Source: Halobacillus yeomjeoni (GTDB lineage: Bacteria; Bacillota; Bacilli; Bacillales; Halobacillaceae). From it: DNA of 64,000 nt. Made by a program: the position numbers and the translations under genes. Location: the NCBI RefSeq assembly GCF_020171525.1, contig NZ_JAIVAI010000008.1, positions 62,001 to 126,000 of the forward strand. The letters run 5' to 3'. The notes under the pieces are model-generated. The model was not told where the DNA came from. It saw only the letters and a list, made by a program, of their open reading frames with translations, and ran no database searches. This document shows positions 1 through 64,000 of this stretch, piece after piece. Position 1 is the first letter of the stretch. The number at the start of each line of letters is the position of its first letter.

Positions 1-578
1 GTGGAAGTATGTTCAGCGGGAAATCAGAAGAATTGATTCGTCGTGTGAGAAGGGCTACGTTCGGAAATTTGACGGTTCGGGTCTATAAGCCGGCGATCGA
101 CGACCGTTATAAAGAGGACGCTGTCGTCTCACACAATGGTACTTCCGTATTGGCACGCCCTGTGAAAGAGTCTCTTGATATTCTCCGACTGGTCGGGGAC
201 GACGTGGATATTGTCGGAATTGATGAAGTCCAGTTTTTTGACGACAACATCGTTGAGGTAGTGGAGTGTCTCGCTGACCGGGGGATTCGAGTTCTGGTGG
301 CAGGACTGGACACAGACTTCAGAGGAGAACCGTTCGGTACAATGCCTGCATTGATGGCCTTGAGTGAAAACGTTACGAAGTTGAACGCGATTTGTCCTGT
401 CTGCGGTTCACCTGCGAGCCGTACACAACGTTTGATTGACGGTGAACCTGCTTCTTATGATGACCCTATCATCCTTGTCGGGGCATCAGAGTCTTATGAA
501 CCGAGGTGCCGCCATCACCATTATGTACCAAATAAACCCAGGCAACAGGAAGTGAAAGCAGCTTACGCTGAGAAATAA
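1..578 (+). CDS. tdk: Thymidine kinase, type II (5' end cut by window edge)
   Basis: Phosphorylates thymidine to dTMP with ATP in the pyrimidine salvage pathway; cytosolic. The frame is already open at base 3 and reads G-S-M-F-S-G-K-S, the P-loop, so the real start lies left of the window and only a few residues are missing. The DEVQFF segment matches the family's Walker B region, and the C-terminal zinc site is visible as CPVC plus a later C-R-H-H. About 190 residues are seen, the normal size for the family. It is followed at once by a strong Rho-independent terminator. In B. subtilis tdk also sits upstream of prfA, which agrees with the order here. Confidence 0.95.
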
Positions 579-585
579 AATCCTG

Positions 586-621
586 AAAACCGGCAGATCC
601 CCCTGATCTGCCGGTTTTTTT
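586..621 (+). terminator. Rho-independent terminator of tdk
   Basis: A 13-bp perfect stem (587-599 with 605-617), a 5-nt loop and a T run lie 8 bases after the tdk stop codon. Confidence 0.9.
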
Positions 622-864
622 ATGCATTTTTTCAGGGTCCATTAAAGTTTTATATGTTAATACATTTGTTTAGAGAACTTTGATGAGTGGATGGGCGTTT
701 TTCGTGGGCATGTTGAAGCTTCTCAAAGAAAAGCTTTTACGGGGCCTTACCGCTTACGTATCTTCCGCAAGAGTCTCCCTGCTTTCCGTTCCCTCCCATT
801 CGTAGTTGTTGTAACAGACTTCGCTTTATTAAGGCATATGATTTTTCTGTCCATCTATTTTGAA

Positions 865-988
865 GAGGTGGCCTTGGGAATGTCGAGACTCCTGTGGGAT
901 AAAGGTACATCGTGAGACCCCGGAAGGCGTAAGCCTGAGGAGGCTCACGGTACCCCACGGAAAGCGAGTCATTCCCAAGGCCGCCTCA
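865..988. repeat. Solitary copy of the variable-arm hairpin repeat
   Basis: Arms 865-882 and 970-987 are complementary at 17 of 18 positions. They enclose the core shared by all family members: GAGACTCC, GAGACCCCGG, GAGGAGGCTCA, then CCCCACGGAAAGCGAGTC. This copy lies in a 520-bp stretch (579-1100) that otherwise holds only the tdk terminator. Sequence at 690-865 resembles the left half of the MITEs but the terminal repeats are not recognisable, so this may be a decayed MITE. ORFs read across it are not genes. Confidence 0.8.
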
Positions 989-1100
989 CACTAATTTTGC
1001 GTAGGAAAGAATTGATTCAAGCTCTTATTCAGGGGTTGTTTAAGTCCTCTTGTGACGTGGAATGCTATTAGTACCACGTGATTGAAAAGGACTGACTTTT

Positions 1101-1790
1101 ATGGATAAACGTTCGATACAATCAGAAATGTCTAGTTATATCGGCAAGCTGTTTCGAGATAATTTTGGTAAGGGTCCTTCTTCTGTTTTTGTCTCCTTGG
1201 AAGAACCATACGTCACCATATATATGAAAGACTTCCTGGCTCCTATCGAGCGGGTGCTTGTAGGTCAGAAGAAAGAGGACAAAGTAGAGGAAACGCGCGA
1301 TCTGCTGATGAGTGAGCTTATCCCTGACATCAAAGCCACTTTCAGGGCTGCAGCAGGAATCGAGCTGGCTGACCTTTATTATGATTGGTCGCTTTCCAAC
1401 CGGACGGGCGTCATGATTGGCGTTCTCGCATCAGACAATACTATAGATGAAGAAACAAAAGCTTATTCCAAACGTGAAGAACTGCATGAAGAAGTCGATC
1501 GTGTGAGTCTTCAAGCTGAAAAATCACCGGAAGAAATCACTTCTTATTTACTTAATGAGCGCACGCTCCTGGTCGAAAGGATCGGGATTTTAGTAGCGAT
1601 TGAAAAAGAGATGATCCGTTTGGGCTTCAAGGAGCATTTGAAGATATCGAAGCGGCATTTAGAAAAGCGTCTGTTGAGTCTCGCCTCATTTGAACAGATT
1701 TTAGGTAAAAGAGTGGAAGATATATTTGTGGACTGGGACTTCGCTAAGGATCGCAGTTACATTTTGTTCATTTTGAAACCAGAGAAATGA
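1101..1790 (+). CDS. DUF2294 (MpsC-like) protein with two tandem domains
   Basis: A 229-aa cytosolic protein with no signal peptide or membrane segment. The N-terminal part (about residues 10-110) resembles DUF2294/MpsC, a family linked in the literature to a Na+-dependent membrane-potential system. A second, weaker copy seems to occupy residues 145-229: the D-L-Y-Y-D-W segment at 91-96 is echoed by D-I-F-V-D-W at 207-212, each followed by a hydrophobic strand. The usual family length is about 120 aa, so this looks like an internal duplication. The ATG follows AAAAGGA. It stands alone between a hairpin repeat and a terminator. The molecular function is not known from sequence. Confidence 0.7.
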   Translation: MDKRSIQSEMSSYIGKLFRDNFGKGPSSVFVSLEEPYVTIYMKDFLAPIERVLVGQKKEDKVEETRDLLMSELIPDIKATFRAAAGIELADLYYDWSLSNRTGVMIGVLASDNTIDEETKAYSKREELHEEVDRVSLQAEKSPEEITSYLLNERTLLVERIGILVAIEKEMIRLGFKEHLKISKRHLEKRLLSLASFEQILGKRVEDIFVDWDFAKDRSYILFILKPEK

Positions 1791-1944
1791 TGTCTCAGCC
1801 CCCCCTTTTTTTATTTTCGAATCTGTACTATACTGTGTGTACGGGACGAATTTAAAAGATTTTTCCTTAATCCTGATCCACAATTTATAAATGAATGTTC
1901 AATTAAATAGGTCCGGCAAAGTTGGGCTAGACAATAGAGCTAGA

Positions 1945-1996
1945 CAAAAAAGCCGAAAAGATTTCACATCCTGTGTAGTCTTTTCGGCTTTTTTAA
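1945..1996 (+). terminator. Rho-independent terminator
   Basis: A long stem (1946-1961 with 1980-1994) carries a T tract on the right and an A tract on the left. It lies 155 bases beyond the DUF2294 stop and just before the small gene at 2052, so it could end the upstream transcript or a short untranslated one. The A tract means it could also act on the minus strand. Confidence 0.8.
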
Positions 1997-2051
1997 TTGT
2001 TATTTTTTGTAATGTGGTCGCTTTCATGATTCACTGAAGAAAGGAGTCTTT

Positions 2052-2222
2052 ATGACTTATCATATTGTTGGAGTCGATGAACGCCATATTGTTATTGAAT
2101 TCAGGAAAGATAAAAAAGAATTGGTTTTCCATGATTATCAATCCGCAAAGGAATATTTAGATAAAATACAGAGAGACGGTGTCATTCCTTCTCAATACAA
2201 ACTGCAGATCAGAGAAAAATAA
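2052..2222 (+). CDS. Small hypothetical protein (56 aa)
   Basis: A 56-aa reading frame starts at ATG 2052, seven bases after a near-perfect ribosome binding site (GAAAGGAGT), and ends right before a terminator. The product begins MTYHIVGVDE, is mixed-charge and soluble, has no cysteines and no membrane segment, and may form a small beta-alpha fold (two strands followed by the helix QSAKEYLDKIQ). I do not recognise the family. The strong Shine-Dalgarno and its own terminator make it a likely monocistronic gene. Confidence 0.65.
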   Translation: MTYHIVGVDERHIVIEFRKDKKELVFHDYQSAKEYLDKIQRDGVIPSQYKLQIREK

Positions 2223-2237
2223 ATATCTTTTTGAATG

Positions 2238-2268
2238 AGACGTGTTTTTAAAACACGTCCTTTATTTT
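2238..2268 (+). terminator. Terminator of the 56-aa gene
   Basis: GACGTGTTTT pairs with AAAACACGTC (2239-2259) and is followed by a T-rich tail. The MITE at 2275 is inserted directly behind it. Confidence 0.8.
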
Positions 2269-2274
2269 TATTTT

Positions 2275-2743
2275 GGCTCTGTTAAAGTCTGTTGTTGATA
2301 TTTTAAACGATTACTAAATAGTCCCCGTCTGGAATTAGGTGTTCGGTCATTTATATACTCAGAGCATGGGATGGCAGGGGAAACAGTCCGCTTTCCGCGG
2401 GGGGCGCTTGATGCTCCTCGAACTTCGTTCTCCGGGGTCTCACCTTGTTCCTTTTTCCTGCAGGAGTCTACCTGATTTCCCTGCCACCCCGTTCGAAGTT
2501 GGAGTACTGGATTTCGGTAATGGCCTTTCCGCTCCTTCTACTTTGAAGGGGCGGCCTTTTAGAATGTCGAGACTCCTGTGGGGTAAAGGTACATCGTGAG
2601 ACCCCGGAAGCGAAGCCTGAGGTGGCTCACGGTACCCCACGGAAAAGGAGTCATTCTAAAAGGCCGCCTCATACATATTCCAGGATAGAAAGAGCTGATA
2701 TTAGCTCACATGTTAAATAACAACACCAAGCAATAACAGAGCC
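2275..2743. mobile_element. MITE-like element, copy 1 (469 bp)
   Basis: Begins GGCTCTGTTA and ends with the exact inverse TAACAGAGCC; similarity between the ends extends imperfectly to about 28 bp. It holds two hairpin repeats of opposite orientation (arms near 2368 and 2475; core copy near 2545-2670). Flanking octamers TTTATTTT and TTTGTTTA agree at 6 of 8, consistent with a decayed 8-bp target duplication. It has no transposase gene; the ORFs across it are fortuitous. Confidence 0.85.
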
Positions 2744-2841
2744 TTTGTTTATATATATCATCAGCCAAGAAGCTATTGAATTACCCTGAAGTACATAATC
2801 ACCTTTAACTCGGAGACAATAACCCTAAAAGAGGAAAGGTG

Positions 2842-3249
2842 ATGAATATGCTTAAGTATACAGCAATCATGGTTCTCGTCATTTTGGTTCTCACTGGATG
2901 TGGATTGCAAATGGAACGTTATCAAGGTCAGACGAGTAGAGATGACGTAGAAAATATGGGCATGAATGATAAAGTGACCGTTGACACACAAAACCCAAGG
3001 TCCATAAAAAATGTAGGGAACACCTGGGGTTTGAAACAGGATAGACAGATGATCAAAGACGCTGTGGCCCAGATGGAGGGTGTCGAAGTCAGAAGAGTCA
3101 TTCTGGAAGCAAGCCAGGTCTGGGTTTCGGTGGATGTGGATAATGAAGAAGATATGTCCAAGGAAGAAAAAGAACAGATGCAGGAAAAGATCAAGCAAAC
3201 TATTTTCAAAGCGGTACCGCGTTATAATATCCATGTAAAAATCAAGTGA
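2842..3249 (+). CDS. YhcN/YlaJ-like sporulation lipoprotein
   Basis: A 135-aa secreted lipoprotein: a hydrophobic N-terminal segment ends in the lipobox L-T-G-C near residue 20, so the mature protein should be anchored to a membrane, probably that of the spore. The body fits the Spore_YhcN_YlaJ family, with a BON-like alternation of helices and strands and a highly charged helix (residues 105-125). The start is ambiguous: GTG 2839, ATG 2842 and ATG 2848 are in frame, and the GAGGAAAGGTG site is best spaced from 2848. It lies upstream of prfA and appears monocistronic. Family assignment is by pattern recognition, so moderate confidence. Confidence 0.65.
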   Translation: MNMLKYTAIMVLVILVLTGCGLQMERYQGQTSRDDVENMGMNDKVTVDTQNPRSIKNVGNTWGLKQDRQMIKDAVAQMEGVEVRRVILEASQVWVSVDVDNEEDMSKEEKEQMQEKIKQTIFKAVPRYNIHVKIK

Positions 3250-3272
3250 CGTGAATGTAGATAAGGGTGTGG

Positions 3273-3301
3273 TTGTATCAATGACCTCTCTATAATATAA
3301 T
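3273..3301 (+). promoter_or_regulatory. SigA-type promoter of prfA
   Basis: TTGTAT (3273-3278), a 17-bp spacer and a perfect TATAAT (3296-3301). Transcription would start near 3308, which rules out an ATG at 3306 as the prfA start. Confidence 0.6.
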
Positions 3302-3332
3302 TAGAATGTTATGGAGAAAGAGGTGTATACCA

Positions 3333-4403
3333 TTGATCGATCGTTTACAATCTTTAGAAGACAGATATGAAAAATTAAATGAATTACTTAGTGACCCAGA
3401 AGTCATTTCCGACACGAATAAACTTCGAGAGTACTCAAAAGAGCAGGCGGGCTTAGCAGATACAGTGACGGCATACCGTGAATATAAAGAGGTAACCGAA
3501 CAGCTGGATGACGCAAAAGCAATGCTTGAAGACAGTCTCGATGACGATATGGTAGAGATGGTCAAAGAAGAAATCAGTGAGCTTTCCGAGAGAAAGCAGG
3601 ACCTGGAAGAACGTCTCAAGATCCTCATGCTTCCGAAAGATCCTAATGATGATAAAAACGTCATTATGGAAATTCGTGGTGCAGCAGGCGGTGACGAAGC
3701 GGCGTTGTTTGCCGGAGACCTCTACCGCATGTATGCTCGTTATGCCGAGATGCAAGGATGGAAAACAGAAGTGATTGAAGCGAATGCCAATGACGTGGGC
3801 GGTTATAAGGAAATCATCTTCATGGTAAGTGGAGATCGTGCTTTTTCCAAGTTGAAGTTTGAGAACGGAGCTCACCGTGTGCAGCGTGTTCCTGAAACAG
3901 AATCCGGAGGTCGTATCCACACTTCTACCGCTACGGTTGTAGTAATGCCGGAAGCTGAAGAAGTTGAAGTCGAGGTTCATGATAAAGATATCCGTGTGGA
4001 TACCTTCGCTTCAAGTGGACCAGGAGGACAAAGTGTCAACACGACGATGTCAGCCGTACGTTTGACGCACGAACCTACTGGAATCGTCGTTTCCTGTCAG
4101 GATGAAAAATCCCAAATAAAGAACAAAGAACAAGCAATGAAAGTTCTACGTGCACGAATTTATGACAAGTTCCAAAGAGAAGCTCAAGCAGAATATGATG
4201 AAAGTCGTAAGTCTGCGGTAGGTACAGGGGACCGTTCTGAACGAATCCGTACTTACAACTTCCCTCAATCCCGTGTAAGTGATCACAGAATCAATCTGAC
4301 CTTGCAAAAGCTTGATCAAATTCTGCAAGGCAACATGGATGAGATCATCGATGCTTTATTGATTGAAGAACAAACGAAGAAACTCGAGCAGATCGGTGGA
4401 TAA
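3333..4403 (+). CDS. prfA: Peptide chain release factor 1
   Basis: Recognises UAA and UAG in the ribosomal A site and triggers peptidyl-tRNA hydrolysis. The 356-aa product has the usual RF1 layout: a charged helical domain 1, the codon-recognition tripeptide P-E-T in RVPETES, and the catalytic GGQ loop at residues 231-233. The start is TTG 3333: it lies 7 bases after AGAAAGAGGTG, gives the typical N-terminus ([14 protein letters not shown]) and is downstream of the mapped -10 box. prmC, which methylates the GGQ glutamine, starts 2 bases after the stop, so enzyme and substrate are co-transcribed, as in most bacteria. Confidence 0.97.
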
Positions 4404-4404
4404 C

Positions 4405-5265
4405 ATGCAACCTACTTTTACGACTATTCAAGAAGCCCGGAAATGGGCTTCTGTTTTTTTACAACAATACAATCGGGAATCACGTGTAGCGGATTTGCTT
4501 CTCGAATATCATCTGGACTTATCTTTTTCGCAGCTCCTTGCCTATGAACGTGATTCTTTCCCTTCAAAGCAGAAGGATCCCTTCATCAAGGATGTAAAAG
4601 AACATGCGCGCACGGGCGTCCCTGTTCAGCATATAATCGGTCATGCGCATTTTTACGGCAGGGAATTCAAAGTGAATCAAAACGTGCTGGTTCCTCGCCC
4701 GGAAACAGAAGAGTTGGTTTTAGGGGTATTGAAGTGGCTTTCACAAACTTCTATATCTCGTCCGTCCATAGTGGATATCGGAACGGGGAGCGGAGTGATA
4801 GCCATTACACTTGCACTGGAACTTGAAAATGCGGAAGTGACGGCAACCGATTTATCTGCAGATGCATTGGAAGTGGCCGCGGAAAATGCTCGTACACATA
4901 AAGCATCTGTTGAATGGAGGGAAGGAAGTTTTCTGGAACCTGTTTCTTCATCGATGGATGTATTAGTATCCAACCCTCCTTACATCAGTTATGATGATAA
5001 AAAAGAAATGGCTGACACTGTGGTAGATTTTGACCCGGAGATGGCTTTGTTCGCTGAGAATGAAGGGATGGCTGCTTATGAAGCCATTATTGGACAAGTG
5101 AAAAGAAAACAGTTTAAACCCAAACTTATCGCTTTTGAAATTGGTCATCAGCAAGGGATTCAGGTAAAAGAGCTGATTGAACGCCATTTACCTGGCTACC
5201 AGGTGGAAATACGTAAAGACATCAATCAAAAAGATCGGATGATTTTTGCTGAAAGACAAGTTTAA
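4405..5265 (+). CDS. prmC: Release factor glutamine methyltransferase PrmC
   Basis: SAM-dependent N5-methyltransferase that modifies the glutamine of the GGQ motif in release factors. The 286-aa protein has an N-terminal helical substrate-binding domain, a Rossmann SAM site (VDIGTGSGVIAITLA) and the NPPY catalytic motif at residues 190-193. ATG 4405 lies 2 bases after the prfA stop and 5 bases after GGTGG; a longer frame extending into prfA lacks support. The tight spacing indicates translational coupling to prfA. Confidence 0.96.
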   Translation: MQPTFTTIQEARKWASVFLQQYNRESRVADLLLEYHLDLSFSQLLAYERDSFPSKQKDPFIKDVKEHARTGVPVQHIIGHAHFYGREFKVNQNVLVPRPETEELVLGVLKWLSQTSISRPSIVDIGTGSGVIAITLALELENAEVTATDLSADALEVAAENARTHKASVEWREGSFLEPVSSSMDVLVSNPPYISYDDKKEMADTVVDFDPEMALFAENEGMAAYEAIIGQVKRKQFKPKLIAFEIGHQQGIQVKELIERHLPGYQVEIRKDINQKDRMIFAERQV

Positions 5266-5276
5266 TAGACTTGTAT

Positions 5277-5306
5277 GTTTAATAATTGATTTCCCTGCCC
5301 ATACTA
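5277..5306 (+). promoter_or_regulatory. Candidate SigF promoter of spoIIR
   Basis: GTTTA (-35, fits GYWTA), 15-bp spacer, then GCCCATACTA, which matches 9 of 10 positions of the SigF -10 consensus GGHNANAHTR. spoIIR is a SigF gene in B. subtilis. Confidence 0.5.
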
Positions 5307-5339
5307 GCGACTAGTAGAAGGACAGGGAGGATATACGAA

Positions 5340-5936
5340 ATGAAAAACAGATGGCTGGTTTTGGTAGCTTTGTCGATTTTGGTTTCTGTTTTACCTTGGG
5401 GCCAGCGTATGGATGCCCAATTGGAACAAAATTATCAAGTCATTCCAGACGAAGCCATTCGTCTTCGCATATTGGCGGACAGCAACGGTGAAATGGATCA
5501 ACAGCTGAAACGCCAGGTCAGAGATGATGTGAATGCTGAAATTACTGAATGGGTGGAAGACATAACATCCATCGAGGAAGCGCGTGAACAAATTAAAACC
5601 CGCCTTCCTGAAATTGAAGCAATCGTAGGGCGGACACTAGAATCTGCACATGTCAATCAGACGTACACAGTCCAATATGGAAGCAATGTTAAATTTCCTA
5701 CTAAACTTTATGGTACTTATATCTATCCATCAGGAACCTATGAAGCGATTCTGATCACCCTTGGAAAAGGAGAAGGAGATAATTGGTGGTGTGTCCTGTT
5801 TCCGCCTTTATGTTTTTTAGATTTTTCTAATGGAACGAGCGTTGCTCAGGGAGAAGAGAATGAATTTGAAGACCCACAAGAAGAGAAAGAAGTTAAATTC
5901 TTCGTTTTAGAATTGTTGGATAAGTTATTTTCATAG
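5340..5936 (+). CDS. spoIIR: Stage II sporulation protein R
   Basis: Signalling protein made in the forespore under SigF and secreted across the intermembrane space, where it triggers SpoIIGA to cleave pro-SigE in the mother cell. The 198-aa product has an N-terminal signal peptide (residues 1-23), the conserved IRLRILADSN block just after it, and the family's C-terminal WWCVLFPPLCFLD block. ATG 5340 follows GGGAGG by 9 bases; the in-frame upstream extension is non-coding leader containing the promoter. A hairpin CCCTG...CAGGG spans the leader just before the ribosome binding site. Position after prmC matches B. subtilis. Confidence 0.95.
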   Translation: MKNRWLVLVALSILVSVLPWGQRMDAQLEQNYQVIPDEAIRLRILADSNGEMDQQLKRQVRDDVNAEITEWVEDITSIEEAREQIKTRLPEIEAIVGRTLESAHVNQTYTVQYGSNVKFPTKLYGTYIYPSGTYEAILITLGKGEGDNWWCVLFPPLCFLDFSNGTSVAQGEENEFEDPQEEKEVKFFVLELLDKLFS

Positions 5937-5941
5937 CATAG

Positions 5942-5990
5942 CACCCATACCTTTTTTCATAGAGTAAGAGAAAAGGGGTGTGGGTTTCTT
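5942..5990 (+). terminator. Terminator after spoIIR, overlapping the next ribosome binding site
   Basis: ACCCATACCTTTT pairs with AAAAGGGGTGTGGGT and is followed by TTTCTT. The right arm is also the only Shine-Dalgarno-like sequence for the gene at 5991, so folding would both terminate and block translation. Confidence 0.65.
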
Positions 5991-6302
5991 ATGTTTATTA
6001 AGAAAATAGAAGATGAACTCTACCATATTTGTAAGGAGAATAATCAAGTAGGCTCTTTCCGGTTGATGGAACTGCAAAGTGGGTGTGGACAAATCAAGGA
6101 AATGAGGCTGGTTGAACAGGTTGCTCCTGTACAAATCCTGGCGGTCTTCGAATTGATCCAGTCTTATGCACAAGAACAGCATTTCAAAGAGCTCCATGTC
6201 GTCAGTCATTCGACAAATTTGAATCGAATCTTACAACACCAACAGTTTGTTTTGGAAGATGTCGAAAAAAATCTGTGGATATATAAAGTTAATCACAAGT
6301 AA
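5991..6302 (+). CDS. Small GNAT-like protein (YwlB position)
   Basis: A 103-aa cytosolic protein. The C-terminal half resembles the second half of a GNAT acetyltransferase fold: a helix with E-L-I-Q-S-Y-A, a strand ELHVVSHS, then a helix and a Q-Q-F-V-L-E-D end strand. B. subtilis carries the larger acetyltransferase ywlB at this position between spoIIR and ywlC, so this may be a shortened orthologue that lost the N-terminal strands. A clear acetyl-CoA pyrophosphate loop (Q/R-x-x-G-x-G/A) is not visible, so catalytic activity is doubtful. The ATG is preceded by AAAAGGGGTG, which lies inside the spoIIR terminator. Confidence 0.5.
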   Translation: MFIKKIEDELYHICKENNQVGSFRLMELQSGCGQIKEMRLVEQVAPVQILAVFELIQSYAQEQHFKELHVVSHSTNLNRILQHQQFVLEDVEKNLWIYKVNHK

Positions 6303-6303
6303 C

Positions 6304-6449
6304 TGTGAATAAGTAAGGTGTTTATGCACATTTATTCATAAGTTTGTGCATAACCTGTGGATTCAGGATTTTGGAACGAAGAAATTACTAACGGATTCTT
6401 TGGATATGTGGGTAAAACTGTGGATAACCTGAGGACATCTTGTGAATAA
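6304..6449. promoter_or_regulatory. DnaA-box cluster upstream of ywlC
   Basis: Five exact matches to the Bacillus DnaA box TTATNCACA occur in 146 bp: 6304-6312 (-), 6322-6330 (+), 6345-6353 (-), 6419-6427 (-, the canonical TTATCCACA) and 6441-6449 (-). Two more differ by one base: 6332-6340 (+) and 6407-6415 (-). The region is non-coding and AT-rich. As I recall, B. subtilis has a stable DnaA-binding cluster upstream of ywlC too, so the site seems conserved in position. It may titrate DnaA near the origin and/or regulate ywlC. Confidence 0.8.
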
Positions 6450-6523
6450 TGTCTAAATTTGCGATATTATGTAGAATTCATCATAATAAATAATTAGGAA
6501 ATGATCGAAAAGGAGTTCCCAAG

Positions 6524-7564
6524 ATGTGTATGAATACGAAACTATGGAATCCATCCACACTTACTATAGAAAATGAACCTTCTATTGAAGAAGCTGCAAA
6601 ATTGTTAAGAGATCGTCAGGTGGTCGCTTTTCCGACTGAAACTGTATATGGTCTTGGCGCAGATGCCACAAATGAAGAAGCTGTCCAAAGAATTTTTGAA
6701 GCTAAGGGAAGGCCTGCGGACAACCCTTTGATCGTTCACGTCGCTGATGTCGGGCAGGTAGAGGAATTGACAGAGGACATTCCTCCCGTCGCGTATCAGT
6801 TGATGGAAACCTTTTGGCCGGGTCCATTAACCTTGATATTAAAAAGTAATGGTCAAGCTGCAAAAAACGTGACGGCCGGTTTATCCACAGTAGGCATACG
6901 GATGCCGGACCATCCGCTTGCATTGGCTTTGTTAAAGCAGTCTGGTGTACCACTAGCCGCTCCGAGTGCCAACCGATCGGGACGCCCGAGTCCAACAGAA
7001 GCATCTCACGTTTATCAAGATTTGAATGGCAGAATTGCCGGCATCCTCGATGGCGGACCTACCGGTGTAGGGGTGGAGTCGACTGTGCTCGATCTTTCAT
7101 CATCTGTCCCAGTTATATTGAGACCAGGTGGAATTACAAAGGAAGACATTGAAAAAGTAGTTCCTGAAGTTGTTTTTGATCCAGCTCTTAAAGGTGGAAA
7201 AGACAAGCCTAAATCTCCAGGGATGAAATATACTCATTATGCACCTGAATCCCCTTTGTGGTTAGTCTATGGAGATGATGAATATTTCAAGCAGCAGTTA
7301 GATCAGCTGATTGAAAAAGGAGAACGGGTCGGAGTTATTGCCAGCAAGGAGCTTGCCGGTCAATTGCAGTTTGATCGAGTGATTGAATGTGGTTCAAGAG
7401 AGAGGTTGGAAGAAATAGCTGTAAAACTTTATTCTGCTCTGCGGGAGTTTAAGAAATCCGATGTGGATGTCATCTTATGTGAATCATTCCACTCTCATGG
7501 AGTCGGGGCCGCCGTCATGAACCGATTGGAAAAAGCAGCCGTACGTACATTGAAGCAACAGTAG
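6524..7564 (+). CDS. ywlC: Threonylcarbamoyl-AMP synthase (Sua5/YwlC)
   Basis: Makes threonylcarbamoyl-adenylate from threonine, bicarbonate and ATP, the first step of t6A37 formation on ANN-decoding tRNAs. The 346-aa protein has the YrdC/TsaC domain (about 15-210: VAFPTETVYGLGADA, KGRPADNPL, SAPSANRSG-like AAPSANRSG) followed by the C-terminal Sua5 domain (about 230-346), so it is the long Sua5 type. ATG 6524 follows AAAAGGAG; ATG 6530 is an alternative. The DnaA-box cluster lies immediately upstream. Confidence 0.95.
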   Translation: MCMNTKLWNPSTLTIENEPSIEEAAKLLRDRQVVAFPTETVYGLGADATNEEAVQRIFEAKGRPADNPLIVHVADVGQVEELTEDIPPVAYQLMETFWPGPLTLILKSNGQAAKNVTAGLSTVGIRMPDHPLALALLKQSGVPLAAPSANRSGRPSPTEASHVYQDLNGRIAGILDGGPTGVGVESTVLDLSSSVPVILRPGGITKEDIEKVVPEVVFDPALKGGKDKPKSPGMKYTHYAPESPLWLVYGDDEYFKQQLDQLIEKGERVGVIASKELAGQLQFDRVIECGSRERLEEIAVKLYSALREFKKSDVDVILCESFHSHGVGAAVMNRLEKAAVRTLKQQ

Positions 7565-7568
7565 TATC

Positions 7569-7605
7569 AAAAGTCTTTTCCTTAGTGGGAAGAGGCTTTT
7601 TTTGA
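7569..7605 (+). terminator. Terminator of ywlC
   Basis: AAAGTCTTTTCC pairs imperfectly with GGAAGAGGCTTTT and runs into a T tract. The MITE at 7609 starts 4 bases beyond. Confidence 0.75.
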
Positions 7606-7608
7606 TTT

Positions 7609-8053
7609 GGCTCTGTTAAAGTCTGTTGTTGATATTTTAAACGATTACTAAATAGTACCAGTCTAGGATTAGGGGCCTGTCCGTTATTTACTAAAAGCAT
7701 GGGATGGCAGGGAAAACAGTCCGCGTTTCGCGGGGGACGCTGAGCCTCCTCGAATTCGTACTCCGGGGTCACACCTTGTTCCTTTTTTTCCTGCCATTCT
7801 GTTCGTGGTTGGTGTAACGGATTTCGGTTATGGCCTTTCAGACCCTTCAACTTTGAAGAGACGGCCTTGGGGATGGCGAGACTCCTGTGGGATAAAGGTA
7901 CATCGTGAGACCCCGGAAGGCGCAGCCTTAGGAGGCTCACGGTACCCCACGGAAAGGGAGTCATTCTAAAAGGCCGCCTCATACAAAACACAGGACGGAA
8001 AGAGCTGATATATGCTCACATGTGAAACAACAACACCAAGCAGTAACAGAGCC
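7609..8053. mobile_element. MITE-like element, copy 2 (445 bp)
   Basis: GGCTCTGTTA/TAACAGAGCC ends as in the other copies. Flanking octamers TTTGATTT and TTTGATAA match at 6 of 8. About 20 bp of the left internal hairpin (the CAGGAGTCTACCTG arm seen in copies 1 and 3) is missing. In the right hairpin the left arm reads GGCCTTGGGGATG but the right arm is CATTCTAAAAGGCC, so the arms no longer pair well. The element occupies the interval where B. subtilis carries mntP (ywlD). The minus-strand ORF across it is spurious. Confidence 0.85.
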
Positions 8054-8201
8054 TTTGATAAAAAATAGTTTGATGGAATTTTTTATGAGTGTAGGAGTAT
8101 TAACAGAAATAATCCCCCACCATTTTTTGACAAAGTTTTTAATACTGGAATGGCCTGTGCTATTATTAAGGAAAAGGACTATTGGATAGGAGACGAAGGT
8201 C

Positions 8202-8810
8202 ATGAACATATTATTTGTCTGTACAGGGAATACATGTCGTAGTCCGATGGCAGAAGCGATTTTGAAGAGTAAATTTCAAGATGGAGAGGTGAAATCAGCA
8301 GGTATTTTTGCTGGAAAAGGCGATTCAATTGCAAAGAATTCTGAAGAAGTTCTTCAGGAGATCAATTTGAAAATTGATCATCAAACGCGTCCTGTAGACA
8401 ATGAATTGTTGGAATGGGCGGATCTGATTCTCACAATGACGGACCGTCATAAGCAGACTCTCGCCTTGCAATATCCCGATTTTCACGACAAATACTACAC
8501 GTTGAAAGAGTATGTCCTTATTAATGAAGAAGAGTGGAAAGAATTAAAAAGGTTATACACGGAGTTTGAAGAAAAACGTTCACGCATTTTGAATGAGTCT
8601 ATGGATTCATTGAGTGAAGAAGAGCTCGATCGTAAACTAAGGAAAGAATTGAAAGATGATATAACAAAGATTGAAGAGAAAGAAAACAGCTTACCGAATA
8701 TCAACATAACGGATCCTTTCGGAGGAGATCTCCACATGTACCGGGAGACTCGGGATGAGTTGGATCGCCACATTAACCTTTTGATTAAAAAGATGAATGA
8801 GAAGGATTGA
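8202..8810 (+). CDS. ywlE: Protein-arginine phosphatase YwlE with a central insertion
   Basis: Low-molecular-weight phosphatase that removes phosphate from phosphoarginine, countering McsB in protein quality control and stress response. The P-loop is C7-T-G-N-T-C-R13-S; Thr11 is the residue tied to phosphoarginine preference in B. subtilis YwlE. The general acid is Asp171 in the DPFGG motif. At 202 aa it is about 50 longer than the B. subtilis protein (about 150 aa): a highly charged, probably helical segment (about residues 108-165) is inserted between LKEYV and DPFGG. Codon usage and frame are continuous through it. ATG 8202 follows AGGAGACGAAGG. Confidence 0.92.
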   Translation: MNILFVCTGNTCRSPMAEAILKSKFQDGEVKSAGIFAGKGDSIAKNSEEVLQEINLKIDHQTRPVDNELLEWADLILTMTDRHKQTLALQYPDFHDKYYTLKEYVLINEEEWKELKRLYTEFEEKRSRILNESMDSLSEEELDRKLRKELKDDITKIEEKENSLPNINITDPFGGDLHMYRETRDELDRHINLLIKKMNEKD

Positions 8811-8899
8811 TTTTCAATAGGGTAAGGAAATCCTTCTCTCGTACTACATAGGAAATTGTAAATCATAACATAAATGATACAGGATAGGAGTGTGCAGTC

Positions 8900-9340
8900 A
8901 TGAAAGTAATTCTTGCTTCGGATCATGGTGGAGTGAATCTGCGTGAGGAAGTGGCGGATGTGTTAAGTGAATTGGGGATTGAATTTGAGGATATCGGCTG
9001 TAATTGCGAGGGGTCAGTAGATTACTCTGATTATGCATTTCCTGCAGCTGAAAGAGTAGCTGATGGTGAATTCGATAAAGGGATTCTTATCTGCGGTACA
9101 GGGATTGGTATGTCCATTTCTGCTAATAAAGTGAGCGGAATTCGTGCTGCCCTCGTTCATGACCTTTTCACGGCAAAAGTGACTCGGGAGCACAATGACT
9201 CCAATATTTTATGTATGGGAGAGAGAGTCATCGGTCCGGGTCTTGCGAAAGAAATTGCCAGGACGTGGGTCTCTACAGAGTTCGAAGGTGGAAGGCATGA
9301 AAGACGTGTCAACAAGATTGCCGAATACGAAAATAAGTAA
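8900..9340 (+). CDS. rpiB: Ribose-5-phosphate isomerase B
   Basis: Interconverts ribose 5-phosphate and ribulose 5-phosphate in the non-oxidative pentose phosphate pathway. The 146-aa product has the RpiB/LacA fold: SDHGG near the N-terminus for phosphate/ring opening, the catalytic Cys65 in ICGTGIGMSI, and REHNDSN. ATG 8900 follows GATAGGAGTG. It sits between ywlE and ywlG as in B. subtilis, and is separated from ywlG by a terminator. Confidence 0.96.
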   Translation: MKVILASDHGGVNLREEVADVLSELGIEFEDIGCNCEGSVDYSDYAFPAAERVADGEFDKGILICGTGIGMSISANKVSGIRAALVHDLFTAKVTREHNDSNILCMGERVIGPGLAKEIARTWVSTEFEGGRHERRVNKIAEYENK

Positions 9341-9390
9341 TACAATGGAATACAGTGAGGCGGATGCATTTCAAGGCTGAAGCTTACAAA

Positions 9391-9421
9391 TGAAGGAGAA
9401 GCCAAATGCTTCTCCTTTTTT
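9391..9421 (+). terminator. Terminator between rpiB and ywlG
   Basis: AAGGAGAAGC and GCTTCTCCTT form a stem followed by seven T. It lies inside what would be the N-terminal codons of a longer ywlG frame, so that extension is not coding. Confidence 0.85.
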
Positions 9422-9449
9422 GGAAATACAGACCGGAGGAGGGGGACGT

Positions 9450-10025
9450 GTGGTCGATCTTGCAGACATTAAAGTCGATGCCGAAGTCGTTGTAGGTCAG
9501 TTGCTGGACAGTGGTGCTTTTGAAAATGGATTGATTGTAATTGGATGCTCCACCAGCGAAGTGGCTGGGGAGAGGATAGGCACTTCCGGAAACGAACAAA
9601 TCGCATCTGTGTTGTACGCGGAGATTCAAAAACTGACGGAAAACACCGGTGTGGAATTGGCCTTCCAGTGTTGTGAGCACTTGAATCGTGCGCTCGTGGT
9701 TGAAAGGTCTGTCCAACGGCAGTATGGATTGCCGGAGGTGTCAGCAGTACCTATCCCGAAGGCTGGTGGATCAATGGCATCATTTGCGTATAAGCAAATG
9801 AAAGATCCTGTATTGGTCGAGCATATCGAAGCGGACGGAGCGATTGATATCGGTGATACGCTCATTGGTATGCATTTAAAGCGAGTGGCTGTGCCACTCA
9901 GGATAGAGCAGAAATCGATCGGTCATGCACATCTGACTGCTGCGAAGACCCGCCCCCCGCTTATTGGAGGAGCACGGGCTGTATATGAAAGAAGTCAAGT
10001 CGAAGAAGGTTCTTGTGACGAATAG
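9450..10025 (+). CDS. ywlG: YwlG family protein (UPF0340/DUF436)
   Basis: A 191-aa cytosolic protein of the UPF0340 family, conserved beside rpiB and glyA in Bacillaceae; its function is not established. The sequence is Gly-rich and alpha/beta, with conserved blocks [21 protein letters not shown] and [10 protein letters not shown]. Start chosen as GTG 9450, five bases after GGAGGAGGGGG; the earlier in-frame ATG 9390 would translate through the rpiB terminator. glyA follows with 23 bases between stop and start. Confidence 0.85.
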
Positions 10026-10048
10026 GAATGGAAAGGGGTCTTTTTACT

Positions 10049-11305
10049 ATGAATCAAGTAAAATCTATTGACGAAGAAGTTTTTGCCGCAATTAAAGACG
10101 AAAAAAACCGCCAACAAGATAACATTGAACTGATCGCATCTGAGAATTTCGTATCAGAGGCTGTAATGGAAGCGATGGGTTCTGTACTTACCAATAAATA
10201 TGCAGAAGGGTACCCGGGACGTAGATATTATGGTGGCTGTGAACATGTCGATGTAGTTGAAAACCTAGCCCGCGATAGAGCGAAGGAATTGTTCGGAGCA
10301 GATCATGCGAACGTACAACCGCATTCCGGTGCGCAGGCAAACATGGCTGTATATTTCACAGTCTTGGAACATGGAGATACGGTGCTCGGTATGAACTTGA
10401 ACCATGGCGGACACCTGACACACGGCAGCCCTGTAAACTTCAGCGGAAAATTATACAACTTTGAAGAATACGGTGTAACCGAAGAAGATGAAAGAATTGA
10501 TTACGATGCGGTATTAGCCAAAGCCAAAGAAGTTCAGCCGAAGTTGATCGTTGCTGGAGCTAGTGCTTACCCTCGTGAAATCGATTTTGCCAAGTTCCGG
10601 GAAATTGCTGATGAAGTAGGAGCTTACCTGCTTGTCGATATGGCCCACATTGCCGGCTTGGTAGCTACAGGTCTTCATCCGAATCCGGTCCCGCATGCTC
10701 ATTTTGTAACGACAACGACTCATAAGACATTACGTGGACCTCGAGGCGGGATGATTCTTTGCAAAGAAGAGTTTGCAAAACAAATTGACAAAACTGTCTT
10801 TCCAGGTATGCAGGGTGGTCCATTGATGCACGTGATTGCTGCTAAAGCTGTTTCTTTCAAAGAAGCTCTGCAGCCTGAGTTCAAGCAATATTCTCGTCAA
10901 ATCGTAGCAAATGCTAAGCAGTTGGCCCAATCTTTAGTTGAAAAAGGTGTAAATGTCGTTTCTGGCGGTACAGACAACCATTTACTTCTGCTGGATCTAC
11001 GAAACAAAGGTCTTACTGGTAAAGTAGTAGAAAAAGCGTTAGATGAAATTGGCATTACGACCAACAAGAACACGATTCCATTCGATCCTGAAAGTCCATT
11101 TGTCACAAGTGGAATCCGCATCGGTACGGCAGCCGTGACAAGCCGCGGCTTCATGGAAGAAGAGATGAAGGAAATTGCAGACTTGATCGCCTTTACTCTT
11201 GAGCACCATGAAAATGAAGAAAAGATGAAAGAGGCGAAGCAGCGTGTACTTGAGTTGACCTCACGCTACCCGCTGTATCAATCATTAGCTTATTCTTCTA
11301 TCTAA
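10049..11305 (+). CDS. glyA: Serine hydroxymethyltransferase
   Basis: PLP enzyme that converts serine and tetrahydrofolate to glycine and methylene-THF, the main one-carbon source. The 418-aa protein carries the PLP-lysine motif [14 protein letters not shown] with Lys226, plus IELIASENF and the [13 protein letters not shown] block. ATG 10049 is spaced 9 bases from AAAGGGG; the upstream in-frame ATG 10028 lacks a ribosome binding site. It is probably transcribed with ywlG and ends at its own hairpin. Confidence 0.97.
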
Positions 11306-11315
11306 GAATAGAAAG

Positions 11316-11347
11316 AGAGCCACCAGCACATGTGTTGGTGGCTTTCA
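11316..11347 (+). terminator. Hairpin/terminator of glyA
   Basis: AGCCACCAGCACA pairs with TGTGTTGGTGGCT; the T tail is weak (TTCATT). Confidence 0.6.
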
Positions 11348-11399
11348 TTATGAGAATAAATGCCCAGGGGAAAGGGTCAGAACGTTTTGCTTATTCGGG

Positions 11400-11428
11400 T
11401 TGCAGGACAACTGCTTTTTCAGTACAAT
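11400..11428 (+). promoter_or_regulatory. SigA-type promoter of upp
   Basis: TTGCAG (11400-11405), exactly 17 bp, TACAAT (11423-11428), placed 36 bases before the upp start. Confidence 0.65.
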
Positions 11429-11464
11429 TTAAAGGATGCAAACTTTGAGAAGGAGTGATCGGCA

Positions 11465-12097
11465 ATGGGAAAGGTATATGTTTTGGACCATCCGTTGATT
11501 CAACATAAGTTGACGTACATACGGAAGAAGGAAACGGGAACGAAGGACTTTCGTGAGCTTGTTGATGAAGTCGCGGCCTTGATGGCTTTTGAAATCACAC
11601 GTGATTTACCATTGGAAGAGGTAGAGATTGAAACGCCAGTGGTTTCTGATGCGAAAGCGAAAGTGTTGACTGGTAAGAAAATCGGTCTTGTACCTATTCT
11701 TCGTGCCGGTCTTGGCATGGTAGACGGGATTGTGCAATTGATTCCTGCCGCTAAAATCGGTCACGTAGGACTTTATCGTGATCCGGAAACATTAAAGCCC
11801 GTGGAATATTATGTCAAGCTTCCAAGTGATATTGAAGAGCGTGAATTGATTGTTATTGATCCTATGCTTGCAACAGGCGGATCTGCCAATGAAGCGATTC
11901 ATTCATTGAAAAAGCGTGGCGCACGCCAGATCCGGTTGATGTGTTTGGTCGCAGCTCCCGAAGGCGTAGACGCTGTGAAAGAAGAGCATCCGGATGTGGA
12001 TATCTACTTAGCAGCGCTGGATGAGAAGCTGAATGAAAAAGGTTATATCGTCCCAGGACTAGGGGATGCCGGGGACCGTCTTTACGGTACGAAGTAA
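11465..12097 (+). CDS. upp: Uracil phosphoribosyltransferase
   Basis: Salvages uracil to UMP using PRPP; cytosolic. The 210-aa product is nearly collinear with B. subtilis Upp, with the PRPP-binding motif [12 protein letters not shown] and the uracil-binding C-terminal [15 protein letters not shown] 11465 follows AGAAGGAGTGATC. Its own promoter lies upstream, after the glyA hairpin. Confidence 0.97.
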
Positions 12098-12147
12098 CTC
12101 AAGAGGAACATATATAGAATCTTATTCGCTTCAAGGAGGCAACTATC

Positions 12148-13296
12148 TTGTCTGAACGCATTAAAGTAATGACCATTTTTGGTACAAGACCGGAAGCTAT
12201 CAAAATGGCTCCGCTTGTACTCGAATTAAAAAAACGTCCTGAACAATTTGAACCAATTGTCGCAGTTACAGCTCAGCACCGTGAAATGTTGGATCAGGTG
12301 ATGTCGATTTTTGATATCGAACCAGACTTTGATTTGGATATTATGAAATCACGTCAAACGCTGGCTCAAGTAACGAACCGTGCTTTGGAAGGCTTGGATC
12401 AAGTCATGCAGGAAACAAAGCCTGATATCGTTCTTGTTCACGGAGACACCACAACAACATTCGCAGCGTCACTCGCTGCCTATTACAATCAAATTCCTGT
12501 CGGCCACGTGGAGGCTGGATTAAGAACATGGAATAAATACTCTCCTTATCCAGAAGAAATGAACCGTCAATTGACTGGTGTCATGGCTGATCTTCACTTT
12601 GCACCGACGAACAAGTCAAGGGATAACTTGCTTGCGGAAAATAAATCGGAAGATCACATTTTTGTCACTGGAAATACTGCTATTGATGCTCTTCAAACGA
12701 CGGTCAGTGACTCCTATCAATCGGACGTATTGGAAGAGATCGGAGATAAGCGTCTTGTATTGATGACTGCTCACCGTAGAGAAAATCTAGGAAACAATAT
12801 GAAGCAGATGTTCCGTGCCATCAAACGTCTAGTTGATGAACATGATGATGTTCAAGTCGTTTATCCGGTGCACTTGAACCCGGTTGTGAAGGAAACGGCG
12901 GATGAGATTTTAGGAAATGATGAACGTATCAAATTGATCGATCCGCTGGATGTCATCGATTTCCATAACTTCGCATCCCGTGCTCATCTGATTCTTACGG
13001 ATTCTGGCGGAGTTCAGGAGGAAGCGCCATCTCTTGGGGTTCCTGTTCTCGTGTTACGTGATACGACAGAACGTCCGGAAGGTATTGAAGCAGGTACGTT
13101 GAAATTGGCTGGAACGGAAGAGGACCACATTTTCCATCTGGCTCACGAACTTCTATCGGATGATGAAAAACATCAGGCGATGGCGAAGGCATCCAACCCT
13201 TATGGAGATGGTCAAGCGTCTGCCCGTATCGCAGAAGCGATCCGTTATTTCTTCAACCATCGCGAAGACAAGCCTGAAGCTTTCGAAATTGAATAA
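12148..13296 (+). CDS. mnaA: UDP-N-acetylglucosamine 2-epimerase (non-hydrolysing)
   Basis: Interconverts UDP-GlcNAc and UDP-ManNAc, supplying ManNAc for wall teichoic acid linkage units and other surface polymers. The 382-aa protein shows GTRPEAIKMAPL at the N-terminus, HGDTTT, the HVEAGLRT segment and the C-terminal TDSGGVQEEAPSLG motif of the WecB family. The start is TTG 12148, seven bases after CAAGGAGGC. It lies 50 bases after upp and may be read through from the upp promoter; a terminator follows. Confidence 0.94.
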   Translation: MSERIKVMTIFGTRPEAIKMAPLVLELKKRPEQFEPIVAVTAQHREMLDQVMSIFDIEPDFDLDIMKSRQTLAQVTNRALEGLDQVMQETKPDIVLVHGDTTTTFAASLAAYYNQIPVGHVEAGLRTWNKYSPYPEEMNRQLTGVMADLHFAPTNKSRDNLLAENKSEDHIFVTGNTAIDALQTTVSDSYQSDVLEEIGDKRLVLMTAHRRENLGNNMKQMFRAIKRLVDEHDDVQVVYPVHLNPVVKETADEILGNDERIKLIDPLDVIDFHNFASRAHLILTDSGGVQEEAPSLGVPVLVLRDTTERPEGIEAGTLKLAGTEEDHIFHLAHELLSDDEKHQAMAKASNPYGDGQASARIAEAIRYFFNHREDKPEAFEIE

Positions 13297-13306
13297 GCGC
13301 TATTTA

Positions 13307-13340
13307 TAAGGTCAAGCCTCCATGGCTTGACCTTTTTTTG
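13307..13340 (+). terminator. Terminator of mnaA
   Basis: AAGGTCAAGCC and GGCTTGACCTT form an 11-bp perfect stem with a T7 tail. Confidence 0.9.
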
Positions 13341-13456
13341 TTTGATCTGTAACAGTTCTCCCAATGATCATAGCCAGGATGAATCCACTGAAAGTTTTTA
13401 AGCTGTGCATATCATTTAGTTCAAGCCACAGACTAATGAGAAAAAGGAGTATCACT

Positions 13457-15604
13457 ATGCGGAACGTTGCTTTCTTGTTAATCGTGGTATGGTTACTTGT
13501 CGGTTTTCACTCTCCTGGAGCGGATGAAGAAGTAACGTTGATTTTTGAAGTGGAAGGATCTTCAAAGCTGGCAGCAGGTGAAATTGAATCCAGGATTCCC
13601 CGGGTCGAAGTTTTAGCTGTTTACGACACAATTTTTAATGGCGTTGCAATTAAAGGGAAAGTCAAAGAACTTGAGAAAATAGCTCGGCTTGATATGGTTA
13701 TCCAACAATATCCGGTGGCTGTCTATCAAGCGCTCTATCAAAAAACAGAGCCCTTTTCAACAGATCGTCTCCGCCAATCCTTGCCTTCTTCTTATACTGG
13801 GAAAGGGGTGAAAGTCGGTGTAATCGATACAGGAATCGATTATCATCACCCTGATCTTGCAGGAAATTATAAAGGCGGTTTTGATACAGTCGACTTTGAT
13901 GATGATCCAATGGAAACGGTTGGGTATGGGGAAACGCTGCATGGTACACATGTCGCAGGGGTCATAGCCGCTAATGGAAAGATGAAGGGTATAGCCCCGG
14001 ATGCTGAATTGTATGCCTATCGTGCTCTCGGTCCTGGTGGCGTAGGTTCTTCGGTACAAGTCATTGCTGCCATTGAGGAAGCGGTTGAAGACGGAATGGA
14101 TGTCATTAATCTTTCGCTCGGAAATGACGTCAACGGTCCGGACTGGCCGACTTCTCATGCTGTGAATAAAGCGATTGAATTAGGGGTGACTGTTGTCGTG
14201 GCAGCGGGAAACTCAGGTCCGGAAGCTTGGACTGTAGGATCACCGGCAACTTCTTCGGAGGCTATTACTGTAGGTGCGTATTCCTTTCCTAAAGCTATAC
14301 CGACTCTGACCTTTCCAGGAGAGAAGAAGGTGGTGGCTCTTCATACGCTTATGGGGTCCAAAACATGGGATTTAACTAAGAAGTATCCTCTTATTCATGT
14401 AGGTATTGGTGATGAAGAAATCATGGATGCCAAAGGAAAAATTGTCCTTTTTGAACGAGGAGTGATCCCCTTCAGTGAAAAAGCTTTGAAGGCTTATCGA
14501 TCAGGGGCGGCAGGGGTCATTATATATAACAATGAGAAAGGCAGTTTTCAAGGTTCTTTAGACGGTGTGAACATTCCTATCCCTGTGGCAGCAGTGTCGG
14601 GCACGGCTGGAAAATGGTTAGTTGAAAAAGGGATCAATGAAAATCAATGGGGAGAGACGCAATTTAAAGAAGTGGAAGAAAACGTAGCTCCCTTTAGTTC
14701 ACGTGGGCCTGTGACGACAACGTGGGATGTAAAGCCGGATCTGCTTGCACCTGGTGTGGATATCGTCAGTACAGTACCCGGAGGTTATAAAGCGTTACAG
14801 GGAACGAGTATGGCTGCTCCGCATGTTAGTGGTGCGGTGGCAGTTGTGAAAGAAGCGCACCCTGAATGGACACCTTCCCAAATTAAAACTGCTATATTGA
14901 GCACTGCTGACGTACTTGAAAAGGAGGGGCGATTGTTCCAACCCACTGAACAAGGGAGAGGAATCCTGGATATCGAGGAGTCGATAAATCCAAGCTTTCT
15001 TATATCTCCTTTCGCTCTCAATTTTGGTCGTGTAAAAGATGAGTTCTTCAAAAAAGAAATTCCCATCAAGGTTACGAACCCTACTAATCAAACGTTTGAT
15101 TTATATTTTGAACAGCCTGATAAAAAGGCGGGAGTCACTTGGAGGATGCCTTCATCGGTCACGTTATCACCTGGTCAATCCAAGCAAGTTGATATTCAAC
15201 TGCAGCTCTCTAAGACTTTTGTAAAAGAGGGAATACATGAGGGATTTGTAACCATAAAGGCAGGTAAGGATGTCTACCACATTCCTTTCTTATACATGAA
15301 AGAGACGGCTGATTATAAAAAGGTCTCAGGATTTGAATTAACCAAATCAATGAATACCAACCACCACTTACAGTATCGCTTTTATCTGTCAGAAAACATC
15401 GACCGGATCAAAGTGGATCTTTATAGAGCGGGAACGATGTTCCATCAGGGTGAAATCTTCAAGGCTGAAAATTTAAAAGCAGGTATGAACAAAGGTGTCA
15501 TTTCCTCTGACGGTACAAACTTACAAGGGACGTATATAGCTGTTGTAACCGTTGAGAATAATAAGGATGAAGAGGAATACACTTTTCCGATTGGATTCGA
15601 ATAA
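13457..15604 (+). CDS. Secreted S8 subtilisin-like serine protease with PA domain (Vpr-like)
   Basis: Extracellular serine protease of 715 aa. In order: signal peptide (1-20), an inhibitor-I9-like propeptide (about 25-95), and an S8 catalytic domain with Asp124 (VIDTGID), His162 (HGTHVAG) and Ser451 (GTSMAAPHVSGA). A PA domain is inserted at about 290-390 before the catalytic Ser. The C-terminal region (520-715) looks like two beta-sandwich domains (Fn3-like). This layout matches Vpr-type minor extracellular proteases. ATG 13457 follows AAAAAGGAG by 7 bases; the upstream extension of the frame is leader. A long terminator follows, so it is monocistronic. Confidence 0.9.
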   Translation: MRNVAFLLIVVWLLVGFHSPGADEEVTLIFEVEGSSKLAAGEIESRIPRVEVLAVYDTIFNGVAIKGKVKELEKIARLDMVIQQYPVAVYQALYQKTEPFSTDRLRQSLPSSYTGKGVKVGVIDTGIDYHHPDLAGNYKGGFDTVDFDDDPMETVGYGETLHGTHVAGVIAANGKMKGIAPDAELYAYRALGPGGVGSSVQVIAAIEEAVEDGMDVINLSLGNDVNGPDWPTSHAVNKAIELGVTVVVAAGNSGPEAWTVGSPATSSEAITVGAYSFPKAIPTLTFPGEKKVVALHTLMGSKTWDLTKKYPLIHVGIGDEEIMDAKGKIVLFERGVIPFSEKALKAYRSGAAGVIIYNNEKGSFQGSLDGVNIPIPVAAVSGTAGKWLVEKGINENQWGETQFKEVEENVAPFSSRGPVTTTWDVKPDLLAPGVDIVSTVPGGYKALQGTSMAAPHVSGAVAVVKEAHPEWTPSQIKTAILSTADVLEKEGRLFQPTEQGRGILDIEESINPSFLISPFALNFGRVKDEFFKKEIPIKVTNPTNQTFDLYFEQPDKKAGVTWRMPSSVTLSPGQSKQVDIQLQLSKTFVKEGIHEGFVTIKAGKDVYHIPFLYMKETADYKKVSGFELTKSMNTNHHLQYRFYLSENIDRIKVDLYRAGTMFHQGEIFKAENLKAGMNKGVISSDGTNLQGTYIAVVTVENNKDEEEYTFPIGFE

Positions 15605-15607
15605 TAA

Positions 15608-15654
15608 TCAAACACCTCAACCCATCCAATAAATGGATGGGTTGAGGTGTTTTA
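15608..15654 (+). terminator. Terminator of the S8 protease gene
   Basis: An 18-bp perfect stem (15610-15627 with 15635-15652), tail TTTT; the A-rich left flank may make it bidirectional. Confidence 0.85.
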
Positions 15655-15802
15655 GTCCATATTTAGTTGAAATTGGGCATGGAAATGTTAGTCAATGACG
15701 TGCTAAGATGGTGGATGGAAGATATATGGAAGAGTTTGTCGGAATTGTGACGAAAATGTGATCGAACTGTGTCATTCATTTGTACTTTTAATCACAAACT
15801 CA

Positions 15803-15831
15803 TTGACATGATATGACCCCTATTGTATTCT
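15803..15831 (+). promoter_or_regulatory. SigA promoter of the atp operon
   Basis: Perfect TTGACA (15803-15808), 17-bp spacer, TATTCT (15826-15831), 83 bases before the first gene. This is the strongest promoter match in the window. The rest of 15655-15914 holds no reading frame I trust. Confidence 0.8.
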
Positions 15832-15914
15832 TACATAGGATGGAATGATAAGGTTTTCAAGCGCTTACACAAGGGTTTAGAGCCTTTTTCCAATACACGA
15901 AGTGAGGCTTGATC

Positions 15915-16133
15915 ATGAAAAAAGCAGAGCCGCATTTTCGGGCTATGGCGCTCACGAGCGCAATCCTTTCCCAACTCGCTGGCGGACCACTTGCTGGTGT
16001 TTTTTTAGGGAAATGGGTCGATAGTCATTTTTCCACAACACCGACGTTTTTGATCATTGGACTTTTCCTCGGATTAGGAACAGGTACATATGGAACCATT
16101 CATTTAGTTCGGACATATACGGGAGACGATTAG
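15915..16133 (+). CDS. AtpZ/AtpI-like small membrane protein
   Basis: A 72-aa protein with two transmembrane helices (about 15-35 and 42-64) and a glycine-rich second helix (GLFLGLGTGTYG), typical of the AtpZ family that precedes atpI in alkaliphilic and halophilic bacilli. The family is proposed to aid Mg2+ handling or c-ring assembly. ATG 15915 follows GTGAGG by 7 bases; a TTG six bases earlier is less well placed. It is the first gene of the ATP synthase operon, 1 base before the next. Confidence 0.8.
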   Translation: MKKAEPHFRAMALTSAILSQLAGGPLAGVFLGKWVDSHFSTTPTFLIIGLFLGLGTGTYGTIHLVRTYTGDD

Positions 16134-16134
16134 T

Positions 16135-16518
16135 ATGAAAGATTATCAACAAATGATAGCCCGTCAACGAAAATGGATGTTCTTTCTTCTAGCTATTCTG
16201 GTACTAGGGTGGGGGATTACTCCTTGGCGCCCTGTATTCCTCGGCTTATTATTAGGAAGTGTTTTAAGTTTTTACAACCTCTGGCTTATGCAGCGGAAGA
16301 TCAAGAAACTTGGAGACGCATCTGAAAAACAACAATCAGTCAGGGGAATCGGTACATTTACTCGATTGGCTTCCGGCGCTCTAGCCGTTGTCATCGCTCT
16401 TCAGTTTGAAGATCATCTCCATTTGATTTCAGTAGTATTGGGCTTAATGGCAGCCTACATTGTCATTGTTATAGATTACCTGTTCAACAATTCAATAGTT
16501 AAGCATAATGGAAGGTAG
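16135..16518 (+). CDS. atpI: ATP synthase subunit I
   Basis: A 127-aa integral membrane protein with four predicted helices (about 14-30, 32-50, 73-88, 95-115), matching the ATP synthase subunit I family that assists c-ring assembly. ATG 16135 lies one base after the stop of the AtpZ-like gene and the stop precedes the atpB leader directly, so translation is likely coupled. Confidence 0.88.
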   Translation: MKDYQQMIARQRKWMFFLLAILVLGWGITPWRPVFLGLLLGSVLSFYNLWLMQRKIKKLGDASEKQQSVRGIGTFTRLASGALAVVIALQFEDHLHLISVVLGLMAAYIVIVIDYLFNNSIVKHNGR

Positions 16519-17250
<732 letters not shown>

Positions 17251-17255
17251 TATAA

Positions 17256-17510
<255 letters not shown>

Positions 17511-17533
17511 AGCAGGACGAGCGTTTACGCTTA

Positions 17534-17655
17534 TGGCGAAGTTCACCTCAAAGGTCTTCGCCTTTCCTTTATACCTTACGAAAACTTTATACTTCAAGAA
17601 CAATGAAACAAAAATTCGACGGAGGCTTTCTATGGCCGAAGCCGGGTTTTTCTCT
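17534..17655 (+). other. Two terminator-like hairpins in the atpE-atpF gap
   Basis: The 239-bp gap between atpE and atpF holds two dyads. The first is GGCGAAG-ttc-ACCT-caa-AGGT-CTTCGCC (17535-17562) followed by TTTCCTTT. The second is GGCTT...AAGCC (17624-17643) followed by GGGTTTTTCTC. Both look like weak intrinsic terminators or RNA-stability elements inside the operon and could lower expression of atpF onward relative to atpE. Confidence 0.6.
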
Positions 17656-17713
17656 TGTCTGATGGTTGCGTCCAGGGCATCATAGGACGTTTCCGCATTT
17701 GGTAAAGTCTTAA

Positions 17714-18816
<1,103 letters not shown>

Positions 18817-18825
18817 TAGGGGTGA

Positions 18826-20340
<1,515 letters not shown>

Positions 20341-20426
20341 TGTAGGAAAGCTTAATAGCTGGACATTTTAGAACCTACGGCAGCAGTTTTAACAATAAGT
20401 GCTCAACCAGCTAGAAAGGGTGGTGA

Positions 20427-22750
<2,324 letters not shown>

Positions 22751-22761
22751 CCCCATATCAC

Positions 22762-22805
22762 AGTGAAAAGGGGTGATCACTTACTGAACACCCCGACTTT
22801 TCACT
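22762..22805 (+). other. Intercistronic hairpin between atpD and atpC
   Basis: AGTGAAAAGGGGTG and its near-complement CACCCCgacTTTTCACT form a long stem with one small bulge. It has no T tail, so RNA processing or stability control seems likelier than termination. Confidence 0.7.
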
Positions 22806-22807
22806 GA

Positions 22808-23230
<423 letters not shown>

Positions 23231-23233
<3 letters not shown>

Positions 23234-23263
23234 ACTGCTTTCATTTTGAGAGCAGTTTTTTTG
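23231..23263 (+). terminator. Terminator of the atp operon
   Basis: AAACTGCT pairs with AGCAGTTT across an 11-nt loop, followed by T7. Confidence 0.85.
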
Positions 23264-23296
23264 TGGATTAAAGAATAATTGTGTCATCGATATGGA

Positions 23297-23343
23297 AATG
23301 ATTCGTCAATATTCCCCGGGAAATGAGCAGCGAATCATTTTTT
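23297..23343 (+). terminator. Second terminator-like hairpin after atpC
   Basis: AATGATTCG pairs with CGAATCATT, with an inner TTCCC/GGGAA stem and a T6 tail. It reinforces the end of the operon or ends a short independent transcript. Confidence 0.6.
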
Positions 23344-23373
23344 GTCAAAATGGTGTTTAAGAACAAATTAAAC

Positions 23374-23387
23374 ATGGTATATACCAT
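23374..23387. promoter_or_regulatory. Perfect 14-bp palindrome upstream of ywzB
   Basis: ATGGTATATACCAT reads the same on both strands and lies 38 bases before the ywzB start. It may be an operator; no regulator is identified. Confidence 0.35.
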
Positions 23388-23425
23388 AAGGTGTGTAAAA
23401 CCATGGGTGATGAGAGGTGTGCAGA

Positions 23426-23659
23426 ATGGACCAATACTTTGCCGAAGAAGCGATCATGAATATGACGTCACATTTAGTTTTCATCGTCATAACATGGAGA
23501 GTACTTCAATCGGTTAATTTTGATGCTTTTTTCAGGAAAAACCGTGTTTTTGAAGCCAGAGCACTTCTTATTATCGTTACGATCGCTTTAGGGTCGACGG
23601 TAAGTAACTTTTTCCTCGACTTTTTATCCTGGTCGAACAGCCTGGTGTACTTGTTTTAA
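23426..23659 (+). CDS. ywzB: DUF1146 membrane protein (YwzB)
   Basis: A 77-aa integral membrane protein with two helices (about 13-30 and 45-62), conserved in Bacillaceae between the atp operon and murA. The function is unknown. ATG 23426 follows GAGAGGTG by 6 bases. ORFs in the +1 frame here are shadows. Confidence 0.8.
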   Translation: MDQYFAEEAIMNMTSHLVFIVITWRVLQSVNFDAFFRKNRVFEARALLIIVTIALGSTVSNFFLDFLSWSNSLVYLF

Positions 23660-23763
23660 TAATGGTTAAGCGTTCATGTCTTTTCCTGTAAAGAATTGTT
23701 TCGTATGAGAGTTGTCTTCTCAGGCAAAACTTAAAGTAAGTCAATGCTTGGGGAGGCAATCAA

Positions 23764-24474
23764 ATGAAGACTTTCATAGCAATTATATCTGCATGCGTCA
23801 TTTTAGGAACAGGTGTTTACCCGCAGGAGATGTCTGCTTATAAACCGACGACTCTTGAAAAATTAGCAGGATTTGCTGTGGATGAACAGCTTCCTTTAGA
23901 ATCATGGAAAGTCACTATGAAGGAACAAGTTGCCCAGACAAAGATTGACCAGTTGAAAAAGGAATTATTACATTCAGACAATGAAATAGTCATGACGGAA
24001 GAGGTTACGAAACACTCCAGGAAGATTACTTTCAAAGACGCTCAAAAAAATCCGTCGATTTTCGAATATATTATCTTGATCATCCCAAACGAAGAAAAAT
24101 ATTATGCAGAAATAGTTTATCTAGTAGAAGGACGGGGAACAGCTTCAATAACAAAAGAAGAAATGATGTATATCGATGACGTAAAAAGTCGATATTTCTC
24201 AGGAAATGTAACAATTTTCTCTTGTATTGAGGTGAAGTCTAGTGATATTATAGATGATGTTTTAGTGTATCAAAATTTCAAAAAAGCATTTAATATCACA
24301 TCTATAGATGAAGTAATTGACAATGAACTAACGATTAGAACGGGCTATACAGAACAATGGGAACAAATGATACCGACCGCCAATGGAAAAATGAATGTTC
24401 AGTACGCCTCAAGAACTTTGGGCGAAGGGACAAACATTACGATTGGCACACCCATTATTACGAGTGAATATTAA
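23764..24474 (+). CDS. ywmB: YwmB family secreted protein
   Basis: A 236-aa protein with an N-terminal signal peptide (residues 1-21 to about Q21) and no further membrane segment. It corresponds in position and general pattern to YwmB (TATA-box-binding-like fold, DUF1779), which precedes murA in B. subtilis. Function unknown. ATG 23764 follows GGGGAGG. murA starts 34 bases downstream, so the two may be co-transcribed. Confidence 0.8.
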   Translation: MKTFIAIISACVILGTGVYPQEMSAYKPTTLEKLAGFAVDEQLPLESWKVTMKEQVAQTKIDQLKKELLHSDNEIVMTEEVTKHSRKITFKDAQKNPSIFEYIILIIPNEEKYYAEIVYLVEGRGTASITKEEMMYIDDVKSRYFSGNVTIFSCIEVKSSDIIDDVLVYQNFKKAFNITSIDEVIDNELTIRTGYTEQWEQMIPTANGKMNVQYASRTLGEGTNITIGTPIITSEY

Positions 24475-24508
24475 TAATAATGAATATGGACGCGGAGGAG
24501 AATGAACC

Positions 24509-25819
24509 TTGGAAAAAATCATCGTCCGTGGTGGGAGGCAGCTGAATGGTACTGTGAAAGCAGAAGGTGCCAAAAATGCCGTACTGCCTGTCATCGCAGC
24601 AAGTATAATTGCAAGTGAAGGAAAAAGTGTGTTGAATGAAGTACCTGCTCTAGCAGATGTATATACTATTAATGAAGTCATCAAACACATGAACGCTGAT
24701 GTAACTGTAGACGGGAACACTGTAACAATAGATGCTTCTGGAGATTTATCGACTGAAGCACCAATAGAATATGTAAGAAAAATGAGAGCTTCTGTTCTTG
24801 TTTTGGGACCACTTTTGGCCCGCTATGGACATGCGAAAGTCGCTCTTCCAGGTGGTTGTGCAATCGGTTCTAGACCGATTGACCAGCACTTGAAAGGCTT
24901 TGAAGCGATGGGAGCTCATGTAACAGTAGGAAATGGTTATATTGAAGCTGAAGCCCCAGGCCGCCTGCAAGGTGCAAAAATTTACTTTGATGTTCCGAGT
25001 GTTGGCGCAACGGAAAACGTCATGATGGCCGCAGCTCTAGCTGAAGGTAAAACCATTTTAGAAAACTGTGCTAAAGAACCTGAAATTGTAGATCTCGCCA
25101 ATTACTTGAATAAAATGGGCGCGAAAATCGTAGGTGCAGGAACAGAAACGATCCGTATTGAAGGTGTGGAAAAGCTGACTGGAGCAAACCACACAATTAT
25201 CCCTGACAGAATTGAAGCAGGGACATTTATGGTTGCAGCCGCTATTACAGGCGGTAATGTCCTGGTTAGAGGTGCGATGACAGAACACTTGCGCTCCGTC
25301 GTTTCGAAGATGGAAGAGATGGGCGTTATTATCGAAGAAGAAGAAGACGGTCTTCGAGTCATCGGTCCTGATATCTTGAAAGCGACAGATATTAAAACTA
25401 TGCCGCATCCTGGTTTCCCGACCGATATGCAATCTCAGATGATGGCCCTGATGTTGAATGCAACAGGTACAAGTGTCATTACTGAAACGGTATTTGAAAA
25501 TCGATTTATGCATGTCGAAGAATTTCGTCGTATGAATGCAAAAATGAAGATAGAGGGCCGCAGCGTAATTATTGAAGGTCCATCAAATCTTCAAGGTGCA
25601 GAAGTAGCTTCAACTGATTTACGTGCCGGAGCTGCCCTTGTACTTGCAGGGTTGGTCTCAGAAGGATATACGCGTGTAACGGAACTGAAGCACATCGATC
25701 GAGGATATGTGAACTTCACTGAGAAATTGGCTCAGCTTGGTGCAGATATCGAGCGTGTCAAAGAAGAAGACGAAGTTACTGAAGAATATGAATCCAGTGA
25801 ATCTGTTTCGACTTTATAA
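24509..25819 (+). CDS. murA: UDP-N-acetylglucosamine 1-carboxyvinyltransferase
   Basis: Transfers enolpyruvate from PEP to UDP-GlcNAc, the first committed step of peptidoglycan synthesis and the fosfomycin target. The 436-aa enzyme keeps the catalytic loop Cys (C117 in [10 protein letters not shown]), so it should be fosfomycin-sensitive at the target. [11 protein letters not shown] and the C-terminal [13 protein letters not shown] are typical. The start is TTG 24509 after GGAGGAG. The C-terminal tail is acidic. Confidence 0.97.
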
Positions 25820-25833
25820 CTTTTATCATTATA

Positions 25834-25877
25834 GAAGCTTGTCTGTCTCAATAATATTGAGATAGGCAAGCTTTTTT
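25834..25877 (+). terminator. Terminator of murA
   Basis: GAAGCTTGTCTGTCTCAA pairs with the matching right arm through GCAAGCTT, with a TAAT loop and T7 tail. Confidence 0.9.
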
Positions 25878-25946
25878 TGTTCTATCATTCATCAATTTTG
25901 GATACATTTTAGTAGAGGGATTTACTATATGACCAGGAGGATGCGA

Positions 25947-26969
25947 ATGAAGATACAAAAATGGATCGTGCTTGTCATAACAGTAGCACTGTTTATGGCT
26001 ATTCTTGTTATTCCCACATTAATCGTCGTACCATTTACGGACTCAAACGCAGTTAGCGAAGTAAAGGAAACCCCGGGCGGAAAAAAAGCGAAAGATGAAG
26101 TCACTGCTCAAAGTCCTTTCTCGATTCGTGTGCTTAGGACTCAAACGGGTCAAATTGAGAATGTTCCTCTAGAAAATTATGTGGCTCGAGTGGTTGCTTC
26201 GGAAATGCCGGTCAATTTTGAAATCGAGGCTCTGAAAGCTCAAGCATTAGCTGCTCGCACATATATCACCCGTCACATGATTCAAGAAGGATCTGTGTCT
26301 GACCACGCCGATGTAACGGATACAGTCAAACATCAAGTTTATAAAAACGAGCAGGAACTGCGGGAACAGTGGCAGGATAAATATTCAACCAACATTACTA
26401 AAATCAATCAGGCTGTCGAAGAAACCCAGGGAGAAATCATTACTTACAATCATGAACCAATTACAGCAGCATTTTTTTCTACCAGTAATGGATATACAGA
26501 AAATGCGGAGGATTACTGGGAAAATGAAATTCCTTATTTGAAAAGTGTAGAAAGTCCCTGGGATCAGGAATCACCAAAATTCGTCGATCAAAAAATCCTC
26601 ACAGTGGAGGAGTTACAAACCAGTCTTGGGATCCGTTTAACGAAAGACACTACCATGACAAAAACAGAAGGCAACCGAGTTGAACGGGTGAATTTCGGAA
26701 CCCAATCCTTTACTGGAAGGGAAATTAGAGAAAAGCTTGATCTGCCCTCCAGTGACTTTACAATTAAACAAAAAGGAAATCATGTCATCTTCACCACAAG
26801 GGGATACGGACATGGTGTGGGGATGAGTCAATATGGGGCGAATGGAATGGCGAAGATCGGAAAAGATTACAAGGAAATCGTCAACCATTATTATAAAGAT
26901 ACTAAAATTTCACCTATCAGTACTTTGACGGCTTCAATTGAAAATAATGATAAAAAACAAACGAACTAA
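25947..26969 (+). CDS. spoIID: Stage II sporulation protein D
   Basis: Membrane-anchored lytic transglycosylase that, with SpoIIM and SpoIIP, degrades septal peptidoglycan during engulfment. The 340-aa protein has an N-terminal transmembrane anchor (about 5-30) and the SpoIID domain: LENYVARVVASEMP with the catalytic Glu, KAQALAARTY, STSNGYTEN and the C-terminal GYGHGVGMSQYGA block. ATG 25947 lies 6 bases after AGGAGG; ATG 25929 and 25941 overlap that site. GATACATT at 25901 is a weak SigE -10 candidate. Confidence 0.95.
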   Translation: MKIQKWIVLVITVALFMAILVIPTLIVVPFTDSNAVSEVKETPGGKKAKDEVTAQSPFSIRVLRTQTGQIENVPLENYVARVVASEMPVNFEIEALKAQALAARTYITRHMIQEGSVSDHADVTDTVKHQVYKNEQELREQWQDKYSTNITKINQAVEETQGEIITYNHEPITAAFFSTSNGYTENAEDYWENEIPYLKSVESPWDQESPKFVDQKILTVEELQTSLGIRLTKDTTMTKTEGNRVERVNFGTQSFTGREIREKLDLPSSDFTIKQKGNHVIFTTRGYGHGVGMSQYGANGMAKIGKDYKEIVNHYYKDTKISPISTLTASIENNDKKQTN

Positions 26970-26994
26970 AAACCGCTGAGAGGCGGTTTTTTTA
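26968..26994 (+). terminator. Terminator of spoIID
   Basis: AAAACCGCT-gag-AGGCGGTTTT with T run. The MITE target duplication begins on its last base (26995). Confidence 0.9.
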
Positions 26995-27002
26995 ATTTCG
27001 TT

Positions 27003-27474
27003 GGCTCTGTTAAAGTCTATTGTTGATATTTTAAACGATTACTAAATATAGTCCCTGTCTAGGATTAGGGGTTCGGTCCGTTATTTACTCAGAGCGTGGG
27101 ATGGCGGGGAAAACAATCCGCTTTCCGCGGGGGACGCTTTAGCCTCCTTGAACTTCGTTCTCCGTAGTCTCACCTTGTTCCTTTTTCCCGCAGGAGTCTA
27201 CCTGTTTTCCCTGCCATCCCGTTCGTAGTTGGTGTACCTGACTTCGGTAATGGCCTTTCCGATCCTCCTACTTTGAAGAGGCGGCCTTTTAGAATGGCGA
27301 GACTCCTGTGGGATAAAGGTACATCGTGAGACCCCGGAAGGCGCAGCCTGAGGAGGCTCACGGTACCCCACGGAAAGGGAGTCATTCTAAAAGGCCGCCT
27401 CATACAAAACCCAGGACGGAAAGAGCTGATATGAGCTCACATGTGATATAACAACACCTAGCAATAACAGAGCC
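27003..27474. mobile_element. MITE-like element, copy 3 (472 bp), with perfect 8-bp target duplication
   Basis: GGCTCTGTTA/TAACAGAGCC termini flanked on both sides by ATTTCGTT (26995-27002 and 27475-27482). This is the most intact copy. Its left internal hairpin has arms 27098-27114 and 27204-27220; its right hairpin spans about 27283-27403. No coding capacity. Confidence 0.92.
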
Positions 27475-27660
27475 ATTTCGTTTGAAGAAATGTATTCGGG
27501 AGTCCTTAGAAATAGCAGCCGCACACGTGAACCATAATAGAAGAAAAAGAGAGCGGATGAATAGAGTGTAATGTATCATTGAACCCTTATAAACATAAGA
27601 AACAGGCAGTAGAGTAAAAATATAAACTCGAAACGTTATTTATAAAATTTTCCTTCTCAT

Positions 27661-27690
27661 GTATATAATTCCTGATATCTGTTCAGAATG
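27661..27690 (+). promoter_or_regulatory. Candidate SigF promoter of spoIIQ
   Basis: GTATA, 15-bp spacer, then GTTCAGAATG, 9 of 10 to the SigF -10 consensus. The leader before the ribosome binding site would be very short, which weakens the call. Confidence 0.35.
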
Positions 27691-27708
27691 GTTTTTGAGG
27701 TGATGAAC

Positions 27709-28602
27709 ATGAGAGAGGAAGGTAAGAAAAGCGTGAGTAAATTAAAGTTTAAGCGCTTGATGCGTAAGAAGTGGTTGTATCCAGCTTTGTATTTGTCTGT
27801 AGCTGCATTGGTTTTAGTGGGAGTCTTTTGGTATCAGCAAGGGGCGAATGATTTAGAGAATCAAATCGCTGAGAAGCCAGAGGTTCAAAACGAATTTACG
27901 ACTTATGAGAATGAGCAAGATTCAGTTGCTGTCATGGAACAAGATGAAAACTTGAAAATGCCTGTAGCCGATGAAAAAGCTGCTTCGATTGTCACTAAAT
28001 TCTATGATTACAATGCATCCGAAAAAGATCAAGAGACTGCACTGGTTCTATACAACAATAAATATTATCAAAGTGAAGGTGTAGACATTACGAGAGAAGA
28101 TGGAGAAGCTTTCGAAGTGACCGCAGCCCTTTCAGGAACGGTTACTGAAGTCAAAGAAGATCCTTTATACGGGAATGTCATCGAAATCACTCATGACAAA
28201 GATGTAACAACTGTTTATGCCAGCCTTGATAATGTCGATGTACAAGCAGGAGCTGAAGTTTCCCAAGGAGATGCCCTGGGTACTGCCGGACGTAATTCTT
28301 TCGGGCAGGCGAGTGGGGTCCACGTCCACTTTGAAGTTCGTAAAGATGGACAGCCGTTTAATCCAGAGAACCTTTTTGGTCAGCCTTTAAGCAAAATTGA
28401 TGAAGAAGCTGAAAAGCAATCTGAAGGCAAACCGGAAAAAGGTGAAAATGGACAAAACAATCCTCCAGCAGAAACAAATGAGCCTGCGGAAGAATCTACA
28501 GACCACTACGAGATGGATGTAGAAGAAGACCCGACTGGTTCTGATGGCGAAGAAACGCCGGATGAAGACAGCGCATCTTCCATTTCAACAACTCAAACTT
28601 AA
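27709..28602 (+). CDS. spoIIQ: Stage II sporulation protein Q (M23 fold)
   Basis: Forespore membrane protein that, with SpoIIIAH, forms the channel bridging the two membranes during engulfment. The 297-aa product has a single transmembrane segment (about 28-48) and a LytM/M23 domain (about 115-220). The HxH ligand pair is present (GVHVHFEV), but the first zinc-ligand His is a Ser in the SEGVDI segment, as in B. subtilis SpoIIQ, so peptidase activity is unlikely. The C-terminal 75 residues are a very acidic, Pro/Glu-rich tail. ATG 27709 follows GAGGTGA by 5 bases. Confidence 0.93.
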   Translation: MREEGKKSVSKLKFKRLMRKKWLYPALYLSVAALVLVGVFWYQQGANDLENQIAEKPEVQNEFTTYENEQDSVAVMEQDENLKMPVADEKAASIVTKFYDYNASEKDQETALVLYNNKYYQSEGVDITREDGEAFEVTAALSGTVTEVKEDPLYGNVIEITHDKDVTTVYASLDNVDVQAGAEVSQGDALGTAGRNSFGQASGVHVHFEVRKDGQPFNPENLFGQPLSKIDEEAEKQSEGKPEKGENGQNNPPAETNEPAEESTDHYEMDVEEDPTGSDGEETPDEDSASSISTTQT

Positions 28603-28630
28603 AAATGAGGGAATCTCCCTCATTTTTTTG
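28600..28630 (+). terminator. Terminator of spoIIQ
   Basis: AAAATGAGGGA-atc-TCCCTCATTTTTTT. Confidence 0.92.
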
Positions 28631-28942
28631 TGTTTTAAAAAGGGCCTTTTAAAGGCAGATGTTGATTTTCACTGTAAAACAAAAGGTCCTAAATACATAA
28701 TCCTCTCCCAAGCTTTCACAGAACTAAGTCTGCAGAAGTTGAGACGAAAGCCTTGTACTTACTTTAGACCTGTGGCATATCTTCAACAATTCTTTAATAC
28801 AATGAAGATAAACCGAGCACTCGGTAACATCCAGGGTAAACAACTATGAATAAACATCCAGAGCCCGTTCCCAAAACTTAATAGTGAACGCTTTCCTCAT
28901 AATCCCACCCCCTTGGATAGTCAATCACAGGAGGCGAGTGGA
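28631..28942. other. Intergenic region spoIIQ-spoIIID without a confident gene
   Basis: No convincing plus-strand gene; an ORF that crosses the spoIIQ terminator here is spurious. On the minus strand an 18-codon frame (28900 down to 28844, MRKAFTIKFWERALDVYS) follows AAGGGGGTGGGATT, a good ribosome binding site, but it is too short to call. The spoIIID promoter should lie in this interval; I see no clear SigE match. Confidence 0.4.
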
Positions 28943-29224
28943 GTGCATGATTACATCAAAGAGAGAACCATCAAGATTGGAGAGCACATCATTGAAACTA
29001 AAAAAACGGTGAGAGTGATTGCCAAAGAATTTGGCGTTTCAAAAAGTACGGTGCATAAAGACTTGACTGAACGTCTTCCAGAAGTGAATCCAGAACTTGC
29101 GAAAGAAGTGAAAAAGATTCTGGATTATCACAAAGAAATCAGGCACCTTCGTGGCGGTGAAGCAACAAGAAGGAAGTATAAAGCGCAGGTTTTGGAAGAG
29201 CAGAAAGTCCAATCACTCCTCTGA
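28943..29224 (+). CDS. spoIIID: Sporulation transcriptional regulator SpoIIID
   Basis: Mother-cell DNA-binding protein that activates sigK and represses or activates many SigE genes. The 93-aa product is nearly identical in layout to B. subtilis SpoIIID: the helix-turn-helix VRVIAKEFGVSKSTVHKDLT (about 22-41) and the basic C-terminal segment RHLRGGEATRRKYK. GTG 28943 follows AGGAGGCGA and gives the canonical N-terminus (HDYIKERTIKIG). Confidence 0.96.
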   Translation: MHDYIKERTIKIGEHIIETKKTVRVIAKEFGVSKSTVHKDLTERLPEVNPELAKEVKKILDYHKEIRHLRGGEATRRKYKAQVLEEQKVQSLL

Positions 29225-29514
29225 AAATATGGATCCTCCCGATGTCAAATTCCCTCGATATGAGTAACTTTTTTTCCTATCGTATGAGACGAATGTCGTA
29301 ATTTTGTGATAGAATATAAAATTAGATATGTAAGTATTTAAACTACCATGATAGCTATTCAAATAAAAGGGAAGACTAAATATCGGAGTGAAAATTCTCC
29401 ACATCCTGACAGGAATATTGAATTGGATAGGACGCTGTTCAATAAGGAGTCTATGTTCAATTCGGTTTCTGTGAGGGTATTTATGCTTTTTACTACAGGG
29501 AGGATCTACAGGAC

Positions 29515-30513
29515 ATGTTTGCAAGAGATATAGGTATTGACCTCGGTACGGCTAACGTACTGATACATGTAAAAGGTAAAGGAATCGTTTTGAACGAACC
29601 TTCTGTCGTTGCGATGGATAGAAATACGGGTAAAGTGCTTGAAGTGGGTGAAGAAGCTCGTCGGATGGTCGGTCGGACTCCAGGCAATATTGAAGCCATC
29701 CGTCCATTGAAAGATGGGGTCATTGCGGACTTCGATGTAACCGAAGCCATGCTCAAGCACTTTATTCAAAAAACGAATGTTCGTGGGTTTCTTTCAAAGC
29801 CGAGAATGTTGATATGCTGTCCTACGAATATAACCAAAGTCGAGCAAAAAGCCATTAAAGAAGCTGCTGAAAAGTCTGGCGGCAAAAAAGTATACTTAGA
29901 AGAAGAGCCGAAAGTAGCCGCGATCGGTGCCGGAATGGATATTTTCCAGCCGAGCGGAAACATGGTCGTTGATATTGGTGGAGGAACTACAGATGTCGCT
30001 GTGCTTTCTATGGGGGATATCGTAACAGCTTCATCCATCAAAATGGCCGGTGATAAGTTCGATCATGAAATTCTTAACTATATCAAGAAAGAATACAAAC
30101 TATTGATTGGTGAACGCACTGCTGAAAATATTAAAATCAGTGTAGCAACTGTATTCCCGGGATCACGTAATGAAGAAATCGAAATTCGAGGCCGGGACAT
30201 GGTATCTGGACTGCCACGTACAATCAGCGTAAATTCTAAAGAAATTGAACAATCTTTAAGAGAATCTGTTCAAGTGATTGTACAAGCTGCCAAACAAGTG
30301 CTGGAGCGTACACCTCCAGAGCTGTCTGCAGATATCATCGATCGTGGAGTCATTATGACAGGTGGAGGCGCCTTGCTTCATGGAATCGATCAACTACTGG
30401 CTGAAGAGCTGAAAGTTCCAGTACTTGTTGCAGAATCACCAATGGATTGTGTAGCAACTGGCACAGGAATTATGCTTGAGAACATCGACAAAAGGATTTC
30501 GACGAAACTATAA
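29515..30513 (+). CDS. mbl: MreB-like cell-shape actin Mbl
   Basis: ATP-binding actin homologue that guides cylindrical wall synthesis at the membrane. The 332-aa protein has the phosphate-1 motif GIDLGTANVLIH, the phosphate-2 motif VVDIGGGTTDVAVLS and the adenosine motif GVIMTGGGALLHG. ATG 29515 follows GGGAGGATC. It lies directly after spoIIID, as in B. subtilis, with 290 bp between that contain no convincing gene. Confidence 0.96.
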   Translation: MFARDIGIDLGTANVLIHVKGKGIVLNEPSVVAMDRNTGKVLEVGEEARRMVGRTPGNIEAIRPLKDGVIADFDVTEAMLKHFIQKTNVRGFLSKPRMLICCPTNITKVEQKAIKEAAEKSGGKKVYLEEEPKVAAIGAGMDIFQPSGNMVVDIGGGTTDVAVLSMGDIVTASSIKMAGDKFDHEILNYIKKEYKLLIGERTAENIKISVATVFPGSRNEEIEIRGRDMVSGLPRTISVNSKEIEQSLRESVQVIVQAAKQVLERTPPELSADIIDRGVIMTGGGALLHGIDQLLAEELKVPVLVAESPMDCVATGTGIMLENIDKRISTKL

Positions 30514-30543
30514 ACCATCCTATTTAAAAAAGGAGCGATGACC

Positions 30544-31368
30544 TTGTTAAGAGGATTCTACACAGCGGCTTCAGGTATGTTAGCGAACCAAAGGATGCAG
30601 GAAACATTATCTAATAATATGGCAAATGCCTACACCCCAGGCTATAAAGCTGATCAAGGGACTGTCAGGTCTTTTCCTGAACTTCTCATTCAACAGATGG
30701 GAAATAAGAGCATACCTACATCACGTGGTCTTAAATTACCTGTGCACAATAAAGTAGGATCCCTCCATACAGGGGTTTACATGCAAGAGTCTGTTTCTGA
30801 TTTCACTCAGGGTGACTTGAAAGAAACAGGGATCAGTACAGATTTAGCTCTTATTCAAGGGTCAGTTCCTGATTCAAGTGGGATGATATTTTTCAACGTG
30901 CAGAATGAAGATGGAGAAATGCGGTACACCAGAAATGGGAACTTCACTGTAGATGGGGAAGGTTTTCTGACAACGAATCAAGGGTATTATGTAATGGATC
31001 AAAATGACGATCCGATTCAAACCGGGGGCATGGATTTTTCATTGACAGATACCGGAACGCTCCGTTTAGGTGAAAGGGAGATTCCTCTTGGTTTAACATA
31101 TACCTCAAACTCTCCTGATATGGTAAAAGAAGGGAACGACCTTTTCCGCCCTGGAGAAGAAGCGGAACCGCTCGTTGATGCCCGGGCTAACCCTGAAATC
31201 AACTTTCAAATTCGTCAAAACTTCTTGGAGAGATCGAATGTCGACCCATCCCGCACGATGACAGAAATGATGAATACATACCGATCTTTTGAAATGAATC
31301 AACGAGTCCTCAAAGCTTATGACGAAAGCATGCAAAAAGCGGTTACGGAAATCGGGAGACTACGATAA
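30544..31368 (+). CDS. flhO: Flagellar hook-basal body protein FlhO
   Basis: Rod-type flagellar protein of the FlgF/FlgG family, 274 aa, exported by the flagellar type III system. N-terminal LSNNMANAYTPGYKAD and C-terminal FEMNQRVLKAYDESMQKAV are the standard coiled-coil ends. TTG 30544 is spaced 8 bases from AAAAAGGAG and gives the usual MLRGFYTAASGM start; ATG 30538 is too close. flhP follows 15 bases later. Confidence 0.92.
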   Translation: MLRGFYTAASGMLANQRMQETLSNNMANAYTPGYKADQGTVRSFPELLIQQMGNKSIPTSRGLKLPVHNKVGSLHTGVYMQESVSDFTQGDLKETGISTDLALIQGSVPDSSGMIFFNVQNEDGEMRYTRNGNFTVDGEGFLTTNQGYYVMDQNDDPIQTGGMDFSLTDTGTLRLGEREIPLGLTYTSNSPDMVKEGNDLFRPGEEAEPLVDARANPEINFQIRQNFLERSNVDPSRTMTEMMNTYRSFEMNQRVLKAYDESMQKAVTEIGRLR

Positions 31369-31383
31369 GAGGAGTTGATATCA

Positions 31384-32208
31384 TTGATCAATCGCTCTAT
31401 GATTCAAGCAGCTGTCACGATGGGGCAGCTCCAGAGTAAGTTGGACTTGATCGGTCATAACTTATCGAACAGCAGTACAACCGGCTATAAGAGTAGAAGT
31501 GCAGATTTTTCATCACTGCTTTTTCAGCAGATTGATAATTTATCGCATGACCACGCAAAAAAAGGCCGCATGACACCTGATGGGATCAGAGTGGGGACAG
31601 GAGCCAGACTTGGACATACAAACTTGAACTTGAATCAAGGGAGTATTCAGCAAACAGGTAGAGCATTAGATGTGGCAATCATGAATGAAAACCAACTTTT
31701 TTCTATACGAGTTCCAGGGAATGACGGGGATGACATTCATTACACACGGGCGGGGAACTTCTATATGAACCCGAACGGTGAAGGACAAGTCATGTTGACG
31801 GACTCCGAAGGACTACCCGTGTTAGATGAAGATGGAGAAAGCATCTTGATAAATGAAGGTTTTTCAGATATTCATATACAACAGGACGGTGCAATTGTAG
31901 TCACCCGTGGAGGAGATAGATCAGTAGAAGGTCAGCTGGGCGTTCTTTCTGCAGTGAGACCTCGCATGCTTGAAGCCGTCGGGGATAATCGATTCAAGAT
32001 ACCTGATGGAATAGAGCAGGAAGGGATTATAGAGGGCGTACCTCAAGCTGATATCCAACTCCAATCCAAAGCACTAGAGTCTTCCAATGTCGATCTCTCC
32101 CAACAGATGACAGAAATGATGATGGCTCAACGTGCATACCAATTTAACGCAAAATCGATATCGACAGGTGATCAAATGATGGGACTTGTCAATCAACTGA
32201 GATCTTAA
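31384..32208 (+). CDS. flhP: Flagellar hook-basal body protein FlhP
   Basis: Second FlgF/FlgG-type rod protein, 274 aa, paralogous to FlhO. N-terminal IGHNLSNSSTTGYKSR and C-terminal MTEMMMAQRAYQFNAKSI are typical. Start taken as TTG 31384 (gives MINRSMIQAAVTMG as in B. subtilis), nine bases after AAGAGGAG; TTG 31375 is too close to it. Co-transcribed with flhO. Confidence 0.92.
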   Translation: MINRSMIQAAVTMGQLQSKLDLIGHNLSNSSTTGYKSRSADFSSLLFQQIDNLSHDHAKKGRMTPDGIRVGTGARLGHTNLNLNQGSIQQTGRALDVAIMNENQLFSIRVPGNDGDDIHYTRAGNFYMNPNGEGQVMLTDSEGLPVLDEDGESILINEGFSDIHIQQDGAIVVTRGGDRSVEGQLGVLSAVRPRMLEAVGDNRFKIPDGIEQEGIIEGVPQADIQLQSKALESSNVDLSQQMTEMMMAQRAYQFNAKSISTGDQMMGLVNQLRS

Positions 32209-32228
32209 ACGTAAGGAGTTTGACGACC

Positions 32229-32555
32229 ATGGCGACAGATCAGAATCCAAACGGCAAAAAGCTGACAAAAGAACAAGAAAGAGAACGTAAGCGTAAAGCG
32301 CTCGATGAAGCTACCAAGAAAAAAACGAGCAGTGAAAAGGGGAAGGCGTCTTCTAAGGAAAAAAAATCGAAAGTAGGTCGTCGCCGAATTCTTCCGATCT
32401 GGTTACGTCTCCTCATCGTCCTTGTACTCAGCGCAGCTGCTTTACTTTTAGGAGTCATGGTTGGTTACGGTGTCATCGGAGATGGAAAACCCATGGATGC
32501 TTTGAACTGGGAAACATGGCAGCATATTATTGATATTGTTACAAAAACGGAATAA
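32229..32555 (+). CDS. EpuA-like membrane protein
   Basis: A 108-aa protein: a long Lys/Glu-rich cytosolic N-terminus (1-50, largely RERKRK and KKTSSEKG-type repeats), one transmembrane helix (about 58-82) and the conserved tail DALNWETWQHIIDIV. It matches the EpuA family, often misnamed 'DNA-directed RNA polymerase subunit beta' in databases. Its function is unclear. ATG 32229 follows GTAAGGAG. It is probably the last gene of the flhO-flhP unit. Confidence 0.78.
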   Translation: MATDQNPNGKKLTKEQERERKRKALDEATKKKTSSEKGKASSKEKKSKVGRRRILPIWLRLLIVLVLSAAALLLGVMVGYGVIGDGKPMDALNWETWQHIIDIVTKTE

Positions 32556-32605
32556 ATGTGAGGTCTTGTATACCACATATATATGTACAAGCCCTCTATG
32601 CTATG

Positions 32606-32640
32606 CAAAACACGAGTCATTCCCGGCTCGTGTTTTTTTA
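32606..32640 (+). terminator. Terminator after the EpuA-like gene
   Basis: ACACGAG pairs with CTCGTGT; A4 before and T7 after. Confidence 0.85.
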
Positions 32641-32794
32641 TGGAGTTTTTTAATGGAAGGAAGTTCCTCATCCACATAAATCAGAATGGAAGGACACGGC
32701 ATGTACAGAGGCTTGAATTAAAAGGTTTTCATGTGTGCGAAAAGGGAACATGCTATTATAGACATTTTTCGAAAAGGGGGAGGAGTCGACGTAG

Positions 32795-34132
32795 ATGAAA
32801 ACCGACGTGTTTATCGCAGGTGGTGGGGTAGGCGGCTTAGCTCTAGCGGTCAAGCTGGCTGAAAGAGGAGTCCATGTCGTCGTGGCAGAGCAGTTGACAA
32901 AAGAATCCCCCGTTTACAAAGGAGAATTGTTACAACCGAAAACGTTAGCGATTTTGGAGCGTCTCGGGGTCATTGAAGATATAGAAGACTGCGGCCATCC
33001 CATTGATCAACTGCGTTTCCAGGAAGTAACCACCCATGTAGATGAACCTCCCGAAGAAGTCAGTCTTACAGAAATGAATTACAGCCGAGTCGCCAGTCGT
33101 TTCGATCACGCCTTGATGGTCCCTCATGAAAAGACAAAAGCAATTCTGAGAAAAAAGGGAGAATTCTATGATCAATATTTTCATTACTACCCCGGTTATC
33201 GATTCAAAGGTTTTGAAAAAGGACGGGCAAAGATAAAGAAGAAGAGGGAAACGATAAACATAGAAGCTAAGGTTTATGTAGGAGCTGAAGGACGCAGTTC
33301 CCCGACGCGGGATGCAATGAACGTGAAAGTGAAACGGAAAGATTATAATCATCACTTTCTGACAGTCACCATACCGCGTCCATCAACCTTTAGTAAAGGC
33401 AAAATCATCACGTCCCCTGATCGTTTCCTAGGGTTATTCCCTCTCCCTGAAGATGAAGTGCGTACCGTGTACTTGATCAAGGCAGGAGAGTACAAAAGTA
33501 TAAAGGAAAAAGGGTTGGAGTTTTTATATCAAGCTTACAGTGAGCTTGAGCCTGAATTATCTGAAGGAGTGCGGAGCATAGATGATTGGAAGACCGTACA
33601 GCTGATGATTCCTTTTACGTACCATGTAGATTCCTATCACTCAGGAAATCTTGTACTTATCGGAGATGCAGCACACACCGTACATCCCATGGCGGGAGAA
33701 GGAATGAATTTGGCGATACAAGATGCCGATGTACTCGGTGAATTACTGGCTTGGTGTAAAGAGGAGAGTAAACCTTATCATCAATACTTACATTACTACG
33801 AGGATGTCCGTAAACCGAGAGTAGAGTTCCTTCTTCATCTAAGTCATTTATCTGCTCTCGTTTATTCTTATCATTTCGAATGGTGGAGAAATCTACGGAT
33901 GAATGCTGTACAACGAATGTTGGAAGACGACCAGCTCCACGTAAAACAAATGTTGAATATATCAGGTCTTGGCAGGTGGGATTTCTCTTGGGTCGATCGG
34001 GCTGTCCAAGGAGGTTTCCTTCCTGTAAGGAAACGAGTCATCAGTGATCACAAACAGCACAAATTCCTTTTTTCAGAAAAAGAAGACTACCCCTGGAAAA
34101 GAAGTAATAGAAAGGATGGATCGCATGAATGA
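32795..34132 (+). CDS. FAD-dependent aromatic-type monooxygenase
   Basis: A 445-aa flavoprotein of the PHBH/UbiH group, which uses FAD, NAD(P)H and O2 to hydroxylate aromatic or quinoid substrates. The ADP-binding GGGVGGLALAVKLAERG lies at residues 9-25, the E of VAEQL binds ribose, and the second FAD motif is VLIGDAAHTVHPMAGEGMNL (about 287-306). No signal peptide. ATG 32795 follows GGGGGAGGAG. The next gene, a methyltransferase, overlaps its end by 8 bases, so hydroxylation followed by O-methylation of one substrate is likely. B. subtilis lacks this pair between flhP and fabZ. The substrate is unknown. Confidence 0.82.
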   Translation: MKTDVFIAGGGVGGLALAVKLAERGVHVVVAEQLTKESPVYKGELLQPKTLAILERLGVIEDIEDCGHPIDQLRFQEVTTHVDEPPEEVSLTEMNYSRVASRFDHALMVPHEKTKAILRKKGEFYDQYFHYYPGYRFKGFEKGRAKIKKKRETINIEAKVYVGAEGRSSPTRDAMNVKVKRKDYNHHFLTVTIPRPSTFSKGKIITSPDRFLGLFPLPEDEVRTVYLIKAGEYKSIKEKGLEFLYQAYSELEPELSEGVRSIDDWKTVQLMIPFTYHVDSYHSGNLVLIGDAAHTVHPMAGEGMNLAIQDADVLGELLAWCKEESKPYHQYLHYYEDVRKPRVEFLLHLSHLSALVYSYHFEWWRNLRMNAVQRMLEDDQLHVKQMLNISGLGRWDFSWVDRAVQGGFLPVRKRVISDHKQHKFLFSEKEDYPWKRSNRKDGSHE

Positions 34133-35213
34133 ATGGGTTGTAGCTATGCAGGCGAGAAAGTGGATGAAGAAAAATGAATCGTTTTTACCTAGTTGGCACG
34201 CTTATGTGGGCTCGGAATTGGAACTTTTCGATGAGTTCAAGAAGGCTAAAACCATCGAAAAAGTAAGTGAGGACACAGGATATCCTTTAGATCTACTCGC
34301 TTCTTGGGTGAAGGTGGGAGTAGCCGTCAAACACTTGAAGAAACGGCCGAATAACCGGTATCGAACCTCTAAAAAACGCTGCGGTCCACTTATGGGAAAT
34401 GATCAGTCTCCTGGAGTTAAAGCTCTGCTGAAGGAAATGATGGAACTTCATATTCCTACCCTGCTGCAGTATCCCAAGTTCATGAAGTCCGGAGAACGTG
34501 CTGTATTCGACCACGAAAAACACGGAAGCGTAGTAGCCGAAACTTCTGCACTTTTGGAACACTTCGCCATCAAAAAAATTATTAAAATGATCAGGGATCG
34601 AAAGGTGAAGTCCATTGTGGATCTCGGATGTGGACATGGCGGGTATTTACGAAAATTAGCTGCAGAATTTCCGGATATAGAAATGATTGGTGTAGACATT
34701 AACCAAAAAGTGATTGAAGAAGCGAAAGAACTGTCCAAAGATGTTCCAAATGTGAAATTTGAAGTAGGGGATATTCAAAATTGGGAGCCTGAGGACGAGC
34801 AGAAGGTGGACGTCATCCTTCTTCATAATATATTCCACTATATTGCGCCGGAAGATAGAAGTTCAGTTCTCCATCAATTACATGAGTACGTAACAAAACG
34901 TGGTTTGATTTCTATCATCTCTCCAATTAGTGAAACGGAACACGGGGAAGCATTCTCGTCAGCTTTCAATAGTTTCTTCGTTGCTCATTCCAATCTGTTT
35001 GCATTACCTAATAAGGAAGAGTTGGAAGATATAGCTGAAAAATGCCATTTCGACTTATTCGACTTGGACCCAATCGTGAAAGAAGGTTCCTGGTATACCG
35101 GCTGGTTGAGTCCGACCACTCCAGTTATGGAGTTAAGTCAGACTCAGACTGTCGATAATGCTGAAAATACAGTTACGGCAAATAAAGTAAAGCAGGCAGA
35201 GCTTACTAGCTGA
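34125..35213 (+). CDS. SAM-dependent O-methyltransferase with N-terminal winged-helix-like domain
   Basis: A 362-aa protein. Residues 1-90 look like the winged-helix dimerisation domain of small-molecule O-methyltransferases (TIEKVSEDTGYPLDLLASWV). The SAM domain follows, with VDLGCGHGGYLRKLA (motif I, about 166-180), the acidic residue in GVDINQKVIEEA (about 189-200) and ILLHNIFHYI (motif IV). ATG 34125 overlaps the monooxygenase stop and follows AAAGGATG, so translation is coupled; a longer frame starting inside the upstream gene is unlikely. Probably methylates the hydroxylated product of the partner enzyme. Confidence 0.78.
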   Translation: MNEWVVAMQARKWMKKNESFLPSWHAYVGSELELFDEFKKAKTIEKVSEDTGYPLDLLASWVKVGVAVKHLKKRPNNRYRTSKKRCGPLMGNDQSPGVKALLKEMMELHIPTLLQYPKFMKSGERAVFDHEKHGSVVAETSALLEHFAIKKIIKMIRDRKVKSIVDLGCGHGGYLRKLAAEFPDIEMIGVDINQKVIEEAKELSKDVPNVKFEVGDIQNWEPEDEQKVDVILLHNIFHYIAPEDRSSVLHQLHEYVTKRGLISIISPISETEHGEAFSSAFNSFFVAHSNLFALPNKEELEDIAEKCHFDLFDLDPIVKEGSWYTGWLSPTTPVMELSQTQTVDNAENTVTANKVKQAELTS

Positions 35214-35245
35214 TTCTTTCATATCGAAAAGGAAAAATACCAGCA

Positions 35246-35284
35246 AAAAAACCGCTAAGGACGTAATGGACCTTAGCGGTTTCT
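35246..35284. terminator. Bidirectional terminator
   Basis: AAAACCGCTAAGG pairs with CCTTAGCGGTTT. It lies between the methyltransferase and the convergent 48-aa gene; A-rich on the left and T-rich on the right. Confidence 0.8.
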
Positions 35285-35298
35285 TCTTTATTTATTCG

Positions 35299-35445
35299 CT
35301 ACTTTATTCCCCGGCCTTGGACCAGACGGATGATAAGAACGATTAATGCGATAACCAATAATAAGTGGATCAAGTTACCGGCAATTCCACCTAGAAGACC
35401 TAATAGCCAAAGGATTAATAATACAATTAAAATGGTCCAGAGCAT
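35299..35445 (-). CDS. Lmo0937-like 48-aa membrane protein
   Basis: A very small membrane protein made almost entirely of two hydrophobic helices: it starts MLWTILIVLLILWLLG, passes a glycine turn (GGIAGN) and ends IIRLVQGRGIK. This is the lmo0937 family, common in Firmicutes and often stress-induced. The start follows AAAAGGAGGG, a near-perfect ribosome binding site. It is too short for usual ORF cut-offs. Confidence 0.85.
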   Translation of the reverse strand: MLWTILIVLLILWLLGLLGGIAGNLIHLLLVIALIVLIIRLVQGRGIK

Positions 35446-35487
35446 AGTATCCCTCCTTTTATCTTGAATGGTGAATCTAATTTTATA

Positions 35488-35513
35488 TTTTCCTAAAAGA
35501 ATCGTTTTGAAAC
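35488..35513 (-). promoter_or_regulatory. Candidate SigB promoter of the 48-aa gene
   Basis: On the minus strand GTTTCA, 14-bp spacer, GGAAAA; close to the SigB consensus GTTTAA-N13-15-GGGTAT. Stress induction of this family fits. Confidence 0.4.
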
Positions 35514-35574
35514 AATTGAATCAAAATATTCTACATACACTGCGATTTATGAAAAACAGGGTTTGAAATATATT

Positions 35575-35603
35575 TTGTCCAAAAGGCTTGTGACCTATAT
35601 AAT
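35575..35603 (+). promoter_or_regulatory. SigA-type promoter of fabZ
   Basis: TTGTCC, 17-bp spacer, perfect TATAAT (35598-35603), 33 bases before the start codon. Confidence 0.7.
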
Positions 35604-35636
35604 AAATGATGTAGGAAAAAGGAAAGGAGTCTGCTT

Positions 35637-36059
35637 ATGTTGGATATTCAAGAAATTAAAGAAATCATCCCTCACCGTTATCCTTTTCTTCTCATCGATC
35701 AAGTAGAAGAGGTTGTTGAAGGAGAACGTGCTGTAGGGTATAAAAATGTGACGGTAAATGAACCGTTTTTCCAAGGTCATTTTCCTGGCTACCCAGTTAT
35801 GCCTGGCGTATTGATTACAGAAGCTCTGGCTCAAATGGGAGCAGTAGCGATGCTGAAAAAAGAAGAAAATCAAGGTAAATTGGCATTCTTCACAGGAATT
35901 GATAAGTGCCGTTTCAAGCGTCAAGTGAAACCAGGTGATCGTTTGAAACTGGAAGTGGAAATTGTCCGTTTAAAAGGACCGATGGGTAAAGGAAAAGCGA
36001 AAGCTACCGTTGATGGAGAAGTCGCTTGTGAAGCGGAAATTATGTTTGCGTTGAAATAA
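35637..36059 (+). CDS. fabZ: (3R)-hydroxyacyl-ACP dehydratase FabZ
   Basis: Dehydrates 3-hydroxyacyl-ACP in fatty acid elongation. The 140-aa hot-dog protein keeps the catalytic His48 ([12 protein letters not shown]) and Glu62 (ITEALAQMG). ATG 35637 follows AAAGGAG by 7 bases. It has its own promoter and terminator, and occupies the place of ywpB downstream of flhP. Confidence 0.96.
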
Positions 36060-36065
36060 ACGTTT

Positions 36066-36098
36066 TAAGACTCAGGGGTTAACCTTGAGTCTTTTTTT
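36066..36098 (+). terminator. Terminator of fabZ
   Basis: AAGACTCAGGG pairs with CCTTGAGTCTT, followed by T7. Confidence 0.88.
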
Positions 36099-36177
36099 AT
36101 GAAATTGGTGTTACTGTCATATTATGGTACAATCTCTAACAGATACTTACAGCTATGAAACTATGAAAACAAAGGGG

Positions 36178-37656
36178 ATGTACCAAATCAAAAAAATGAA
36201 AAAGGTATTAAAAACGATTGTTGGTATGGCTTTATTAGGCTCCGCTATAGTAATGAGTCCAAATCATGTCCAGGGGCAGGAAAGTGTAGCGGATCAATGT
36301 AATTACACACCGGTAAAAGGAGAAAATCCTGACTATCAGACCATCAATTGCTTACTTACAGAAACGGCGATTGCACACGATACTCCACCTGAGATCGTCA
36401 AAGCGATTGCTGAAAAGGAAAGCGGCTGGAAGCAGTTTGATGAAAATGGTGACCCACTGCTTTCCTCTGATGGAGGCATAGGAATCATGCAGTTGACCAA
36501 CCAATCCTCTTTCGATCAGGAAAAGCTGAAGAACAACATTGCTTATAATATAGATGCTGGTGTCGAAGTGCTCAACGATAAATTCAATCGAAACGATTTA
36601 CCAGTGATCAATAATGGGGAGCGCTCAGTCATTGAGCATTGGTATTTCGCTGTCATGGCTTATAACGGAACAAAACCTGTGAACAGCCCGGTCAAGAAGG
36701 ATAGTGGTGAGAGAAATCATGAAGCGTATCAGGAATTGGTTTTTAACAAAATACACAATACTTTAGGCTATCGGTTAGGCGTCGAAGAAATGAAATTTGA
36801 TTCCGGTGATTTCGAATATGACCCAGACAGCAGTAAAAGTATTGTTTTTAAGAAAGGCCACTATCATTTTTTAATTCCATTTACGAAGTCCAAACACTTT
36901 TATGAACAAGGCCAATCTATAGGTGCGGTTACTGATATGAAGGTACGTGAGAGACCTTCGACATCGAGTTCTCAAATTGCTCAACTAAGAGTAGGGGAAG
37001 TGGCTGAAGTCACAGGATCTCATGCTTATGAAGAGGTGGAAGGGAAGTCCAATCCATTTGTTTTTTATCCGGTTACCTTGAATGACGGAAAAAAAGGATA
37101 TGTCGCATCCAGTTATCTCCGTAATAAATTCAAAGACGTCCCCCGAGGGCATTATTCGGTTCAACCGATTGAAGATCTTTATGATATGAATTTGCTTAAA
37201 GGGAAGTCGGAAGATGTATTTGGTTTTGGAGAAGGATTAAGTCGTGTCCATACAGCTTTATTTCTTCTTAGAGCCCAGAATATATCCACTGAAAACCGAC
37301 CGGATCCAGGTTTTGACGATGTAAATAAAGATACGAAATACTATGAGGAAATTGCAGCTATCGCAGATGAGGGGATTTTTGTCGGTGATGGGAAAAATCG
37401 TTTCAACCCGAATCAAACGTTAACTCGTAAAGAAATGGCTGTCCTTTTGCAGAGAGTATACAACTTCGACGATACTTCAGAAGATCATCCGTTTACTGAT
37501 GTGAGCGAGGGCATATGGTACGACGAAGCGGTGAAGCGGATTTACGCCGCTGACATTACCAAAGGTGTAGGAGATAATAAATTCGCACCTGATGAGGTCG
37601 TGACCAGGGAACAGTTCGCAGCATTCTTGACCCGTTCCATCGACTATAGGAAATAA
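36178..37656 (+). CDS. Secreted SLT-like/SH3b protein with SLH domains
   Basis: A cell-surface protein of about 492 aa. In order: signal peptide (ending near VQGQE), a lysozyme-like transglycosylase domain (about 55-190: AIAEKESGWKQF with a candidate catalytic Glu, GIGIMQLTNQ, FAVMAYNGT), an SH3b domain (about 255-325) and three SLH repeats (about 335-492) for binding pyruvylated wall polymer. It probably trims or remodels peptidoglycan at the surface. The start is uncertain: ATG 36163, 36178 and 36196 are in frame and none has a well-spaced ribosome binding site (AAAGGGG overlaps 36178). Monocistronic. Confidence 0.8.
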   Translation: MYQIKKMKKVLKTIVGMALLGSAIVMSPNHVQGQESVADQCNYTPVKGENPDYQTINCLLTETAIAHDTPPEIVKAIAEKESGWKQFDENGDPLLSSDGGIGIMQLTNQSSFDQEKLKNNIAYNIDAGVEVLNDKFNRNDLPVINNGERSVIEHWYFAVMAYNGTKPVNSPVKKDSGERNHEAYQELVFNKIHNTLGYRLGVEEMKFDSGDFEYDPDSSKSIVFKKGHYHFLIPFTKSKHFYEQGQSIGAVTDMKVRERPSTSSSQIAQLRVGEVAEVTGSHAYEEVEGKSNPFVFYPVTLNDGKKGYVASSYLRNKFKDVPRGHYSVQPIEDLYDMNLLKGKSEDVFGFGEGLSRVHTALFLLRAQNISTENRPDPGFDDVNKDTKYYEEIAAIADEGIFVGDGKNRFNPNQTLTRKEMAVLLQRVYNFDDTSEDHPFTDVSEGIWYDEAVKRIYAADITKGVGDNKFAPDEVVTREQFAAFLTRSIDYRK

Positions 37657-37661
37657 TTTAG

Positions 37662-37698
37662 AAAGAACTCCAGAATGAAATCTGGGGTTCTTTTTTTG
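37662..37698 (+). terminator. Terminator of the SLH protein gene
   Basis: AAGAACTCCAGA pairs with TCTGGGGTTCTT, followed by T7. Confidence 0.88.
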
Positions 37699-37758
37699 GA
37701 TGGAATGGTGAAATAAGGGAATGCTATGTTAGATCAATATTATAAGGAGGAACAAGAA

Positions 37759-38040
37759 ATGAAAACATTGCCACTGAAATTGCTGATTGCTCTATTAACT
37801 TTTTCTCTGCTGGGAGCCTGTGCTAATGAAGAAGAACCTAAAGAAGAAAACAATAATACTGAAGAGAACATGAATGAAGAAGAAAACAACAATACAGAAG
37901 AAAATATGAACGAAGAAGAGAACAACAGTGAAGGTGAAATGGAAGACGAAGGTGGAGAAGGGCAGGAAAATAAAACAGACGGAGATAATAGCTCGACAGA
38001 AGAAGATATGACCAATGAAGATACCGAAGACCAGGAATAA
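37759..38040 (+). CDS. Highly acidic repeat lipoprotein (93 aa)
   Basis: After the signal peptide and lipobox L-G-A-C (about residue 20), the mature part is nearly all Glu, Asn, Asp, Thr and Gly. It contains a near-perfect tandem duplication of a 12-13 residue unit (NNNTEENMNEEE), so the gene is itself a DNA repeat and prone to length change. Such acidic tails are typical of halophile surface proteins. ATG 37759 follows AAGGAGG by 8 bases. No family function is recognised. Confidence 0.75.
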   Translation: MKTLPLKLLIALLTFSLLGACANEEEPKEENNNTEENMNEEENNNTEENMNEEENNSEGEMEDEGGEGQENKTDGDNSSTEEDMTNEDTEDQE

Positions 38041-38064
38041 AAGCCGCTGATCAGCGGCTTTTAT
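38037..38064. terminator. Bidirectional terminator
   Basis: A perfect 24-bp palindrome centred on CTGATCAG with A4 and T4 flanks; it ends the acidic lipoprotein gene and overlaps the last codons of the convergent 61-aa gene. Confidence 0.8.
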
Positions 38065-38236
38065 TATTGTTTTGAAACGAAAGAATGGAAGAAATAAAAA
38101 GGATGCAGATTCCGCCAATCGTTAAGATGGGGACTAAAAAATCGAGGATATTCAAAAAATCGATTAAATATAATCCAATTCCAAAAAAGAAAGCAATGAT
38201 ACCTATTCGTGCCAGCATCGAAGGAAAGGAATTCAT
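38051..38236 (-). CDS. Small two-helix membrane protein (61 aa)
   Basis: A 61-aa hydrophobic protein: a short basic N-terminus, helix 1 (IGIIAFFFGIGLYLI), helix 2 (about 33-53, ILTIGGICILFISSI) and a polar tail. The start at 38236 follows GGGTGATC, which matches the outer part of the anti-Shine-Dalgarno. It lies 55 bases downstream of yjfB on the same strand and may share its SigD promoter. No family recognised. Confidence 0.6.
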   Translation of the reverse strand: MNSFPSMLARIGIIAFFFGIGLYLIDFLNILDFLVPILTIGGICILFISSILSFQNNNKSR

Positions 38237-38291
38237 TGATCACCCAGCTTTCGTTAAGGTCATGGGAGCGGATGAACCACTCTCGCCATTG

Positions 38292-38471
38292 TTACCCTCT
38301 TAAGTCGATCTTGTTGCCTAAGTCCGGATGAGGGATAGATTTTTCAAGCATTTCAACCATTTGATTCCCTTTACTCTCAGCATCTCCGATCGCCTTATCC
38401 ATAACGGATAGGGATGCCTGCTGTTTGACTTGGGTTGTACTCATCATCATCGATAAAGCTGCTATATCCAT
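38292..38471 (-). CDS. yjfB: YjfB family putative motility protein
   Basis: A 59-aa soluble protein beginning MDIAALSMMMS and ending with the PHPDLGNKIDL motif of the YjfB_motility family. Its start follows GGGAGGAGGGAG. A textbook SigD promoter lies 25 bases upstream, so it belongs to the flagellar/chemotaxis regulon. The exact role is unknown. It is shorter than usual ORF cut-offs and lies in a region with no other credible gene. Confidence 0.88.
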   Translation of the reverse strand: MDIAALSMMMSTTQVKQQASLSVMDKAIGDAESKGNQMVEMLEKSIPHPDLGNKIDLRG

Positions 38472-38495
38472 CTTGCTCCCTCCTCCCTACTTTAA

Positions 38496-38522
38496 TTATC
38501 GGCTGTGTGAGAAGTTCATTTA
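38496..38522 (-). promoter_or_regulatory. SigD promoter of yjfB
   Basis: On the minus strand TAAA, 15-bp spacer, GCCGATAA; the consensus is TAAA-N15-GCCGATAT, so only the last base differs. Confidence 0.85.
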
Positions 38523-38605
38523 GTCGTAATAATCGCAATTTAAAACACATCCAATTAAAGTTTCTCCGAATCCACCCCATGATAGTTTTTCTGCTTAATA
38601 AAGTA

Positions 38606-39031
38606 GGCTCTGTTAAAGTCTGTTGTTGATATTTTAAACGATTACTAAATAGTCCTCGTCTGGGATTAGGTGTCCGGTCCGTTATTTACGCAGAGCATGG
38701 GATGGCAGGGAAAACAGTCTGCTTTTCGCGACTACGTTCTCCGGGGTCTCACCTTGTTCCTTTTTCCCTGCCATCCCTTTCGTAGTTGGTGTAACCGACT
38801 TAGGTAATGGCCTTTCTGACCCTCCTACTTTGAAGAGGCTGCCTTTTAGAATGGCGAGACTCCTGTGGGATAAAGGTACATCGTGAGACCCCGGAAGGCG
38901 CAGCCTGAGGAGGCTCACGGTACCCCACGGAAAGCGAGTCATTCTAAAAGGCCGCCTCATACATATCCCAGGCCAGAAAGAGCTGATATTAGCTCACATA
39001 TGAAATAACAGCATCAAGTAATAACAGAGCC
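38606..39031. mobile_element. MITE-like element, copy 4 (426 bp)
   Basis: GGCTCTGTTA/TAACAGAGCC termini. Flanking octamers ATAAAGTA and GATAAGTA are similar but not identical. Like copy 2 it lacks the CAGGAGTCTACCTG arm, and it has lost about 20 bp more from the left hairpin. The ORF on the minus strand is spurious. Confidence 0.85.
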
Positions 39032-39226
39032 GATAAGTAAATCAAGCAACAGTCATGAATTTATTCATTATAAAAGATGAAGCATGTTTATTAAGGGATT
39101 GTTATCTGTTGGAAAATGGACGAGGCTTATGTAGAATGAAAAGTAGAACGAAAGATTCAGAAATCACAAGTTTTATGAGTTTTTCATTGGTTTGTAAGTG
39201 GAATAAGCGAATAGAGGTGATGAAAA

Positions 39227-39847
39227 GTGAAGTATAGAACGGCGAATGATTTAAAAGATTTATTGTTAGAAGACCATGAAAAGGTAGTCAATGAGATTGC
39301 CCAAGAAAGTGTAGATGTATATGTGCACCTTCATAACGCATTCCAGGATACCTACCTTCCCGATGACACCTTATACCAATTTATTTTCCGTCACTTTTTC
39401 CGCTTGGATAATCCGAGTTTGACTAAGGAATTCGAAGTGGAGTATTTCAAGTTGATGGAAGAACAGCGCGGGTGTGAACGACCGAACATTGTTCAAATCA
39501 CTAAGAAACTCTATGAAGTTAAAAATCATAAAGGGAACCCTACGATGCAGTTTCCTTTAGCGGCTTCCATGCTGCATGCGATCAACCCTGAATTTCCAAG
39601 CTATGATGGAGATATTGTGAAAGCATTCGATTTTTCATCTACGTATCACCTATCAGGGTTCGATAAGAAAATGAGGCGTTACATTGAACAATATCAACAT
39701 TTATACCATACGTATCGTGAGCTTCTGGAAGATGAAGCTTTAGAGCCACTTTTCGTTCACTTCGATGAACGTTTCCGTGACTATGCCCTTCCAAGAGTGA
39801 AGAAACTGGACTTGATGGTTTCACAACTTGGCAATTCCCTGCAATGA
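39227..39847 (+). CDS. Hypothetical protein (206 aa)
   Basis: A soluble, helix-rich 206-aa protein without signal peptide. The stretch LAASMLHAINPEFPSYDGDIV (about residues 110-130) resembles the helical K-M-L-H-x-I-N-P-x-x-P-I-Y-D motif seen in small uncharacterised proteins related to HhH-GPD folds; this is a weak link. GTG 39227 follows AGAGGTGATG. It is monocistronic, flanked by a MITE and a terminator. I cannot assign a function. Confidence 0.6.
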   Translation: MKYRTANDLKDLLLEDHEKVVNEIAQESVDVYVHLHNAFQDTYLPDDTLYQFIFRHFFRLDNPSLTKEFEVEYFKLMEEQRGCERPNIVQITKKLYEVKNHKGNPTMQFPLAASMLHAINPEFPSYDGDIVKAFDFSSTYHLSGFDKKMRRYIEQYQHLYHTYRELLEDEALEPLFVHFDERFRDYALPRVKKLDLMVSQLGNSLQ

Positions 39848-39850
39848 ACA

Positions 39851-39880
39851 TAAACCGAATCCGAGAGGGTTCGGTTTTTT
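39851..39880 (+). terminator. Terminator of the 206-aa gene
   Basis: AAACCGAA-tccgagaggg-TTCGGTTT with T6 tail. Confidence 0.88.
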
Positions 39881-39881
39881 A

Positions 39882-39909
39882 CTTGTCCGGAAGGTCCCAT
39901 TCGGACAAG
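39882..39909. promoter_or_regulatory. 8-bp inverted repeat upstream of the RND operon
   Basis: CTTGTCCG and CGGACAAG flank 12 bases, about 195 bp before the pump genes. It could be an operator or a second hairpin behind the terminator. The interval 39910-40102 otherwise shows no gene. Confidence 0.35.
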
Positions 39910-40102
39910 AACGGTGATAGTGAGACAGACACAATATTGTCATTTTAGACAACCGTCTACAAGTTGCAATACATATAGCCATTTAGTAACATTATTCGTA
40001 ATTATGGCAGTGTACGAAAGCTTTTTGAAGACATACATGTGAAGGGTGAGTTGTTCAGGGTGAAAGCTTACTCATTTTACATATAAAGAGAGGAAGACTC
40101 GA

Positions 40103-41434
40103 ATGAAAAGAATCGTTCCACTAGTATTTATGGTGATATTGTTAGTTGCATGTTCAGATGAACGATCTTCGGAAGAAAAGAAAGAACGTGTGACACCTGT
40201 GGAAACGGCTCTCGTTGAGAAAGACGATTTCATCATTGAACGTAAAATTGTAGGTCGTGCAGAGACATCCCAATCGTCCGCTGTTATTCCAAAGACACCA
40301 GGAGAACTCGTTTCTTTGAAAGTATCAAAAGGGGATCGAGTCGTGGAAGGACAAACCTTAGCAGTTGTTGACCCCGGGGATGGAGAAAGTCAAATTCAGC
40401 TCCAAAAATTAGCTGTCGAGCAGGCGGAAAAACAATTGGAAAACTCTGAAATAGCGGAGCAGCAAGCAGAGCTTGGTTTAGAAAATGCGCAAGAACAGGT
40501 GGATCTCGCAGAAGAGGCTTCTCAAACACAAAGTAGTCAGAGTTCGCAGGCAATCGAAGCAGCCAGACAACAATATGAGCAAGCTCAAGCACTGGCTGAC
40601 CAGACGAAACAGTTAGTGGAAGAGGGAAGTGTACCAGAAGCCTTTTACGAACAAGCTCAAAATCGGGCCGATCAAGCTCACGCCCAATACCAGCAATTAA
40701 AGAATCAACAAAAGCCTTCTTCTTCTGCGGTGTCTCAAGCTAAAACCCAGGTGAACCAGGCGGAACAACAGCTGAAACAAGCGCGTGTGTCAGTAGAACA
40801 AGCGCAGCTTCAAGTAGAGCAAGCGAAGGTTCAGTTGAATCAGGCTGAAGATCAATCTGCCAATCAGGTAATAACAGCTCCTTCTGGAGGAGAGGTTGCT
40901 GCATTGAATGCAGGCAAAGGGGATTTTGTAACCTCTCAGCAACCTTTTGCAACAATCGTCACTCTCAACCCGATGACTGTCACAGCATCGGTTACTGCAG
41001 AACAACTGAGTCTTTTTGAAAAAGGGGAGCAGTTGGAAGTTGAGGTGGATGCTATAGAACAGACGATGACTTCAACGGTCCAGTATATCTCTTCAGTACC
41101 CGATGATACCGGCTTATATCCTGTTGAAGCTGCCGTTGATAATAAAGAAGAGAATATTAAGCCGGGCATGATGGCTTCCTTTATTTTACCTGAACTGGTG
41201 GTGGAAAAATCATGGATTGTACCTACGGATGCAATCGTTGAAGACAGCGGAGAAACTTTCCTCTATTATGTGAAGGAAGATAAGGCGGTCAAAGTTGAGG
41301 TCGAAGTCATAGAGTCCCAGACGGACAAAACCGCCATTGATGCAGACCTTCCAGTGGACGCGGAGGTCATTACGACAGGACAGTTGACCTTGGATGATGG
41401 AAGCAAAGTGACCATCATGAAGGAGGACGTCTAA
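40103..41434 (+). CDS. RND efflux periplasmic-adaptor-type lipoprotein (HlyD family)
   Basis: Membrane fusion subunit of a tripartite-type pump. The 443-aa protein has a lipobox L-V-A-C at the N-terminus (Cys near residue 17), a split lipoyl/barrel-sandwich domain (PGELVSLKVSKGDRV and TAPSGGEVAALNAGKGD), a very long Gln/Glu-rich coiled coil (about 100-255) and a beta-barrel region. The stop precedes the transporter GTG directly. In Gram-positives without an outer membrane such proteins sit on the outer face of the cytoplasmic membrane. Confidence 0.88.
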   Translation: MKRIVPLVFMVILLVACSDERSSEEKKERVTPVETALVEKDDFIIERKIVGRAETSQSSAVIPKTPGELVSLKVSKGDRVVEGQTLAVVDPGDGESQIQLQKLAVEQAEKQLENSEIAEQQAELGLENAQEQVDLAEEASQTQSSQSSQAIEAARQQYEQAQALADQTKQLVEEGSVPEAFYEQAQNRADQAHAQYQQLKNQQKPSSSAVSQAKTQVNQAEQQLKQARVSVEQAQLQVEQAKVQLNQAEDQSANQVITAPSGGEVAALNAGKGDFVTSQQPFATIVTLNPMTVTASVTAEQLSLFEKGEQLEVEVDAIEQTMTSTVQYISSVPDDTGLYPVEAAVDNKEENIKPGMMASFILPELVVEKSWIVPTDAIVEDSGETFLYYVKEDKAVKVEVEVIESQTDKTAIDADLPVDAEVITTGQLTLDDGSKVTIMKEDV

Positions 41435-44400
41435 GTGAAGTTAGTCAATCTTTCCGTCAAGCGTCCTGTTGGTGTCGTGATGATTGTCGCTGCCATTTTG
41501 GCACTCGGATTTGTTTCCCTGCGTAATTTGACCATCGACCTTTATCCTGAAATCGATCTGCCTATTGCGGTAGTTTCAACGACTTACGAGGGCGCTGCGC
41601 CTCAAGAAGTAGAAAAATTACTCAGCAGGCCCTTGGAATCCTCCGTCAGCTCTATTGAAGGTTTGGAAGTACTTCAGTCCCAATCACAGACAGGTGCGTC
41701 CCTCATCTTCATGCAGTTCAACACAGGAGTGGATTTGGACAGCACCTTATTGGAAGTGAGGGAGAAAGTCGATCAAATTCAAGGGGTTCTACCGGAAGGA
41801 GCCGGGGATCCCAATGTATTAAGATTCGATCCACAGCAGCTTCCGATCATGACGGTCGGCCTTTCGGGGGATACCCCTGAAAAACTTCAGCAGATAGCTG
41901 AAAACCGCCTTGTCCCCTACTTAGAACGCCAAGGAGGAGTGGCATCCGTCAGTATAGAAGGCGGAAAGGTAAGAGAAGTACAGGTGCTGGTAGATCGAGC
42001 TCAAATGGCTCAATACGGGCTGGATTCACAAACGATTGTCCAAACCTTGAATGCTTCCAATCAGTCTGCTTCAGCCGGTACGATTGAAAAAGGACAGAAA
42101 GACTTGCAAATCCGATTAGATGGAGAGTACGAGTCCATTGACGATGTCAAAGATACCATCATCCAGTCTCCTACAGGAGCGCGGGTGACCTTGGATCAAA
42201 TCGCTGACGTCAAAGAAACCTATGCACCTCCGACTACCATTGCAAAGGTGGATCAAGGGGATTCTGTCGTACTGTCAGTCTTGAAGAAAACAGATGCCAA
42301 TACAGTAGAAACTGCTGATCAAGTGCGGGAGGCTTTGAAAGATTTCAAGAGTGAACTGCCTGAAGAGGTAGGCACAGAAATCGTACTTGATACATCTGAA
42401 TTCATTAAAATTTCCATAAACAGCGTGGTCTTGAACATTCTTTTAGGTGGAGCTTTTTCTATTCTTGTTCTATTGCTGTTCTTGAAGAGTGTCCGTGCAA
42501 CGCTGGTCATCGGTTTATCGATTCCGATCGCGATAATTTCAACATTCACCCTAATGTATTTCACAGGTGAAACCCTTAATGTGTTGACTATGGGAGGCCT
42601 TGCCTTAGGAATTGGAATGATGGTGGACAGTTCCATTGTCATTTTGGAAAATATCGTAAGCTACAGACAGAAAGGGTATACGATGGTGGAAGCGGCTAAA
42701 GAAGGTGCCTCGGAGCTTGCTCCAGCAGTAATTGCTTCGACAACGACCACGCTGGTGGTTTTTTTGCCGATCATATTTGTTGAAGGAATTGCATCTGAGC
42801 TATTTACACCTCTGGCTCTGACCATAATGTTTGCGTTAGTCGCCTCACTGGCTGTTTCAGTCACACTTATTCCCATGCTTTCATCCAAGCTTTTGACGAA
42901 ATCATTAAGATCGAATGGACGAAGATATTGGTTCGACCGTTTCCTGGATAAGGTCAATGAGAAGTACAGAAGCGTTCTGAGGTGGGTATTGAAATTCAGG
43001 AAGACTACTATTTTTGCAACGATTGCTTTGATGGCTGGGAGTGTGGCGCTGATTCCAGCGATCGGGGCTGAGTTCATACCACCATCGGATCAAGGACAGA
43101 TTCAAATCAGAGTCGAGATGCCGGATGGTACATCTATGGAAAAGACAGAAGAATTCACCACTCGCATGGATGAGGAACTAGACTCTTTCGGGGATGTCAT
43201 TGACGTCAGCTACCTTTCCATCGGTGGCGGAGGGATCACGGGTGGAATTGGAAACACATCTGCTGATGTTGCGACGTATACGATTCAGTTAGTAGAACCA
43301 TCAGAAAGAGAGCGGACGACTCAAGAAGTCATGAAAGAAATGGATGAAGCGTTGACAGGTATTCCAGGTGCGGATATTCAGGTGAGTGAACTGGACGCAG
43401 GGATCAGCTCCGGTGCACCATTGCAAGTTCAATTGAATGGAAATGACTATGAAGTCTTGGATCAACTTGCCGATCAAGTCACTTACTTGATGAACGGAGT
43501 AGACGGTGTGACAAACGCTGTATCCTCTACAGATGAAGGGCGTCCCGAGATGCAGATTGACGTCAATCGTGAAAAAGCATCTAAATATGGATTAAGTTAT
43601 CAGCAGGTCATAGGTCAAGTGAGACTCGCTTTCAGTGGACAGATTGCAACCAGGTATCGTAACGGTACAGATGAAATCGATGTACGTATGATCCTGCCTG
43701 AAGAAGAACGCCAAACGATATCGGATTTGGAAAGCATGCCGATCCAAACGCCTGCAGGTGGTCTGGTTCCATTAGCAACGATTGCTGAGCTCGATCAAGT
43801 TCAAGGTCCTGTTTCACTATTGAGGGAAAATCAGCAGCCGCAAGTGAATGTTGAGGCGGAATTGCTGGATAGAGACTTGGGAAGTGCGACAGAAGCAGTG
43901 CGCGAAGAATTGGAAAGTCTCAACTTCCCGGACGGTTACTCCTATGAGATTGGCGGCGAAGCCCAGGATATGCAGGAGGCTTTCGGGGATTTATCCCTTG
44001 CATTGATCTTTTCCTTGTTCCTTGTGTATGCAGTGATGGCGGTCCAATTCGAAAACTTCTTGTTCCCGTTCATCATCATGTTCTCCCTGCCTGCGACAAT
44101 CATCGGAATCACGGGTGGCTTATTCGTGACAGGTCTTCCATTCAGTCTTCCCGCATTTGTAGGAATCATCATGCTGGCTGGAATTGTCGTGAACAATGCC
44201 ATTGTATTGGTCGACTATATCAATATCCTAAGAAGAAAATCGTACGATCGTTTTGAAGCGATCTTAGAAGCAGGTCCCAATCGACTGAGGCCGATTCTCA
44301 TGACCACGCTGACGACCGTACTTGGGATGGTACCGCTCGCCATCGGGATTGGCCGCGGAGCAGAAGCCCAGCAGCCGCTTGCTGTAACGATCATTTTCGG

Positions 44401-44515
44401 CTTGACCGTCTCCAGCTTCTTCACATTAATATTGATTCCGGTCGTCTACACGTATTTCGATGACCTATCCAATAAAATCACAGGCTTTTTCCGTAAGAGA
44501 GTGGAAGAAGACTAA
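41435..44515 (+). CDS. RND multidrug/lipid efflux transporter (AcrB/SwrC-like)
   Basis: Proton-driven RND pump of 1026 aa with the standard duplicated layout: TM1 at residues 11-30, a large extracytoplasmic loop (about 35-330), six helices (about 335-530), a second loop (545-840) and the last five helices. The proton-relay Asp lies in TM4 (LGIGMMVDSSIVILEN). It is closest in type to B. subtilis SwrC (YerP), which gives surfactin resistance and supports swarming. GTG 41435 follows AAGGAGGACG inside the adaptor gene, so the two are coupled. Confidence 0.9.
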   Translation: MKLVNLSVKRPVGVVMIVAAILALGFVSLRNLTIDLYPEIDLPIAVVSTTYEGAAPQEVEKLLSRPLESSVSSIEGLEVLQSQSQTGASLIFMQFNTGVDLDSTLLEVREKVDQIQGVLPEGAGDPNVLRFDPQQLPIMTVGLSGDTPEKLQQIAENRLVPYLERQGGVASVSIEGGKVREVQVLVDRAQMAQYGLDSQTIVQTLNASNQSASAGTIEKGQKDLQIRLDGEYESIDDVKDTIIQSPTGARVTLDQIADVKETYAPPTTIAKVDQGDSVVLSVLKKTDANTVETADQVREALKDFKSELPEEVGTEIVLDTSEFIKISINSVVLNILLGGAFSILVLLLFLKSVRATLVIGLSIPIAIISTFTLMYFTGETLNVLTMGGLALGIGMMVDSSIVILENIVSYRQKGYTMVEAAKEGASELAPAVIASTTTTLVVFLPIIFVEGIASELFTPLALTIMFALVASLAVSVTLIPMLSSKLLTKSLRSNGRRYWFDRFLDKVNEKYRSVLRWVLKFRKTTIFATIALMAGSVALIPAIGAEFIPPSDQGQIQIRVEMPDGTSMEKTEEFTTRMDEELDSFGDVIDVSYLSIGGGGITGGIGNTSADVATYTIQLVEPSERERTTQEVMKEMDEALTGIPGADIQVSELDAGISSGAPLQVQLNGNDYEVLDQLADQVTYLMNGVDGVTNAVSSTDEGRPEMQIDVNREKASKYGLSYQQVIGQVRLAFSGQIATRYRNGTDEIDVRMILPEEERQTISDLESMPIQTPAGGLVPLATIAELDQVQGPVSLLRENQQPQVNVEAELLDRDLGSATEAVREELESLNFPDGYSYEIGGEAQDMQEAFGDLSLALIFSLFLVYAVMAVQFENFLFPFIIMFSLPATIIGITGGLFVTGLPFSLPAFVGIIMLAGIVVNNAIVLVDYINILRRKSYDRFEAILEAGPNRLRPILMTTLTTVLGMVPLAIGIGRGAEAQQPLAVTIIFGLTVSSFFTLILIPVVYTYFDDLSNKITGFFRKRVEED

Positions 44516-44525
44516 CAGCTATAAA

Positions 44526-44561
44526 GAAGCCCGTCAGGTCATTCATGACCTGACGGGCTTC
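44526..44561 (+). terminator. Long hairpin after the RND genes
   Basis: A 16-bp perfect stem with a 4-nt loop (TTCA); its T tail is poor. Confidence 0.7.
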
Positions 44562-44625
44562 GATTGTTCAGCGTGGAGTGTGCATCAAAAAAAGCCCCAC
44601 TCAGGAGACTTCACACATCCAATTT

Positions 44626-44958
44626 TCATTCTAAATTACTAAGTTTGCGAAGGACGCTTTGGAACCGTTCTGGGTATTTAAAAATATAAAGTCCCGCACT
44701 CATCGTTTCCTCACCTTTTTCAATCCAAATGATTCTTCCTTGAGCTGTGATAGTTTCATTTTTGTAAATGAAGGAGATGAAAATTTCATCTTTTATAACA
44801 AGTTTATTATTGGTGGCACACGAAAACCGCATTCCATTCAAACTGATATCAACCACTTTCATTGAACCTGAGACCCTGCGGTTTTTCTTATTGGTGTAAT
44901 ATCCAGATAACGGTTCTTGGAATATGTAGCGAAATTCTTTTCGTCTGTTATCCCTCAC
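44626..44958 (-). CDS. PilZ domain protein (c-di-GMP receptor type)
   Basis: A 110-aa single-domain PilZ protein. Both ligand motifs are intact: RxxxR at R6-K-E-F-R10 and DxSxxG at D37-I-S-L-N-G42, so c-di-GMP binding is expected. The start is placed at the GTG at 44958: it follows GCAGGTG and gives the usual RRKEFRY beginning, whereas an in-frame ATG at 44997 lies within the -10 box of the promoter. A weak minus-strand terminator (about 44590-44616, T7) follows. It may link c-di-GMP to motility or matrix, as SinR is encoded nearby. Confidence 0.85.
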   Translation of the reverse strand: MRDNRRKEFRYIFQEPLSGYYTNKKNRRVSGSMKVVDISLNGMRFSCATNNKLVIKDEIFISFIYKNETITAQGRIIWIEKGEETMSAGLYIFKYPERFQSVLRKLSNLE

Positions 44959-44992
44959 TTCGCACACCTGCTCTCTGGTATAATTACTTACT

Positions 44993-45021
44993 ATCATATA
45001 ATACTAAAATGGTACGTTCAA
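44993..45021 (-). promoter_or_regulatory. SigA promoter of the PilZ gene
   Basis: Minus strand TTGAAC, 17-bp spacer, TATGAT. Confidence 0.65.
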
Positions 45022-45075
45022 TAACTATAGTCCTATAGTTGAGGGAGAATCATGTCGGATAGTGAAAACGAGCTT

Positions 45076-45795
45076 TTAATCGTCTCGAGTTCTCCGATCT
45101 ACTTTTATGAGGTCCCAAGTAGTCACAATGCCCATAGGCAGCAAATCAGGATCACCATCTTCTGTAATGATGACAGCCTTTAATTTTCGTTCAGCTTCCA
45201 AACTGGTTTCAAAATGTTCTTCCAACTCGAATACGGATCCGCTGGAGGAAAGGAATTCAACATTAGGTTTGTTATCCTCCCCTAACAAGTCCTTAGTAGT
45301 GATTCCATCCATGTTTACATGCCCATCTGCCAATGCACCAGCGATCCATCGTACAATTCCGTCATTTGTGAGTAAGCCTAAAAATTCATGATTGGATGTG
45401 TAGATAGGAAATTGAGAGATTTCATGTTTGCGGAATGCTTCTACGACATGGGTGAGCGGGGTATCCTCCTTAAAAAATAAGACAGGACGTGTCGCGAATT
45501 CCAAGGCTTGTGGCGGTTGATCAAGCGTTTGTTTAATCCTTTCCAGGTCCTCTACAACTTCAAGGTGAGGGGTCGCAACATAATAATCCCCTCTGATCCG
45601 TTCATGAACAATCGCGTTCCGAAGTTTAGCGTATTGCTTCAATTGGTCGAAGTGTACACGTATGACGCTGTGCTTAAGTTTCGATCGTTGCAGCAACTCC
45701 ACGAAATTGTCGTTTTTTGGGTATCCATTCAATTCTTTAAGATGTTGGTGTATTTGATTGAAAGTAATTTCAAAACGTTCTACAATTTCATCCAT
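45076..45795 (-). CDS. CBS-domain protein with N-terminal helical domain
   Basis: A 239-aa cytosolic protein. Residues 1-90 form a helical domain with a RNAIVHER motif resembling HEPN/MAE_28990-type proteins; residues 95-235 hold a CBS pair (PVLFFKEDTPLTHVVEAFRK, GLLTNDGIVRW, GIVTTWDLIK) that probably binds an adenine nucleotide. The output is unknown. The start follows AAGGTGGAGCGGC. Monocistronic on the minus strand, divergent from sinR. Confidence 0.75.
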   Translation of the reverse strand: MDEIVERFEITFNQIHQHLKELNGYPKNDNFVELLQRSKLKHSVIRVHFDQLKQYAKLRNAIVHERIRGDYYVATPHLEVVEDLERIKQTLDQPPQALEFATRPVLFFKEDTPLTHVVEAFRKHEISQFPIYTSNHEFLGLLTNDGIVRWIAGALADGHVNMDGITTKDLLGEDNKPNVEFLSSSGSVFELEEHFETSLEAERKLKAVIITEDGDPDLLPMGIVTTWDLIKVDRRTRDD

Positions 45796-46004
45796 GCCGC
45801 TCCACCTTCTTTATAACATTTAATCTTATTATGACTGATGTATTCCTATATCAGTCATTTTTGCACCCTGAAATTAAATTTTTTGCTAATCGATCCGATA
45901 TTTATCAATGTGTCCCATTTTTACTGAATTTAAAATGAAATGCCTATATATAGTACTATTGAACGTTTTGTGTGCTTTAAATAGAACGACGCCACAAAAT
46001 GTGC

Positions 46005-46010
46005 TATAAT
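46005..46010 (+). promoter_or_regulatory. -10 box of sinR
   Basis: Perfect TATAAT 28 bases before the start; no good -35 (TAGAAC at 17 bp). ATAGAAC here resembles the complement of a SinR box (GTTCTYT) with one mismatch, so autoregulation is possible. Confidence 0.4.
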
Positions 46011-46037
46011 CTTAATACATAGAAAGAAGGTGAAAAT

Positions 46038-46367
46038 ATGATCGGTGAACGCATCAAAAAAATACGTAAAGACCGTCATATGTCCCTGTCTGAATTAGCT
46101 GACCGTGCTGGAGTTGCCAAATCTTATTTGAGTTCCATAGAGCGGAATATACAGACCAATCCATCCATTCAGTTTTTAGAAAAGATATCCAGGGAACTGG
46201 ATGTGTCTATGAACTTTCTGTTACATGGGGAATCTGAAGCTCAAAACGAAACGTTGGATGAAGATTGGATGAAATTGGTTCAAGAAGCTATGAATTCGGG
46301 GGTCTCAAAAGAACAATTCAGAGAGTACTTAGAATTTAATAAATGGAAAATACATCAGAATAAGTAA
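46038..46367 (+). CDS. sinR: SinR-type biofilm/motility master regulator
   Basis: A 109-aa DNA-binding repressor. The N-terminal XRE helix-turn-helix (about 5-60: MSLSELADRAGVAKSYLSSI) is followed by the SinR dimerisation helices (LDEDWMKLVQEAMNSGVSKE and FREYLEFNKWK). In B. subtilis SinR represses matrix operons and is antagonised by SinI. No sinI gene is seen next to it. ATG 46038 follows GAAAGAAGGTG. A terminator follows. Confidence 0.9.
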   Translation: MIGERIKKIRKDRHMSLSELADRAGVAKSYLSSIERNIQTNPSIQFLEKISRELDVSMNFLLHGESEAQNETLDEDWMKLVQEAMNSGVSKEQFREYLEFNKWKIHQNK

Positions 46368-46398
46368 AATGCCTGACAATGGTGTCAGGCATTTTTTT
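46366..46398 (+). terminator. Terminator of sinR
   Basis: AATGCCTGACA pairs with TGTCAGGCATT and is followed by a T run. Confidence 0.9.
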
Positions 46399-46449
46399 AA
46401 ATTTCAATTGCGTATGGATAATAAATTACTTTATGAAACACAATGTCTT

Positions 46450-46959
46450 TTACAAAGCCTTTCTTTTTACAATCATCTTATGGAAAATCATGAAGCATAA
46501 AATGCCGAGGGCTGCCCCGATCAGGACATCAGAAACGTAGTGGTGTGCTACATAGACTCTTGATGTCATCACCAGCATTCCGAGAACAATTCCTATCCAA
46601 CGCCAAGCTCCTCCGATCTGCCACAGAACACTCATAAAAACACCGATGATGATCCCCTGCTCACTAGGAAAGGAAGCCGTCGCTTCTTTTGGTAACAACT
46701 CTTCTATAGTCTCGATAGCCATAAACGGACGTTCACGTGGGAACAGCCACCTCAGTAGTTTGGAAAGAATCAAACCCAAAACAAGAGCGGCCATACCTGC
46801 AAAGCCAGTCCATCTCGTCTGCTTCCAAACCAAGCTTATGAGAATAAATAAAATAGCCAGCTTATATCCCCATGATGAGAAGAAGAACATCGTTTGATCC
46901 CACCATGCGTATTCAGAAAAATCATAAATCCACCGTAATAATACTTCGTCCAAAATCAT
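46450..46959 (-). CDS. PAP2-family membrane phosphatase with altered active site
   Basis: A 169-aa protein with five to six helices, the size and topology of BcrC-type undecaprenyl-pyrophosphate phosphatases. The three PAP2 motifs are recognisable but two are changed: C1 is R70-x6-R77-P78 (Lys replaced by Arg), C2 is P98-S-E-Q101 (the usual His replaced by Gln), and C3 is intact (S133-R134-x5-H140-x3-D144). C3 keeps the nucleophilic His, but loss of the C2 His should weaken leaving-group protonation. No well-placed ribosome binding site was checked beyond GGAATG. It may have altered specificity or be a non-catalytic paralogue. Confidence 0.78.
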   Translation of the reverse strand: MILDEVLLRWIYDFSEYAWWDQTMFFFSSWGYKLAILFILISLVWKQTRWTGFAGMAALVLGLILSKLLRWLFPRERPFMAIETIEELLPKEATASFPSEQGIIIGVFMSVLWQIGGAWRWIGIVLGMLVMTSRVYVAHHYVSDVLIGAALGILCFMIFHKMIVKRKAL

Positions 46960-47005
46960 TCCTCCGTCAAATAAGGAAGGAGAATCAATTCTCCTTCGAA
47001 TAAGT

Positions 47006-47749
47006 TCAATACTGTCTCAAATAGTTGATACTCGTTTCCAAGCTTTTTAATGGAGACTGACGACATTCATCCTGTTCAATGATCCACCATTTCACGCCGG
47101 CATCTTTCCCTGTATCCAAAATGGATGGAATATCCACCCCGCCAGTTCCTAATTCAGCAAAGAATCCTTCCTCATCTTTTGTCATATCTTTTAAATGTAA
47201 AAGGGGAGTTCTACCTGCATAGCGCTCAATCCAATCGTCAGGACGCTCGCCGGCTTTTTTCAGCCAATAAACATCGAATTCGGACATTACGGTATATGCA
47301 TCGGTCTCATCGAAAATCGTTTCGAGGGCAGTCCGGCCATCGTTCAATCGTTCCAGTTCAAAATCGTGATTGTGATAGCAAAGAGTAATTCCTTCTTTTC
47401 TACATTCAACACCAATATCGTTCAAATCAGCGATTAAATTCATATAATCTGCTTCGTCCCGGTTTTCTATGTACGGGCAAACCACATAGGAACAATCAAG
47501 CGTCTTCAGATCAGCTAAGACCTGCTTCAAATCAGTTTTCAATGTTTCCAAAGGGATGTGGCAGGATACAGCTTTCAACTCGAGTTCATCGATCAGCCTT
47601 TTTACTTCTTCAGCCTCTAGTCCACCAAACCCTGCAAATTCGACTCCATCAAAGCCTAATTTGGCTACGTCTCTAAGTGTCCCTTCAAAGTCCTGCTCAC
47701 TTTCTTTTCGAAGCGTAAACATTTGCGCTGCTATAGGAATCGATACCAT
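47006..47749 (-). CDS. Sugar phosphate isomerase/epimerase family TIM-barrel protein
   Basis: A 247-aa AP-endonuclease-2-like TIM barrel (IolE/xylose-isomerase-like). Metal ligands are suggested by E in VEFAGFGG, H-N-H-D in LCYHNHDFELE, D in SEFDVYW, H in LLHLKDM and E in WIIEQDEC. The substrate is unknown. Start at 47749 follows GGAGAGGAT; an ATG at 47764 is less likely. It is divergent from the sugar ABC operon and probably belongs to the same catabolic system. Confidence 0.8.
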   Translation of the reverse strand: MVSIPIAAQMFTLRKESEQDFEGTLRDVAKLGFDGVEFAGFGGLEAEEVKRLIDELELKAVSCHIPLETLKTDLKQVLADLKTLDCSYVVCPYIENRDEADYMNLIADLNDIGVECRKEGITLCYHNHDFELERLNDGRTALETIFDETDAYTVMSEFDVYWLKKAGERPDDWIERYAGRTPLLHLKDMTKDEEGFFAELGTGGVDIPSILDTGKDAGVKWWIIEQDECRQSPLKSLETSINYLRQY

Positions 47750-47951
47750 AAAAATCCTCTCCATTCTTGATAAATATTTACATCCTTTTAGTAAATTTGA
47801 TGATTCATATCGAAAATCCTTTAAAAATTTAAGAATATGTAATCAAAAACTGAGATTCTAATATCCTTTTCCCTTATAGGTAAGCATTTCTCTGGTTTTG
47901 TACATCAAAGAGAAAGGGGTAATATGAAAGACAGAAAGGAGGAGGAGAAGG

Positions 47952-48113
47952 GTGGGGCAGATCGATGACTGGCTGAGAGACCGGAATCACAAAGAATTCA
48001 TATGTTGGAATTGTAAGTCAGAATTGAGTAGAGAGGAGATCATCACTGTTGAAAAGGGTTATAAATTAAGCTTGGAACTTTGTTTCGAGTGCTATATGGA
48101 TGAAGGTAAGTAA
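47952..48113 (+). CDS. Small CxxC...CxxC zinc-ribbon-like protein (53 aa)
   Basis: GTG 47952 follows AAAGGAGGAGGAGAAGG, a very strong ribosome binding site. The 53-aa product has two CxxC knuckles (CWNC at 18-21 and CFEC at 44-47), spaced like a zinc ribbon, and is otherwise polar. No family function is recognised. It is too short for usual ORF cut-offs. A perfect palindrome lies just behind its stop codon. Confidence 0.65.
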   Translation: MGQIDDWLRDRNHKEFICWNCKSELSREEIITVEKGYKLSLELCFECYMDEGK

Positions 48114-48123
48114 GGGACCACAC

Positions 48124-48137
48124 TTGGTGCGCACCAA
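48124..48137. promoter_or_regulatory. Perfect 14-bp palindrome
   Basis: TTGGTGCGCACCAA lies 10 bases after the 53-aa gene and about 260 bp before the ABC transporter operon. Candidate operator. Confidence 0.4.
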
Positions 48138-48222
48138 AATATTGGAATTTTTTCGAAAATTATTGTTGTATTTGTCAAATCCCCGTGTTACGATTACTTT
48201 GAATTAAAAAACGATGAATTTT

Positions 48223-48374
48223 ATGCAAACGTATTCACAGCTGTTTAAACAAACAGAAACTTTTGTTATGAACTTTGGTGGATCTTTTTTTTGCACCATA
48301 ATGCAAACGTATGCACAATAAAATGATACATAGTGTGTTTGTTTTTTTTAGTGGATATTGAAAGCGTATTCATC
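48223..48374. promoter_or_regulatory. Three LacI/CcpA-type operators before the sugar ABC operon
   Basis: Related pseudo-palindromes at 48224-48239 (TGCAAACGTATTCACA), 48302-48317 (TGCAAACGTATGCACA) and 48359-48374 (TGAAAGCGTATTCATC). The first two are LacI-type with central CG; the third is also close to the cre consensus. The likely binder is the LacI regulator encoded at 51588, with CcpA possible at the third. Confidence 0.75.
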
Positions 48375-48393
48375 GAAACGGGAGTGAACGAAG

Positions 48394-49695
48394 ATGAAAA
48401 AAAGCAAAGTGTTCAAAGGTATTGCTACCGCATTACTAGCTTCAACCGTTGCATTGACCGGATGTTCCTTCTCTTCTGATGACTCGAAAGCCAACAGTGC
48501 GAATGGGGACCAGGTCACAGTTGATGTGTTTCAGTTCAAAGTAGAGTTCAAGGATAAGTTTGAAGAGCTTGTCGCTAAATATGAAGAAGAAAATCCTGAC
48601 GTAAATATCAACGTAAAGACAGTTGGTGGAGGAAACGATTATGGGGCTTCCCTGAAAACATCGATTTCTTCTGGAGATGCTCCAGATATCTTTAATATCG
48701 GAGGACCTTCTGACCTGGAACAGTACCAGGATTATGTAGCAGATTTAAGTGAGACAGACGCTGCGAACGCTGCACTTAAAGGGACGTTGACCAGTGTTAC
48801 ACAGGAAGATAGTGTATACGGTCTTCCTTATAACCAGGAAGGTTATGGCTTGATCTATAACAAAAAAGTATTTGAAGAAGCAGGAATCAACGCTGATGAA
48901 ATCTTGACACATGAAGACTTAGTCAAAGCGGTTGAAACTCTGGAAAGTAAGAAAGATGAATTAGGAATCGAAGCACCTTTCGCTCTTCCAGCTAAAGAAG
49001 CCTGGGTTCTTGGGAATCACCTTTCCAATGCGTTCCTGGCTGACGAGTTCAACCATGACATCATGGGAGCGTATAACGCTGATACAGTCGAATTTGCCAT
49101 GGGGGATCAAATGAAGAGGTTCCTTGATTTACAGCAGGAGTACTCCATCCAGCCTACTTTGAGCATGGACTATTCCCAGCAGGTAGAAGAGAACTTCTCT
49201 CTTGGAAAAACGGCTATGATTCAACAAGGGAACTGGGTGTATAACTCGGTAGCACAAATGGATCAGGATTTTGCGGAAAACAATATGGGCATCCTTCCTA
49301 TCCCTGTTGAAGGTTATGAAGGCAGTATCCCAGTCGGTGTCCCAATGTACTGGGCAGTGAACAAACAGTCTGATGAAGAGGTTGTTCAGGCAAGTAAAGA
49401 TTTCTTGGATTGGATGTACACGTCTGACTTCGGTAAGAAGTTCACAACGGAGGAATTCAAGTTCATTCCTGCATACGAAGGATATGAAAATCAAGAAATC
49501 TCAGATCCACTTTCTAAAGAAATCTATGAGTATGCATCAAACGGAAATACTTTGGGCTGGGTATTCATGGGTGCACCAACCTCATGGTCTGATGGTGAAC
49601 TTGGTGTCAATATGCAGGCTTACTTAGCGGGTGACATCACTTGGGAAGAAGTTGAGAAGAAATCCCGTGAAGCTTGGGAAAAAGCTCGTCAGTAA
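48394..49695 (+). CDS. Sugar ABC transporter solute-binding lipoprotein
   Basis: Extracellular sugar-capture subunit, 433 aa, of the COG1653 (CUT1) type. Signal peptide with lipobox A-L-T-G-C (Cys24), then a two-lobed binding fold; GDAPDIFNIGGPSDLEQYQ and GLPYNQEGYGLIYNKK are family hallmarks. CUT1 systems carry di- and oligosaccharides or glycosides. It is the first and probably most abundant gene of the operon; a 187-bp gap with a hairpin (about 49701-49745, GGACG...CGTCC) follows, as is common after binding-protein genes. Confidence 0.92.
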   Translation: MKKSKVFKGIATALLASTVALTGCSFSSDDSKANSANGDQVTVDVFQFKVEFKDKFEELVAKYEEENPDVNINVKTVGGGNDYGASLKTSISSGDAPDIFNIGGPSDLEQYQDYVADLSETDAANAALKGTLTSVTQEDSVYGLPYNQEGYGLIYNKKVFEEAGINADEILTHEDLVKAVETLESKKDELGIEAPFALPAKEAWVLGNHLSNAFLADEFNHDIMGAYNADTVEFAMGDQMKRFLDLQQEYSIQPTLSMDYSQQVEENFSLGKTAMIQQGNWVYNSVAQMDQDFAENNMGILPIPVEGYEGSIPVGVPMYWAVNKQSDEEVVQASKDFLDWMYTSDFGKKFTTEEFKFIPAYEGYENQEISDPLSKEIYEYASNGNTLGWVFMGAPTSWSDGELGVNMQAYLAGDITWEEVEKKSREAWEKARQ

Positions 49696-49882
49696 TTGAT
49701 TATGGACGGACACGGATGGCTCATCATCTTTGTTCGTCCTCCCTTTATAAATGTCTTTTCTCTTAGGTTGTTTAAATGAAATAAGCAGACTAATAGATAA
49801 GACATTTTTTCATTTAATCTCATATGAAATCGTTACCATGAAATAAACGTTACGCTTTTTGAAGCAGATTGGAGGAAGTCAC

Positions 49883-50743
49883 ATGCAAAACAAAAGCCTT
49901 TCTTTTTGGCTCTTTCTGACACCAGTGATTCTCGGCCTCGGGGTAGTGGTAGTCATTCCATTTTTGTATGGATTCATCTATTCCTTTACGAATTGGGATG
50001 GTTTGACGGCAACGAAGTTTTTAGGCTTGCAAAATTATATTGAATTGTTTCAGGAAGAAGAGTTCATGACTTCGATATGGTTCACAGTCAAGTTCGCTGT
50101 CGTATCTGTCATCTTGCTGAATGTATTCGGCTTAGGACTTGCACTGATTGTGACACGTCAGATCAAGTCGAATAATTTACTGCGTACCGTCTTCTTCATG
50201 CCTAACTTGATCGGCGGACTGATTTTAGGGTTCATCTGGCAGTTCATTTTCGTCAGTGTATTCGGGGATGTAGGAAACCTTCTCGGTATTGAAGGACTGA
50301 CGGGTTGGTTGTCGACAGCTGAAACTGGTTTCTGGGGACTCGTTATTCTAACTGCCTGGCAGATGGCTGGATACATAATGATCATATATATCGCGTACTT
50401 GGAAAACATTCCGAAAGACTTGATTGAAGCGGCAAAAATAGACGGAGCGAATGGATTGCAGCGTTTTAAAAATATCACGTTCCCTCTTGTAGCACCCGCT
50501 TTTACCATCAGTATGTTCCTTACATTATCGATGGCATTCAAAATTTACGATCAAAACCTATCGCTCACTAACGGCGGACCGGCCAATAAAACACAGATGG
50601 TAGCGATGGAAATTGTCCGCACCGCCTTTACAGAAAACGAAATGGCATACGCTCAGGCGAAAGCGGTCATCTTTTTCCTGATCGTGGCAGTGGTCGCGTT
50701 GACGCAGGTGTATTACAACAAGAAACGGGAGGTTGAGATGTAG
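49883..50743 (+). CDS. Sugar ABC transporter permease (MalF type)
   Basis: A 286-aa inner-membrane permease with six helices and the EAA loop (LIEAAKIDGANGLQRFKNIT, about 178-197) that docks the ATPase. ATG 49883 follows GGAGGAAG. Its stop overlaps the start of the next permease by one base (TAGTG). No ATPase gene occurs in the locus, so a shared MsmX-like ATPase encoded elsewhere must power it. Confidence 0.93.
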   Translation: MQNKSLSFWLFLTPVILGLGVVVVIPFLYGFIYSFTNWDGLTATKFLGLQNYIELFQEEEFMTSIWFTVKFAVVSVILLNVFGLGLALIVTRQIKSNNLLRTVFFMPNLIGGLILGFIWQFIFVSVFGDVGNLLGIEGLTGWLSTAETGFWGLVILTAWQMAGYIMIIYIAYLENIPKDLIEAAKIDGANGLQRFKNITFPLVAPAFTISMFLTLSMAFKIYDQNLSLTNGGPANKTQMVAMEIVRTAFTENEMAYAQAKAVIFFLIVAVVALTQVYYNKKREVEM

Positions 50744-51567
50744 TGAAAATGAATGCAGAAAAAAGAAATAAACTCTCGCTCGAAGTCATAGGCCTGCTCC
50801 TTGGGTTGATCTGGCTCGCCCCGTTTTATTTGATGATCGTCAACGCGTTCAAGACGAAACGTCAAATTTTCAGTGGAGTTTTAGGATTACCTGAATCATT
50901 CATTTTTGACAACTTCGTTCAAGCTTTCATCGATTTGGAATTCCTGAAATCACTGTTCAACTCCGTTTTGATCACCGGACTTAGTGTAGCGGTAATCATT
51001 CTTTTCTCATCAATGGCCGGGTATGCTTTGGCACGGAACAAAAGTAAACTAAGCGGAATCATTTTCTTCGTTTTTGTTGCAGCGATGTTGATTCCGTTCC
51101 AATCCGTCATGATTCCTCTTGTTTCTATTTTCGGACAGGCAGAGATGTTGAATGCCGGCGGATTAGTCTTCATGTATTTAGGGTTTGGCTGCAGTTTATC
51201 CATCTTCCTTTACCACGGTGCGATGACAGGCGTATCAAAATCGATGGATGAAGCGGCGATTATTGATGGAGCGAATAGGTTCCAATTGTTCTGGTATATC
51301 ATTTTCCCGTTGTTGAAGCCGATTTCCGTTACAGTCGGTATTTTGAATACGATCTGGATTTGGAATGATTACTTACTGCCATCACTCGTATTGAGTGAGT
51401 CAAACGCTACGATTCCATTGAAGATGTTCTACTTCTTCGGACAATATACAAAACAATGGCATTTAGCTTTAGCTGGATTGACGATAGCAATCCTGCCGGT
51501 CATCATCGGATACTTCTTTGCTCAAAAACAAATCATCAATGGGGTTTCTGAAGGTGCTGTCAAATAG
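50743..51567 (+). CDS. Sugar ABC transporter permease (MalG type)
   Basis: A 274-aa partner permease with six helices and the EAA loop DEAAIIDGANRFQLFWYIIF (about 168-187). GTG 50743 overlaps the upstream stop and follows GGGAGG; ATG 50749 is an alternative. Confidence 0.93.
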   Translation: MKMNAEKRNKLSLEVIGLLLGLIWLAPFYLMIVNAFKTKRQIFSGVLGLPESFIFDNFVQAFIDLEFLKSLFNSVLITGLSVAVIILFSSMAGYALARNKSKLSGIIFFVFVAAMLIPFQSVMIPLVSIFGQAEMLNAGGLVFMYLGFGCSLSIFLYHGAMTGVSKSMDEAAIIDGANRFQLFWYIIFPLLKPISVTVGILNTIWIWNDYLLPSLVLSESNATIPLKMFYFFGQYTKQWHLALAGLTIAILPVIIGYFFAQKQIINGVSEGAVK

Positions 51568-51587
51568 GAAAAGAGGAGTCGGTAGCT

Positions 51588-52622
51588 GTGTCAGTAACGA
51601 TTAAAGATGTAGCGAAAAAAGCGGATGTGGCCCCATCCACTGTATCCAGAGTGATTTCCGACAGCCCGCGCATCAGTGAAAAGACGAAGCGGCGCGTACG
51701 CAGTGTTATGGAGGAGATTGGTTATCACATCAATTACAATGGGAGAGTTTTAGTCAGTAAGTCTACTCAGACGATTGGAATCGTAACGAAAGTTTCATCC
51801 GTCCATTCATTTGATAATCCTTTTTTCTCGGAAATGCTGCGGGGTATCAGTGATTCATGTCATGAGAGTGATTATAGCTTATATCTGACCACAGGGAATA
51901 CAGAAGAATCCATTTATAAAGAAGTGGTCAAAATGGTACAGGGAAAAAGGGTGGATGGGGTCATTGTGCTGTATTCTCGTGCCGATGATCCGGTTATTTC
52001 TTATTTGAGAAAAAGTGACTGTCCATTTGTGATGATCGGAAAGCCTGCTGATCGGACAAGTGAAACGATGTATGTAGATAATGACAACATTCAGGCGAGT
52101 CTTGATGTGACCGATCACCTTATGAAGCTCGGGCATAAAAGAATTGCCTTCATAGGTGGGGATTCACAGTTTGAAGTAGCACGGGATCGTTTGAATGGTT
52201 TTCATCAGGCTTTCACAAAACGAGGATGGAAGGCGGATGACTCGTGGATCAGACATATCCAGACGTCTTCCCCGGATGCTCAAAAGGTGGTTGATGATCT
52301 GTTGGAGTTGGAAGATGCTCCAACCGCGATGGTGGTGACAGATGACTACAATGCGATGCGAGTAATGAATGCTTTGAGATCCCGGGGGTTATCCCTTCCT
52401 CAGGAGATGAGTATCGTCGGTTTCAATAACACCATGATTGCCCGGTTGAGCACTCCAGCTTTGACGACAGTGGACACCCAGTCGGTTCAACTTGGGTACC
52501 AATCTGCTGAAATGCTGATGGACAAGTTGAAGCATCCGGACCGTATCAACCGGAGTATGATTATTCCTACAATCATAGTTGAACGAGAGTCTTGTATACA
52601 AAAAAAGGATAAAGGAGAATGA
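51588..52622 (+). CDS. LacI-family transcriptional regulator
   Basis: A 344-aa repressor with an N-terminal LacI headpiece ([20 protein letters not shown], then the hinge helix region) and a periplasmic-binding-protein-like effector domain (about 60-340). It is inside the sugar operon and probably binds the three operators at 48.2-48.4 kb, with the imported sugar or a derivative as inducer. GTG 51588 follows AAGAGGAG. It ends 2 bases before the ThuA-like gene. Confidence 0.92.
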
Positions 52623-52624
52623 CG

Positions 52625-53344
52625 ATGAATGTAGTAGTGTGGAATGAAAATAGGCACGAAAAAGAAAACCCTGTAGTTGCTGACATTTACCCTGAAGGAA
52701 TTCATGGAGTCATTGCGGACTTCCTTGGGGAAGACCATGAAAACGTGAGGACAGCTACACTGGATGAAGATGAACACGGTTTGACCGATGAGGTTCTGGA
52801 TCAAACGGATGTCCTCGTTTGGTGGGGCCACATGGCGCATGAAGAAGTGAGAGAAGACATCGCTGAAAAAGTGAAACAAAGAGTGCTGGACGGGATGGGT
52901 CTGGTCGTCTTACATTCGGCACACTTCTCTAAAGTTTTCAAAAAGCTTATGGGGACATCGTGTGACTTGAAATGGCGCGAGGCAGAGGAGAAAGAACGGT
53001 TGTGGGTGGTCGATCCAAGTCACCCGATCACAGAAGGAATCGGAGAATACATAGAGCTTGAAAAAGAGGAAATGTACGGGGAACATTTTGACATCCCTAC
53101 ACCCGAAGAACTGATTTTCTTGAGCTGGTTCGAAGGTGGAGAGGTATTCAGAAGTGGAGCCACATTCCGAAGAGGAAAAGGCAAGATTTTTTATTTCCGT
53201 CCGGGGCATGAAACGTACCCTACTTATTACAATAAAGAAGTTCAAAAGGTCATCCGGAATGGTGTGAAATGGGTGGACAACCGTCAGACTCCAACCCCTG
53301 TCTATGGAAATGCCCAGCCGCTTGAAACGATTACTACGAAATAA
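52625..53344 (+). CDS. ThuA-like protein (trehalose utilisation family)
   Basis: A 239-aa cytosolic protein with a glutamine-amidotransferase-like Rossmann fold: [24 protein letters not shown] and the C-terminal [15 protein letters not shown] block. ThuA proteins accompany sugar 3-dehydrogenases (ThuB) in pathways that form 3-keto-disaccharides from trehalose, maltitol and related sugars. ATG 52625 is spaced 7 bases from AAAGGAG; ATG 52619 is too close. Tightly packed in the operon. Confidence 0.85.
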
Positions 53345-53358
53345 GGGAGATGAATCGA

Positions 53359-54399
53359 ATGTCTAAAATGAAAGTTGCCGTCATCGGTTGTGGAAGTATC
53401 GCTCAGCACCGTCACTTACCTGAGTATGAAGCCAATGAAGATGTGGTACTGACAGCCGTTTGTGATATTAACGAGGACCGTGTGGATGAAATCAGCAAAC
53501 AATACGGAGCTAAAGCATATACCGATTATCAATTGTTATTGGAAAAAGAAAATGTGGACGCTGTGAGTGTGTGTCTGCCGAACTATTTACATGCCCCGGT
53601 TACAAATGCGGCTTTGAACGCTGGTTGTCACGTCCTCTGTGAAAAGCCGATGGCGACATCGAAAGAAGAAGCCGAGAGTATGATTGCTGCAGCTGAGAAA
53701 AACGGGAAGAAACTTATGATCGCTCATAACCAGCGTTTCGTACCATCTCATCAAAAAGCGAAAAAATTGATTGCAGCGGGAGAAATCGGGAAAGTTTACA
53801 GTTTCCGCACGGCCTTCGGTCATGGTGGGCCTGAAGGCTGGAGTGTGGATGGAGCAGACAGCTGGTTCTTCAAAAAAGACCAGGCTTTTATCGGCGCTAT
53901 GGGTGACCTCGGGGTTCATAAAGCAGACTTGCTCCGCTATATCCTTGGTGAGGAATTCGTGAATGTTGCCGGCTTCGTGGAAGGGAATGCAAAAGAAAAT
54001 AGTACCGTCGATGATAACGCCGTCTGCATCTTACGTTCTGAAAACGGAATAATCGGAACGATGGCCGCGAGCTGGGCTTACAATACAAGTGAAGATAATT
54101 CGACCATCATCTATGGTGAAAATGGAACCCTGCGCCTGGAAGATCATCCGCATTACTCGTTAGTAGCGGAGTTCAATAACGGGGATGTCGTCAATTATCA
54201 ACTCGGCAAAATACAATCCAATGACGAGGGCGGACAATCCAATTCTCATGTCATCGATCATTTTGTAAATGGTGTTTGGAAAAACGGAGAAATCCTGATT
54301 ACAGGGGAAGAAGGAATGAAGTCCCTTGAAGTCATTCTTGCCGCTGTCCAATCCAGTGAATCAGGTGTGGTGAGCACGAAGGAGAGCGTCAATAAATGA
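53359..54399 (+). CDS. Gfo/Idh/MocA-family oxidoreductase 1
   Basis: A 346-aa NAD(P)-dependent sugar dehydrogenase. The Rossmann motif is VAVIGCGSIAQHRH (about 5-18), the catalytic lysine is in CEKPMA (about residue 96) and DLGVHKADLLRY provides the second active-site block. ATG 53359 is 9 bases after GGGAG. It overlaps the next dehydrogenase gene by 4 bases. Confidence 0.9.
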   Translation: MSKMKVAVIGCGSIAQHRHLPEYEANEDVVLTAVCDINEDRVDEISKQYGAKAYTDYQLLLEKENVDAVSVCLPNYLHAPVTNAALNAGCHVLCEKPMATSKEEAESMIAAAEKNGKKLMIAHNQRFVPSHQKAKKLIAAGEIGKVYSFRTAFGHGGPEGWSVDGADSWFFKKDQAFIGAMGDLGVHKADLLRYILGEEFVNVAGFVEGNAKENSTVDDNAVCILRSENGIIGTMAASWAYNTSEDNSTIIYGENGTLRLEDHPHYSLVAEFNNGDVVNYQLGKIQSNDEGGQSNSHVIDHFVNGVWKNGEILITGEEGMKSLEVILAAVQSSESGVVSTKESVNK

Positions 54400-55436
54400 G
54401 CAGATTGAAAATGGGAGTGATTGGAGTTGGGGGGATTGCGCAGGACCGGCATATCCCTTCTTTCCAATTGCTTGCCGATAAAGTATCTCTAACCGCTGTT
54501 CACGATGTGGACCAATCCAGGGCCGAACGTGCAGCGCGAAAATTTGATATTCCTCATGTAGCGGATGATTACCAGGATTTATTCGAGAAAGTTGATGCCG
54601 TCACTGTCTGCACACCGAACAAATTCCATGCAGAAATTGCTATTGCAGCTTTAGAAGCGGGTGTCCACGTCCTTGTCGAAAAGCCGATGGCGATTACGAC
54701 AGATGAATGTCAGAGAATGATTCAGGCATCAGAAAAAAACGGTGCTTTATTATCGGTTGCCTATCACTACCGCTATACTCCTGAAGCGGAGCTTGCGAAA
54801 CAAGCAGTCAAAAACAAGGAGATCGGTGATCCTCTTGTAACGCGGGTCCAAGCTATGAGAAGAAGGAAAGTGCCTGGCTGGGGCGTGTTTACCAATAAAG
54901 ATCTCCAGGGCGGTGGGAGTTTGATCGATTTCGGTTGTCACCTTCTGGACCTTGCCCTTTGGTTATTGGACGATCCAAAACCAGTCGAAGTGATGGGCCG
55001 CACATATGACCGTTTAAGCAAAACACCAGGACAAGTCAATGACTGGGGAGCTTTCGATCACGAGTCATTTAATGTAGATGATCATGTGACCAGCTATATT
55101 ACGTTTGATAACGGACTTTCCATGCAGTTCGAGTGCTCCTGGGCAGCGAATATAAAAGAAGATCATACTACACTAAGCATCTCCGGTGTGGATGGCGGCT
55201 TAAGCGTGTACCCGTTTGAACTCTACCAGGCAAAGTACGGAGCACTGTTCGATAGCACGGCGAAAATCAGGGAAGGCGAACCGGATCCTGGACTTTTACA
55301 AGCGAAAAACTTCGTAGACAGCTGCCTCGGCGAAGCCAAACTCGTCGTCAAACCCGAACAAGCCCTCAAAGTCACCCGATTGATGGAAGCCATCTATGAA
55401 AGCAGTGAAAAAGGGACGAGTATTTCACTTAAGTAA
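54396..55436 (+). CDS. Gfo/Idh/MocA-family oxidoreductase 2
   Basis: A second 346-aa dehydrogenase, paralogous but clearly diverged from the first: MGVIGVGGIAQDRHIP, VEKPMA and GGGSLIDFGCHLLDLALWLL. The last block (GCHLLDLA) is typical of family members acting on glucosides or scyllo-inositol-like substrates. Two consecutive dehydrogenases could oxidise and later re-reduce a keto sugar, or act at different carbons. The ATG overlaps the upstream stop (ATGA). Confidence 0.9.
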   Translation: MSRLKMGVIGVGGIAQDRHIPSFQLLADKVSLTAVHDVDQSRAERAARKFDIPHVADDYQDLFEKVDAVTVCTPNKFHAEIAIAALEAGVHVLVEKPMAITTDECQRMIQASEKNGALLSVAYHYRYTPEAELAKQAVKNKEIGDPLVTRVQAMRRRKVPGWGVFTNKDLQGGGSLIDFGCHLLDLALWLLDDPKPVEVMGRTYDRLSKTPGQVNDWGAFDHESFNVDDHVTSYITFDNGLSMQFECSWAANIKEDHTTLSISGVDGGLSVYPFELYQAKYGALFDSTAKIREGEPDPGLLQAKNFVDSCLGEAKLVVKPEQALKVTRLMEAIYESSEKGTSISLK

Positions 55437-55469
55437 CTCTGTTCAAAGTGGATATACTTAAGTTTGAGA

Positions 55470-55650
55470 TTGAGAGAGTTTCCGTTATTATAAATGGATT
55501 GCGGAGGTCTGGGAAATCACTCGCTTTCCGTGGGCATGCGTTGAGCCTCCTCAGACTCCGTCTTCCGGGGTCTCATCTGACATGTTTATCCCACAGGAGT
55601 CTCCCGATTTCCCAGACCTCCTTTAGTTATTAAGAAGAACGGAAACTTGA
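55470..55650. repeat. Variable-arm hairpin repeat, solitary copy in reverse orientation
   Basis: Perfect 16-bp arms GGAGGTCTGGGAAATC (55503-55518) and its complement (55606-55621) enclose the family core in reverse orientation. An outer inverted repeat AGTTTCCGTT/AACGGAAACT (55477-55486, 55638-55647) surrounds it. It lies in a 576-bp gap (55437-56012) that contains no gene and splits the sugar operon. Confidence 0.82.
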
Positions 55651-55764
55651 GAAATTAATTTTTCCCAACTACTTTAAGGAAATTAAATTTTATAAAGATG
55701 AATCTTTCTTTATACCGTTTTTGTGTGGTATCCCTTTGCAGTTGTCTCAATCACAATAGAAAAA

Positions 55765-55933
55765 GGTCCGTTCGCAACAATAATGTTGGGTGGGATTGGA
55801 AACGGCGAGACTCCCGCGGGAGAAGGGGCTAGGCAAGATCCCACAGGGCTTTAGCCCGAGGAAGCTTGCCAGGTCCCCCGCAGGAAAGCGAGTCGTTTCC
55901 AAGCCTGCCCTATGACTATTACCGCAACGGACC
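55765..55933. repeat. Variable-arm hairpin repeat, second copy in the same gap
   Basis: Outer arms GGTCCGTT/AACGGACC (55765-55772, 55926-55933) and inner arms around GGATTGGAAACG/CGTTTCCAAGCC enclose a diverged core: GCGAGACTCCCGCGGG at left and CCCCGCAGGAAAGCGAGTC at right, with GGGCT/AGCCC in the middle. Confidence 0.82.
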
Positions 55934-56012
55934 AGGATTAAATGACCTTACACAACATTGGAAATTTATTTTATGAGTCAGCACTATCATTAAAATGTAA
56001 AGGAGAATGAAA

Positions 56013-56981
56013 ATGAAACTTGGAGTATTTACAGTATTATTTTCTGATAAATCGTTTGAAGAAATGCTTGATCATTGCCAGGCATCCGGCTTGAAAGCGG
56101 TAGAAATCGGGACAGGTGGATATCCGGGCAATGCTCACTGTGAGGTGGATGAGCTGTTAGAAAGTGAAGAAAAGCGGAATGAGTACTTGGATAAGGTCCA
56201 CGCACGTGGTCTGACGATCAGTGCTTTCAGCTGTCACGGAAATCCGATTTCCCCGGATGAATCCTTCGCACAAGAATCACATGAAGCTTTTGTGAAAACC
56301 GTGAAGCTCGCGAGTTTGATGGGTGTCCCAGTCGTCAACACCTTTTCCGGAACTCCTGGTGGACATGAAAATGATACAGCACCCAACTGGCCTGTAACCC
56401 CATGGCCTGAAGAGTACTCCAACATGTTAGAATGGCAGTGGAATGAAAAGTTGATCCCTTATTGGAAAGAACAAGGGAAGTTCGCAGAAGATCACGGTGT
56501 TAAAGTCGGACTTGAACTGCATGCCGGTTTCCTCGTCCATACGCCTTATACGATGTTGAAACTTCGCGAAGCGACCTGCGACGCAATCGGTGCCAACTTG
56601 GACCCGAGTCATCTGTGGTGGCAGGGAATCGATCCAGTAGCCGCCATTAAAATTCTTGGAAATGCCGATGCCATTCATCATTTCCATGCCAAAGATACAT
56701 ATATCGACCAGGATAATGTGAATATGTATGGACTGACAGATATGCAGCCTTATTCAGCAGTGAAAACGAGAGCATGGAGTTTCCGTTCTGTAGGCTATGG
56801 TCACGGTGTTCAGGAATGGTCCAATATCATCAGTGCTTTACGTACGTATGGCTATGACCACGCGATCAGTATTGAACACGAAGATCCGATCATGTCAATC
56901 GATGAAGGCTTCAGTCAGGCAGTCAAAAACTTGAAAGCTGTCATGATTGAAGAACCTGCTGCGGAGATGTGGTGGGCATAG
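56013..56981 (+). CDS. Sugar phosphate isomerase/epimerase family protein
   Basis: A 322-aa TIM-barrel protein of the xylose-isomerase-like/AP-endonuclease-2 superfamily. Likely metal ligands: E in KVGLELHAGFLV, D in GANLDPSHLWW, H in IHHFHAKDTY and E in AISIEHEDP. These proteins include isomerases, epimerases and the lyases that open 3-keto sugars. ATG 56013 is 7 bases from AAAGGAG; ATG 56007 is too close. It continues the sugar operon after the repeat-filled gap. Confidence 0.85.
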   Translation: MKLGVFTVLFSDKSFEEMLDHCQASGLKAVEIGTGGYPGNAHCEVDELLESEEKRNEYLDKVHARGLTISAFSCHGNPISPDESFAQESHEAFVKTVKLASLMGVPVVNTFSGTPGGHENDTAPNWPVTPWPEEYSNMLEWQWNEKLIPYWKEQGKFAEDHGVKVGLELHAGFLVHTPYTMLKLREATCDAIGANLDPSHLWWQGIDPVAAIKILGNADAIHHFHAKDTYIDQDNVNMYGLTDMQPYSAVKTRAWSFRSVGYGHGVQEWSNIISALRTYGYDHAISIEHEDPIMSIDEGFSQAVKNLKAVMIEEPAAEMWWA

Positions 56982-57020
56982 AAACGTAAAATCTATTAGT
57001 AATGAGGAAAGGTGAGGAGT

Positions 57021-57707
57021 ATGAACCAAACATCAGGAGTTAAAGGGGGTCTATATGCCGTCAGCGAGTGGATCATGCGGTTTTCGCTCGTGAATCTGCA
57101 ATGGGCGCTATTCAATCTTCCGACAGCATTGATCTTGATAAGTATGTTGAACAGTCAATCTGTTGATGAGGTCTTAATTTTACTGGTTCCACTTATTTTG
57201 TTCGTACCCCTCACTTTCTTCCCGGCAACAACGGCAATGTTTGCGAAAGCGAGAGAATGGGTGAGATCTGATCAGGGTGAAATCCCGGACCAAAGTTATT
57301 TCTATTACTATAAACAAAATTATAAAACGAGCTTGAAAAGCGGCTTCCTTTTTACAATTCTTTGGATCATCTTAGCAGCAGACATCTACTATTTCTCAAA
57401 CCATAACGTCTGGATGACAAACCTTTTTCTGATCATGGGTATTATATTGTTTGTCTTCAATCTCACCTATTTCTGTGTGACAGTCCATTATGAGTTGAAA
57501 ATCAAAGATACGCTGAAACAGAGTCTTTTGCTTACGTTGACGAGTCCTGTCATGTTTTTAGCGATGTTCATCAGTACGGGTATAATATTGTATTTGAGTC
57601 TTGCAATCTTTCCGTTGCTGATTCCGATATTCTCGGGAACCATCATTGCTTTTCTATCATTCTCAGCTTTTTATCGTTTGGTATTGAAATTGAATCAAAA
57701 TCATTAA
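57021..57707 (+). CDS. YesL-like DUF624 membrane protein
   Basis: A 228-aa integral membrane protein with five or six helices (about 20-40, 52-72, 100-125, 133-155, 170-205). DUF624/YesL members occur almost only in sugar or pectin ABC-transporter operons of Bacilli; the role is unknown but presumably transport-related. ATG 57021 follows AAAGGTGAGG. Last gene of the locus. Confidence 0.82.
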   Translation: MNQTSGVKGGLYAVSEWIMRFSLVNLQWALFNLPTALILISMLNSQSVDEVLILLVPLILFVPLTFFPATTAMFAKAREWVRSDQGEIPDQSYFYYYKQNYKTSLKSGFLFTILWIILAADIYYFSNHNVWMTNLFLIMGIILFVFNLTYFCVTVHYELKIKDTLKQSLLLTLTSPVMFLAMFISTGIILYLSLAIFPLLIPIFSGTIIAFLSFSAFYRLVLKLNQNH

Positions 57708-57737
57708 CCTTGAGGATTCTCCTCAAGGTTTTTTTAT
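57705..57737 (+). terminator. Terminator of the sugar operon
   Basis: AACCTTGAGGA-ttc-TCCTCAAGGTT with T run. Confidence 0.92.
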
Positions 57738-58094
57738 TTGTTAAAGGTAACTTTAGACGTAGGTTTTTATACCCGTTTCATTGGAGGGACTTCATAGTTC
57801 CACCAATGATAATTGTCGTATGTAGGAGTATTTTCATACATATAAGCGATTATAGACATATAGAAGCAGAATAGATTATATATGCTCAAAAAATAAATAA
57901 ATTAAGCTGAAAAGCCTTTTGACTATATGGAAAAACTTACAAATACCCGATTCAAACAAATCCAAAACATGGATTTAGTAGAAATTTATTATTTTTCTAA
58001 AATAGTAAATTTATCATTGATTAATGTGTGAAAATTTTGATAGGTTAGGAATCGAACCAATTTTTTACAAAAAACGGGAAGGGAGACCTATCAT
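57738..58094. other. Long leader of the M6 protease gene
   Basis: 357 bp with no credible gene. It holds a near-perfect dyad, CATTGG-a-GGGACT-tcat-AGTTCC-ACCAATG (57779-57808), that could be an operator or attenuator, and an AT-rich stretch before the start. I see no clear SigA promoter. Confidence 0.45.
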
Positions 58095-60482
58095 TTGAAA
58101 AAATATAGTCGAATAATCACCTCTGCACTGGCTCTCACGTTAGCCATTGGACCGATGAGCGCAAGTGCAATGCAAAGCCCGGTGACTTCATCAGAAAAAA
58201 ATCATAGCTCACACCACGAAGGGGGATCACCTTTTGATTTGGCAATCGCCAATGATGAGCGGCTCATTCAAATGTTGAAAGAGAACGGCACGATAGCGGA
58301 GAATGCAACTCCCGAGGAAGCTGATAAGAAGTTGAAAAAGTTTTTGAAGAATAAATCTGAACATGCTCAAAAAGAAAAAAGCGAAATGAATAAAGAAAGA
58401 AAGAACAATAAAGAAAAGTTAGAAGAATCCATGAACAAAAACAGCTTGAAAAATGGCAATGGTAACAAGCTTGGCCAATCCAAAAAAGAAAACATAGATT
58501 CAGTGGAAGAAGAGAAATGGAATGGGGAGCAGCGTACGGATAAAGTGCTTGTCCTTCTGATTGATTACCCGGATAAGCCTCATAATACGCTATCAAAAGA
58601 AGAAACGGATATGTATTATGATGGAGAAAATGCTTATTCACGAGAACACTATCAGGACATGCTGTTCGGGAACGGCGGCTGGACCGGCCCTGATGGGGAA
58701 ACTTATGTTTCTATGAAGCAATATTATGAAAAACAATCCGGGGGCAGTTATTCTGTGGAAGGTGAAGTAGCCGGATGGTATACAGCAGAAAAACCGGCAG
58801 CGGAGTACGGCGGAAACTACCCGACAGAAGACGGAAGTGATGTTGATGCTCGTGGACTGGTAAAAGAAGCCCTTCAAAAAGCTGCCAAAGATCCAAATGT
58901 AAATGTTTCTGACTATGACCAATGGGATCGTTATGATTTAGACAAAGACGGCGACTATCTTGAAGCTGATGGTCTTGTCGATCACTTGATGGTCATCCAT
59001 TCTGGTGTCGGTGAAGAAGCAGGTGGCGGTTCATTAGGATCAGATGCGATTTGGTCTCACCGTTGGAATTTAGAGGGTGTTACTCCTCTCGAAGGCACCA
59101 AAGCAGAAGTCCCTTATTGGGGAGGAGAGATGGCAGCTTTTGATTATACGATTGAGCCCGAAGACGGAGCAGTCGGGGTCATGGCTCACGAATTCGGTCA
59201 TGATTTAGGACTACCGGATGAATATGATACGGGTTATACAGGAGCAGGAGAACCGGTAAGTTACTGGTCAATCATGTCCAGTGGCAGCTGGGCAGGTGAA
59301 ATTCCTGGTACGATGCCGACAGGATTCAGCCCTTACGCAAAGGAGATGCTGCAATCTTCCGCTGTGATTGATAGTCAAGGGACACAGGGGAACTGGCTGA
59401 CTGGAACAGAAATTGATGTAGAAGACATCAATGAAGATGGTCATGAGCTGTTATTGGATGAAGCAGTTACAAAGGGTACGAATAATGATGTCGTCAAAGT
59501 CAACCTTCCTATAAAAGAAACGGTGATCAATGAGCCGGCCGAAGGGGATACCGAATATTTCTCTCAAAGTGGTGATAACCTTCACACCTATTTGAAGAAG
59601 ACTGTTGATTTGACGGATGCTTCGAATGCTTCATTCGACTTCAACGCGTGGTACCAGATTGAAAAAGACTGGGATTATGCTTACGTAACCGTTGATGGCG
59701 AGCCGATTCCGGGTGAAATTACGACAAATGAAGACCCACATGGTTCTAATCTTGGAAATGGGATTACGGGTACATCGAATGGATGGCAGGATGTTACCTT
59801 CGATCTGTCCGATTATGCAGGTGAAAAAGTTGAAGTTGCCATCGAATATGTGACGGATGCAGCGGTTTCTGAACCAGGTTTTTATGCGGATCAGCTTTCT
59901 CTTATTGTCGATGGTCAACCACAATGGACGGATGATGCTGAAGGAGAACCGTTGTTCACACTAGACGGCTTCGAAAAGAGTGATGGAATCAAGCGTGCGG
60001 AGCATTATTATATGCTGGAATGGAGAAGCCATAATGGCGTGGACCGCGGACTGGATAACATCCGCCGTGGAGACAGTTTGATGACTTTCGATGATGGACT
60101 GGTCGTATGGTATGTGGATGAAACGTATTCTGAAAACTGGACAGGCGCACACCCAGGAGAAGGCTTCGTCGGTGTCGTCGATGCAGATCAGCATATCAAC
60201 AAATGGAGCGATGGTTCTGTTGCTTCTACACGTTTCCAAGTCCATGATGCAGCCTTCAGTTTAGATAAAACGGAAAAGATGCATCTAGACTATACAGATC
60301 TATATGGCATAACATTGAAAGATAACTACACAAAACGCACACCACTATTCGATGACAGTGAAAATTACTTGAATGAAGGATTGGTTGATGCCGGCCGTGA
60401 CATTCCTCAGTATGGAATGAAAGTACGTGTGCTGGGTGAAAGTGACGATGGTACAGTTGGTAAGATCATGCTTTTCAAATAA
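58095..60482 (+). CDS. Immune-inhibitor-A-like M6 metalloprotease
   Basis: A 795-aa secreted zinc protease. Signal peptide (1-25, ending SASA), a charged Lys/Glu/Asn-rich propeptide (about 30-140), then the M6 catalytic domain with H365-E-F-G-H369-DLGLPDE and the Met-turn region YWSIMSSGSW. The C-terminal part carries MAM/CBM-like beta-sandwich domains. The family degrades host or environmental proteins and often needs Ca2+ (DLDKDGDYLEADG is an EF-hand-like loop at about 280-292). The start is TTG 58095 after AAGGGAGAC. Monocistronic. Confidence 0.9.
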   Translation: MKKYSRIITSALALTLAIGPMSASAMQSPVTSSEKNHSSHHEGGSPFDLAIANDERLIQMLKENGTIAENATPEEADKKLKKFLKNKSEHAQKEKSEMNKERKNNKEKLEESMNKNSLKNGNGNKLGQSKKENIDSVEEEKWNGEQRTDKVLVLLIDYPDKPHNTLSKEETDMYYDGENAYSREHYQDMLFGNGGWTGPDGETYVSMKQYYEKQSGGSYSVEGEVAGWYTAEKPAAEYGGNYPTEDGSDVDARGLVKEALQKAAKDPNVNVSDYDQWDRYDLDKDGDYLEADGLVDHLMVIHSGVGEEAGGGSLGSDAIWSHRWNLEGVTPLEGTKAEVPYWGGEMAAFDYTIEPEDGAVGVMAHEFGHDLGLPDEYDTGYTGAGEPVSYWSIMSSGSWAGEIPGTMPTGFSPYAKEMLQSSAVIDSQGTQGNWLTGTEIDVEDINEDGHELLLDEAVTKGTNNDVVKVNLPIKETVINEPAEGDTEYFSQSGDNLHTYLKKTVDLTDASNASFDFNAWYQIEKDWDYAYVTVDGEPIPGEITTNEDPHGSNLGNGITGTSNGWQDVTFDLSDYAGEKVEVAIEYVTDAAVSEPGFYADQLSLIVDGQPQWTDDAEGEPLFTLDGFEKSDGIKRAEHYYMLEWRSHNGVDRGLDNIRRGDSLMTFDDGLVVWYVDETYSENWTGAHPGEGFVGVVDADQHINKWSDGSVASTRFQVHDAAFSLDKTEKMHLDYTDLYGITLKDNYTKRTPLFDDSENYLNEGLVDAGRDIPQYGMKVRVLGESDDGTVGKIMLFK

Positions 60483-60556
60483 CATAAAAATACAAATCAT
60501 GACCACTCCAAGCTGATGCGAAATGTTCGGTTTTGGAGTGGGGCATGATACTTATT

Positions 60557-60595
60557 AAGAGACCAAATCATTATAGATTTGGTCTCTTTTTTTAC
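60557..60595 (+). terminator. Terminator of the M6 protease gene
   Basis: AGAGACCAAATC-attata-GATTTGGTCTCT with T7. A second dyad (ATCATGaCCACTCCAA with TTGGAGTGGggCATGAT, 60497-60549) precedes it. Confidence 0.92.
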
Positions 60596-60724
60596 AAGTT
60601 GTCTCAGTTAATGGTGTTGTTAGTCCACCTGGGGGCTGAAACAGCTATTACCGCCCTGAAAAATAGGAAGTACGGAAAAACCATATACCTTGATATAGCG
60701 AAGTCCGTTAAACCAATTTAGAAA

Positions 60725-60845
60725 GAGAGGGAAGGGAAAACGGGGAGACTCCTGCGGGAAAAAGGAACAGGTGAGACCCCGGAAAACGGAGTTTGAGGAG
60801 GCTCAGCGTTCCCCGCGGAAAGCGGACTGTTTTCCCTTCCCTCTC
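60725..60845. repeat. Variable-arm hairpin repeat, solitary copy
   Basis: Perfect 17-bp arms GAGAGGGAAGGGAAAAC (60725-60741) and its complement (60829-60845) enclose the core GGAGACTCCTGCGGG, GTGAGACCCCGG, GAGGAGGCTCAG, CCCCGCGGAAAGCGGAC. The remainder of 60596-61026 has no gene I can support. Confidence 0.85.
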
Positions 60846-61026
60846 ACACTCATCTTAAATAAAGGGCCGGGACATCGACAATCCAGGAGGAGTGGCCTTG
60901 TAAGAAAGCTTTGCAATATAAACAGCAGAATTAACAATTTATATGTTTGATTCATAAGAATGGTACAAATTTCAAACGTAACTATGAGAGAATGTATGTT
61001 AAAGTTCCATGAGAAAGGGTGTTTTT

Positions 61027-61317
61027 TTGGGTATACAAAAGTGTGAAAACTGCGGTTATCAATTTTCATGGAAAGAAATACAAAAGGCTATACGTTGGAC
61101 GTATAAACCCCTGGTCTGTGAAAATTGTGGGACCGTTCATGTCATTACAAAAAGAACTTCTTTTATATTCAGCATTTTCTCTGGAGTGGTAGGATTTACA
61201 ATGGCCATGAACTACCTTCCTACATTGGTCGGAATAGGAGTTATGCTGATAATATTACTATTGGCTATCATTTTCTTTCCTTATGTCGCAAAATATGAAA
61301 TAGATAACAGTCATTGA
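61027..61317 (+). CDS. Zinc-ribbon membrane protein (cxxc_20_cxxc family)
   Basis: A 96-aa protein: an N-terminal zinc ribbon made of two C-E-N-C knuckles about 20 residues apart, then two transmembrane helices (about 45-62 and 66-86). This is the TIGR04104/cxxc_20_cxxc family of Bacilli, of unknown function. The start is taken as TTG 61027, eight bases after AAAGGGTG, which gives the family's usual MGIQKCENCG; ATG 61009 is an alternative. Confidence 0.8.
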   Translation: MGIQKCENCGYQFSWKEIQKAIRWTYKPLVCENCGTVHVITKRTSFIFSIFSGVVGFTMAMNYLPTLVGIGVMLIILLLAIIFFPYVAKYEIDNSH

Positions 61318-61334
61318 GTTCATCAGCTCAACTT

Positions 61335-61373
61335 AGAAAAACGCTTGAAGAAATACGCTTGAGCGTTTTTTTA
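61335..61373 (+). terminator. Terminator after the zinc-ribbon gene
   Basis: AAAACGCT pairs with AGCGTTTT across a loop of about 17 nt; T7 tail. The A tract suits the convergent NUDIX gene as well. Confidence 0.7.
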
Positions 61374-61390
61374 CATGCAAGAAACTATTC

Positions 61391-61840
61391 TTATACACTC
61401 AAAGCTATGTATCGTTCTATAAATCCCTTATACTCGTCGGTCAATCCTTCAGGAAGATTACTTAGAGGAAAGTATTGTATTTTTATAGATTCATGAACGT
61501 CTATCCTCATTTCTCCACTTACATCATGAGTGTAATAAACCGCGGTTGCGGAATATAATTCGTCACCATTTGAAACTTTAAAGTAATAATCGGATCCAGA
61601 GAATACGTCCAGTAATTTTAAGTTTTCTACTACTAATCCTGTTTCTTCATACACCTCTCTTTTAGCTGCTTCGATAAAACTTTCACCCAAGTCCATTAAA
61701 CCGCCCGGCAGTCCCCAGCCTCCATCGTGTCTCTTTTGAAATAACACTTCATTCTGTTCATTCAAGATGATGACGACAGAACCAGGTAAAATAATAGGTT
61801 TATGGCCGACATACTGTCTTAAGTATTTATAATACTCCAA
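61391..61840 (-). CDS. NUDIX hydrolase
   Basis: A 149-aa hydrolase of nucleoside diphosphate derivatives. The Nudix box is complete: G47-x5-E53-x7-R61-E-V-Y-E-E-T-G68-L, with PGG just before it. The substrate cannot be told from sequence; the N-terminal VGHKPIILPGSVV resembles the YtkD/MutT-like clade common in Bacillaceae. The ATG follows GGAGGAT on the minus strand. Confidence 0.88.
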   Translation of the reverse strand: MEYYKYLRQYVGHKPIILPGSVVIILNEQNEVLFQKRHDGGWGLPGGLMDLGESFIEAAKREVYEETGLVVENLKLLDVFSGSDYYFKVSNGDELYSATAVYYTHDVSGEMRIDVHESIKIQYFPLSNLPEGLTDEYKGFIERYIALSV

Positions 61841-61935
61841 TGATAATCCTCCCTCTTTACTTGTATCTTATTAAAAATATACGCTTTCTACTAAATTACT
61901 GATGTAATCCTTTATCTTCATTTCTAGTAAGGGAA

Positions 61936-61976
61936 GGAAGCATTCAAATATGAGCGAACTATATTTGAATGCTTCC
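61936..61976. repeat. Perfect 16-bp inverted repeat
   Basis: GGAAGCATTCAAATAT and its exact complement are separated by 9 bases. It lies between the NUDIX gene and the 5'-nucleotidase terminator, with no T tract on either side. Operator or cruciform; function unknown. Confidence 0.5.
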
Positions 61977-61991
61977 CAATTCATACAACAA

Positions 61992-62024
61992 TAAAAAAGG
62001 ACGAAATCATATATGATTTCGTCC
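61992..62024 (-). terminator. Terminator of the 5'-nucleotidase gene
   Basis: On the minus strand GGACGAAATCATA/TATGATTTCGTCC followed by T6, 40 bases after the stop. Confidence 0.9.
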
Positions 62025-62063
62025 CCGGTTTTCTTACATTACTGCAAAACAGCTTTGCGCTTT

Positions 62064-64000
62064 TTATTCAACGGACTGTAAAAACAAATCCATGACTTTA
62101 GCACTTTGTTGACGAGTCGCATCCCCATAAGGTTCAAATGTCGTTTCATCATGACCAGTCATGAAGCCTAAGAAGTAAACGTCCTGAATCGCATCAAGTG
62201 CATCTCTGCTTACACCATCAAGGTCTTCAAAAGGCAGATTGTTTGTACCGCCGATTGTTGTATCCATCGCTTTTTCATAGGCGCGTTGAATCATCAATGC
62301 CATTTCAAAGCGTTTGACAGCCTGATGAGGGCGGAAAGTATTATCTTCATAACCGAAGACTAAGCCATTTTCATAAGCGGCAGAAATTTCTTTCTGCATG
62401 CTTTCACTTGCTTTGCCCAAATCACTGAATGGTGCTTCCTGTGTAGCTTCAAGTTCTAATGTGCGGACAAGAAGAGCAGCCAGCTGCACTCGTGTCAGAG
62501 TGTGATGAGGACCGAACATCGTTTCCGACACTCCATTGAAGATACCTTTGCCGTATAAGTCCTCAATATGGTCATATCCCCAGTCACTACGATCCACATC
62601 TGTGAATGGGAGAGCAATGTTGACTCGGTTTTCATCCCCAAGTTCAATCGGTGTATTCGCTTTGATATAAGACTTCATGATCTCTTCCAAAGCGTCATAT
62701 TCATTGACCAGTTCCGTGTCGACGAACATTCCATAATCGTCTCCGCCCGCAGCTAAAAAGTCATTGGTTGCTACAGTGTAGACTTTATCCAATTGAACAT
62801 CTTCACCTTGGATCATCAAATCTTTCACACGTTGTCCTGCTTCAGCCTTTGGATCAATTGAAAAACTCATCCCAGCTACATGAGGGAAGGCACCTTTAGT
62901 GGCAGGGTAATCGCTCACTCCGTGCTCAAGAGCCTCTTTAATTGTTTTTCCAGACATTTTTTTCGTGACCAAGTAGTTTCCGAATGGAGAAACATTGATG
63001 ATTTCCCCAAGCGTAATTTCACCCGTGTCGATGGAAGCACGGATGCCTCCACCATTCGTGATGGCTACGTCGGCATCGGATTCCGCAAGCATCGCATTCG
63101 TGATCAAGTTTCCTAGATTCGTTTCCCCTGTACGGACGTAGTTGCGCTCACCGTTCAGAATGACGTTGGATTTGCCGACGACTTCTGACATGATTTGATC
63201 CTGTTCTTTTTTAATCTTATTGATAACCGATTCCGTCTCTGAGTCTTTGACGATATCACTTGCTTCTTCTTTCGTTACGCGGCTTGCTTCTTTGGAAATC
63301 AGCTTTTTACTGCTGTCGAATTCCAATTCTACAATGCCAAGGTTCTTTGTATATTCTCCGGCACTGACGATCAAAGTCTCTCCACCATTTTTATTGATGT
63401 TGTCGACCGTGTGACTGTGGCCGTCTACAATCAAATCGATCCCGTCTACATTTTCAGCCAATTTAATAGAAGTCTCTGTGCTGGATGCATCTGTTCCAAG
63501 GTGGGTAAGAGCGATTACGAGATCGACGTTCTGCGACTGCAATTCTTTGACCATCGCTTTACCTTCTTCGACGATATCCGTAAATGCTAAACCTTCAATG
63601 TTTTTAGGATTGGTCTTATAAGTCGTTTCCGGAGTGGTTAGACCGAATACTCCGATTTTCACCCCGTCCACTTCCTGGATGAAGTGAGTAGGGAGCAATT
63701 GGTTGTTTGAATCTTGATAACGGACGTTGGCACTGATTACAGGGAACTCTGACAAGTCAGCAAGTTCCAGCAGACGGTCTTGTCCATAGTTGAAGTCGTG
63801 GTTACCAGCTGCCATCCCATCGTAATCAAGGTGATTCATGATTTCTACGATACTCTCACCTTTTTCAAGCGTGGCGAAAGGTGTTCCGTGGAACGTATCC
63901 CCAGCATCCAACAGCAGCGTGTTCGGATTTTCCGCTTGCTTTTGTTTTGCTAGAGTCGCTAGTTTAGAGAATCCCATTCCATCGTATTTTCCTTCAAATA
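62064..64000 (-). CDS. SLH-anchored 5'-nucleotidase/UDP-sugar hydrolase (5' end outside window)
   Basis: Extracellular metallophosphoesterase that dephosphorylates nucleotides or hydrolyses UDP-sugars. The frame is open to the right edge (E-G-K-Y-D-G before the first in-window Met), so the signal peptide and first metal motif lie outside. Visible: LLLDAGDTFHG, AAGNHDFNYG and VDGHSHT metal-binding motifs, the 5_nucleotid_C domain (about residues 260-420 from the first in-window Met) with NGGGIRASI, and three C-terminal SLH repeats (about 455-637). The SLH repeats resemble those of the protein at 36178, so both probably bind the same wall polymer. Confidence 0.92.
   Translation of the reverse strand, partial: FEGKYDGMGFSKLATLAKQKQAENPNTLLLDAGDTFHGTPFATLEKGESIVEIMNHLDYDGMAAGNHDFNYGQDRLLELADLSEFPVISANVRYQDSNNQLLPTHFIQEVDGVKIGVFGLTTPETTYKTNPKNIEGLAFTDIVEEGKAMVKELQSQNVDLVIALTHLGTDASSTETSIKLAENVDGIDLIVDGHSHTVDNINKNGGETLIVSAGEYTKNLGIVELEFDSSKKLISKEASRVTKEEASDIVKDSETESVINKIKKEQDQIMSEVVGKSNVILNGERNYVRTGETNLGNLITNAMLAESDADVAITNGGGIRASIDTGEITLGEIINVSPFGNYLVTKKMSGKTIKEALEHGVSDYPATKGAFPHVAGMSFSIDPKAEAGQRVKDLMIQGEDVQLDKVYTVATNDFLAAGGDDYGMFVDTELVNEYDALEEIMKSYIKANTPIELGDENRVNIALPFTDVDRSDWGYDHIEDLYGKGIFNGVSETMFGPHHTLTRVQLAALLVRTLELEATQEAPFSDLGKASESMQKEISAAYENGLVFGYEDNTFRPHQAVKRFEMALMIQRAYEKAMDTTIGGTNNLPFEDLDGVSRDALDAIQDVYFLGFMTGHDETTFEPYGDATRQQSAKVMDLFLQSVE

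Follow-up and report, generated by a model that had tools for sequence, protein, structure and literature searches.

A conserved DnaA-box cluster upstream of ywlC in Halobacillus yeomjeoni: a probable counterpart of the Bacillus subtilis ywlC region

Upstream of ywlC in Halobacillus yeomjeoni lies a dense, conserved cluster of DnaA boxes that we interpret, with a probability of about 0.8, as the counterpart of the ywlC cluster of Bacillus subtilis, at which cooperative binding of DnaA would repress ywlC and hold DnaA from oriC. The boxes themselves, their conservation, the footprint of promoter and boxes, and the sister clusters were read directly from the DNA. The window analysed is a stretch of 64,000 nucleotides (positions 62001-126000 of contig 8; the draft genome comprises 3.27 Mb in 15 contigs).

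The box cluster and its density

An earlier note on this DNA had described five exact and two one-mismatch TTATNCACA boxes in 146 bp of intergenic DNA upstream of ywlC, mostly on one strand. The count was reproduced at 6304-6449 (Table 1), with 4/5 exact boxes and 5/7 boxes in all on the minus strand, and the ends of the flanking reading frames confirmed the position, the cluster lying in the gap between 6302 and 6524. Further near-boxes were found at 6274 and 6289. The cluster is thus placed between spoIIR-"ywlB" and ywlC, with prmC and spoIIR on the upstream side of the 103-aa ORF, for which no Pfam or NCBIfam match was obtained. YwlC of the window matched five Halobacillus loci at 70-72% and 21 other genus genomes at 68-78%, the top value being a partial match.

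Table 1. Features around the box cluster in the window. Identity is column identity to the window in an alignment of 22 genus genomes, the window's included.
Feature	Position	Strand	Remarks
spoIIR	5286..5936	+	PF09551; TIGR02837
103-aa ORF in the place of ywlB	5991..6302	+	named by position only
outlying exact DnaA box within upstream ORF	6164..6172	+	not common to the aligned genus relatives
DnaA box TTATTCACA, exact	6304..6312	-	91% identity
DnaA box TTATGCACA, exact, offset 18 from preceding box	6322..6330	+	90% identity
one-mismatch box TTATTCATA, not conserved	6332..6340	+	30% identity
DnaA box TTATGCACA, exact, partly conserved	6345..6353	-	80% identity
one-mismatch box TTACCCACA, strongly conserved	6407..6415	-	94% identity
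DnaA box TTATCCACA, exact, most conserved	6419..6427	-	99% identity
DnaA box TTATTCACA, exact, 9 bp upstream of putative -35	6441..6449	-	97% identity
putative sigma-A type promoter of ywlC, TTGCGA-N17-CATAAT	6459..6487	+	consensus scan; hexamers 93% and 87% conserved in genus
ywlC (Sua5/TsaC), L-threonylcarbamoyladenylate synthase	6524..7564	+	Pfam PF01300, PF03481; TIGR00057 above cut-off
outlying exact DnaA box within ywlC	6881..6889	+	same place (+252) in 9/44 family genomes, window's included

Exact boxes are enriched in the window as a whole, where 9 were counted against 2.6 expected and 9 were reached in 0/100 shuffles. Throughout the genome, 134 exact boxes were found in 3,266,544 bases compared to 98 occurrences of the reversed pattern. 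The ywlC cluster is the single place in the genome with five exact boxes in 150 bp, the runner-up having 4, and a post-hoc Poisson estimate puts the genome-wide expectation for 5 boxes in 146 bp at ~2e-7. The comparison with oriC that the earlier note had proposed gave 5 exact boxes in 146 bp and 6 in 300 bp around the ywlC cluster, against 4 and 3 in 300 bp on the two sides of dnaA, which is located on a different contig. The density is therefore, as that note had it, far above chance.

Conservation within the genus was evaluated against the 3' end of the upstream ORF, which is 64% identical in the 22 genus genomes (window included). The best conserved block consists of the three promoter-proximal boxes (6407, 6419 and 6441) together with the putative promoter. 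As the promoter consensus scan returned 2 sites in the stretch against 1.9 expected, it is weak alone and the genus conservation is the better argument for the promoter. Such a footprint speaks for genuine regulation of ywlC, in addition to the titration proposed below. A genus element, ACTAACGG...GTGGGTA, was tried as a Bacilli-wide motif and rejected, since at <=8 mismatches (noise floor 9) it was found in the window's family only.

Elsewhere in the window, similar short ORFs (SRLLWGKGTS, GSHDVPLPHRSL) lie between genes at about 690-960, 2340-2640 and 7515-7990, which suggests a repeated intergenic element.

Conservation at ywlC across Bacilli

Conservation was assessed in 188 of 189 YwlC loci, anchored on the FPTETVYGL motif (locus L202 of genome G046, which does not have the motif, was left out). 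A cluster was scored where the 400 bp before the anchor contained two or more exact boxes. From a class sample of 299 genomes, 145 non-family genomes were analysed for boxes and codons, the first 29 chosen by best score and the rest hand-picked to spread over families, with family f47 left out. Clusters were found in 42/44 genomes of the window's family, 23/26 other genomes of the same order (ten families) and 50/118 other genomes of the class. This amounts to 115/188 genomes, and at least one genome in 30/51 Bacilli families. The reversed motif reached two boxes in 0/188 loci over the same 400 bp, and in four neighbouring 400-bp bins two boxes were seen in 9/752 bin-by-genome cells. In the two misses within the family, G023 and G037, three exact boxes are still present but lie further upstream, beyond additional DNA, and once these are counted all 44/44 family genomes have a cluster at ywlC. 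The conservation supposed in the earlier note was thereby borne out. In G037 two opposite-strand ORFs now stand between the retained cluster and ywlC, a single case and perhaps a recent one. Among named loci, counted over -350..+60 relative to the start of the match, 4-5 boxes were present in 5/5 from Halobacillus and 3 in that of Thalassobacillus pellis. No boxes were found in 24/24 loci of Clostridia, Veillonella, Bacteroidota and Ignavibacteria (L012 covers 175 bp upstream only and some loci match in part). Based on its presence across Bacilli and the zero count outside, the ywlC cluster looks like a trait of Bacilli, although in 21/51 families of the class not one genome had 2 boxes at ywlC, the G+C content there being >=49% in 12 of these families.

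The distance of ywlC from the origin was determined in 74 genomes that carry dnaA and ywlC on a single contig and whose upstream DNA was scored for boxes. These came from 91 genomes searched for dnaA; in the others the distance could not be measured because the two genes were on different contigs, a match over the cut was lacking, or the ywlC place was not listed. The cluster was present in 43/64 genomes in which dnaA and ywlC are separated by at most 0.40 of the half-chromosome, and in 0/10 in which the distance is greater, at a cut chosen post hoc, with sizes partly rounded, a few genomes in several contigs and G023 counted absent. The contrast (Fisher p 6e-5) is uncorrected for kinship and confounded by phylogeny, and the ten origin-distal genomes represent six families only, one of them staphylococcal-type by inference, hence few independent events. 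In five genus relatives assembled in 1-3 contigs, ywlC is located at 0.24-0.31 of the half-chromosome; the present genome is in 15 contigs. The 21/64 origin-proximal genomes without the cluster, including all 8 tested of family f26, together with the 21/51 families mentioned above, mean that the cluster is not essential.

Outside the window's family, exact boxes were also found within the ywlC reading frame, at -85(-) from the anchor in 30/144 genomes (13 families), at -55(+) in 19/144 (11 families) and at -73(-) in 10/144 (7 families). They translate as VD[K/N] and Y[P/S/T/A][H/Q]. In the 45 codons before the anchor, VD[K/N] was encoded as exactly TGTGGATAA in 49/65 cases against 3.1 expected from the gene's own codon use, and Y[PSTA][HQ] by exact boxes in 27/38 against 1.6. 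Taking only the first one per family, 15/20 and 11/16 were box-coded. In the control, open frames of >=150 codons outside the locus and clear of the cluster, the values were 4/25 and 5/63, the former also exceeding codon expectation; frames overlapping the cluster inflate the counts to 34/113 and 42/156. Window ORFs gave 0/7 and 0/3. Deeper in ywlC, VD[K/N] was box-coded in 28/38 cases, taken as further boxes, and Y[PSTA][HQ] in 1/104. The rest of ywlC is no clean control for VD[K/N], and the flanking ORFs and codon expectation were used instead. The preference is located at synonymous positions and at the third base of the preceding codon and therefore points to selection on the DNA of the in-frame boxes. 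Such tripeptides occur in the pre-anchor zone of 0/44 family genomes, and the YwlC enzyme consequently does without them. In the window itself all clustered boxes are upstream of ywlC and the in-frame pattern does not apply. In L078, the YwlC locus of genome G281, the exact DnaA box TGTGAATAA at -130 from the anchor overlaps AAGGAG, the apparent ywlC ribosome-binding site.

A bolder reading, to which we give somewhat less than even odds, is that the cluster serves the Bacilli as an old DnaA sink tethered to its position. Selection on it would have been strong enough to write boxes into the protein, such that the N-terminal extension of YwlC would, in many families, largely be translated boxes (VD[K/N] being TGTGGATAA and the YPQ-type TTATNCACA), and the cluster would be lost when ywlC leaves the origin. 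The type of site is already known; what is new against the literature searched is how widely the cluster is conserved and that boxes occur in frame, on neither of which a report was found there, Okumura 2012, Goranov 2005 and Ishikawa 2007 lying outside that search.

Proposed function and alternative readings

Other places in the genome with at least 3 exact boxes in 150-300 bp are both dnaA sides, trmE/jag, gcp/ydiF, an htrA-like gene and the gap between ECF-sigma and PCYCGC-lipoprotein genes, and the best Sda match has two exact boxes next to it. Out of the six non-oriC regions of B. subtilis in the top eight of PMC4447404, five were compared (all but ywcI/vpr), and ywlC, gcp/ydiF, trmE/jag and sda are boxed here. 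The cluster on the htrA side (L223 3042-3261, C4:128541-128760) has four same-strand exact boxes downstream of the htrA-like gene in the yyc region and is probably the counterpart of B. subtilis yydA/yyzF, a label taken from the htrA/yyc neighbourhood. The gap between the ECF sigma factor and PCYCGC lipoprotein genes (L225 2887-2978, C5:54386-54477) contains three same-strand exact boxes, and none such appears in the part of Table 1 of PMC4447404 compared here. The gcp cluster lies between convergent genes and hence not at a promoter. The gcp/ydiF cluster is present in 15/21 genomes with the ywlC cluster and 2/9 without it, G138, with boxes just outside the limits, being counted absent. The genome has four Sda-family matches (G000:C1:263737, C1:514440, C1:154810 and C7:55904), with exact boxes beside the best only. 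tRNA-modification genes adjoin three of the non-oriC clusters, namely ywlC/tsaC (window 6304-6449) and gcp/tsaD (L222 3488-3735, C2:456487-456734), both of the t6A pathway, and trmE/mnmE (L224 3189-3316).

Binding, repression and titration are carried over from B. subtilis, and by that analogy the array would be filled cooperatively by DnaA. DnaA on 6407, 6419 and 6441, just upstream of the putative -35, would reduce ywlC transcription, while the array and the sister clusters (gcp/ydiF, trmE/jag, sda and the htrA-like gene) would keep DnaA off oriC, such that initiation would wait until DnaA exceeds the number of sites. We infer that repression and titration both occur in Halobacillus yeomjeoni and that the cluster owes its long-term conservation to titration.

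It is conceivable, though unlikely, that the boxes are an operator only, tying ywlC and thereby tRNA t6A synthesis to the DnaA level or replication state, with titration a side effect. The three most conserved boxes do abut the conserved putative promoter, boxes straddle the ywlC start in other families, and ywlC is repressed by DnaA in B. subtilis according to PMC4447404 and PMC12112137, an effect of this single locus that the earlier note had not named. An operator does not, however, fit well with box positions that vary between families at a steady number of about 2-6, with the retention of the cluster in G037 despite the two intervening ORFs, with its absence from the 10/10 origin-distal genomes, few lineages as they are, in which ywlC stays, or with a sister cluster at gcp that has no promoter to serve. 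The shifting positions, the retention in G037, the lack of a promoter at the gcp cluster and the pattern of origin proximity lead us to favour titration as the older selective reason for the cluster. A site resembling datA or DARS, which would change the ATP/ADP state of DnaA beyond merely holding it, is a very doubtful alternative. Fixed geometries do recur: 19 genomes from 11 families contain the inverted pair TTATNCACA-N3-TGTGNATAA, and 11 families have a minus-plus pair spaced by 30 bp. Neither is found among the exact boxes of the window cluster. In addition, the B. subtilis ywlC region binds both forms of DnaA at a Kd of 0.25 uM (ATP-) and 0.45 uM (ADP-), a ratio under 2, in the data given by PMC4447404, which also bears on the sensing of the ATP state that the earlier note had raised as a possibility, and B. 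subtilis is without Hda and IHF homologues per the review PMC13220808.

We attach very little credence to a secondary or remnant replication origin, even though neither dnaA side matches the cluster's number of exact boxes in 150 bp. The basal unwinding system of bacterial oriC is marked by a DnaA-trio run adjoining a DnaA box. The genome's own oriC has the run CTATTACTATTA 15 bases after an exact box, whereas at the ywlC cluster no run of at least 3 triplets was found within 60 bases after an exact box; in cluster-bearing loci, 1/116 has 3 trio triplets and none has 4. Apart from the shortness of the motif, nothing speaks for a fortuitous grouping of A+T-rich 9-mers or for an RNA leader element; both are improbable in the extreme. 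Chance was rejected by the conservation of the cluster in 30/51 families, set against the genome-wide expectation and the reversed motif given above, and a leader element by the lack of an Rfam match at E<=1 in 5900-6700.

Comparison with known systems

The ywlC cluster of B. subtilis reportedly belongs to the six extra-oriC DnaA-box clusters of Okumura 2012. The earlier note had named a B. subtilis cluster distal to oriC and upstream of ywlC, and region 6 in Table 1 of PMC4447404 is such a place, given as 'upstream of ywlC; downstream of ywlB' with 9 sites by scoring matrix in 300 bp. That the clusters limit over-initiation, also stated in that note, agrees with the passages of two reviews citing Okumura 2012 (PMC13220808, PMC5295017), which report early initiation on loss of the six clusters, strong only with all six gone. 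PMC5295017 also states, citing the same Okumura paper, that no clusters playing a significant part in the control of initiation in B. subtilis have been identified. Whether extra-oriC boxes in Bacilli are titration sites or mere operators is accordingly unsettled in these parts of the reviews.

The comparative pattern described here, that is boxes written in frame at the synonymous level, positions that move at similar number, retention after separation from ywlC and absence far from the origin, provides evolutionary evidence for a role dependent on dosage and position, and also points out natural test cases.

The cluster resembles the genome's own oriC in that one and the same DnaA should recognise the boxes of both, and differs from it in the trio run, present beside a box at oriC and absent at ywlC. 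Compared to genome G281, whose YwlC N-terminus we take to equal that of B. subtilis YwlC and which has exact boxes within the coding frame (anchor positions -66 and +548), the clustered boxes of the window all lie upstream of the gene. With datA, DARS and the origin-proximal region of high DnaA-box density in E. coli the cluster would share the use of non-oriC arrays that draw DnaA off oriC, as described in PMC12371093. Organism and genes are different, and IHF dependence and nucleotide switching are E. coli features of datA/DARS. The closest likeness is to the B. subtilis ywlC region, with which the cluster has in common the same neighbours (ywlB by position), dense TTATNCACA boxes in the gap, and sister clusters at gcp/ydiF, trmE/jag and sda.
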